Part shown: piece by piece, positions 1 through 37,736 of the stretch | Numbering within the stretch: the stretch's first letter is position 1 | Layout: every line of letters starts with the position of its first letter | Source: Salinisphaera sp. | GTDB taxonomy: Bacteria; Pseudomonadota; Gammaproteobacteria; Nevskiales; Salinisphaeraceae | Reading direction: 5' to 3' | Assembly (NCBI GenBank): GCA_027858915.1 | Contig: JAQIBT010000090.1 | Location: 1 to 37,736 of the forward strand | DNA: 37,736 nt | Translations under genes and position numbers: made by a program | The notes under the pieces: model-generated | Seen by the model: the letters and a program-made list of their open reading frames with translations, nothing else | Database searches by the model: none | What the model was told of the DNA's origin: nothing

Positions 1-1
1 C

Positions 2-124
2 GAGTATTGCAACGCGCAGATGGCTGAATACCTTGGGTCGTGTTTCGCCATCTTGGATCTGATGTTGAATTGGCGGATCAAGCGGCATGGTACGAAGCTA
101 GACCTGACCCTAGGTGTCCACTAG
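2..124 (+). CDS. C-terminal fragment of an unrecognised ORF cut by the window edge
   Basis: An open frame runs from the window edge for 40 codons to a TAG at 122-124. It contains a helix-turn-helix-like start (MAEYLG) and ends KLDLTLGVH. The tail and the DNA around the stop resemble the ends of IS200-like/REP-associated transposases, but the match is weak and most of the gene lies outside the window. A 10-base direct repeat (ctaggtgtcc) sits over the stop codon at about 110-130. It could equally be a chance frame. Confidence 0.25.
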   Translation, partial: EYCNAQMAEYLGSCFAILDLMLNWRIKRHGTKLDLTLGVH

Positions 125-166
125 GTGTCCCTTGCTTTATGTAGCCGACGCCTCAGCAGCGATGCG

Positions 167-931
167 TCAACCGGCTTCGGTGGGTTTTAGAACGCGCTTC
201 AGGAAATCACGCGTGCGCGGCTCTTTGGGCTCACTAAGTAGTCGGGCCGGTTTGTCCTGCTCGACGATCGCGCCTTGGTCCATGAACACGACGCGATCGG
301 CGACCTCGCGGGCGAAGGCGATTTCGTGGGTTACGACAATCATGGTCATGCCTTCGTCGGCCAGCCGGCGCATGACCGCCAGTACTTCGCCGACCAGTTC
401 CGGGTCCAGCGCCGAGGTGGGTTCGTCGAACAGCATCAGCGCTGGGTCCATCGACAGGGCGCGGGCGATGGCGACGCGTTGTTGCTGGCCGCCGGACAGT
501 TTGGCGGGATAGGCATCGACCTTGTCGGCCAGGCCGACGCGTTCGAGGTTGGCACGGGCAATGTGCTCGGCGTCCGGGCGTTTCTTGCCGAGCACGGTCA
601 TCAGGGCAAGCGCGCAGTTGTCCAGCGCGCTGTGGTGTGGGAACAGGTTGAACTGCTGGAAGACCATCCCGATATGCCGGCGCGCGGCGTCGATGTCGCA
701 GTCTGGATCGGTGAGGTCTTCTCCGCGCACAAGCACGGTGCCGGACTGTGGACGCTCGAGCAGATTCACACAGCGCAAGAGCGTCGATTTGCCAGAGCCG
801 GACGGCCCGATCACGCAGACGACCTCTCCGCTGTCGACCGCGAAGTCGATATCGCGCAGCACGTGATTGTCGCCAAAGTATTTGTTCAGAGCGCTGATAC
901 TGACCAGCGGGCGGGACGTAGTCACGCTCAT
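167..931 (-). CDS. Polar amino-acid ABC transporter, ATP-binding protein
   Basis: This is a 254-residue cytoplasmic ATPase of the polar amino-acid uptake (PAAT) family, which energises import through the permease encoded upstream. Walker A GPSGSGKS is at residues 42-49, followed by the Q-loop region ([12 protein letters not shown]), the signature [15 protein letters not shown], Walker [16 protein letters not shown] and the switch His in VVTHE. The length is typical for GlnQ/HisP-like proteins. The start at 931 is chosen because its ATG overlaps the permease stop (ATGA), which indicates translational coupling; a longer in-frame extension to 1789 is only the shadow of the permease. Substrate is not readable from the sequence; glutamine, histidine or a related polar amino acid is likely. 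Confidence 0.95.
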
Positions 932-1731
932 CGTGCCCGGGCCGCCGAGGCTTCCATGCGCCGGACCAGGATCGACAGCGGCAGGGTGATCACCAGATAA
1001 CCGAGCCCGGCCACGACCAGCGGCGTGATATTGACGTTGGTGTTGGCGGCCGCACGCCCGAACTTGGTGAGGTCGAAGTTGGCTGCCGACAGGCCGACAA
1101 TGAACACGAGCGAGGAGTCCTTGATCAGCATGATCAGTTCGTTGGTCAGCGGCGGAATCATGATTCGGAATGCCTGGGGCAGCGCGATCTTGCGCATGGC
1201 CTGGCCGGCCGTCATGCCCAGCGAGCGGGCGGCTTCGACCTGACCGCGGGGTACTGCCTGGACGCCGGCACGGATGGTCTCGGCCATATAGGCACTGCCG
1301 ACAATCCCCAGCGCGGCCCATACCGTGCCATACGGCGGCCAGGGCATGGTCAGCCCGGGGAACGCCAATGGCAGCAGCGAAAACGCCATGAACACCACCA
1401 GCGCCGGCAAACCGCGGAAGAACTCGATATAGATCGTAGCCAGCCAGCGGTAGGGCGCGATATCCGACAGCCGCATCAGCGCGAGCAATGTGCCCGCGGT
1501 CAGCCCGATGACGAAGCCGCCGGCCGAGTAGGCCAGGGTATTCCAGAGCGCCCGCCATAGTCCGTGGACGATGGTGTGCCAGATCAATGTCGGATCGAAG
1601 AATGTATGGCCGATCGTCTGCCAGTCGGCAACAAACGCCGCGCCCGCCAACACGACGATCAGCACGGCGTACTGAAGTACGCGCCAGCGCTGCGCGCGCC
1701 GGCGCGGGCTCAGGGCCTGTTGCCGTTTCAT
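928..1731 (-). CDS. Polar amino-acid ABC transporter, permease
   Basis: This is a 267-residue inner-membrane permease of the HisM/GlnP type. A basic N-terminus ([16 protein letters not shown]) is followed by a first membrane segment at about residues 20-36 and several more. The EAA loop that contacts the ATPase is clear ([20 protein letters not shown]). It starts 9 bases after the solute-binding protein stop and overlaps the ATPase start by 4 bases, so the three genes form one operon. Only one permease is present, so it presumably works as a homodimer like GlnP. The first 19 coding bases recur at 3321-3339. Confidence 0.94.
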
Positions 1732-1740
1732 ACCACGTGC

Positions 1741-2583
1741 CTACTGGCCGTTCTGGTGTTTGATCGGGGTCGGCGCATGGCCGAACCATTTCTTGTAGAT
1801 ATGATCGTATTTACCGTCGTTCCTGGCTTTTGCCATGTCCTTGTTGAGTCGGTCGATCAGTGTCTGTGCGTTGTCGTTGTCTTTCTGCGCAATGAATCCG
1901 TATTGCTCGCCGGTATCGAACTCGGCGGCAACCGTTGTGCCGGGGTTTTCCTTGGCGTATTGCAACAACGGCGCATTGTCGCCGATTGATGCAGCGACGC
2001 TGCCGGCGCTTACCGCCGTGGTTTCCAGCGCCAGATCATCGAACACCACTGTCGTATAGCCATACTGGTCGGCGTGCTTCTCGGCATAGACGGCGCCGGT
2101 GGTATCGGTCTGGATGCCCAGGCGCTTGCCCTTGAGATCGGCCAGACTCTTGATGCCGCTGCCCTTCTTGACCAGAAGCGCCTGTGTGGCGTTGAAGTAC
2201 GGATCTGAGAACAGCAGGGCTTTCTTGCGCTGGTCGGTGATGGTGGCGCCGCCCATGGCGATATCACACTTGTGGGCAGCGAATACGGCACCCGAGGTGA
2301 TCTGGTTCCAGTCCATGCTCACTACTTTTTCCTTGACCCCCATGTCATCGGCCAGCAGCTTGAGCATGTCGACGTCGAAGCCGACCACGTCGCCGTTGTC
2401 GTTCGTGAACTGAAACGGCTTGTAGGGCAGATGGGTGCAAATCGTCAGTGCATTCTTCTGGACCAGGTGAATACCGTCGACGGTCGTGCCCTTGTCCTGA
2501 CTGCAGGCGGACAAGGCCATCGCGAGCAGCGTCAGAGCAGTGACTACAAGCGTGCGTCCGGGCCTGGCGAAAAACATATCCAT
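1741..2583 (-). CDS. Polar amino-acid ABC transporter, solute-binding lipoprotein
   Basis: This is a 280-residue type-3 solute-binding protein that delivers an amino acid to the permease/ATPase downstream. The start at 2583 gives an N-terminus with basic residues, a hydrophobic core and a lipobox LSAC at Cys27, so the protein should be lipid-anchored to the periplasmic face. The family signature [15 protein letters not shown] follows, then the usual two-lobe pattern ([24 protein letters not shown]). The frame extends upstream to 2796, but that extension lacks a signal peptide. A GGAAC sequence precedes the chosen start. It is the first gene of the ABC operon and is divergent from the PsiE-like gene, sharing a roughly 200-bp promoter region. 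Confidence 0.93.
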
Positions 2584-2780
2584 GACAGTTGTTCCGGTTG
2601 AGTCGTGATCAGAGTCTGTTGAACAGTTTGCCATAGCGGATCGGCTTTGAATCGCCGCGCGTTTTTCCATACGAGCACTATCAGAGCTTGTCGCGCTCAT
2701 GGTTGTGGCGTACGTTTTGATAAATGGCTCGCAAGCCAGGCTATAGCCGCCGGCTGCGCAACCTGGCGTTTGAATCAAAT

Positions 2781-3311
2781 ATGTCCGTATACACACTGGG
2801 CGAACGTACCCGTCGCTGGATCGATCGCGGTTTTACTTTCGTCGAGTCTGCGGTCTACGTGGCGCTAGGCGTCCTGCTCGCAGTTGCAGCCACGATGCTT
2901 CTGGTGTCAAGTACAGTCGATTTCTTCGCTGAGATCGCATTCAGTCAGCTCGACTCGCATGTCGTCACTCTTCTGGGCCGTCTGCTTCTTGTACTGCTGA
3001 TCGCCGAACTGCTGTACACGGTCAAGGTATCGTTTAGCGCCGGTACGATTGTGCTGGAACCGTTCCTGTTCATCGGCCTGATCGCGGCGATACGACGTGT
3101 TTTCGTGCTGACGGCTGAATTCTCGGACGCTGGCGGCGGTGAGCAAATTCCTTTTCGAGAGTTCATCATCGAACTTGGCGCACTGTCAGTCCTGATTCTC
3201 GTCATCGCGGTGTCGCTGTGGCTACTGCGTAAAAGCACTACCTACGAAGATCGCAAGAATCGACCTGTCCGCATCGATTCAAACGATATAGATCAGGCGG
3301 GCGGTGGTTGA
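2781..3311 (+). CDS. PsiE-like small inner-membrane protein
   Basis: This predicted membrane protein (176 residues from this start) has about four hydrophobic helices: VESAVYVALGVLLAVAAT, LLGRLLLVLLIAELLYT, an IVLEPFLFIGLIAAIRRVFV segment and ALSVLILVIAVSLWLL. The order, length and the EPFL...IRR motif fit the phosphate-starvation-inducible PsiE family, whose biochemical role is unknown. The C-terminus is charged and cytoplasmic-looking. No strong ribosome-binding site distinguishes the ATG at 2781 from an in-frame ATG at 2724; 2781 is preferred because the extra 19 residues are basic and not typical of the family. It is monocistronic and divergent from the ABC operon. Confidence 0.75.
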   Translation: MSVYTLGERTRRWIDRGFTFVESAVYVALGVLLAVAATMLLVSSTVDFFAEIAFSQLDSHVVTLLGRLLLVLLIAELLYTVKVSFSAGTIVLEPFLFIGLIAAIRRVFVLTAEFSDAGGGEQIPFREFIIELGALSVLILVIAVSLWLLRKSTTYEDRKNRPVRIDSNDIDQAGGG

Positions 3312-3336
3312 ACAGCCGCAAGGGCCTGTTGCCGTT

Positions 3337-3468
3337 TCACGCAGCCTGAGCCGCGTGAACGCGCGCCTGCGCATGGCCTGAAATCGAGGAGTACCCGTCG
3401 TGCGTGCCTTGGTAAGTCGAGTAGATACGCGCTGAGAAATCCCTGTTCGGAATTCCGGGCGCTTTCAT
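3337..3468 (-). CDS. Possible 43-aa ORF coupled to dddR
   Basis: The ATG of this short frame overlaps the stop of the LysR gene (ATGA at 3465-3468), a typical coupling arrangement. The product would be 43 residues, polar and without a recognisable domain (MKAPGIPNRDFSARIYST near the start). Its 3' end touches the 19-base repeat at 3321-3339. It could be a real small protein or only open by chance. Nothing else is visible between here and the PsiE-like gene. Confidence 0.2.
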   Translation of the reverse strand: MKAPGIPNRDFSARIYSTYQGTHDGYSSISGHAQARVHAAQAA

Positions 3469-4385
3469 GAAGTCATTGCCGTGGGTTGTGTTCCCCATAC
3501 GCGGGACAACACATCCAGTGCCTCGGCGATGAGTTGTTCGTCGCTGCGGTCGCGTCGCCAGATGAAGCTGAGGGCGCAAGGGAGCCGTACGTCTTTGGCC
3601 ACGACAAGCCCGCGTTCCTGGCGTTCTGTCATCGCTACAGCATCTCGAGCCAGACTAAGGCCGACACCGGCCCGCACCAGGTTGAGCATGCAGGCTTCCT
3701 GGTCAACCTGAGCGACGCGTCGCGGTGCGAGACCCAGTGGATCGAGTACGCCGTGCAGCAGCCGGTTATGCACCGAGCTGGGTGGCGTCACGATCCAGGG
3801 CAGTGAGGCAAGGCTTGCCCAGTCTGTTTCTTGCAGCCAGTCGCCCCATGTGGGGGGTGCGATGATGTGATAGTCGAAGACCGTGAGTTCGCGATGGGCG
3901 ACGAACGGCGAGGCCTCGCCGGTGCCGATACCGGGTGCCGATAGATAAAACCCCACGTCCAGTTCGCCTCGATGTACCTGGCCCAGAACCGTGCCGCTCA
4001 TGCCGTGTTGGAGCTGGGTTTCGATCTGAGGTGCCTGGTCAACCAGCTGATGCAGAAACGCGCCAAGCCGGATGAACTCGGGGTCGATAATCGTGCCGAG
4101 CTTCAGCTGCCCCCTCAGGGTGCGGTTGAGTGCTCTAGCACTTTGGTTGAATACGCCCATCGATGACAGGGCTTTCTCGGCAGCAGGCAGCAACGCACGG
4201 CCATCTTCGGTCAGAGCCAGTCCTTGCGGGCGGCGAAGAAACAGCTTTAGCTGCAGATTTTCTTGTAACTGTTTGATTTTAAGACTGACGGCTGGCTGAG
4301 TGAGGTGCAGACGCTCGGCGGCGCGCGACACGCTGCCTTCTCTGGCCACCACGACAAAGGCCCGCAGAATATTCAAATCGTTCAT
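3465..4385 (-). CDS. dddR: LysR-type regulator of the DMSP cluster (DddR-like)
   Basis: This 306-residue LysR-family regulator has an N-terminal winged helix-turn-helix at about residues 1-60 (LNILRAFVVVAREGSVSRAA, then HLTQPAVSLKIKQLQE) and a periplasmic-binding-protein-like effector domain from about residue 90. It is divergent from dddC. In Marinomonas and Halomonas, ddd clusters of the DddD type carry a LysR regulator, DddR, that activates them in response to DMSP or its products, so the same role is inferred here from context. The shared 165-bp intergenic region contains a perfect palindrome at 4410-4426, a likely binding site. Assignment to DddR rests on position, not on a specific motif. 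Confidence 0.85.
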   Translation of the reverse strand: MNDLNILRAFVVVAREGSVSRAAERLHLTQPAVSLKIKQLQENLQLKLFLRRPQGLALTEDGRALLPAAEKALSSMGVFNQSARALNRTLRGQLKLGTIIDPEFIRLGAFLHQLVDQAPQIETQLQHGMSGTVLGQVHRGELDVGFYLSAPGIGTGEASPFVAHRELTVFDYHIIAPPTWGDWLQETDWASLASLPWIVTPPSSVHNRLLHGVLDPLGLAPRRVAQVDQEACMLNLVRAGVGLSLARDAVAMTERQERGLVVAKDVRLPCALSFIWRRDRSDEQLIAEALDVLSRVWGTQPTAMTS

Positions 4386-4409
4386 CGGGTAGCTCGGATC
4401 CGGCGGAGA

Positions 4410-4426
4410 TATAAATTTAATTTATA
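4410..4426. promoter_or_regulatory. Candidate LysR (DddR) operator, dddR-dddC intergenic
   Basis: A perfect 7+3+7 palindrome, TATAAATTTAATTTATA, contains the T-N11-A core typical of LysR-type boxes. Its right-hand end is 25 bases upstream of dddR on that gene's strand, and it lies about 125 bases upstream of dddC. A similar palindrome precedes dddT at 6247-6263. Binding by DddR is inferred. Confidence 0.55.
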
Positions 4427-4550
4427 AGAGAATTTTGTTTTTATCAATTGATCCTTGACCGCAGCTCGCTAATCTGATCAAACGCAACCGTTGTAAATGC
4501 GCTTTATACGGGCTTTGCAAACGGTCTGACAACATCGGAAGGAGAGCAGG

Positions 4551-6062
4551 ATGAGCGAAAACCGCATCGGTCATTATATCAACGGACTAATGTCCAACGG
4601 GCATGGTGGCAACACCCAGCCGGTATACAACCCGGCAACGGGGCAGGTGAGTGGTGACGTGGCGCTCGCCAGCGCTGCCGACGTGGACGCTGCCGTGGCT
4701 GCCGCCAAGGCGGCATTCCCAGGCTGGGCCGATACGCCGCCGATCCGGCGGGCTCGCGTCATGTTCAAGTTTCTTGAATTACTGAACGCACATAAAGATG
4801 AGTTGGCACGGGCGATTGTTCTCGAGCACGGCAAGGTCTTTAGCGATGCACAGGGAGAAGTCGCCCGCGGCATCGATATCGTGGAATTCGCCTGTGGCAT
4901 TCCGCAGCTGTTGAAAGGCGACTACACCGAACAGGTCAGCCGCGGAATCGACAACTGGACGATGCGTCAACCGTTGGGCGTTGTGGCCGGCATAACGCCT
5001 TTCAATTTCCCGGTGATGGTGCCGATGTGGATGTACCCGGTCGCAATCGCGGCAGGCAACACCTTTGTGCTCAAGCCGAGCCCGCTCGATCCGAGCGCGT
5101 CGCTGCTGATGGCTGATCTGCTTACGCAAGCCGGCTTGCCGGAGGGTGTGTTCAACGTGTTGCAGGGCGACAAGGTGGCAGTCGAGGCATTGATTGATCA
5201 TCCGGATGTCAAGGCGTTGTCGTTTGTCGGGTCTACGCCTATCGCAAACAAGATCTACCAGCGTGGGGCTCAGCATGGCAAACGCGTGCAGGCGCTCGGT
5301 GGCGCCAAGAACCATCTGGTGGTTATGCCCGACGCCAATCTCGACAAGGCGGTTGATGCGCTGATCGGTGCAGCCTATGGCAGTGCAGGCGAGCGCTGCA
5401 TGGCGATCAGCGTCGCCGTGATGGTCGGCGACGTCGCCGACACGCTGGTGCCGCGTCTGGCCGAGCGTGCCAAATCTCTGACGATAAAAAATGGTCTGGA
5501 AAACGACGCCGAGATGGGTCCCATCGTGACCGCGCAGGCCCATCAACGCATTACTGAATATATCGCCAAGGGCGTCGACGAAGGCGCAGAACTGGTGGTG
5601 GATGGCCGCAGCTTTGACAGCGCTGGCGCTGGCAACGGATGTGGTGACGGTTTCTGGATGGGAGGCACGCTGTTCGATCATGTCACGTCGGATATGAAGA
5701 TCTATCAGGAAGAGATTTTCGGCCCGGTTCTGGCCTGTGTCCGGGTGCCCGACATCGCGACGGCAATTGAGCTCATCAACGATCACGAATTTGGTAATGG
5801 CGTGAGCTGCTTCACGGAAAGCGGCCACGTGGCACGCGAGTTTGGTCGCCGTATCCAGGTGGGTATGGTCGGCATCAACGTGCCGATTCCGGTGCCAATG
5901 TCCTGGCATGGTTTCGGCGGCTGGAAGCGTTCGCTGTTCGGCGATATGCATGCCTACGGAGAAGAGGGCGTGCGTTTCTATACCAAGCAGAAGTCGATAA
6001 TGCAGCGTTGGTCGGATTCGATCGATGCCGGCGCAGAGTTCGCGATGCCTACGGCGAAGTAG
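4551..6062 (+). CDS. dddC: CoA-acylating (methyl)malonate-semialdehyde dehydrogenase, DddC
   Basis: This 503-residue aldehyde dehydrogenase of the MmsA/IolA branch has the oxyanion Asn in FNFP (about 151-154) and the catalytic Cys283 in GSAGERCMA. The general-base Glu of ordinary aldehyde dehydrogenases (normally in ELGG) is absent: the sequence reads LGGAKNH. That is the hallmark of the CoA-acylating, decarboxylating subfamily. In DddD-type DMSP catabolism this enzyme, DddC, converts malonate semialdehyde plus CoA and NAD+ to acetyl-CoA and CO2. It is the first gene of the plus-strand cluster, with a strong ribosome-binding site (GGAAGGAGAG) before the ATG. On sequence alone it could also serve valine or inositol breakdown; the neighbours favour DddC. 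Confidence 0.9.
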
Positions 6063-6074
6063 CCATCCAGCCGG

Positions 6075-6100
6075 GCCGGCCTCGGTGTATCGAGGCCGGC
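6075..6100 (+). terminator. Strong hairpin after dddC
   Basis: A perfect 10-bp stem (GCCGGCCTCG with its complement) around a 6-base loop begins 12 bases after the dddC stop. No T-tract follows, so it is more likely an mRNA-stabilising or attenuating structure than a complete intrinsic terminator. It would uncouple dddC from dddT levels. Confidence 0.45.
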
Positions 6101-6246
6101 ACGGCTAGGGATTCGAAGTGATTTGGTCGTTTCTGCGCTGCGCTTGACTGAAGCATGGGGTCCGATCGTCGAGCGCACGATTGGTGTCGTCTTTTCAGCA
6201 AGTGCTAAATCCATTCGCGTCGGCAACATTATTTTCAAGTCTAGGC

Positions 6247-6263
6247 TGTATTTGATTAATACA
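6247..6263. promoter_or_regulatory. Candidate LysR (DddR) operator upstream of dddT
   Basis: A perfect 6+5+6 inverted repeat, TGTATTTGATTAATACA, contains a T-N11-A core with the same length and symmetry as the palindrome at 4410-4426. It lies in the 268-bp gap between dddC and dddT, about 67 bases before the dddT start, which suggests that dddT-dddD-dddB has its own regulated promoter. Function is inferred. Confidence 0.5.
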
Positions 6264-6330
6264 AATCTGGCGTCCATTGGATTCGCCAGCCCGGAATCAT
6301 AAAAAACAAGACAAAAAGAAGGAGGAGACC

Positions 6331-7896
6331 TTGAACACATCACAAAAAAGAGGCGATAGCCTCGACCTCAGAGTATTCATACCATCGGTTTTCGTGATTG
6401 TCGCGCTGATGGTGCCTCTTATCATCTTCCCAGATTCGGGAACCAAGGTTGTCAATGCGGCGTTCGCATTTGCGACCAACCAATTTGGTTGGCTGTATCT
6501 GGCCGCTGGGCTGAGTGTTGTGGTTTTCCTGATCGGGCTGGCGGTCAGTCGGTTTGGCAATGTCCGTCTCGGTGGGCCGGAAGACAAGCCGGAATTTTCC
6601 TACTTCAGCTGGGTGGCCATGATCTTTGCCGGCGGTATCGGCATCGCGATCGTCAACTGGGCCTGGGTAGAGCCCATCTACTATCTCAAGGGCCCGCCGT
6701 TCGGGGCCAAGCCGTTCAGCAATGAAGCCGCCGAATGGGCACTGACCTACGGCCAGTTCCACTGGGGGTTGACGCCCTGGGCGTTCTATTGCCTTCCGGC
6801 GATTCCCATCGCTTATTCCATGTATGTCCACAAACGCCCGGGCGTACGTCTGTCTGTCGCGTCTCGCGGCGTGCTCGGTCGTCATGCCGATGGATGGTGG
6901 GGTGTACTACTGGATTCCGTCGTCGTTTTCGGGATCGTTGGTGGCGTCGGCACGTCTCTGGGGCTGGCGGTGCCGCTTGTCTCTCGGTTGACCAGCGGCC
7001 TGCTGGGCATCGAGCCTTCCTTCGCACTGGACATGGGCGTGCTTGTAGTCTGGACCGCAATGTTCGCAGGCAGCGTCTGGTTCGGCTTGGCGAAGGGCAT
7101 CAAGATACTTTCGGATATCAACATCTTCCTCGCCGCGCTGTTGCTCGGTTTCGTGTTTATCGCCGGAAACACGGTATTCATGATGGATGCGTGGGTGAAC
7201 AGTTTCGGCAAGATGTTATTCAATTTTGTCCGCATGAGCACCTGGACCGACCCGTTCGGCGGCTCCTCGTTCTATAAGGACTGGACGGTCTTCTACTGGG
7301 CGTGGTGGATTGCATACGCGCCGATGATGGGCCTGTTTGTTGCACGTATCTCTCGTGGCCGTACGATTCGTGAGCTGATCATCGCCGAGCTGGTATTCGG
7401 TTCGCTGGGTTGCTGGATGTTCTTTGCCGTATGGGGCGGCTATGCCATGCAACTGCAGACCAGTCACGTTCTCGATATCGCGTCCATCCTGCAAAACGAC
7501 GGCATTCCGGGGGCGGTCCAGGCGATCTTGCAGACGTTGCCTATGCCCGGTGTCGTCACGGCGTTGTTTATTCTTCTGTGCTTCATCTTTCTGGCGACTA
7601 CGCTCGACAGCTCTGCCTATGTGCTGGCTTCGGTCACATCGACCAAACTGTCGGGCTATGAAGAGCCCAAGCGCTCCCTGCGGCTGATCTGGGCTTTTCT
7701 CATTGCGGGCGTCGGCGTGGCGCTGATCAAGCTGGGTGGACTCAAGCAAGTACAGACCTCGACCATCGTGGTGGCCCTGCCCATGATTCCGGTGCTGGTC
7801 ATCTTGAGTTGCTCGCTGATGCGTTGGCTGCGTCGGGATTTCAGAAAAGAGACTGAACTGGTACTGGAAAATGTCGAGGACCGAGATACGCATTGA
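6331..7896 (+). CDS. dddT: BCCT-family DMSP/betaine transporter, DddT
   Basis: This 521-residue inner-membrane transporter of the betaine/choline/carnitine (BCCT) family has about 12 membrane helices. The family signatures are WAWVEPIYYLKGPP and the tryptophan-rich segment FYWAWWIAYAPMMG followed by ARISRGRTIRE. BCCT proteins take up quaternary or tertiary sulfonium/ammonium zwitterions using ion gradients; in ddd clusters DddT imports DMSP. The start is TTG at 6331 because AAGGAGG lies five bases upstream; an in-frame start at 6277 would add a lysine-rich leader containing that ribosome-binding site. It is followed by dddD after 66 bases. Confidence 0.92.
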   Translation: MNTSQKRGDSLDLRVFIPSVFVIVALMVPLIIFPDSGTKVVNAAFAFATNQFGWLYLAAGLSVVVFLIGLAVSRFGNVRLGGPEDKPEFSYFSWVAMIFAGGIGIAIVNWAWVEPIYYLKGPPFGAKPFSNEAAEWALTYGQFHWGLTPWAFYCLPAIPIAYSMYVHKRPGVRLSVASRGVLGRHADGWWGVLLDSVVVFGIVGGVGTSLGLAVPLVSRLTSGLLGIEPSFALDMGVLVVWTAMFAGSVWFGLAKGIKILSDINIFLAALLLGFVFIAGNTVFMMDAWVNSFGKMLFNFVRMSTWTDPFGGSSFYKDWTVFYWAWWIAYAPMMGLFVARISRGRTIRELIIAELVFGSLGCWMFFAVWGGYAMQLQTSHVLDIASILQNDGIPGAVQAILQTLPMPGVVTALFILLCFIFLATTLDSSAYVLASVTSTKLSGYEEPKRSLRLIWAFLIAGVGVALIKLGGLKQVQTSTIVVALPMIPVLVILSCSLMRWLRRDFRKETELVLENVEDRDTH

Positions 7897-7962
7897 CCGG
7901 CAGGTCATGCCTCATCTGTCTACAAGCCCCCGCTCAAAAACCTCGTCTCGAGGAGTCGCAGC

Positions 7963-10473
7963 ATGCCTCTGAACCCCACATCTCAACTTCCGCTGATCGG
8001 TGTCAAGGTGGTCGACTTCGGCCAGTATATGGCCGGCCCGGCCGTGGCCATGATTCTGGGCGACCTTGGCGCGACGGTCGTCCATGTGGATCCGCCGGGC
8101 GGTCCGTTGTGGAAGACGCCAGCCAATGCCACGCTCAATCGCAACAAGCTGATCGTATCGATTGACTTGAAGCGTGAGGAAGGCCTCGATCAGGCGCTGG
8201 CCCTGATCGAGGAAGCCGATATCGTCATAGAAAGCTTCCGCCCGGATGTCATGCAGCGCCTAGGCATCGATTTCGCTGCCCTGCGGGAACAGCGTTTGGA
8301 GCTGATTACCCTGTCGATTCCCGGTTTTGCATCCAACGACGCGCTGCGCCGTGACTGGCGGGCACTGGAAAGTGTGATTGCGGCCAACTCGGGCGTATTC
8401 ACGGATATGGGCCTGAACCGGGTGCTGATGGGTATCAACCCGTCGTTCTCGCCGCTGCCGCTGGCCTCGGCCTACGGCACCATGCTGGCGGCCTCGTCGG
8501 TGGTGCTGGCATTGCAGGCACGCGAGCGAACCGGCCTGGGTGATCAGATCGAAGTGCCTCTGGTCTGTGCTCTGATGGAAGGGCTGTCCTACAATTCGAT
8601 CCGGATTGAAGATTTGCCGGAGCGATACAAGACGCAGCGCGAGAAAGAAATAGAACGGCGCCGAATTGAAGGCCTGCCGATGAATCTCAGCTACGACGAA
8701 CTGCAGGAGCTGCTGGACCCGTTCTATCGCAGTTACAAGTGCAAGGACGGCCGCATGTTCTACGTGGTCTGCCCAAGCCACCGGGACCACGCCAAGCGTT
8801 GCCTGCAGAGACTGGGACTCTACGACGAACTGGTCGCCGAGGGCATGCGGGAAGAGCCCGACACTTATCTGCCGACCAGCGAATGGAAGTCGGATATGTC
8901 TCTGGGCGTCTATCCGTTGCCCAAGGCCTGGGCCGACCATATCGCGGCGCGCATGAAAGCGGTTTTCATGACCCGTACCTCCAAGGAGTGGGAGAAGATC
9001 TTCGGGCGTGGCAAGTTCCCGGGCGCACCGCAGCGCTGGCTCCAGGAATGGATTCACGACGATCATGCAGAAACCGCCGGCCTGATGATCGAGGTCGAGG
9101 ATCCCGAGTACGACACCATGATCCAGCCGGGACCGGTGATCTGGTTTGCCGATAGCGGCAGCGAGATGCTCACGCCGGAACCGCGTCGCTGGGTCGAGTT
9201 CAGCCAGGCCCTCGATGCCCTGGCTTCTATTGAAAGCAAGCTTCCGCGCGTGCGCGCAAAGAATGCGCGCGACGGCTGGCTGCAGGGCGTACGCATCCTG
9301 GATCTGTGCAACGTGATTGCCGGGCCGCATTCAGTCGCTTATCTGGCACGTTTTGGCGCGGAAGTGATCAAGATCGATCCGTCCAAGCCGTTCTACGACT
9401 GCTGGAACACGGTGATCTTCGGGCTGACGCACATGCGCTCCAAACGCTCGGTGCTGACTGACATCAACGTTCCCGAAGGCCGCAAGATATTCGAGGCCCT
9501 GCTCAAGACGGCCGATGTCGTGGTCTGGAACGCCACCGACAAGCAGGTCGAGCGCATGGGCCTGACCGAGCCAGCCATGAAGGCCATCAATCCAGAGGCC
9601 ATCTTCTGCCAGATGGACTGCTTCAGCGGCGTCAACCCGGGGCCGCGCACTAATTATCTGGGCTACGACGATCTGGTCCAGGCCACTACCGGCATCATGT
9701 TGCGCTTCGGCGGCAGTATGGAGACCCCGGAAGAGCATGCCCATGTCGGCACGATCGATGTCATGTGTGGTTTTGGCGCCTCGCTGGGGGTAGCCACCGC
9801 GTTGTACCGCAAGCTCAAGACCGGCCGCGTGAGCCGTGTCAAGACGTCACTGTCTGCATTGAGCGGGCTGGCTCAGGTGCCTTACTGCTACGACTACCAA
9901 CGCCGTGGGTTGTTCGACGAACCCTCGGGCCGGGACGCTACCGGCTACGACAGCCTGTCACGTTTCTATGCCGCTTCCGACGGATTCCTGCTGGTCAGCG
10001 CCTACGAATACGATATTGAAAAATTCGACAACGTTGCCGGCCTGGAAGGCCTGTCGAGGGTCGATCCTGAAGGTCGGGCTGCTTTTCTGGCGCCGAAGTT
10101 TCTCACCGCCCGTGCCACCGATTGGGTTGAACGGCTGGAAGCCGCCGACATCGGCGCAGCCGTGTGCGAGAACCTGGAGACGCTGCGCTCCTACAATTCG
10201 CGGCCGTACGACGGCACGGTTGGCATCGACCAGGGAAGCTACGCATTCACGATCTATGAAGATCATCCCAGCGGCCACGTCGTGACCCAGCTCGATCCCT
10301 ACGCGGTCCGGCCACGACGTGCGCAGATCTATCCGATGACGCCGGCAGAAAAATACGGTGCCTCGACGAGAAGCGTGCTGCAGGAAATCGGTTACAGCGA
10401 AGAGGAAGTCGACCGATTGATCGAGGCCGGTATTGCTTCCGAGAGCTGGAGCCGGGAGTATCTGCCAACATGA
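7963..10473 (+). CDS. dddD: DMSP CoA-transferase/lyase DddD (tandem CaiB/BaiF domains)
   Basis: This 836-residue protein is made of two class III (CaiB/BaiF) CoA-transferase domains, roughly residues 1-420 and 440-836. The length and the tandem architecture are characteristic of DddD, which acts on DMSP with an acyl-CoA and releases dimethyl sulfide and a 3-hydroxypropionyl product. The second domain keeps the catalytic Asp (D599 in GTIDVMCGFG). At the matching place in the first domain (LASAYGTMLAAS) the Asp is replaced by Ala, so only the C-terminal half should be catalytic, as described for known DddD. Each domain opens with a CoA-binding-type segment (GVKVVDFGQYMAGP; GVRILDLCNVIAGP). It is flanked by dddT and dddB, which makes the identification strong. 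Confidence 0.93.
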   Translation: MPLNPTSQLPLIGVKVVDFGQYMAGPAVAMILGDLGATVVHVDPPGGPLWKTPANATLNRNKLIVSIDLKREEGLDQALALIEEADIVIESFRPDVMQRLGIDFAALREQRLELITLSIPGFASNDALRRDWRALESVIAANSGVFTDMGLNRVLMGINPSFSPLPLASAYGTMLAASSVVLALQARERTGLGDQIEVPLVCALMEGLSYNSIRIEDLPERYKTQREKEIERRRIEGLPMNLSYDELQELLDPFYRSYKCKDGRMFYVVCPSHRDHAKRCLQRLGLYDELVAEGMREEPDTYLPTSEWKSDMSLGVYPLPKAWADHIAARMKAVFMTRTSKEWEKIFGRGKFPGAPQRWLQEWIHDDHAETAGLMIEVEDPEYDTMIQPGPVIWFADSGSEMLTPEPRRWVEFSQALDALASIESKLPRVRAKNARDGWLQGVRILDLCNVIAGPHSVAYLARFGAEVIKIDPSKPFYDCWNTVIFGLTHMRSKRSVLTDINVPEGRKIFEALLKTADVVVWNATDKQVERMGLTEPAMKAINPEAIFCQMDCFSGVNPGPRTNYLGYDDLVQATTGIMLRFGGSMETPEEHAHVGTIDVMCGFGASLGVATALYRKLKTGRVSRVKTSLSALSGLAQVPYCYDYQRRGLFDEPSGRDATGYDSLSRFYAASDGFLLVSAYEYDIEKFDNVAGLEGLSRVDPEGRAAFLAPKFLTARATDWVERLEAADIGAAVCENLETLRSYNSRPYDGTVGIDQGSYAFTIYEDHPSGHVVTQLDPYAVRPRRAQIYPMTPAEKYGASTRSVLQEIGYSEEEVDRLIEAGIASESWSREYLPT

Positions 10474-10581
10474 ATAGCGCCGCTACGTCGACCCCGAGCC
10501 TGTTGCAGTAGTCAGAGTCGAAAACATAATGTCCAGGAAAATCGCGCCAAGCAGCGGCGCCATTGAGGAGAAGTAAGAATC

Positions 10582-11757
10582 ATGCCGAATAATGTACTGA
10601 TGCCACAGATCATGGAAATTGGCGGTGGCGCCATCGACCGACTTGCCGACGTGTTATCGGCACTGGCCGCAACGCGACCGCTGATCATCACCGATCCGAC
10701 CATGGTCAAGCTGGGCTACGTGGAGCGCGCAGAAACCCTGTTGCAGGAAGCCGGTATCGACTACGGAATCTTCGCTGATACCGTGCCCGAGCCGACAGAA
10801 GTATCGATCATGGCAGGGGTCGATGCGATGCAGAAAGGCACTGCGAACGGCCCCTATGACAGCCTGATCGCGTTGGGCGGGGGGAGTCCGATTGATTCGG
10901 CAAAGGCGATTGGCGTCCTGGGTCATTTCGGCGGCGTGATACGCGATTACAAGTTTCCCGCCCAGGCCGGCCAGGTCGGGCTGCCGTTGATTGCGATTCC
11001 GACGACGGCCGGCACCGGTTCAGAGGCGACCCGTTTCACGATCATCACTGACGACGAGACGGTCGACGAGAAGATGTTGTGTGTGGGCATCGGCTTCACG
11101 CCGCGCGCGGCGATCATCGACTATGAGTTGACCTTGTCGGTTCCCGCACGGGTGACCGCCGACACGGGGATCGATGCGCTCACGCATGCGATGGAGGCCT
11201 ATGTCAGTCAGAAAGCCAACGCGTTTTCCGATCAGCATGCGCTGTCTGCCATGCGCCTGATTGGCCCGAACCTGCGAACGGTGTATCACCAGCCCGGAAA
11301 TCGACAGGCACGCGAGTCGATGATGCTCGGATCGACGCTCGCCGGGCTCGCGTTTTCCAGTGCCTCAGTCGCGCTGGTGCACGGCATGAGTCGTCCTATC
11401 GGCGCTTTTTTCCATGTGCCGCATGGCATGTCCAATGCCATGCTGTTGCCAGCCGTCACCGAGTTCTCGATTCAATCGGCCAAAGCGCGTTACGCAGCCT
11501 GTGCCCGCGCCATCGGCGTCGCCGAAGTCGCTGATAGCGATGATCAAGCCACCCGGCATCTATTGACTGAGTTGCAATCGCTCAATCGCGAGTTGGAAGT
11601 ACCCAGCCCGCGCGACTTCGGCATTGACAAGGATCGCTATTTTGAAGTGATTGCAACGATGGCCGATCAGGCGCTGGCGTCTGGCTCGCCCGGCAATAAC
11701 CCGCGTGTGCCCGACAAGGCAGAGCTTATCCAGCTGTACGAGCAGATCTGGAGCTGA
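10582..11757 (+). CDS. dddB: Iron-type alcohol dehydrogenase, DddB
   Basis: This 391-residue group III (iron-containing) alcohol dehydrogenase has the NAD-binding GGGSPID at 99-105, the metal ligands D198 and H202 (TGIDALTHAMEA) and the ligands H267 and H281 (VHGMSRPIG, HVPHGMS). In DddD pathways DddB oxidises 3-hydroxypropionate (free or as the product of DddD) to malonate semialdehyde, the substrate of DddC. It begins 108 bases after dddD with a GAGGAGAA ribosome-binding site and is the last gene of the cluster. It converges on the CoA-transferase gene with only 31 bases between the stops. Confidence 0.9.
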   Translation: MPNNVLMPQIMEIGGGAIDRLADVLSALAATRPLIITDPTMVKLGYVERAETLLQEAGIDYGIFADTVPEPTEVSIMAGVDAMQKGTANGPYDSLIALGGGSPIDSAKAIGVLGHFGGVIRDYKFPAQAGQVGLPLIAIPTTAGTGSEATRFTIITDDETVDEKMLCVGIGFTPRAAIIDYELTLSVPARVTADTGIDALTHAMEAYVSQKANAFSDQHALSAMRLIGPNLRTVYHQPGNRQARESMMLGSTLAGLAFSSASVALVHGMSRPIGAFFHVPHGMSNAMLLPAVTEFSIQSAKARYAACARAIGVAEVADSDDQATRHLLTELQSLNRELEVPSPRDFGIDKDRYFEVIATMADQALASGSPGNNPRVPDKAELIQLYEQIWS

Positions 11758-11788
11758 GAATACGTCGGCTGGGCAAGCGTGACAGGCC

Positions 11789-13015
11789 CTAGTGGTAATC
11801 GTCGATTACCCCGCGGGCACGCAGGTCGGCGAGCGTGGCTTCGTCCAGTCCTAGCCGTTCGGTCAGTACCGGAGTCGTGTGTTGGCCCAGACGCGGCGGT
11901 GGTTTGTCTGCGTTCAGATTCTTGTCGTCGAACCGGATGGGATTGCTGACCAGTGAGATGTCCTGGCCGCTGGCGTGGTGTCGGCGGATCTGCAATTGCC
12001 GGGCCTGGACCTGCGGGTCATCGAAGGTCTGTTGCAGATTGTTGATCGGCCCGCAGGGAATACCGGAGGCTTCCATGCGCTGCAGCCAGTCCGTTCGGTC
12101 GCGCTCACTCAGGCGCTCGCTCAGGAGCGCAATCAGGGTATCGCGGTGCTCGACGCGGCCGGCGTTGGTCGCATAGCGTGGGTCGTTGGCCAGCTCCGGC
12201 AAGGCCAGTACGTCGCACAGGCGTTGGAACTGGCCATCGTTGCCGACCGCGATGACCATCTCGTCGTCGGCGGTCGGAAACACCTGGTAGGGCACGATGC
12301 TGGGATGGGCATTACCGAGCCGCGGCGGGTTGTTACCGGTGGTGAGATAGCTTGATGCCTGGTTGGCCATGACGCCGATCTGTACATCCAGCAGCGCCAT
12401 GTCGATATGGGTGCCAGCCCCGGTGATGCGCCGCTGGTGCAGTGCGGCCAGGATGGCGTTGGCGCTGTACAGCCCGGTGAAGATATCGGCAAACGCGACG
12501 CCGGCTTTCATCGGTTCGCCCCCGGGCTCGCCGGTCACGCTCATCAGCCCGCCCATGGCCTGGATCAGAAAATCGTAGCCGGCACGATGCGCATAGGGGC
12601 CGTTCTGGCCAAAGCCGGAGATCGAGCAATAGATGAGCGCCGGATTGATCGCCTGCAGCGACGCATAGTCCAGCCCGTAAGCCGCCAGGCGGCCGACCTT
12701 GAAGTTCTCGACCAGGACATCGCTGTCGGCGACCAGCTGTCGAATCAGCGCTTGACCTTCCGGTTGGGCAAAATCAACGCAGACCGATTGCTTGCCGCGA
12801 TTGGCGCTGAGAAAATAAGCCGATTCATCGGTATTTTTCAGCCAGGGCGGACCCCATTGCCGGGTATCGTCGCCGCGGCCGGGGCGCTCGATCTTGGTGA
12901 CGTCTGCGCCAAGATCGGCGAGCTGCTGGGTACACCAGGGCCCAGCGAGCACCCGCGACAGATCGAGTACGCGTATGCCGTCCAGCGGCCGCGGTGTGGT
13001 TGGGCTCTCAGCCAT
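11789..13015 (-). CDS. CaiB/BaiF-family CoA-transferase (glutarate-type)
   Basis: This 408-residue single-domain class III CoA-transferase opens with GIRVLDLSRVLAGPW and carries the catalytic Asp177 in AFADIFTGLY, the FRC-like position. It moves CoA between carboxylic acids. Directly upstream on the same strand is the tail of a glutaryl-CoA dehydrogenase gene. CoA-transferases in this arrangement are usually succinyl-CoA:glutarate (or hydroxymethylglutarate) CoA-transferases, which feed glutarate into that dehydrogenase. With the dehydrogenase destroyed the enzyme may have lost its partner. It is not a duplicate of dddD: the sequence is a single ordinary domain. A role in acetate- or 3HP-linked CoA recycling for DMSP catabolism is possible but unsupported. 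Confidence 0.88.
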   Translation of the reverse strand: MAESPTTPRPLDGIRVLDLSRVLAGPWCTQQLADLGADVTKIERPGRGDDTRQWGPPWLKNTDESAYFLSANRGKQSVCVDFAQPEGQALIRQLVADSDVLVENFKVGRLAAYGLDYASLQAINPALIYCSISGFGQNGPYAHRAGYDFLIQAMGGLMSVTGEPGGEPMKAGVAFADIFTGLYSANAILAALHQRRITGAGTHIDMALLDVQIGVMANQASSYLTTGNNPPRLGNAHPSIVPYQVFPTADDEMVIAVGNDGQFQRLCDVLALPELANDPRYATNAGRVEHRDTLIALLSERLSERDRTDWLQRMEASGIPCGPINNLQQTFDDPQVQARQLQIRRHHASGQDISLVSNPIRFDDKNLNADKPPPRLGQHTTPVLTERLGLDEATLADLRARGVIDDYH

Positions 13016-13018
13016 GGC

Positions 13019-13212
13019 TTATTGAAACGCCCGGATGCCGGTCTGGCTGCGGCCCAGAATCAGCGGGTGTACGTCGTGGGTGCCTTCATAGGTGTTCACG
13101 CGTTCCAGCTTGAGCGGATGATGTATCACGCCGTCGTCAAGCAGGCGGGCGACGCGCAGCGCACCTTGGCGCCGCAGCGCTATTTCGGTCTTCATGTCGG
13201 CGAGTTTGAAAA
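13019..13212 (-). pseudogene. gcdH: Glutaryl-CoA dehydrogenase remnant with internal deletion
   Basis: The frame ends [20 protein letters not shown]..., the highly conserved C-terminus of glutaryl-CoA dehydrogenase. It also contains [19 protein letters not shown], which normally lies about 60 residues earlier. The stretch normally between them (the RNNCGKALDIAR...GGNGI region of the flavin/CoA site) is missing, so LLDDG is joined directly to [10 protein letters not shown] at about 13125. Everything upstream of residue LADM is also lost. It ends four bases before the CoA-transferase start, as in intact gcdH-CoA-transferase operons. Confidence 0.8.
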
Positions 13213-13352
13213 GTCGGCCATGCGCGTGGTCCGTGATTGAGCACTGTCGATTGATCGAGCTTGCCGCGATCTGTATGTGTCGTAAAGCGTTCTGCCCGAC
13301 TGGATAGGCGTATCTTAACGGATTACTATCGTTCGCTCGTCCTTGGGCGTAA

Positions 13353-14318
13353 CCGCCTGCAGCAGGCACGGGCTTCACGCTGGACCAGGCGGCGTCGGTC
13401 GACGTACCTGACTCGCCGCCGCTGTCCCATGTGCTGATGTCGATCGTGCCCGAGAATATCGTCTCGGCTTTCGCCGACCTCAACATGCTGGCGGTTTTGT
13501 TCACCTCGATCGTGTTCGGCGTGGCAATCGTGGTTCTGCGGGCCGGCAGTGGAGATTTCAAGGCGCCGGCCGAGGCGCTGTATCAAGGCATCGCGGGGCT
13601 CGAAGCCGCCACGCTGCGGATCATGTCGTGGGTGCTTGAGGTGCTGCCGTTCGGGATCCTGGCGATCGTTGCGCACACCATATCTACCCAAGGCGTCGAT
13701 GCTTTGCTTTCATTGGCTGCCATGGTCGGCGCGCTTTATCTGGGGCTAGCCGGGCAGCTGCTGTTCTATATGCTGCTTCTGGCCGCGTTCGGCGTCGGAC
13801 TGAGGCGCTTCTTTGCCAGCGCCCGCACGCCAATGGTTACCGCTTTTGCGACCCAGAGCAGCAGTGGCACGTTGCCAGTGACGATGGCAGCAGCGGATCG
13901 GCTTGGCCTGTCGCGCTCAATTCACGGCGTTGCGCTGCCGCTGGGAGCAACGATCAACCTGGACGGAGCGGCCTTGCGGATCGCGGTCTCGGCGGTATTC
14001 GCCGCCAACGTCGTTGGCGTGAGTCTTGGCTGGGGCCAGCTTGCCGAGATCGTGGTCGTTGGCACGCTGATATCGATCGGCACCGCCGGCGTGCCCGGTG
14101 CCGGCATCGTGATGATCGCCACGGTCTTTTACCAGGTTGGATTGCCGATCGAGACGGTGGTGCTGAGCTCGATCGATGCGCTGGTGGATATGGGGGCGAC
14201 CGAGATCAACGTCACCGGCGACCTGGTCGGCGTGGCGTTGATCGATCGGATCCGGTTCGGCAGGAAGGATGATGCACAGCCGCCAGCCTGCGCTCTGCCT
14301 ACGTCGGATTGCGGATAA
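13353..14318 (+). pseudogene. Dicarboxylate/cation symporter (DAACS) lacking its N-terminus
   Basis: This frame covers roughly the last 310 residues of a DctA/GltP-type sodium- or proton-coupled dicarboxylate symporter. The serine-rich re-entrant loop (FATQSSSGTLPVT), the substrate/cation site (LPLGATINLDGAALRIA) and the second loop (GTAGVPGAGIVMIATV) are all present. The first 100 or so residues, three membrane helices, are missing: homology begins right after an in-frame TAA at 13350-13352, next to the gcdH remnant. A GTG or ATG near 13431 could start translation but would give a truncated, probably non-functional carrier. The fragment seems otherwise undamaged, so the truncation may be recent. 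Confidence 0.8.
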
Positions 14319-14451
14319 AGTATTTTCAATTTGTGTCTTAGCGTCGGCTACGCGCGTTCGCGTTTCGCAGCTTGTTGCGTTGGCGTTCGCTTGCGGATGA
14401 AATTTCTGTCTTGCCTTGCGACATATCAAGCGGTACCCATGCATCCCGGCA

Positions 14452-15069
14452 TCATTTATCAAGCCGCGGTCCCGGCAGACGCCAGCCGCGGCGCAGCGCC
14501 ATGAAGCGTATGAAAAAGCACAGTCCGGCTGCCGCCAGTGCGGTCGGCACGAACGGCCACGACAATTCGACGCCGAGCACCGCCAGGCCCGCGCCAGCGA
14601 GCGCGGCCACGGCGTAGATCTCGACCTGCTGCAGCACGGCGGGTACGCGCGCTAGCAGAATGTCGCGCACCATGCCTCCGCCGATCCCGGTAAGCATGCC
14701 GAGCAGCACCGCCATGACCGGTGGCACGCCGAAATCGAGCGCCCGCACGCTGCCGGTAACCGCGAACATCGACAGGCCGGCGGCATCGAAGATGGCTACC
14801 GGCCGCTCGATCCGCTCAAAGAAACGATGGCCGTAGAACACCAGGATCGAAGCGACGATGGTGGTGGCGACATAGCGAGGATCGCTGATCGCCAGCGGCG
14901 GCGCGGCGCCGATCAACAGATCGCGGAAGATGCCGCCGACGGTGCCGGTTGCGAACGCGAGCACGGCAATCCCGAACATGTCGAGTCGCTTGTAGACGCC
15001 GGCCATCGCACCACTGATCGCAAATACAAAGGTGCCGACGATATCGAGCACGGAAAGCAGAATATGCAT
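14452..15069 (-). CDS. TRIC-type cation channel family protein (UPF0126)
   Basis: This 205-residue inner-membrane protein has about seven helices and an obvious internal duplication: DIVGTFVFAISGAMAG near the N-terminus is repeated as DAAGLSMFAVTGSVRA. Each half carries a glycine-rich GGxxRD motif (GGIFRDLL and GGMVRDIL). This is the bacterial trimeric intracellular cation (TRIC) channel family, formerly UPF0126 (YadS/YicG-like), which forms potassium-permeable trimers. It is the third gene of a phzF-DUF423-TRIC minus-strand group, 54 bases after DUF423. Physiological role is unknown. Confidence 0.9.
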   Translation of the reverse strand: MHILLSVLDIVGTFVFAISGAMAGVYKRLDMFGIAVLAFATGTVGGIFRDLLIGAAPPLAISDPRYVATTIVASILVFYGHRFFERIERPVAIFDAAGLSMFAVTGSVRALDFGVPPVMAVLLGMLTGIGGGMVRDILLARVPAVLQQVEIYAVAALAGAGLAVLGVELSWPFVPTALAAAGLCFFIRFMALRRGWRLPGPRLDK

Positions 15070-15123
15070 GACGAAAACGAGCCGCGCTGTCTGGGAAAAT
15101 AATCGGCGACGCTTGCTGACGGA

Positions 15124-15501
15124 TCAGTGGGCGCCGCGCCAGACACCGATCAGCAGGGCAATCCAGCCGACGATCAGCAATACGCCGCCGATCGGCGTGA
15201 CCGCCCCGAGAATTCTGATGCCTGATCCGGCCAGCACGTAGAGGCTCCCGGAAAAAATCATCGTGCCGGCGATGAAGCACCAGGCCGCGGTTGTCATCGC
15301 GGTGCCGGTCAAGCCGGATCGCATGAGCAGACCAAGCGCCAGCAGGGCAAGCGCGTGATAGAACTGATATTGCTCTGCGGTGTGCCAGACCGCCTGCATC
15401 TCCAGTGACAGGCGCGACGACAGGGCGTGGGCGCCGAAGGCGCCCAGACAGACGGCCAGCCCGCCATAGGCGGCGGCCGCGATCAGCGTCAAACGGACCA
15501 T
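15124..15501 (-). CDS. DUF423 membrane protein
   Basis: This 125-residue protein has four predicted membrane helices. It carries the DUF423 (YgdD-like) pattern: LGAFGAHAL near residue 25, then a YHALALLALGLL helix and GSLYVLAGSGIRILGAVTPIGG. Its function is unknown. The start at 15501 overlaps the 3' end of phzF by 13 bases, which points to translational coupling. Longer frames upstream are phzF shadows. Confidence 0.88.
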   Translation of the reverse strand: MVRLTLIAAAAYGGLAVCLGAFGAHALSSRLSLEMQAVWHTAEQYQFYHALALLALGLLMRSGLTGTAMTTAAWCFIAGTMIFSGSLYVLAGSGIRILGAVTPIGGVLLIVGWIALLIGVWRGAH

Positions 15502-16334
15502 GTGGGCGCATCCTCTGGAATATGGGTGGTGCCGCTCGCGAACGTGACAGCCTGGCCGCCGATGCGGACGCGCTGGTCGACGACCTGGCAGACGAGTTCG
15601 CCGCCGCGCGCGGAAATCTGGCGCGCGGCGAGTTCGGTCTTGCCCAGCCGCTCTGCCCAATAGGGCGCCAACGTGCAGTGGGCCGAGCCGGTGACCGGGT
15701 CTTCGTCGACGCCGAACCCTGGGGCGAACACGCGCGAGACAAAATCGTGGGGGCCGTTGCTGCCCGGAGCCGTGGCGATCAGCAGGCGATGGTCCCGATC
15801 CGAGCGCTGGGCCAGCGCGCGCATGTCCGGCGTCAATCCGGCGACCTGATCTGGATGCTCGAACACCGCCAGGTTAGCGGCTGGTGAATACAACCAGCGG
15901 TCTGGGCGAGCGCCAAGCGCGCGATCGAGCGTGGCCGTATCGTCATTCAGAAGCTGGGTGGTGGCGCCCGGGAAATCCATCCAGATGAAACCGTCGACCT
16001 CATCGATGTCCAGATCTCCTGAGTAGCGAGTGGAAAACGTCAGCGGTGGCACATGACCGAGGTGGCGGATCAGGACATGCGCACTGGCGAGCGTCGCATG
16101 CCCGCACAGCTCGACTTCGCAAGCCGGCGTGAACCAGCGCAGCGCATGATACGCGGGCGTGCCCGCCACCACGAACGCGGTTTCCGACAGATTATGCTCG
16201 GCCGCGATTGCCTGCAGCCGTTCGTCCGGCAGCCATTCATCCAGCACATAGACCGCTGCCGGATTGCCCGCAAACGGACGATCGGTGAAGGCATCGATGT
16301 GATGATAAGTCAGCAGGTTCACAGAAGCTGTCAT
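15489..16334 (-). CDS. PhzF-family isomerase/epimerase-like protein
   Basis: This 281-residue PhzF/DapF-fold protein has the family N-terminus HHIDAFTDRPFAGNPAAV, the catalytic-type Glu51 in HNLSETAFV, the ELCGHATLASAHVL motif and the C-terminal DPVTGSAHC. PhzF isomerises a dihydro-hydroxyanthranilate in phenazine synthesis, but no phenazine genes are here and most genomic homologues (YddE-like) have no known substrate. It is the first gene of the minus-strand group with DUF423 and TRIC, and is divergent from ppk1. Confidence 0.9.
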   Translation of the reverse strand: MTASVNLLTYHHIDAFTDRPFAGNPAAVYVLDEWLPDERLQAIAAEHNLSETAFVVAGTPAYHALRWFTPACEVELCGHATLASAHVLIRHLGHVPPLTFSTRYSGDLDIDEVDGFIWMDFPGATTQLLNDDTATLDRALGARPDRWLYSPAANLAVFEHPDQVAGLTPDMRALAQRSDRDHRLLIATAPGSNGPHDFVSRVFAPGFGVDEDPVTGSAHCTLAPYWAERLGKTELAARQISARGGELVCQVVDQRVRIGGQAVTFASGTTHIPEDAPTWSV

Positions 16335-16452
16335 GGATCCATCATGTAGTCTTGCTATTCACGGCGAGCATAATGCCCGTCACCGCTGCAGGAGTCTTGT
16401 ATCTTGTTCCATCTCATTTTGCATCATCAGAGCCTGCCGAAGTCGTCATGGC

Positions 16453-16500
16453 CCGCTTATCGTCTCGCTGATGCCGTAAAATCAGATGAAAAAAGGTGCT
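16453..16500 (+). repeat. 48-bp element upstream of ppk1 (copy 1)
   Basis: This segment just before ppk1 matches 30206-30253 (just before rep) at about 41 of 48 positions. It begins ccgcttatcgt, contains a -10-like TAAAAT and ends in the AAGGTG that serves as the ppk1 ribosome-binding site. It may be a duplicated promoter/leader. Confidence 0.7.
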
Positions 16501-16507
16501 ACCTCGC

Positions 16508-18610
16508 ATGACTGCTGCTATTCATACCGAGACCGAAGATACGAGCCCGCGCGATCTTCATGCCCCCGAGCTTTATATCAACCGGGAGCTGTCGCTGCTC
16601 GAATTCAACGACCGCGTGCTCGAACAGGCACGCGATTCCCGGCTGCCGCTGCTCGAACGGCTGAAGTTTCTGTGTATCTCGTCGACCAATCTCGACGAAT
16701 TCTTCGAAGTTCGTGTCGCGGGTATGAAACAGAAAGCCGATCTGGTCAACGCCACCACCGAGGCCGATAACCGCACGCCCAGCGAGGTACTGAAGGCGAT
16801 CAGCCAGCGCGCCCATACGCTGGTCGACAAGCAGTACCAGACACTCAACGACGAAATCATTCCGGCGTTGGAAGGCGAGGGCATTCGGTTTTTGCGACGT
16901 GCTGAGTGGGACGCGAAACAGCAGGCCTGGCTGGCTAATTATTTTGAGGAAGAACTGCTGCCGGTAATCAGTCCGCTGGGTCTGGATCCGGCTCATCCAT
17001 TCCCGCGTATTCTCAACAAGTCACTGAATTTCATTGTCGATCTGAACGGCAAGGATGCATTCGGCCGCAATATCGAGCACGCCGTGGTGCAGGCGCCGCG
17101 GGCGCTGCCCCGCATTATTCAACTGCCGGCACAAGAAACCGGCGACAATACCCACGACTTCGTGTTTCTGTCGTCGATCATCCATGCGCACGTCGGCGAT
17201 CTGTTTCCCAGCATGAGCGCTGAAGGCTGCTATCAGTTCCGGGTGACGCGCAACTCCGATCTGTTTGTCGACGAGGAAGAAGTCGAAGATTTGCTGCGTG
17301 CGGTGGAAGGCGAGCTACCAAGCCGCCGCTACGGCGATTGCGTGCGTCTCGAGGTAGCGCACAACTGCCCGAAAAACCTGTGTGACTACCTGTTGTCACG
17401 ATTCGTGCTTGGACGAGACGATCTGTATCAGGTCAACGGGCCGGTGAACGTCAATCGCCTGCTGTCGTTGCTGGATACCGTGGATCGCCCGGATCTCAAG
17501 TACCCAGCCTATTCGCCTCGCCTGCCAAGCGAACTCGGACCGGCCGGCGATCTGTTTGCCGAGATCCGCGGTGGCGACGTGCTGCTGCATCATCCCTACG
17601 ACTCTTTCCTGCCGGTGGTCGATTTCGTGCGCCGGGCTGCCGCCGACCCAAAGGTGTTGGCGATCAAGCAGACGCTGTATCGCACCGGGCCGCAATCGGC
17701 GGTCGTCGATGCACTGGTCGAGGCTGCCAAAGCGGACAAGGAAGTGACCGTGGTGGTGGAACTGCGGGCGCGGTTCGACGAGGCCGACAACATCGAGCTT
17801 GCCAACCGTCTGCAGGCGGCCGGCGCGCATATGGTCTACGGCGTGGTGGGCTACAAGACCCATGCCAAGATGACGCTGGTGGTGCGCCGTGAACCCGACG
17901 GATTGCACAACTATGTCCATCTGGGTACCGGCAACTATCATCCCAAGACCGCGCGTCTATATACCGACTATGGCCTGTTCTCCTGCGACGAGGATCTGGC
18001 CAACGACGTGCACGAGATGTTTCTACAGCTGACCAGCCTGGGCAAGGTCTCCGGCATGGCGCGCATCCTGGACGCGCCGTTTCGGCTGCACGATGCCATT
18101 ATGTTCAAGATCGCTCGTGAGGCAGAGCACGCGGAGGCGGGGCGGCCGGCCTGGATCGTGGCTAAAATGAATTCGCTGGTCGAGCCGCAGGTGATTCGTG
18201 CCTTGTACGCGGCCTCCAGCGCAGGCGTACAGATCGACCTGATTGTGCGCGGCATCTGCAGCCTGCGTCCGGGCGTGCCCGGCGTATCCGACAATATCCG
18301 TGTGCGCTCGATTGTGGGCCGTTTTCTGGAGCATACGCGGGTGTTTCATTTCGGCAACAATGGCGCGCCTGAACTGTATCTGGCCAGTGCCGACTGGATG
18401 GAGCGCAATTTCTTCCGGCGCGTGGAAACCTGCTTTCCCGTGACCCGCCCTGCGTTATATGATCGCGTCCAGCGTGAGCTGGCGCTCAATCTTGCCGACA
18501 ACAGCAGCGCGTGGCTGCTGTGTCCCGACGGGAGCTACGAGCGGGTAGTGCCGGCGGTCGGCGAACAGCCGATCTCGGTGCAGAAATCCCTGATGGAAGG
18601 GCAGGGATAG
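16508..18610 (+). CDS. ppk1: Polyphosphate kinase 1
   Basis: This 700-residue enzyme reversibly transfers the terminal phosphate of ATP to polyphosphate. The N-terminal domain starts YINRELSLLEFNDRVLEQA, and the LKFLCISSTNLDEFFEVR motif follows. The phosphohistidine is His452 in GYKTHAKM (E. coli His435), and a second conserved histidine region reads HLGTGNYHPKTARLYTDY. The length is normal. The ATG at 16508 is preferred to the in-frame GTG at 16496 because AAGGTG sits at the right distance upstream and would lie inside the longer version. It appears to be monocistronic; no PhoB box is obvious. Confidence 0.96.
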   Translation: MTAAIHTETEDTSPRDLHAPELYINRELSLLEFNDRVLEQARDSRLPLLERLKFLCISSTNLDEFFEVRVAGMKQKADLVNATTEADNRTPSEVLKAISQRAHTLVDKQYQTLNDEIIPALEGEGIRFLRRAEWDAKQQAWLANYFEEELLPVISPLGLDPAHPFPRILNKSLNFIVDLNGKDAFGRNIEHAVVQAPRALPRIIQLPAQETGDNTHDFVFLSSIIHAHVGDLFPSMSAEGCYQFRVTRNSDLFVDEEEVEDLLRAVEGELPSRRYGDCVRLEVAHNCPKNLCDYLLSRFVLGRDDLYQVNGPVNVNRLLSLLDTVDRPDLKYPAYSPRLPSELGPAGDLFAEIRGGDVLLHHPYDSFLPVVDFVRRAAADPKVLAIKQTLYRTGPQSAVVDALVEAAKADKEVTVVVELRARFDEADNIELANRLQAAGAHMVYGVVGYKTHAKMTLVVRREPDGLHNYVHLGTGNYHPKTARLYTDYGLFSCDEDLANDVHEMFLQLTSLGKVSGMARILDAPFRLHDAIMFKIAREAEHAEAGRPAWIVAKMNSLVEPQVIRALYAASSAGVQIDLIVRGICSLRPGVPGVSDNIRVRSIVGRFLEHTRVFHFGNNGAPELYLASADWMERNFFRRVETCFPVTRPALYDRVQRELALNLADNSSAWLLCPDGSYERVVPAVGEQPISVQKSLMEGQG

Positions 18611-18730
18611 ATCGAGCGGAATAGCAAGGTTTCGTGAGTGAACCGACGCACCGCACGATGGTCTGACAGCAGGTGATGATTATCCGATCGACAATCGCCG
18701 GTCGACCCGATCCAACCCAGGGGACGATGT

Positions 18731-19795
18731 ATGAAACGATGGATGACCGCGCTGGTTGCGGTAATGATGCTGACAGTGACGACCAGCGCGCTGGCCGAGA
18801 ACGCGCCGGAGCAGAAGCTGGACGACGCGACCAGCGTGCTCCAGCAGTTCGTCAATATTCCCGAGAACAAGATTCCCTCGGCGTTGCTGCGACAGGCCTA
18901 CGGCATCGCCGTTATCCCGAGCGTATTCAAGATCGGCTTCATCGGCGGTATACAACGTGGCAAGGGCGTATTGTCGGTACGTACGGCCGATGGCAAGTGG
19001 TCCAATCCGACGTTCATTACGCTGACGGGGGGCTCGGTCGGCTTCCAGGCCGGCGTGTCCTCCACCGATATCATTCTGGTGTTCAAGAGCCGGCGCAGCG
19101 TGGATCGCATTGCCGACGGCCAGTTCAGCCTGGGTGGCGATGCCTCCGTGGCAGCGGGTCCGGTGGGACGCAGCGTGGCTGCCTCGACCAACCTCGATTT
19201 CAACGCCGAAGTCTATTCGTATTCGCGCTCACGCGGTCTGTTTGCGGGTGTTTCCGTGCAAGGCGCACGGATTGGCATCGACAAGGATGCGAACTGGTTG
19301 TTCTACAACCAGGCTGGAATCAAGGCAAGTACAATTCTCCAGACCAGCAACGACTCGTCGTTGCCGAAGGCCGGCCAGAGCTTTGTCTATACCTTGCAGC
19401 GCTACATGCCGGCGTCGTCGGACCAGTTCAACTATGGCTCGAACACCAACGGTCAGCAGGACAGCCAGGCTCCAACCGGAAAGACTCCCTCGCAGTCAGC
19501 CAATCAGCCACAGGGCGACGGGCAGACCCATCCCTACGACAGCAACGGCGGCGGCGTGACTGTCAAGCAAAATAGCGGTTCACCAGCCGGTTCCACGCCG
19601 TCGGGATACCAGGGCGCTGGATCGGGTAACTATAACCAGCCGGCGACGCAGTCAGGTAACCAGGGCAGCAACCAGACGAACGGCCAGTCCTCGGGCAGTG
19701 CAAACACCCAACAGAGCGGCGGTCGTTACAACGGCGGCGACTACAACAACCCGAATCCGAATACTGGCGCGAACTCGAGCAGCAGCAGCGATTGA
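18731..19795 (+). CDS. Exported SYLF-domain lipid-binding protein with Q/N/G/S-rich tail
   Basis: This 354-residue protein has a signal peptide (MKRWMTALVAVMMLTVTTS...ALA, cleavage near residue 22). A SYLF/Ysc84-type domain follows at about residues 35-225 (YGIAVIPSVFKIGFIGG, WSNPTFITLTGGSVGFQAG, the SRSRGLFAGVSVQG loop). SYLF domains bind membrane lipids. The final 120 or so residues are low-complexity, dominated by Gln, Asn, Gly, Ser and Pro, and look disordered. The domain itself is of ordinary bacterial size; the tail is unusual. The stop overlaps the mtgA start, which suggests coupling with peptidoglycan synthesis. Confidence 0.88.
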   Translation: MKRWMTALVAVMMLTVTTSALAENAPEQKLDDATSVLQQFVNIPENKIPSALLRQAYGIAVIPSVFKIGFIGGIQRGKGVLSVRTADGKWSNPTFITLTGGSVGFQAGVSSTDIILVFKSRRSVDRIADGQFSLGGDASVAAGPVGRSVAASTNLDFNAEVYSYSRSRGLFAGVSVQGARIGIDKDANWLFYNQAGIKASTILQTSNDSSLPKAGQSFVYTLQRYMPASSDQFNYGSNTNGQQDSQAPTGKTPSQSANQPQGDGQTHPYDSNGGGVTVKQNSGSPAGSTPSGYQGAGSGNYNQPATQSGNQGSNQTNGQSSGSANTQQSGGRYNGGDYNNPNPNTGANSSSSSD

Positions 19796-20499
19796 GTTTT
19801 CTGTTTCGCAAACCTTTCCGCTATGTGCTGATGGCCGTCGTCGCGATTGCACTCGCGCCGGCGGCCGTTCTGCTTGTACTGCGGGTATTCAATCCGCCAA
19901 TCAGTGCTTACATGACGCGGGTCGCCTTGGAGTTTCATCAGAACACGCCGGACGCCGATATCCATCAGGAATGGGTCGGCCTGGATCATATCGCGGCCTG
20001 CATGCCCTTGGCGGCGGTCGCCGGCGAAGACCAGACCTTTCCCACCAATCACGGGTTTATGTGGTCGGCGATCGAAAAAGCGGTCCGGCACAATGCCGAT
20101 GGCGGGCGGGTGCGCGGTGCCAGCACCATTACCCAGCAGACCGCCAAGAATCTGTTTCTATGGCCGGCCAAGAGTTATATCCGCAAGGGAGTCGAAGCCT
20201 ACATCACCGTCTGGATGGATCTGCTGTGGCCCAAGCGTCGTATCATCGAGGTATATCTGAACATCGCGCAGTTCAGCAGCCGCAGTTTTGGGGTACAGGC
20301 GGCGGCAAAGCAGCTGTTCGGCACCGATGCTGCGCATCTGTCGACCGACCAGTGTGCGGCGTTGGCGGCCGTACTGCCGGCTCCCGACAAATACAACGCC
20401 GCGGCGCCGGGTTCTTACATAGCAGGACGAAAAGCCTGGATATTGCGTCAGATGCGCCACCTCGGGCCGCGTTATCTGGATGACATAATCGGGCACTGA
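19792..20499 (+). CDS. mtgA: Monofunctional peptidoglycan glycosyltransferase
   Basis: This 235-residue GT51 enzyme polymerises lipid II into glycan strands at the outer face of the inner membrane. An N-terminal membrane anchor (about residues 11-31) is followed by the catalytic motif AGEDQTFPTNHGF with Glu79. The GASTITQQTAKNLFLWP motif and the KRRIIEVYLNIAQF region come next. The length is that of MtgA; no transpeptidase domain is present. The TTG at 19792 overlaps the TGA of the SYLF gene. If TTG is not used, an ATG at 19828 inside the membrane helix is the next option, which would shorten the basic leader. Confidence 0.93.
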   Translation: MSFLFRKPFRYVLMAVVAIALAPAAVLLVLRVFNPPISAYMTRVALEFHQNTPDADIHQEWVGLDHIAACMPLAAVAGEDQTFPTNHGFMWSAIEKAVRHNADGGRVRGASTITQQTAKNLFLWPAKSYIRKGVEAYITVWMDLLWPKRRIIEVYLNIAQFSSRSFGVQAAAKQLFGTDAAHLSTDQCAALAAVLPAPDKYNAAAPGSYIAGRKAWILRQMRHLGPRYLDDIIGH

Positions 20500-20584
20500 T
20501 ACCTTGTGAATCGACCTTCGATATAATTAAGTCTATTGATGTGATGTCTCTTCAAGACCGCTGGCAACGCGCACCGATCCGATC

Positions 20585-21613
20585 ATGCTGACGACCAGCG
20601 ATTTCGTTCCGGCTTTCTGGCTCCGCAATGCGCACGCTCAGACCGTGTTTGCGTCCAAGTTCCGTCCAGCGCCGGAGCTGGCAGTCGACTGCGAGCGTAT
20701 CGAGCTCGACGATGGCGATTTTCTGGATCTGTCGTGGTTGCCCGAGCGCGAGGCCGGCCCGGCCGATCGGCCGGTGGTGATCGTGCTGCATGGGCTGAAT
20801 GGGTCGCTCGAGTCCAAGTATGCGCGCGGTCTGTTGCGCCAGGTTCAGGCCTGCGACGCTCGTGGACTATTGATGCATTTTCGCGGTGCGTCCAAGCCGA
20901 ACCGCCTGGCCCGCAGCTATCATTCGGGCGATACGGCGGATTTCTCGCAGGTCGTCGACCTGATCCGGCAGCGCTTCCCCCAGGCGGCGATTGCTGCGGT
21001 GGGCTATTCACTGGGCGGCAACGTGCTGATCAAGTATCTGGGCGAGCAGGGCTCGCGTTCGCCGTTGTCCTGCGCGACCGCTGTCTCGGTGCCCTACGAC
21101 CTGAAAGCCTGTGCCCAGGCGATGCAGCAAGGTGTGTCACGAGTTTATCAGGCGCATCTGATCAATGGCTTGCGTGAGATGCTGGAAGCCAAGGCCGACA
21201 CGGTCGAGCTGCCGGTCCGCCTGTTGGACGATCTGGCGACACTGCGCGATTTTCCATCGTTCGACAACGCGGTCACCGCGCCGCTCAACGGCTTTCGAGA
21301 CGCCGAGGATTACTACGCGAGATCCAGTAGTGGCCCGTTTCTCTCGCGCGTGAAAACACCGACGCTCATCATCCATGCGCTAGACGATCCGTTCATGACG
21401 CGGGGCATCGTGCCAACCGAGAACATGCTGTCCGACGCCATTCGCGTCGAACTGTCCGAGCACGGCGGACACGTTGGCTTTGTGTCGGCCGGTCGCTACG
21501 GCGAGCCGGTTTACTGGCTGGAACAGAGAATCCCGGCGTATCTGCGCGATCGGCTGCCTGGTTTCGGCGCGACGGGGGATCCAGAAACGGCCGTCGTAAA
21601 CGAGGCCAGCTGA
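20585..21613 (+). CDS. YheT-family alpha/beta hydrolase
   Basis: This 342-residue hydrolase carries the oxyanion motif HGLNGSLESKYARGL, the nucleophile elbow GYSLGGN with Ser142, a catalytic-type Asp in HALDDPFM and the His in EHGGHVGF. It matches the YheT/ABHD1-3 family of putative esterases, whose natural substrates are unclear. It is the first gene of a tight operon with the glycosyltransferase (8-bp gap) and the phospholipase-D-type gene, which suggests a lipid-related role, by inference. Confidence 0.9.
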   Translation: MLTTSDFVPAFWLRNAHAQTVFASKFRPAPELAVDCERIELDDGDFLDLSWLPEREAGPADRPVVIVLHGLNGSLESKYARGLLRQVQACDARGLLMHFRGASKPNRLARSYHSGDTADFSQVVDLIRQRFPQAAIAAVGYSLGGNVLIKYLGEQGSRSPLSCATAVSVPYDLKACAQAMQQGVSRVYQAHLINGLREMLEAKADTVELPVRLLDDLATLRDFPSFDNAVTAPLNGFRDAEDYYARSSSGPFLSRVKTPTLIIHALDDPFMTRGIVPTENMLSDAIRVELSEHGGHVGFVSAGRYGEPVYWLEQRIPAYLRDRLPGFGATGDPETAVVNEAS

Positions 21614-21621
21614 TCAACCAC

Positions 21622-22668
21622 ATGCGGCCGCGGTTGAGCGTCATCGTGCCGGTTATCGACGAATCGCCTGCGCTGTCTGTCTTGTTGGCCCAGTTACGGG
21701 CGCAACAGGACGTGGCCCTGCAGATCATCGTGGCCGACGGCGGTTCGCAGGATGACAGCCGCGACGTCGCCGAACAGGCGAATGCCCTCTGGGTATCGAC
21801 AACGCCGGGGCGGGCTCGCCAGATGAATGCCGGGGCGGTTCGTGCGACGGGCACCTGGCTTTGCTTCCTTCACGCGGACAGCCAGTTCACACGCCACGAT
21901 CAACTGCGGCGGGCGGTCGATTGTCTGAGCGCTGTTCGGCGGCCAGTGGCCGGCCATTGGCCGCTGCGGTTCGAGCGTCGCGACACAGCGCACGGTTTCT
22001 TCTATCGATTCATGCAGGCCAAGACCGCTACCGGTCGGTGCTACACGATCAACGGCGATCAGGGCGTGTTGATCCCGGCTGCGTATTTTCGTGAACTGGG
22101 TGGCTACGACGAACGCCTGCAGTTTCTGGAAGACCAGCGGCTTGCACATCGCATCGCCGAGACGGGCGACTGGCAGCTGTTACCAGACCGATTGACTACC
22201 TCGGCGCGTCGCTTTGAGCGCGAAGGCGCGCTTGCCCGTTATCTGCTCATGGCACTGCTCATGGCCATGTATATCGCCGATGTATCAATGTTCTTCGAGC
22301 GGGCGCCGGGCGTTTATGCCCGACAGCGGGATACGGCGCGCCTCGCGCTGATGCCGTATTTCCGATTGTTGCGTGCGCTGATGCGGAATTGTGGTTTTCG
22401 CAGCAGTGCGGTCGTGTGCTGGCGGATAGCCGGCATTGCCATGCGTGAGCTATGGCAGTGTGTGTTTGTACTGGATGTCGTCTTCGGCAGCCGCGAAGGC
22501 GATCCGCGCGGCCGGCTGGCAACCGGCTACGGCCGATATGTCGCGCGCTGGATCGAGCAGCCCGTTACCCAGGGGTTGTTGCTTGTGCTGCTGTTCGTTG
22601 TACTGTTCGGTCCTATTCAATGGTTTTTCGCATGGCGCGAACGCCCAGACATGACACTGCGACGATGA
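21622..22668 (+). CDS. GT2 glycosyltransferase with C-terminal membrane segment (TIGR04283-like)
   Basis: This 348-residue protein has an N-terminal GT-A domain: LSVIVPVIDESPALSVLL, then the DGGSQDD metal-site region, GRARQMNAGA and the LHADSQF motif (DxD-like). It most resembles the TIGR04283 group of family-2 glycosyltransferases, some linked to arsenosugar synthesis. It also has hydrophobic segments near residues 210-225 and a strong terminal helix (about 315-335, GLLLVLLFVVLFGP), so it should be membrane-associated. No arsenic genes are nearby. Its stop overlaps the next gene by ATGA, so a lipid-glycosylation or envelope function seems as likely. Confidence 0.82.
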   Translation: MRPRLSVIVPVIDESPALSVLLAQLRAQQDVALQIIVADGGSQDDSRDVAEQANALWVSTTPGRARQMNAGAVRATGTWLCFLHADSQFTRHDQLRRAVDCLSAVRRPVAGHWPLRFERRDTAHGFFYRFMQAKTATGRCYTINGDQGVLIPAAYFRELGGYDERLQFLEDQRLAHRIAETGDWQLLPDRLTTSARRFEREGALARYLLMALLMAMYIADVSMFFERAPGVYARQRDTARLALMPYFRLLRALMRNCGFRSSAVVCWRIAGIAMRELWQCVFVLDVVFGSREGDPRGRLATGYGRYVARWIEQPVTQGLLLVLLFVVLFGPIQWFFAWRERPDMTLRR

Positions 22669-23840
22669 CATCCGATATGGATCAGCCAGCCGATACCGCC
22701 GGTTATCGGCGCCTGTTCGAAGCCACGCTGGGCGTGCCGTTCACTGACGGCAATCATATCGAGCGGATGGTCAACGGCGAACGGATATTTCCAGTGATGA
22801 TCGATGCGATGGCCGGCGCGACCCGATCGATTGATTTCCTCACTTTTATCTATTGGCAGGGCGAGATCGCCGAGCGCTTCGGCGCCGTGCTGGCCGAGCG
22901 TGCACGGGCCGGTGTCCACGTACGCGTGCTGCTGGATGCCTTTGGCGCACACAAGATGCCCTCGAAAATAGCCGAGGAACTGCGTTCGTCGGGCGCAGAA
23001 ATCGCCTGGTTCCGTCCGAAGGCCCGTTGGCGTATCTGGCAAATCGATAACCGTACGCACCGCAAGATCCTCATGGTGGACGGCAAGATTGGCTTCACGG
23101 GCGGTGTGGGTATCGCGGCGGAATGGGATGGCGATGCCCGCAACCCGGATGAATGGCGCGAGACTCATTTCCGCATCGTCGGCCCGGCCCTCGATGGTCT
23201 GCGGGGGGCGTTTCTGTCCAACTGGATTGAAGCAGGCCAGCCCGGTTTTGAGGATATTCGCGCGTTGCCCGACCCGCAGGCCGACGGTCAGGCGTCGTTG
23301 CAGGTGATCCGGACGTCGGCGGCCGTGAACTACAGCGATATCGCGACGCTGTTTCGGCTGGTATTGAGTCTGGCACGTCATCGTCTGCGGATCACGACCG
23401 GTTATTTCGTACCCGACGAAGCTACTATCGGGTTGCTGGAAGAGGCAGCCGGCCGCGGCGTGGAGATTGATATCTTGATGCCGGGGCCATACACCGACTC
23501 GCGCGTGGCGCGGATGGCCGGTGAGGCGACCTACGAGCGGTTGCTTGTCGCAGGTGTGAATCTGTATCGCTATCAACCCACCATGCTGCACGCCAAGATC
23601 GTGCTGCTGGACGATGTGCTGGCGGTTATCGGCTCGGCCAATTTCAATCATCGCTCAATGGGCAAGGACGACGAAATCGCAGTGACCGTGCTCGATCAGC
23701 CGTTGTTTGACCAGCTGGCCGGCGATTTTGACCATGATCGAAGCCGTTGCGACGCCGTCGAGCTGGAAGCGTGGCGGCAGCGAGGCTGGTGGCAGCGGCT
23801 GCAAGAACAGGTTGGACGGCTTCTCAGCCCGCAGGCTTAG
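22665..23840 (+). CDS. Phospholipase D-like / cardiolipin synthase family protein
   Basis: This 391-residue PLD-superfamily protein has two HKD motifs, HRKILMVDGKIGFTGG and HAKIVLLDDVLAVIGSANFN, the two halves of one active site. The spacing and the YFVPDEATIGLLEEAA region fit bacterial cardiolipin synthases (ClsB-like), which join phosphatidyl groups. No N-terminal membrane helices are present, as in ClsB rather than ClsA. The start at 22665 is chosen because its ATG overlaps the glycosyltransferase TGA; an ATG at 22632 is a possible longer start. Confidence 0.88.
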   Translation: MTSDMDQPADTAGYRRLFEATLGVPFTDGNHIERMVNGERIFPVMIDAMAGATRSIDFLTFIYWQGEIAERFGAVLAERARAGVHVRVLLDAFGAHKMPSKIAEELRSSGAEIAWFRPKARWRIWQIDNRTHRKILMVDGKIGFTGGVGIAAEWDGDARNPDEWRETHFRIVGPALDGLRGAFLSNWIEAGQPGFEDIRALPDPQADGQASLQVIRTSAAVNYSDIATLFRLVLSLARHRLRITTGYFVPDEATIGLLEEAAGRGVEIDILMPGPYTDSRVARMAGEATYERLLVAGVNLYRYQPTMLHAKIVLLDDVLAVIGSANFNHRSMGKDDEIAVTVLDQPLFDQLAGDFDHDRSRCDAVELEAWRQRGWWQRLQEQVGRLLSPQA

Positions 23841-24189
23841 TTCTCGGGCTGGCGCAACCGATCGAGTCGCAGTCGCTCGCGGTCGTCAAACAGCGGGCGC
23901 GCGCCGAGCGCGGCGGCTGCCACGATGGCAAATCCGGTATCGGTCGCAATCAGAAACATGATCAGGATCTGATACCTGTCGTCGCCAATGCGACGGTGGT
24001 ATGTCTGCAGTCGAAATACCGTCAAGCCAGCAGCCGCCTGCGGGGCAGATCCAGATCGGCCATTGCACGCAATAACCGAACCTTGCCCGCGCCGGGAGGG
24101 GCAGACAGGCGCAATCATGCCGCGGTTCAGTCCAGCGTTCTGCGGGCCGATGTCCCCCCACGGCCCGCGCCTCGATCCGGAACAGCGCG
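23837..24189 (-). pseudogene. Scar of a deleted fetA-fetB ABC transporter
   Basis: Three minus-strand frames must be combined. Starting near 24189 they read LFRIEARA, then GDIGPQNAGLNRGMIA, then LSAPPGAGKVRLLRAMADL (a damaged Walker A), then LDGISTADIPPSHWRRQ. That order is the N-terminal half of a FetA/YbbL-type ATPase. It then jumps without ATPase signature or Walker B to RYQILIMFLIATDTGF and RPLFDDRERLRLDRL, the C-terminus of a FetB (UPF0014) permease, ending at a TAA. So most of fetA and fetB has been deleted and the rest is frameshifted. This explains the otherwise empty 376 bp between the PLD gene and glnK. Confidence 0.7.
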
Positions 24190-24216
24190 AGTCTCTGTTC
24201 CAGTCGATCGTGTGGG

Positions 24217-24684
<468 letters not shown>

Positions 24685-24707
24685 TCAAGGCGCGCCGCGA
24701 TGACTGT

Positions 24708-26030
24708 CTACAGGTCATAACCGCGTTCTTCGTGTTCGCTGATATCCAGGCCGATGTCCTCAGCGTCGCGCGCGATGCGCAGTTCGACGATCAGCGATAC
24801 CACTTTGAGGATGACCCATGTCACGAGAGCGCTATAGACCAGAACCGACAGCACGCCGATCAGCTGCACGCCGAGCTGAATGCCCATGCTGTCGATGCCG
24901 TGGGCAAAACCCTGGCCCGAAAAAGGCCCGAGCGCGGTCGAGGCAAAGATCCCGGCCGCCAGCGTGCCGACGATTCCGCCCATACCGTGCACGGGGAATA
25001 CATCCAGCGAATCATCAATCCGTAGCCGGCGTTCCACGAACAGGGTCGCGCCGAAGCATATCCAGCCGCCGGCCAGCCCGATCACTACCGCGCCGCCGGG
25101 CCCGACATAGCCGGCCGCTGCGGTGATCGTGCCCAGGCCGGCGACCATGCCGGTGACGATGCCCAGTACGCTGGGTTTGCCAAAACGTATCCATTCGGCC
25201 GACATCCAGGCCATGCAGCCAGCGGCCGCGGCCAGATGCGTGGCCAGCATGGCCATCGCGGCCTGGCCGTCAGCGGCCAGCGCACTGCCGCCGTTGAAGC
25301 CGAACCAGCCAACCCAGAGCATGCCAGCGCCGGATACGGTCATGGTGAGGTTGTGGGGCGCCATCGCACGTTTCTGAAAGCCATCGCGCGGACCCAGCAC
25401 CAAGGCGCCGACCAGCGCCGCCACGCCGGCCGTAATGTGTACTACGGTGCCGCCGGCAAAATCCAGCAGGCCAAGCTGAGCCAGCCAGCCGCCGCCCCAT
25501 ACCCAGTGCACCACCGGCAGATACACCAGCAACAGCCAGGCAAAGGTGAACATCAGCAAGGCCGAAAACCGCAGCCGCTCTGCGAAGCCGCCGACAATCA
25601 ACGCCGGCGTAATCACGGCAAAAGTCATCTGATACAGGGCAAACAGCGACGTCGGGATAGTGCCGGTTACGCTGTGGATGTTGATACCGGCGAAGAACAT
25701 GGCCGACAAGCCGCCAATGAAGCTGTTGCCGGTGGTGAACGCCAGGCTGTAGCCCACGGCAAACCATACCAGCGATGCCATGGCGCAAATGGTGAAGCAT
25801 TGCATCAGGATCGAGAGCACGTTACGTACGCGCACCAGCCCACCATAGAACAACGCGAGGCCTGGCAACGTCATGAACAGCACCAGCGCGGTGGCCATCA
25901 TCATCCACGCCGTATCGGCCTTGTTGATGGTAGGCCCCGGCGCATGGGCCCAGGCGCCGGGGCTGGCGAGCAGGCCACAGACAAGAAGGATAAGGGCGAG
26001 TCGCCGACCGCAATGGTGAGTCTTGATCAT
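24708..26030 (-). CDS. amtB: Ammonium transporter (second amtB)
   Basis: This 440-residue Amt/Rh-family channel has a signal peptide (residues 1-28, ending GAWAHA), as is usual for AmtB, and 11 predicted helices. The twin pore histidines are in VVHWVWGGG and FPVHGMGGIVG. The cytoplasmic tail ends in acidic and tyrosine residues (HEERGYDL). The start at 26030 is preferred because it gives the signal peptide; the frame extends to 26255 without one. An intrinsic terminator precedes it, so it may have its own promoter, but no sigma-54 site was found in that gap. Confidence 0.94.
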   Translation of the reverse strand: MIKTHHCGRRLALILLVCGLLASPGAWAHAPGPTINKADTAWMMMATALVLFMTLPGLALFYGGLVRVRNVLSILMQCFTICAMASLVWFAVGYSLAFTTGNSFIGGLSAMFFAGINIHSVTGTIPTSLFALYQMTFAVITPALIVGGFAERLRFSALLMFTFAWLLLVYLPVVHWVWGGGWLAQLGLLDFAGGTVVHITAGVAALVGALVLGPRDGFQKRAMAPHNLTMTVSGAGMLWVGWFGFNGGSALAADGQAAMAMLATHLAAAAGCMAWMSAEWIRFGKPSVLGIVTGMVAGLGTITAAAGYVGPGGAVVIGLAGGWICFGATLFVERRLRIDDSLDVFPVHGMGGIVGTLAAGIFASTALGPFSGQGFAHGIDSMGIQLGVQLIGVLSVLVYSALVTWVILKVVSLIVELRIARDAEDIGLDISEHEERGYDL

Positions 26031-26136
26031 GAAGGAACCGCAGCGATGAGTGCAGACGAAACTGTCGTTGCATTGTGTTGATTGGACAGGTTGATTCCGA
26101 TCTGCCGTGAACGGGGTTCGATGATCGACAGACGCG

Positions 26137-26162
26137 AAAAAACGGCGCCCGAAGACGCCGTT
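26137..26162 (-). terminator. Intrinsic terminator after first amtB
   Basis: On the minus strand, 22 bases after the amtB stop, a 7-bp perfect stem (AACGGCG / CGCCGTT) with an 8-base loop is followed by a run of six Ts that includes the last stem bases. This is a textbook rho-independent terminator, and it separates the two halves of the glnK-amtB-amtB-glnK block. Confidence 0.85.
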
Positions 26163-26184
26163 CTCTGAATCAGCCAGTCGTGGC

Positions 26185-27495
26185 TCATAGGTCGTAGGCG
26201 CTCTCGTCGTGCAGTGCGAGATCCAGACCGGTGTTTTCGTCTTCCGGCGATACACGCAGGCCCATCACGGCTTCCAGCACCTTGAGAATAATCAAAGTCA
26301 CGACGCCACAGTAGACGATGGTCACGCCTACGCCCAGCGCCTGGATGCCTACTTGGCCGATGATGCTCGAGGCGTTGTCCGACAATCCGGCACCGCCCAG
26401 ACTCTTGGATGAGAATACGCCGGTCAGCAGCGCACCGACAATGCCGGCCACGCCGTGCACGCCGAAGGCATCGAGCGAGTCATCATAGCCCAAGCGTGTC
26501 TTGAGCATTGTCACCGCGTAATAAGCGAAGAAACCGCCCCCGGCGCCCACCACGATAGCGCCCATCGGGCCTACGTAACCCGAGGCCGGCGTGATGGCAA
26601 CCAGACCGGCCACCGCACCGGAACAGATACCGAGCACGCTGGGTTTTCCGTGGCTGCCCCATTCGACAAACATCCAGGTCAGGGCAGCGGCTGCGGTCGC
26701 GATCTGTGTCACCAGCATGGCCATGCCGGCGACGCCGTCCGCGGCCAGCTCGCTACCGGCGTTGAAGCCAAACCAACCGACCCACAGCATGGACGCGCCG
26801 ACCAGCGTATAGCCCAGGTTGTGCGGCCGCATCATGGTGCGCGGAAAGCCACTGCGCTTGCCCAGAACCAGAGCACAGACCAGACCGGCTACGCCAGCGT
26901 TGATATGCACCACGGTGCCGCCGGCGAAATCCTGTACGCCATCGCCGCCAAGCCAGCCGCCCGAGCCCCACACCCAGTGCGCGATCGGGAAATACACCAG
27001 CGTGACCCAGATGCCGATGAACCACAGCATCGCCGAGAACTTCATGCGTTCAACAAATGCACCCACAATCAGCGCCGGCGTGATGATGGCAAACGTCAGC
27101 TGGAAGGTAGAGAACACAGTTTCCGGAATGGTTCCAGAGACGCTGTCTACACCGACACCCGCCATGAAGGCCTTGGACAAGCCACCCCAATAAGCGCCTT
27201 GGCCGCCAAAGGCCACGCTATAGCCCCACAATACCCAGATAAGCGTGACCAGGCAGCAGATGGCAAAACACTGCATCAATACCGACAACGTGTTCTTGGC
27301 GCGCACCATGCCGCCGTAGAACAAGGCCAGTCCCGGAATCGTCATCAATAACACCAGCGCGGTGGCCGTCAGCATCCATGCCGTGTTGCCCGCATTCACG
27401 CTAGGAGTATTCGCCTGTGCGAAAGCCAGCCCTGGCAGCGCCAGCATTCCTGCGGCCGCTAGCCAGGCGGGTTTCGGTAAGTATTTCTTAGACAT
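26185..27495 (-). CDS. amtB: Ammonium transporter (first amtB)
   Basis: This 436-residue Amt channel has a signal peptide (MSKKYLPKPAWLAAAGMLAL..., ending AFA), a full set of helices and the pore histidines in IAHWVWGSGGW and FGVHGVAGIVG. Its C-terminus, DLALHDESAYDL, parallels that of the second amtB. It follows the first glnK after 157 bases on the same strand, the classical glnK-amtB order, and is expected to be transcribed from the sigma-54 promoter at 28075-28092 under nitrogen limitation. Confidence 0.95.
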   Translation of the reverse strand: MSKKYLPKPAWLAAAGMLALPGLAFAQANTPSVNAGNTAWMLTATALVLLMTIPGLALFYGGMVRAKNTLSVLMQCFAICCLVTLIWVLWGYSVAFGGQGAYWGGLSKAFMAGVGVDSVSGTIPETVFSTFQLTFAIITPALIVGAFVERMKFSAMLWFIGIWVTLVYFPIAHWVWGSGGWLGGDGVQDFAGGTVVHINAGVAGLVCALVLGKRSGFPRTMMRPHNLGYTLVGASMLWVGWFGFNAGSELAADGVAGMAMLVTQIATAAAALTWMFVEWGSHGKPSVLGICSGAVAGLVAITPASGYVGPMGAIVVGAGGGFFAYYAVTMLKTRLGYDDSLDAFGVHGVAGIVGALLTGVFSSKSLGGAGLSDNASSIIGQVGIQALGVGVTIVYCGVVTLIILKVLEAVMGLRVSPEDENTGLDLALHDESAYDL

Positions 27496-27652
27496 GAAAC
27501 AAGTCCTTTGTCGAAAATGCCGTGCTGCTCCAGGATCCCGATTCCCCGGAGCGAGGTGCGGCTACTTCGAATCTGTTTTGTAACCAGTGAGTGGCAGCCT
27601 TCGAATCCTGCCGCCGATGTGCTGCCCGGTATAAATGCGAAAGTCGTGTTTC

Positions 27653-27994
<342 letters not shown>

Positions 27995-28074
27995 TTATCT
28001 CCTGGCACGCGTGTCGATAGGTATCCGGTGGTCACGAATCGTCGCCGGATGGAAAAGCGTCTTTGCGTCGCGGT

Positions 28075-28092
28075 AAAGCATTCACCGTGCCA
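28075..28092 (-). promoter_or_regulatory. Sigma-54 promoter for glnK-amtB
   Basis: On the minus strand the sequence TGGCACGGTGAATGCTTT matches the -24/-12 consensus TGGCACG-N4-TTGCW with one mismatch, and the GG/GC spacing is exact. It lies about 85 bases before the glnK start. An enhancer for NtrC would be expected upstream, but no clear one was found. Confidence 0.75.
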
Positions 28093-28259
28093 ATTTAGAA
28101 AAAACAATGGCTTGCCGGAATTTCTAGCGATTGAGTTGTATTGGTGCCCGGCCGCAAGGCTTGTCTGCTCTAAAATAGTGCAGCGATGTTTTTGCGCACT
28201 TGTGCCGGTGCGTGCATGCTGGGCAACAGCTTTCAATCCTTTATTAAGGAAATCCCCCA

Positions 28260-28499
28260 ATGCGCTCGATAGAAGACATGGCAGCTCGCCTGGCCAATTC
28301 GTTGCCGCCCCAGGTCGGACCCTTGACCGATGAGATCAAGGCCAACGTCCGAGCGGTTCTGCAGAGCCAGTTATCGCAGCTTGATCTGGTACCGCGAGAA
28401 GAATTCGAAGCCACACGGGAAATGCTGCTCCACACGCGTGCACGCCTGGTCGAATTGGAAAAACAAGTGGCTGAACTCGAGAAGTCGGGCCAGCGCTGA
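28260..28499 (+). CDS. ubiK: Ubiquinone biosynthesis accessory factor UbiK (BMFP family)
   Basis: This 79-residue protein has the UbiK/YqiC pattern: an amphipathic N-terminal helix (IEDMAARLANSLPP), the REEFEATREMLLHTRARL segment and a C-terminal coiled coil (LVELEKQVAELEKS). UbiK assists the cytoplasmic Ubi complex and binds membranes. The family mostly occurs in proteobacteria, which fits the organism call. It has an AAGGAAA ribosome-binding site and precedes comM. Confidence 0.92.
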   Translation: MRSIEDMAARLANSLPPQVGPLTDEIKANVRAVLQSQLSQLDLVPREEFEATREMLLHTRARLVELEKQVAELEKSGQR

Positions 28500-28564
28500 C
28501 GATTCATCGGGAATGAGATCAGGCGGCGGGGGAGACCGATGATCAGGAGAAAAACGGGGCCCGT

Positions 28565-30082
28565 ATGGCCCTAGCAACCGTGCACAGCCGTGCGCAGACC
28601 GGGCTCGAGGCGCCGGCGGTTGCCGTCGAGGTGGATCTGGCCGGCGGCCTGCCGGCGCTTGCCATCGTGGGTTTGCCCGAAGCCGAGGTCAAGGAGAGCA
28701 AGGATCGCGTGCGCGCGGCGATCGCCAACAGTGGTTATCAGTTTCCGACCCGTCGTATCACGGTCAATCTGGCACCGGCCGATCTGCCCAAGGAGGGCGG
28801 ACGTTTCGATCTGGCAATCGCGCTCGGGATTCTCGCGGCCTCCGGACAGGTACCGGCGGACGCGCTGGATCGCTATGAGTTTCTAGGCGAGCTGTCATTG
28901 TCGGGCAGCCTGCGACCGGTGCGCGGGGCCTTGCCGGCCACCCTGGCTGCCGACGCCCAGTCGCGCACGCTGGTGTTGCCCGAGAGCAACGGCGACGAAG
29001 CCGCACTTGCCGGTGCCGGCTGCGTGCGAACAGCGATTCATCTGGCCGATGTAGCCGCCAGCCTGGTCGCCGGCAGCGCGGGCAGCGAGCCGCTGTGGCT
29101 AGAGCCGCCGGAGGTTGCCGAACCGCCGGATCTCGCCCAAGGCGCCGACCTGCGCGACATACGCGGCCAGGCGCAGGCCAAGCGCGCGCTGGAGATCGCC
29201 GCAGCGGGCGGCCATTCACTGCTCATGATCGGCCCACCGGGCGCTGGCAAGACCATGCTCGCCTCGCGATTGCCCGGCCTGCTGCCGCCGCTCAGCCGGG
29301 CCGATGCGCTGGAGGTGGCGGCCGTGGCGTCGATCGAGGGCAGCGGCTTCAAGACGAGTAACTGGGGACGCCGCCCGTTTCGTGCGCCCCATCACACCGC
29401 ATCCGGGGTGGCGCTGGTCGGCGGCGGTTCGTCCCCGCGTCCGGGCGAGATCACGCTCGCCCATTGCGGTGTGTTGTTTCTCGATGAACTGCCGGAATTC
29501 GACCGCCGCGTGCTGGAAGTTCTGCGTGAGCCGTTGGAGTCGGGCTATATCGTGATCTCGCGCGCGGCCCGCCAAGCAGAATACCCGGCCCGTTTTCAGC
29601 TGCTGGCCGCGATGAATCCTTGTCCTTGTGGGTATCTGGGCGAAGCGTCGGGCCGTTGTCATTGCACGGCGGAACGCATCGCTCGTTATCGCGGCCGCAT
29701 ATCCGGGCCTTTGCTCGATCGTATCGACATGCATCTGCATGTCGCGCCTGTCCCACATGACGTATTGATGGCCGCCGATGCTGCCAGCGAGGACTCAGCA
29801 ACGGTCCGAAGCCGTGTGGTCGAGGCCCGACAGCGGGCCATCGATCGACAAAACAACGACAACGCCGCGCTAGACCCGGCCGGCATCGAACGTGTCTGTG
29901 CCCTGGATAAGAGCGCGCGCACTATTATGGAGCAAGCCGTGGCGCGTCTCGGCTTGTCTGCCCGTGCCTACCACCGAATTCTGCGGGTTTCCCGAACAAT
30001 TGCCGACCTCGCCGGCGAGACAGCGATTCAGCGCACGCACGTCGCCGAAGCGATCGGTTATCGACAGCTGGATCGCAGCTGA
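28565..30082 (+). CDS. comM: YifB/ComM-family AAA+ ATPase
   Basis: This 505-residue Mg-chelatase-like AAA+ protein, ComM, is a hexameric helicase that promotes branch migration during natural transformation. The N-terminal Lon-like ChlI domain reads VDLAGGLPALAIVGLPEAEV. Walker A is GPPGAGKT at 223-230, Walker B is VLFLDELPEF, and the conserved Cys cluster is NPCPCGYLG with GRCHC. The C-terminal Mg_chelatase_C helices end in RVSRTIADLAG. The length is normal. It sits downstream of ubiK, as in many gammaproteobacteria. Confidence 0.95.
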   Translation: MALATVHSRAQTGLEAPAVAVEVDLAGGLPALAIVGLPEAEVKESKDRVRAAIANSGYQFPTRRITVNLAPADLPKEGGRFDLAIALGILAASGQVPADALDRYEFLGELSLSGSLRPVRGALPATLAADAQSRTLVLPESNGDEAALAGAGCVRTAIHLADVAASLVAGSAGSEPLWLEPPEVAEPPDLAQGADLRDIRGQAQAKRALEIAAAGGHSLLMIGPPGAGKTMLASRLPGLLPPLSRADALEVAAVASIEGSGFKTSNWGRRPFRAPHHTASGVALVGGGSSPRPGEITLAHCGVLFLDELPEFDRRVLEVLREPLESGYIVISRAARQAEYPARFQLLAAMNPCPCGYLGEASGRCHCTAERIARYRGRISGPLLDRIDMHLHVAPVPHDVLMAADAASEDSATVRSRVVEARQRAIDRQNNDNAALDPAGIERVCALDKSARTIMEQAVARLGLSARAYHRILRVSRTIADLAGETAIQRTHVAEAIGYRQLDRS

Positions 30083-30099
30083 GACAGAAGACGGTTTAT

Positions 30100-30186
30100 C
30101 CGCAGATTCACGCAGATGAACGCAGATTAAAAAACGTACTGATTATCTGCTCTTCATTTTTTGTCTTCATCTGCGTCTATCTGCGG
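30100..30186. repeat. Imperfect 21-bp inverted repeat after comM
   Basis: The arms 30100-30120 and 30166-30186 are reverse complements with two mismatches (left arm starts CCGCAGATTCACGCAGATG). The left side is itself three tandem units of about ten bases with the core CGCAGAT. Such elements occur between genes in many proteobacteria. It could act as a bidirectional transcript end for comM. Confidence 0.7.
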
Positions 30187-30205
30187 CGACGCGCCTTGCA
30201 TCTGA

Positions 30206-30253
30206 CCGCTTATCGTCCCGCTGATACTGTAAAATAAGGTGAAATAAGGTACT
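30206..30253 (+). repeat. 48-bp element upstream of rep (copy 2)
   Basis: This segment matches 16453-16500 in front of ppk1 at about 41 of 48 positions, with the shared core ccgcttatcgt and TAAAAT. It ends about 15 bases before the rep start. A common promoter/leader is inferred. Confidence 0.7.
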
Positions 30254-30267
30254 GAAATCCTGCGCCC

Positions 30268-32295
30268 ATGGCACAGCCCAAACTCAATCCCCAGCAGGAT
30301 GCCGCCATGCGGTATCTGGACGGTCCCTTGTTGGTGCTCGCCGGCGCGGGCTCTGGCAAGACCGGCGTTATCACGCGCAAGATCGCGCATCTGATTGCGC
30401 GCGGCCATGACGCCCATCGGATTGTGGCCGTGACTTTCACCAACAAGGCCGCACGCGAGATGAAGCAGCGTGCCGGCAAGTTAATTGCGGCCGAAGACAG
30501 CAAAGGCTTGACGGTCAGCACGTTCCACAGCCTGGGCCTGCAGATGATCCGGGCCGAGCATGCGGTACTGGGCTACAAGCCGCGGTTCTCGATCTTCGAT
30601 GCCGAAGACGCCGACAAGCTGCTGGCCGATCTGATCGGCAAGGATACCGATCAGCGCAAGCTCGCCCGTGCCACGATCAGCAGCTGGAAATCGTCGCTGG
30701 TCGAGCCTGATGCCGCGTTGGCCAGTGCCCAGGGCAGCGAAGTGCCGATTGCCAAGGCGTATGGGGAATATCAGCGCCGGCTGAGAGCCTACAACGCGGT
30801 CGATTTTGATGATCTGCTGGCGGTGCCGGTGCATCTGCTGCGTGACAACGCCGAGGCCCGCGAACGTTGGCAGAATCGGTTCCGTTATTTGCTGGTCGAT
30901 GAGTATCAGGACACCAACGCAGCCCAGTACGAGCTGATGCGGCTGCTCGCTGGGGTGCGCGCCATGTTCACCGTAGTCGGCGACGACGATCAATCGATCT
31001 ATGCCTGGCGCGGTGCGCGGCCGGGCAATATCGCCGATCTGTCGCGCGATTTTCCGCATCTCAAGGTGATCAAGCTCGAGCAGAATTATCGCTCGGTAGG
31101 CAATGTACTGTCCGCTGCCAATCGATTGATCGGGCAGTCGTTGCAGCGCGTCTACGAAAAGACCTTGTGGAGTGCGATGGGGCCGGGCGATCGCGTGCGT
31201 GTGCTGGCCTGTCCCGACGACACCGCCGAGGCCGAGCGGGTCGCCAGCGAGATATCGGCGCACAAGCTGCGCGCCGGCAATCCTTTTGGCGGCTATGCCG
31301 TGCTCTATCGCGGCAACTTCCAATCGCGGGCGTTCGAAAAGGCCCTGCGGGAGCGCAACGTACCGTATCGCGTATCCGGCGGGCGATCGTTCTTCGAGCG
31401 CAGCGAGATCCGCGATCTGGCCGCGTATCTGAAGCTCATGGTCAACCCAGATGACGACGCCGCCTTCCTGCGGGTAGTCAACCTGCCGCGCCGCGAAATC
31501 GGCCCGGCCACGCTGGAAGCCCTGGGTCGCTACGCCGGCAGCCGTCATATCAGCCTGTTCGACGCCGCACGCGGCATCGGCCTGGCCGGTGGTGTTGGCG
31601 AACGATCCGGTCGGCTGCTGGCAGAATTTGTCGACTGGGCGCGCAGCCTGGCCATGGACAGCGAATCCACGCCGCCGCGCGAACTCGTGACGCAGTTGAT
31701 CAACGACATCGACTATCGCAACTGGCTGCGCGAAACCGCCGCCAATACCCGAGCTGCTCGCAAACGGATCGAGAATGTCGACGAGTTTTTAGGCTGGCTC
31801 GGTCAGATGAACGAAAACAGAGACGGCACGCCGGCAAACCTGGACGACGTGGTGCGTCGCCTGTCGTTGATGGACTTTGCCAACCAGAGCGAAAAAGACG
31901 TCGAGAACCAGGTCCATCTGCTGACCCTGCATGCCGCCAAGGGCCTGGAATTCGACCATGTCTTTCTTGCCGGCCTGGAAGAAGGCTTGCTGCCGCATCA
32001 TGCCTGCATGGAAGAAGACAAGATCGAAGAAGAACGGCGTTTGCTGTACGTCGGCATCACCCGGGCGCGCAAGAGTCTGTCGCTGAGCTATGCCCGCCAG
32101 CGCCGTCGCGGGGGCGAGAACGTCGACAGCATGCCCAGCCGTTTTTTGGAGGAATTGCCTAAGGACGAGATCGATTGGCCTACCGGCGGCGGCAGTGGCA
32201 AGAGCGAACGGGCCAAGCCCGATCAGAATCGCGATCAGGTCGCCGCGCTTCGCGCCATGCTCGGCCAGACTGAGGATCCTGTGAACGATCAATGA
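30268..32295 (+). CDS. rep: ATP-dependent DNA helicase Rep
   Basis: This 675-residue superfamily 1A 3'-5' helicase helps replication forks pass protein blocks and restarts them. It has the Q-motif LNPQQDAAM, Walker A AGAGSGKT at 25-32, motif Ia VTFTNKAAREMKQR, motif II LLVDEYQDTN, motif III VVGDDDQSIYAWRGA, motif IV LEQNYRS, motif V LHAAKGLEFDHVF and motif VI LLYVGITRAR. The length fits Rep (about 670) better than UvrD (about 720), and the Tudor-like C-terminal part of UvrD is absent. Confidence 0.94.
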   Translation: MAQPKLNPQQDAAMRYLDGPLLVLAGAGSGKTGVITRKIAHLIARGHDAHRIVAVTFTNKAAREMKQRAGKLIAAEDSKGLTVSTFHSLGLQMIRAEHAVLGYKPRFSIFDAEDADKLLADLIGKDTDQRKLARATISSWKSSLVEPDAALASAQGSEVPIAKAYGEYQRRLRAYNAVDFDDLLAVPVHLLRDNAEARERWQNRFRYLLVDEYQDTNAAQYELMRLLAGVRAMFTVVGDDDQSIYAWRGARPGNIADLSRDFPHLKVIKLEQNYRSVGNVLSAANRLIGQSLQRVYEKTLWSAMGPGDRVRVLACPDDTAEAERVASEISAHKLRAGNPFGGYAVLYRGNFQSRAFEKALRERNVPYRVSGGRSFFERSEIRDLAAYLKLMVNPDDDAAFLRVVNLPRREIGPATLEALGRYAGSRHISLFDAARGIGLAGGVGERSGRLLAEFVDWARSLAMDSESTPPRELVTQLINDIDYRNWLRETAANTRAARKRIENVDEFLGWLGQMNENRDGTPANLDDVVRRLSLMDFANQSEKDVENQVHLLTLHAAKGLEFDHVFLAGLEEGLLPHHACMEEDKIEEERRLLYVGITRARKSLSLSYARQRRRGGENVDSMPSRFLEELPKDEIDWPTGGGSGKSERAKPDQNRDQVAALRAMLGQTEDPVNDQ

Positions 32296-32372
32296 TGCCG
32301 TCTAATAGATGAGACAATAGACGAGTAGATAGACGAGCCTTGGGCGAATGCGTATCCTCTCTCACTGACAGC

Positions 32373-32449
32373 GCGCCCGTAGCTCAGCTGGATAGAGCGC
32401 TGGCCTCCGAAGCCAGAGGTCGCAGGTTCGACTCCTGCCGGGCGCACCA
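32373..32449 (+). tRNA. tRNA-Arg (anticodon CCG)
   Basis: This is a 77-base cloverleaf. The acceptor stem GCGCCCG pairs with CGGGCGC, the D-loop is AGCTCAGCTGGATAGAGC, the anticodon stem CTGGC/GCCAG closes a loop with anticodon CCG, and the T-arm reads CAGGTTCGACTCCTG. The discriminator A and CCA end are encoded. A TATCCT about 20 bases upstream may be the -10 box. The gene marks a sharp change from core genes to accessory genes, a common integration site. Confidence 0.97.
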
Positions 32450-32931
32450 ATAAGATCAGTTGCTTACGTCATCTCGGTTTCATCCCACTAAGCACTGAGA
32501 CCAAATTGAGACCATTCGGCGTTCGCCGCTTTTGGCCGCGCAGCTGTGCTACGACCCTTGGCCTGCGGGAGCGTGGCGCTGATTTGCGAGGGTCGATGCC
32601 GTGTTCTACACCCAGCTGAGCTTTCGGGTCGATCCCCGCTCGCGCGGGGAAGCCCGGGTACTCGTAACCAAGCCGTCTATTGCCGGGGGTCGATCCCCGC
32701 TCGCGCGGGGAAGCCGAATGCCGGGGGCTAGCCCTCTCTGATGCCGAAGAGCGCCCATTCATCCTCATTCCTCAACTGCTGTCTCTTGTTGTTCTGCTCA
32801 ACCCTATGTACTGGCCCCGATCCCTAGACACTCGTGGCCGTCACGACGATGCTTGTTCAAAGCTCTCGAGACTAACCCGTCGACATGGTTATGGTGGCGA
32901 TTCAAAAAAACGACGGATAGGCCCCGAGACT
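32450..32931. other. 482-bp gene-poor stretch after tRNA-Arg
   Basis: No supportable coding region is present. The stretch holds the two-repeat CRISPR remnant (32626-32715) and a short direct repeat of TGAGACCA at about 32488-32506. The first 170 bases after the tRNA might be a remnant of an integrated element, but no integrase motif could be read in any frame. Confidence 0.6.
32626..32715 (-). CRISPR. Minimal type I-E CRISPR array (two repeats, one spacer)
   Basis: Two identical 29-base repeats (32626-32654 and 32687-32715) flank one 32-base spacer, exactly the type I-E geometry. Their core is the GC hairpin CCCCGCTCGCGCGGGG. Comparison with known I-E repeats, which in crRNA sense end CGGGGATxxACC, places transcription on the minus strand, with any leader to the right. 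No further repeat is found one period either side and no cas gene is visible in the window. Confidence 0.85.
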
Positions 32932-33618
32932 TCAATCCGCCAATTCGCGCGCACGCTGTTTGAGAGCTTCAGCGAACTGATCGATGGCTTCGTAGGTTGA
33001 CAGTTCCGACATCGGTCGGGCCGAGGATACACAGCCGAGTGAGTGCTTGCCCAGATTTATAGGTTGCTCTGATATCCAGTCGTTCGCAGACCCAAGCTGT
33101 ATATAGCCATCGTAGGTCTCTCCGCATTCGAATGCTGCCCACGGATTAACGCTTGCATCGACTGCGCCATCTATCTGGTCCCATGTAAGCGTGGAGCCCC
33201 TCAAGTTGACAACGACACTTACCGACAACTCGCTCGTCGCACCCTCGGGCGATGGTGCTATTGACGCATTGGAAGAGAGCGTATTTAAGGGACCGTTTTC
33301 CGATGTAAAATCGCTATCCGCGTTGTGGCTAATGAAGATCGAGTAATCGCCAGACTGTGCCGGCATATCGAGGGGTTTGCTCGTGTACGTGAACTCCGAC
33401 CAAAGCAGCGGCAGGAAGGTGCTCCCATCCGAGTCGGTAACCGGGCACTTCCTTCGCGTCGGCGGAGGTCCACCCGCCGTGGGATCCCAGCTCCAATATG
33501 TCGGCGTATCAAACGCTTTTTTCAGTTTGTCGATGATTTGTAACAGCGCATTTTGGTAGCCGTAAATGAGTCGATATGCGTCGCGTACCGTGCGAATTGT
33601 TTGGTTCGAATTGTTCAT
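32932..33618 (-). CDS. Hypothetical protein, partner of the PD-(D/E)XK-like gene
   Basis: This 228-residue protein is not recognised. No signal peptide or membrane helix is seen. The N-terminal 35 residues look helical (TVRDAYRLIYGYQNALLQII), and a Pro-rich stretch with PPPTRRKCP follows. The middle resembles beta strands (SELSVSVVVNLRG, YDGYIQLGS), and a C-terminal helix reads AIDQFAEALKQRARELAD. It begins five bases after the stop of the nuclease-like gene on the same strand, so the two are probably co-translated. Function is unknown; an interaction with the nuclease is inferred from the arrangement only. Confidence 0.7.
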   Translation of the reverse strand: MNNSNQTIRTVRDAYRLIYGYQNALLQIIDKLKKAFDTPTYWSWDPTAGGPPPTRRKCPVTDSDGSTFLPLLWSEFTYTSKPLDMPAQSGDYSIFISHNADSDFTSENGPLNTLSSNASIAPSPEGATSELSVSVVVNLRGSTLTWDQIDGAVDASVNPWAAFECGETYDGYIQLGSANDWISEQPINLGKHSLGCVSSARPMSELSTYEAIDQFAEALKQRARELAD

Positions 33619-33623
33619 CTTCT

Positions 33624-34325
33624 TTATCCCAGTGAAGGCCAGAGAATCCCGAGTGACCGTTGTTTCCAGAGGTAGTCTTCGAGCCCACGTTCAATATCCG
33701 AGATCTGCTGTTTAGGCCTCACGCCGTGCAACGCAAGTGCCTTATCGATATCCGACAGTATGCGATGCAAATGATGGTGGTCGAGTCCGTACGAAAGCTC
33801 CGCTCGGGCGTCTGCGGCTGCCAGTCTGAGGCGGAACCACGACGTCGTCATGAGACCAGCCAAGCCCTCGATGTCGTCGAGCGATTCTTCTAAGCGACCG
33901 CTTACCAAAAGGCAATAGATCCGCCTATCACCGACTTCATTACGTAATGCTAGAACCTCGTTCTGAATCTGGTGGCGGGTTTGCAATTCGCGTTCATCTC
34001 TCCGCTTTGCTTCTACGATCAACTCGAATGTCGCGAAGCTCAACTGCACGTCAGGTTCGACTCGAGTGTCATCGGTTGCTAGCCGTGGCCAGAATTCGAT
34101 TTGAGTCAGACGCGGGCGCGCGCTCAAGCAACTATCGCTCTGGGCACCGTCAGCGGCTTGACTAAGAACTCTCCAAAGGAGATCAGTTGGGAGATACGAT
34201 AGTCGTGAGAAAACTGCCGCAGTTAAATGGTCCTCATGATCACGGTACGCCGCGATGGCACTGACCTGCTGGCCTTCATCGTCGATCCAGCGTGCCATCT
34301 TGCCGTGTTCGATCGCTTTCAACAT
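33624..34325 (-). CDS. Predicted PD-(D/E)XK-fold nuclease-like protein
   Basis: This 233-residue protein carries a candidate PD-(D/E)XK active site. Pro91-Asp92 is in RVEPDVQLS, and Glu105-x-Lys107 is in LIVEAKRRDE, at the expected hairpin distance. A Gln/Asn-rich helix follows (RHQIQNEVLALRNE), as in many members of the fold. The N-terminal segment EDHLTAAVFSRLSYLPTDLLW precedes it. Target and role are unknown. It is the first gene of a two-gene operon near a tRNA, a CRISPR remnant and a restriction gene, so a defence role is plausible. The nuclease call rests on the motif alone. Confidence 0.65.
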   Translation of the reverse strand: MLKAIEHGKMARWIDDEGQQVSAIAAYRDHEDHLTAAVFSRLSYLPTDLLWRVLSQAADGAQSDSCLSARPRLTQIEFWPRLATDDTRVEPDVQLSFATFELIVEAKRRDERELQTRHQIQNEVLALRNEVGDRRIYCLLVSGRLEESLDDIEGLAGLMTTSWFRLRLAAADARAELSYGLDHHHLHRILSDIDKALALHGVRPKQQISDIERGLEDYLWKQRSLGILWPSLG

Positions 34326-34705
34326 TCGTAGCCTCTGAACCTAATTTGACGAGAAATCTATGCGAATTCAGCTTCGTTAAGTGCTATCGGCGGCTACGGT
34401 TCGTTTCTGAATCTCGCTCGTTAAGCAAATAGAAATAATACGGCGGGAAAGACATTCGGTTAGCACGGTATTTCGTTATCGATGCCGGCGTAAAAAAGCC
34501 ATCACCACGTGCAGGCAGGGGCAAGGCGGAGCTTCGCGACTGCGCCAAGTGACCGTTGGATATAAGCGGTTTGTCATAAAAGCGCCAATGCGTTGGTGCT
34601 GTTATGTGTTAAATGTCGTTGGTGGCGTGACGCCATCCACAGACCTAGATTGCCTGGCACCGAACCCCTATCCATTTTTTTTGGGGGCGAGTACGCTCCG
34701 CATGG
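34326..34705. other. 380-bp intergenic region in the island
   Basis: No coding region is supported. It separates two minus-strand genes and should hold the promoter of the nuclease-like operon (right end near 34326) and the transcript end of the FtsZ-like gene (hairpin at 34576-34600). A second short palindrome, TGGCGTGACGCCA, lies at about 34623-34635. GTTAAGT- and GTTAAGC-type heptamers occur, but without the partner needed for an integron attC site. Confidence 0.5.
34576..34600 (-). terminator. Probable terminator of the FtsZ-like gene
   Basis: On the minus strand AGCACCAA-CGCA-TTGGCGCT forms an 8-bp stem with one G-T pair and runs into TTTTAT. It lies about 105 bases after the stop of the FtsZ-like gene. 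Confidence 0.5.
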
Positions 34706-35605
34706 TTACTCTGTATCGCTCGTTGTCGCATACGCGATCGTGCGGATTGTCACAATTCCCACGGTGAATCCTGCGGAATCCTCAACTGCTCGTTCTTTTA
34801 GCGTAACAAGTACGCCGGCGTTATCGAACGCGTGCGTCGCTGTTAGCCGCTCATTGAGATGTTGAAAATCGTCGATTCCTATGTAGGCACTACCGATCAG
34901 CAAAGCCAGTACGCCTTGAGCCCGCCAATCCGCCGAATAAATGCCCGTGGCATCGTTGATGACGTCCTGAATATCTTTCAGGCAGGCGCCATGCACGACG
35001 TGGCAATGTGCGATGCCCTCAATATCGAGAACCCGACGGATGTCCGCAAAGTCCGTCCCGATCATCCCGTGCCTGATAGTCGATGAAAGAAGTATCTCCA
35101 AGGCATTGTCAGCGGCTTTGAAATCATTACCCTCTCCGTGAGAATCGGCGCCTGGGAAAAGGGTGATATATGAACTCAACGTTGGACGAAGGGCTGTGAG
35201 TCGATCGGCATCGGCGGCATCCAGAACAACCGCGACCGTGGCTGGTCCAAAAGGCCCGAGCGCAGAAATTGCCGCCAACTCGCTCGCATGCCCAATCGCT
35301 ATGACCAGGTCCGGCCAAACGTTCGGATGATTAGGCGGGTCGACAAAGCGAAAGTCGGCTTCCCGATAGTCCCGGGCGAATCGCGTTAGCACAGCCTGCG
35401 CATCGGCGCCCAGTGCAAGCACCTGCACTCCGACGCACCCGCTTTCCGGTGTGAGTATTTCGTGAATACCGGATTTCTCAGAAAATTCGGCGCGGCGGCG
35501 AACCTCATCGTCGTCGTAGTAGTAACTGGATGTGGCGGCTGGTGTACCGACTCGAATGGCCTTTACCCAGACGGATCGCACGACAGGGGAAGAGGTGGTT
35601 ATCAT
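34706..35605 (-). CDS. FtsZ/tubulin-fold protein with degenerate nucleotide site
   Basis: This 299-residue protein has a second half that follows the order of FtsZ: a helix AADNALEILLSSTIRHGM, the T7-loop region IGTDFADIRRVLD, then GVLALLIGSAYIGIDDFQHL and AGVLVTLKERAVEDSAGFTVGIVTI, the C-terminal beta domain. In the T7 loop both Asp residues (185, 188) are kept, but the Asn is replaced by Gly183. The N-terminal half is short: where FtsZ has GGGGNA there is LGADAQAV (about 65-72), and where it has GGGTGTG there is IGHASEL (104-110). GTP binding is therefore doubtful. The first 55 residues (with YYYDDDEVRRR) match nothing I know. It stands alone, with no partner on its strand. It is clearly not the cell-division FtsZ. 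Confidence 0.7.
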   Translation of the reverse strand: MITTSSPVVRSVWVKAIRVGTPAATSSYYYDDDEVRRRAEFSEKSGIHEILTPESGCVGVQVLALGADAQAVLTRFARDYREADFRFVDPPNHPNVWPDLVIAIGHASELAAISALGPFGPATVAVVLDAADADRLTALRPTLSSYITLFPGADSHGEGNDFKAADNALEILLSSTIRHGMIGTDFADIRRVLDIEGIAHCHVVHGACLKDIQDVINDATGIYSADWRAQGVLALLIGSAYIGIDDFQHLNERLTATHAFDNAGVLVTLKERAVEDSAGFTVGIVTIRTIAYATTSDTE

Positions 35606-35754
35606 CAGATCTTAGGTCTCGCTGGTTTGGATCAGGTTCGGTTCCGACAATACGATGAACTATCTCGGGTCGCTATTCTTACAGTGCCGAGGAATCATCG
35701 TGATCCAGCTGCTGACGAGGCACGCGCCGCAGGTATCTTCGCGGTATTGGTCTC

Positions 35755-35995
35755 TTGACCTGCTCACCAGTGGCGATTATCAGCGTCTGCTGAAGACCAC
35801 AGCACGCTCACCTGCTCGATGAGCGCCGTCGGTCATTGCGGTGATAACGCGGGTTGCGAATGCCTTTTCGGCATGCTCAAGCGAGGGCGTGTCCATCACG
35901 TCAGATATCGCACGATGGATGTCGCTAAGTCGGACCTAGTTTGACTACATTGAGCGATTCCATAATCCTAGAATGCGGCGGCGCGTCGTTAAGCA
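35755..35995 (+). mobile_element. IS3-family transposase (orfB) remnant
   Basis: Three frames together give the C-terminus of an IS3-type DDE transposase: LLTSGDYQRLL, then DHSTLTCSMSAVGHCGDNAG followed by LFGMLKRGRVHHVRYRT, then FDYIERFHNPRMRRR. The final catalytic Glu of the DDE triad is replaced: the usual NAxxESFF appears as NAGCECLF. At least two frameshifts and the missing 5' portion show it is dead. No terminal inverted repeats could be identified. It fills most of the 461-bp gap between the FtsZ-like and Mrr-like genes. Confidence 0.75.
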
Positions 35996-36035
35996 GACTC
36001 TGCTGTTTTCAGACTTTTACAATCCGTCCTTTAGA

Positions 36036-36052
36036 ACGGGGTAGAACCCCGT
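36036..36052 (+). promoter_or_regulatory. Hairpin just before the Mrr-like start
   Basis: A perfect 6-bp stem (ACGGGG / CCCCGT, 5-base loop) ends five bases before the GGAG ribosome-binding site of the gene starting at 36067. It could hinder translation initiation or end a transcript from the IS remnant. No promoter is clear. Confidence 0.4.
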
Positions 36053-36066
36053 GAGTTGGAGTAAAA

Positions 36067-37099
36067 ATGAAAGTATGGTTAGTTCGCGGAGGAAAGCACG
36101 GCGAAACCGAGGCACTTAGCCTTGATAATGGTGAGGCTGCGATAGGCTTTAGTGAGGTAGCAGGCGTCGGCCATGCTGGCTCTCGTGAAGATATCGCTAA
36201 AATGATTCGCTCCAACGATGCCGGGGCGCTGGATGGCGCTATCATCAACCGCTCTGCTCAGTTGTACGCCTTCGCTCATCGGATTGAAAAGGGCGACCTT
36301 ATCGTCATGCCGTTGAAAGGTAAGTCCAAGATCGCAATCGGCATTGCGGAAGCGGGCTACAAATACTTACCTGAGCGCCCCGAAGGTAAGCACTCCATAC
36401 AAGTGACTTGGAACGCTCCGGACGTTCCTCGTTCTTCTTTCAAGCAAGATTTGCTTCATTCGTTTGGCGCCTTCATGACGGTGTGCCAGATTAAGCGCAA
36501 TAACGCGCTTGCCCGCATCGAAACTGTGATGAAAGGCAAAGTTGACCCCGGTGATTCAACACTGGAAGTCGAACCGTCAGACGACAGCCAAGGGGCCATA
36601 ACGGGCACTGATCTAGAAGCTGCCATCAGCGACCAGATTAGCCGCCACATCCAGTCGCATTTTTCGGGGCACGGGTTGGCGCGATTGCTCGCAGCAATAC
36701 TCTCGGCCGACGGTTATAACACTAAGGTTTCGCCGCCCGGCCCGGATGGCGGTGTAGATATTCTGGCCGGGAAGGGATTTTTTGGGCCTTGATAGTCCAA
36801 AACTGGTAGTCCAAGTTAAATCTGGGACGGCGTCTTCGGATGTCGCCGTATATCGCAATTTGCAAGGCGCAATGCAGAGTTACAGTGCGGAGTTAGGTTT
36901 GCTTGTTTCGTGGGGTGGCTTTACCAAAAGTGCAGAATCTGAGGCGCGTACCAAGCATTTCCAGATTCGGCTATGGGATCAGTCCGATGTACTGTCAGCG
37001 TTGTTCCGGACTTACGATCGTTTCCCCGAGGAGATGAAAGCCGAGCTTCCTCTGACTCGCTCTTGGCTTTTAGTTCAGGCCGACGCGGAATCTGGATAG
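36067..37099 (+). pseudogene. Mrr-family restriction endonuclease, frameshifted
   Basis: The first frame (36067-36792) gives an N-terminal domain (MKVWLVRGGKHGETEALSL, GDLIVMPLKGKSKIAIG) and the start of an Mrr-type catalytic domain ending GPDGGVDILAGKGFFG, with the active-site Asp231. It then hits TGA. The frame one base further on continues GLDSPKLVVQVKSGTAS with the Gln-x-Lys half of the active site and runs to 37099. The shift falls on six Ts followed by three Gs (36778-36786); removing one base restores a protein of about 344 residues, a normal size for these type IV-like enzymes that cut modified DNA. It may be a true mutation, a phase-variable tract, or a sequencing error. Confidence 0.8.
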
Positions 37100-37248
37100 C
37101 GTCTTATGAGATGTGTCGTTGGTGCGCGAATATTCGGATACGGGCGGCGGCCGGCAGCTATTCACGGACTTACCCGCTTCCGATAGGGCTCAGTTCGCCT
37201 GTCGGCGGTCAGTGTTTTCTGCAATGACTTTTTTGAGCGCGTTGAGTT

Positions 37249-37583
37249 TCATTGCGGGCGTTGTTGTATGCACTTTAGGTCCACTTTAGGATGACAATTG
37301 CTGCAAAGCATGGCGAAGTCTTCGGGGCGCGTATCGGAAGACCCCTCGCGGCCATAATGGCAGGATCGACACTGTGATGGGCCTCGATATATCTATAGTC
37401 GCATGCGCCGCACATCTCCCCAAATTCGATATGGCAAGCTTGGCACGGCCACCGGCCGCTGTGTCTTTTGCCATATGCGGGATAACCCCTTAAATATGAC
37501 AGAGCCAAACTTATCGCCGATGTTCCATCGCTTGGCGCTGTGCTTAAGCGTACTTGATTATGCAGTGCGCCGTGCAAAGGCAC
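37249..37583 (-). pseudogene. HNH-type endonuclease-like ORF, frameshifted
   Basis: One minus-strand frame reads CQACHIEFGEMCGACDYRY then IEAHHSVDP, the Cys pairs and His-His of an HNH domain. The matching C-terminal part, EDFAMLCSNCHPKVDL, ending at a TGA (37251-37249), lies in another frame after about position 37335. A single-base indel near 37325-37350 would join them. The N-terminal limit is uncertain (a GTG at 37583 opens the frame). It converges on the Mrr-like gene. No gene is seen between 37584 and the window end. Confidence 0.5.
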
Positions 37584-37736
37584 GGTTTCTCAGTGGGTTA
37601 AATTCCGGCTCTTGTGTAGTTGCTTGAGGTAATCATCCTGCGGCGGGATAGAGGGATAAGGGAGGTTCAAGGACAGCGGTCTGTCGAATTTTCAGTTTAA
37701 AGTACGCTTGATCGAGGAGCCCTCGGGCCCGTTTTC

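What the first reader, a model, noticed from the sequence alone, without database searches (positions are those of the whole stretch)
34706..35605. Orphan FtsZ-like protein that has lost the GTP-binding signatures
The C-terminal half follows FtsZ closely, including both Asp residues of the T7 loop, yet the glycine-rich T1 and T4 motifs are replaced and the N-terminal domain is shortened. It sits alone in a tRNA-linked island with restriction genes. A protein that keeps the activating loop but not the nucleotide pocket could cap or poison filaments of another FtsZ/tubulin, host or phage. That would be a plausible abortive-infection or division-control device. I know of no described system with this layout.
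Basis: partly seen in the sequence, partly recalled or inferred. Interest (0 to 1): 0.75.

Follow-up and report, generated by a model that had tools for sequence, protein, structure and literature searches.

The report
Pocketless FtsZ mimic beside defence nuclease
A gene in a mobile defence island encodes a look-alike of the bacterial cell-division protein FtsZ that lacks the GTP-binding motifs and sits next to a predicted anti-phage nuclease, so it may be a bait that phage division-blockers bind, setting off the nuclease.

Summary
The ORF is real (34706-35605, minus, 299 aa). Residues ~160-283 are FtsZ-like (BLASTP vs own FtsZ E 9e-9). Both T7-loop Asp are kept, the T7 Asn is Gly, and no T1/T4 motif or FtsZ tail exists. 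The N-terminal half shows no sequence similarity to FtsZ.

It is not alone. The next genes on its strand match PADLOC PDC-M15A (nuclease-like motif) and PDC-M15B. Among 606 complete ORFs of ten M15A loci two match FtsZ: this one and another, also directly upstream of M15A, in a genome of another class, with the same losses. Each scores highest with the FtsZ of its own host genus.

Best reading: a host-FtsZ-derived, non-polymerising bait or sensor for M15A/M15B, keeping the face that FtsZ inhibitors bind; T7 Gp0.4-FtsZ is a published immune trigger. Weak points: two cases, an IS30 remnant in one gap, an AU test that does not reject one origin, low-confidence models.

The parts
34706..35605 (-). 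FtsZ-like protein P0001, 299 aa, without GTP-binding signatures
34757..35122 (-). stretch encoding residues 162-283, the part with significant similarity to FtsZ (H7 region, T7, C-terminal domain)
35042..35059 (-). T7 (synergy) loop GTDFAD, residues 183-188: both Asp kept, Asn replaced by Gly
34326..34705 (-). 380-bp gap between the FtsZ-like gene and M15A; I recognised no gene in its open frames
33624..34325 (-). PDC-M15A protein P0002, 233 aa; residues E90-P-D92 and E105-x-K107 read as a PD-(D/E)XK nuclease site (motif recalled)
   Evidence: PADLOC PDLC04455 E 3.6e-37; invariant columns
32932..33618 (-). PDC-M15B protein P0003, 228 aa, function unknown
   Evidence: PADLOC PDLC04468 E 6e-14
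36067..36792 (+). Mrr-type restriction endonuclease (PADLOC PDC-S02), first part; the frame is broken near 36785
36782..37099 (+). second part of the same Mrr/PDC-S02 gene in another frame
35759..35941 (+). IS3-family transposase remnant upstream of the FtsZ-like gene
   Evidence: NCBIfam NF033516 E 7.1e-9, 35 bits against a cut-off of 160
32373..32449 (+). tRNA-Arg (CCG) at the chromosome side of the island

Best explanation
P0001 is a mimic derived from FtsZ of its own host lineage that has lost the GTP-binding motifs and so probably cannot polymerise by itself. It works with the adjoining M15A (nuclease-like) and M15B proteins as the sensing or bait part of an anti-phage module. Proposed steps: (1) FtsZ-related protein with C-terminal domain and T7 loop but no GTP motifs: shown by sequence. 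(2) Genetic link to an M15A-type gene: seen in two genomes of two classes. (3) Phage-encoded FtsZ blockers bind the exposed C-domain/T7 face of the mimic, which stays monomeric: inferred. (4) The occupied mimic releases or activates M15A, which cuts DNA and stops the infection: inferred.
For: FtsZ homology of the C-terminal half. No T1/T4 string and no FtsZ C-terminal tail. Adjacent genes match PDC-M15A/B. In genome G604 (same phylum, another class by the tool's label) the gene directly upstream of PDC-M15A is a second such protein, P0006: Pfam FtsZ_C E 2.7e-5, 24.8 bits against a cut-off of 27; phmmer vs PDB, 39 distinct sequences at E up to 0.1, all named FtsZ, best 1.1e-6; again no T1/T4 string and T7 GVDFND. 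Of 606 complete ORFs in ten M15A loci only these two match FtsZ. Of the eight whole genomes with M15A, six gave one FtsZ match, and G000 and G604 gave one more each, both times the M15A neighbour. Host kinship: P0001 scores 116.6 on average with 14 FtsZ of its own genus, 106 with 3 of its family, 99.5 with 2 of its order, 39.5-68.9 with other groups; P0006 scores 169 with 2 FtsZ of its own genus, 121.1 with 10 others of its family, 100.5 with the window's genus; shuffle control; tblastn trend. Published parallel: CapRel-Ebc is triggered by the T7 Gp0.4-FtsZ complex; Gp0.4 is predicted to bind the FtsZ C-terminal region at the synergy loop, similar to SulA and MciZ; presumed monomeric FtsZ variants support it (PMC13423816, abstract and passages).
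Against: Only two cases, one of them the starting point; in the other 8 of 10 M15A loci no ORF matches FtsZ. The gap in the G604 locus holds an IS30 transposase remnant, so that adjacency could come from insertion or deletion. Gaps of 380 and 346 bp argue against tight co-translation. The G604 gene after M15A matches no PDC-M15B model (weak hhalign E 0.0092). Each tree build puts the two mimics apart, but the AU test does not reject one common origin (p 0.333). [quoted passage not shown] No phage trigger, binding or nuclease activity is shown here. The N-terminal halves have no significant FtsZ similarity, and both models are of low confidence (mean pLDDT 48.0 and 48.9).
Confidence: 0.37

Rival explanations
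1. Filament cap or poison: the T7 face of P0001 docks on the GTP face of a terminal FtsZ subunit of the host or of a phage tubulin, perhaps even stimulating its GTP hydrolysis with the two Asp, and stops division as a stand-alone or infection-triggered inhibitor.
For: Both T7 Asp kept in P0001 and P0006 while T1/T4 strings are absent; similarity to the host's own FtsZ would also help docking to host FtsZ.
Against: The T7 Asn is Gly in both. Nothing tested shows docking. A constitutive poison of an essential protein would need control, and I recognised no antitoxin beside it; M15A/M15B would then be unexplained neighbours.
Confidence: 0.25
2. Unrelated passengers: the FtsZ-like gene and M15A/B both happen to sit in defence or mobile islands and have no joint function.
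For: IS remnants flank or separate the genes; gaps of 380 and 346 bp; 8 of 10 M15A loci have no FtsZ-like ORF; the neighbours of M15A/B vary.
Against: Same order, same strand and similar spacing in two classes, and no other extra FtsZ match in the eight M15A genomes (two of these are only 82% and 88% complete).
Confidence: 0.26
3. Decaying duplicate of ftsZ without function.
For: Similarity to the FtsZ of its own lineage; the island holds a broken Mrr gene and IS remnants.
Against: 299 codons without a stop; in a simulation of neutral decay to 30% identity 1 of 300 runs of 299 codons kept an open frame (13 of 300 for 121 codons). Coding-like GC by codon position. A second intact case, P0006.
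Confidence: 0.08

Closest known systems
FtsZ (bacterial cell division GTPase)
   Same: C-terminal domain, H7/T7 region, both T7 Asp; highest scores with FtsZ of the host's own genus
   Different: No T1 or T4 string, T7 Asn is Gly, no FtsZ tail, N-terminal half not recognisable by sequence, 299 aa
FtsZl1 and FtsZl2 (Makarova and Koonin 2010, PMC2875224; part 1 of 5 of the text read)
   Same: Diverged members of the FtsZ/tubulin superfamily beside new neighbours
   Different: According to the paper both keep the GGGTG(S/T)G loop, and FtsZl1 shows no similarity to known C-terminal domains; here the GTP loop is absent and the C-terminal domain is kept
PDC-M15A/PDC-M15B, a candidate phage defence pair in PADLOC
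   Same: The two genes downstream match these models
   Different: No PADLOC model matches P0001 or P0006, and 8 of 10 M15A loci have no FtsZ-like ORF. A search for 'PDC-M15' in the paper library found 0 papers
CapRel-Ebc with FtsZ-Gp0.4 as trigger (PMC13423816; abstract and passages)
   Same: FtsZ in a monomeric state, bound by a phage inhibitor at its C-terminal region and synergy loop, is the immune signal
   Different: CapRel uses the host's working FtsZ and is a fused toxin-antitoxin; here the island would carry its own FtsZ copy and a nuclease-like protein
SulA and MciZ type FtsZ inhibitors
   Same: Could act on FtsZ assembly
   Different: P0001 is itself FtsZ-derived; these inhibitors occlude the synergy-loop face of FtsZ (as told in PMC13423816)

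Membership tests
FtsZ | Sequence similarity in the C-terminal domain | tested here: met
   BLASTP E 9e-9; 0 of 2000 shuffles as high
FtsZ | T4 tubulin signature GGGTG(S/T)G | tested here: not met
   absent from P0001 and P0006, present in own FtsZ
FtsZ | T1 glycine-rich loop | tested here: not met
   no GGG..[NT] string in P0001 or P0006
FtsZ | T7 loop NxDxxD | tested here: inconclusive
   two Asp kept, Asn replaced by Gly
FtsZ | C-terminal conserved peptide that binds FtsA/ZipA | tested here: not met
   tail of own FtsZ has no counterpart in P0001 or P0006, read by eye; the role of the peptide is recalled
FtsZ | GTP binding and polymerisation | not testable with these tools
   needs purified protein
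FtsZ | FtsZ/tubulin fold of the whole protein | tested here: inconclusive
   AF2 model with FtsZ rows under the C-half only: pLDDT 48, pTM 0.39; the 50 Foldseek rows listed are all FtsZ, best E 3.3e-9, but TM 0.34-0.53 and rmsd 8-24 A, which the C-domain alone could give
FtsZl1/FtsZl2 | keeps the GGGTG(S/T)G GTP loop | tested here: not met
PDC-M15 | M15A and M15B genes side by side | tested here: met
PDC-M15 | protects against phage | not testable with these tools
   a candidate system in PADLOC; no experiment seen
PD-(D/E)XK nuclease (M15A) | E, PD and ExK active-site residues | tested here: met
   invariant in the 8 aligned M15A proteins (8 of the 10 loci, L041 and L044 not in the alignment); motif recalled
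PD-(D/E)XK nuclease (M15A) | match to a known nuclease family or structure | tested here: inconclusive
   Pfam: BsuBI_PstI_RE E 0.015 in 1 of 8 members; no nuclease among 7 PDB matches at E up to 1

The most novel reading that the evidence does not exclude
M15A/M15B is a bait-swapping immune module: islands capture a copy of a self-assembling host protein that phages attack, strip it of assembly, and wire it to the nuclease as a decoy. Two islands in two classes have separately made a GTP-site-less copy of their own host's FtsZ; on the conjugative plasmid CP061774.1 the gene 45 bp upstream of M15A is a lone homologue of the flagellar hook protein FlgE in an island that also bears BREX genes. 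This would be a bacterial counterpart of the integrated decoys of plant immunity (recalled).
Probability: 0.13. Interest if true: 0.93.

Novelty: new variant of a known kind. Interest (0 to 1): 0.66.

Why it matters
Several phages make FtsZ inhibitors, and one such inhibitor bound to FtsZ was recently reported to trigger an immune protein (PMC13423816). A defence island that carries its own crippled FtsZ beside a nuclease-like gene would be a purpose-built sensor for that kind of attack and can be tested directly. It also points to FtsZ-derived proteins that persist without GTP motifs, useful for asking what the T7 face can do alone.

Tried and rejected
Close homologues of P0001: none confirmed in the pattern scans of genome contigs and viral contigs (such scans reach close relatives only), none by tblastn in 72,556 plasmid and 50,697 phage records; in relatives only ftsZ genes answer (20 of 100 genomes at E up to 1e-3, query itself included, 3 of 369 at E up to 1e-4). 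P0006: none in viral contigs; in plasmids 7 weak records, two annotated ftsZ; one weak hit in an unannotated phage record from faecal samples, not followed. M15A: none confirmed in genome contigs or viral contigs, none in phages; plasmids gave two records in all (none).

A chance microcompartment match in PDB (E 0.024) was set aside. Decay of a duplicate was simulated and thought unlikely. I first expected one mobile family spreading with M15A; scores and trees favour separate host-like copies, but the AU test does not reject one origin, so this stays open. A fragment alignment for a better N-terminal model failed. A search with the plasmid's FlgE piece gave 181 plasmid records, many annotated FlgE, and no answer on whether the plasmid copy is ordinary; the best outside record has no gene annotation.

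Full report
What was checked. The frame exists exactly where stated: 34706-35605, minus strand, ATG to stop, 299 aa. The window is one whole contig of an unnamed 4.3-Mb genome in 169 contigs and ends at 37736, so the island is cut on that side. The same genome has a normal ftsZ on another contig (381 aa; T1, T4, T7 and tail present).

The protein. No library names it: 0 families in Pfam, NCBIfam, PHROGs and PADLOC at E up to 10, and phmmer against PDB lists no FtsZ. Direct comparison is clear: BLASTP to the own FtsZ gives 30% over 122 aa, E 9e-9. An HMM of 20 FtsZ proteins from the genus and relatives gives E 3.3e-8 in a database of 562 ORFs plus 2000 shuffles of the protein, whose best shuffle has E 0.12. 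The significant signal lies in residues about 160-283: the C-terminal half scores 32.1 bits (0 of 2000 shuffles as high), the N-terminal half -2.6 bits (500 of 2000 as high); for P0006 the values are 34.7 bits (0 of 2000) and 1.6 bits (55 of 2000). hhalign starts its local alignment of P0001 to FtsZ at residue 118. Both T7 Asp are present, the preceding Asn is Gly, and there is no T1- or T4-type glycine string and no FtsZ tail. By eye, residues 57-160 could run as in the FtsZ GTPase domain with a central stretch missing, but this has no statistical support.

Structure. An AlphaFold2 model built with FtsZ rows only under the C-terminal half has mean pLDDT 48 and pTM 0.39; its order of helices and strands agrees with FtsZ by eye. 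The 50 PDB rows that Foldseek lists are all FtsZ (E 3.3e-9 to 1e-7, TM 0.34-0.53, rmsd 8-24 A). At this confidence the result is supportive only, and since FtsZ rows were supplied for the C-half it is not independent there. The P0006 model is confident only in its C-terminal domain (about 189-282); the 50 rows listed are again FtsZ, with TM about 0.3.

It is not alone. The next two genes on the same strand, 33624-34325 and 32932-33618, match PADLOC PDC-M15A (E 3.6e-37) and PDC-M15B (E 6e-14). M15A keeps E, EPD and ExK in the 8 members aligned, the pattern of PD-(D/E)XK nucleases (recalled; not confirmed by Pfam or PDB).

Other M15A loci. PADLOC models found M15A in 4 of 398, 1 of 78, 2 of 385, 1 of 85, 4 of 369 and 2 of 194 genomes; these sets overlap and all belong to one phylum. 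Together that is 8 genomes including the window's, plus two plasmids, ten loci in all. Five are in or beside genes that I read as type I restriction genes (L027, L031, L040, L044, and L041 on a short contig; only L031 is annotated, the rest is my reading of translations). In three I saw no such genes next to M15A (L028, L030, L035). Two have an FtsZ-like gene: the window and G604.

The second mimic. In G604 (same phylum, another class by the tool's kinship label; I guess Zetaproteobacteria, no tool named it) the gene directly upstream of M15A is a 283-aa protein, P0006. It matches FtsZ_C in Pfam (E 2.7e-5, 24.8 bits against a cut-off of 27) and FtsZ chains in PDB (best E 1.1e-6). It too has no T1/T4 string and has T7 GVDFND, Asn replaced by Gly. 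P0001 and P0006 show no significant similarity to each other (BLASTP E 0.85; hhalign E 0.011 over 31 residues around T7). Of 606 complete ORFs of at least 60 aa in the ten loci, only these two match the FtsZ HMM (frames that run off a contig end were not counted). In the eight whole genomes with M15A six gave one FtsZ match each; G000 and G604 gave one more, the M15A neighbour in both (G604 and G303 are 88% and 82% complete). Against a tight unit: the gaps are 380 and 346 bp, the G604 gap contains the end of an IS30 transposase (E 3.1e-15), an IS3 remnant lies upstream of P0001, and G604's gene after M15A matches no PDC-M15B model (hhalign E 0.0092).

Where the mimics come from. Smith-Waterman scores of the C-terminal part against 38 FtsZ proteins: P0001 averages 116.6 with 14 of its own genus (own genome included, 108), 106 with 3 of its family, 99.5 with 2 of its order, 68.9 with 7 others, 46.7 and 39.5 with the G604 family (10 and 2). 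P0006 averages 169 with 2 of its own genus, 121.1 with 10 other members of its family (one badly cut row, L066, included), 100.5 with the window's genus. In 200 shuffles the differences are smaller (largest 26.2 against 71.1 for P0001, whose shuffles were scored on 5 of 14 and 6 of 12 rows only; largest 18.5 against 47.9 for P0006). tblastn shows the same trend (P0001: own genus 25.8-31.3 bits with the own FtsZ at 25, family 24.8-26.1, order at most 23.7; P0006: own genus 55.7-56.7, others of the family 29.4-41.7). In a 39-row tree P0001 groups with its genus and family FtsZ and P0006 with its genus FtsZ, each in 100% of 200 bootstrap trees, and the two mimics never join (the bootstrap had not fully settled). 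P0001 is a sister of the genus-plus-family FtsZ group, not nested in it. The mimics' branches are extremely long (9-10 changes per column), and an AU test does not reject holding them together (p 0.333). Separate origin from, or selection to resemble, the host's FtsZ is favoured, not proven. The GC of P0001 (55.6%, third position 57%) is like that of M15A/B and below that of the own ftsZ (61.0%, 70.9%), so a recent copy of the resident gene is unlikely.

How it most likely works. A copy of FtsZ without GTP motifs should not polymerise by itself, yet it keeps the face that inhibitors use. According to PMC13423816 (abstract and passages read), phage T7 Gp0.4 is predicted to bind the FtsZ C-terminal region including the synergy (T7) loop, similar to SulA and MciZ, and the Gp0.4-FtsZ complex activates CapRel-Ebc, with presumed monomeric FtsZ variants supporting it; other FtsZ inhibitors did not activate it. 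A dedicated, host-like FtsZ copy next to a nuclease-like gene is what one would expect of a built-in bait.

Known or new. Makarova and Koonin (PMC2875224, part 1 of 5 read) described FtsZl1 and FtsZl2, which keep the GTP loop; they also note that some FtsZ paralogues lack motifs known to be important. In the paper library I saw no description of an FtsZ-like partner of PDC-M15 or of an FtsZ without GTP motifs in a defence locus; searches: (ranked listings of at most 15 titles each; only the two papers named were opened).

Verdict. A real, intact, FtsZ-derived protein without GTP signatures, genetically linked to a predicted defence gene pair or its M15A part in two classes; function inferred. 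New variant of a known kind, interest 0.66.

Noticed in passing
L030:3880-5955 (plasmid CP061774.1, Ochrobactrum sp. MT180101): A lone flagellar hook protein FlgE homologue of about 691 aa (rod, D1, two D2 stretches and C-terminal Pfam domains; start placed by me) lies 45 bp upstream of M15A on the same strand of a conjugative plasmid, near BREX and toxin-antitoxin genes; no other flagellar gene is listed in the 49 kb viewed, in a gene table that is incomplete. The record annotates only its last 365 codons.
   Followed up: partly
window 32626-32654 and 32687-32715: Two identical 29-nt repeats 61 bp apart just after the tRNA-Arg, like a two-repeat type I-E CRISPR remnant (the likeness to I-E repeats is recalled).
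   Followed up: no
window 36067-37099: Mrr/PDC-S02 restriction gene is split into two frames near 36785.
   Followed up: partly
L044:4864-7396 and L031:4933-7513: M15A/B among type I restriction genes together with a DUF5655/NucS_C-like gene (L044) or a Fic gene (L031).
   Followed up: partly
control genomes of the genome search: The M15A model PDLC04456 also answers in the archaeon Methanosarcina acetivorans and the M15B model PDLC04468 in Corynebacterium glutamicum; these loci were not seen.
   Followed up: no
L029:5341-5409: A short open frame of 22 codons with a likely ribosome site (by eye) ends on the start codon of M15A in G604.
   Followed up: no
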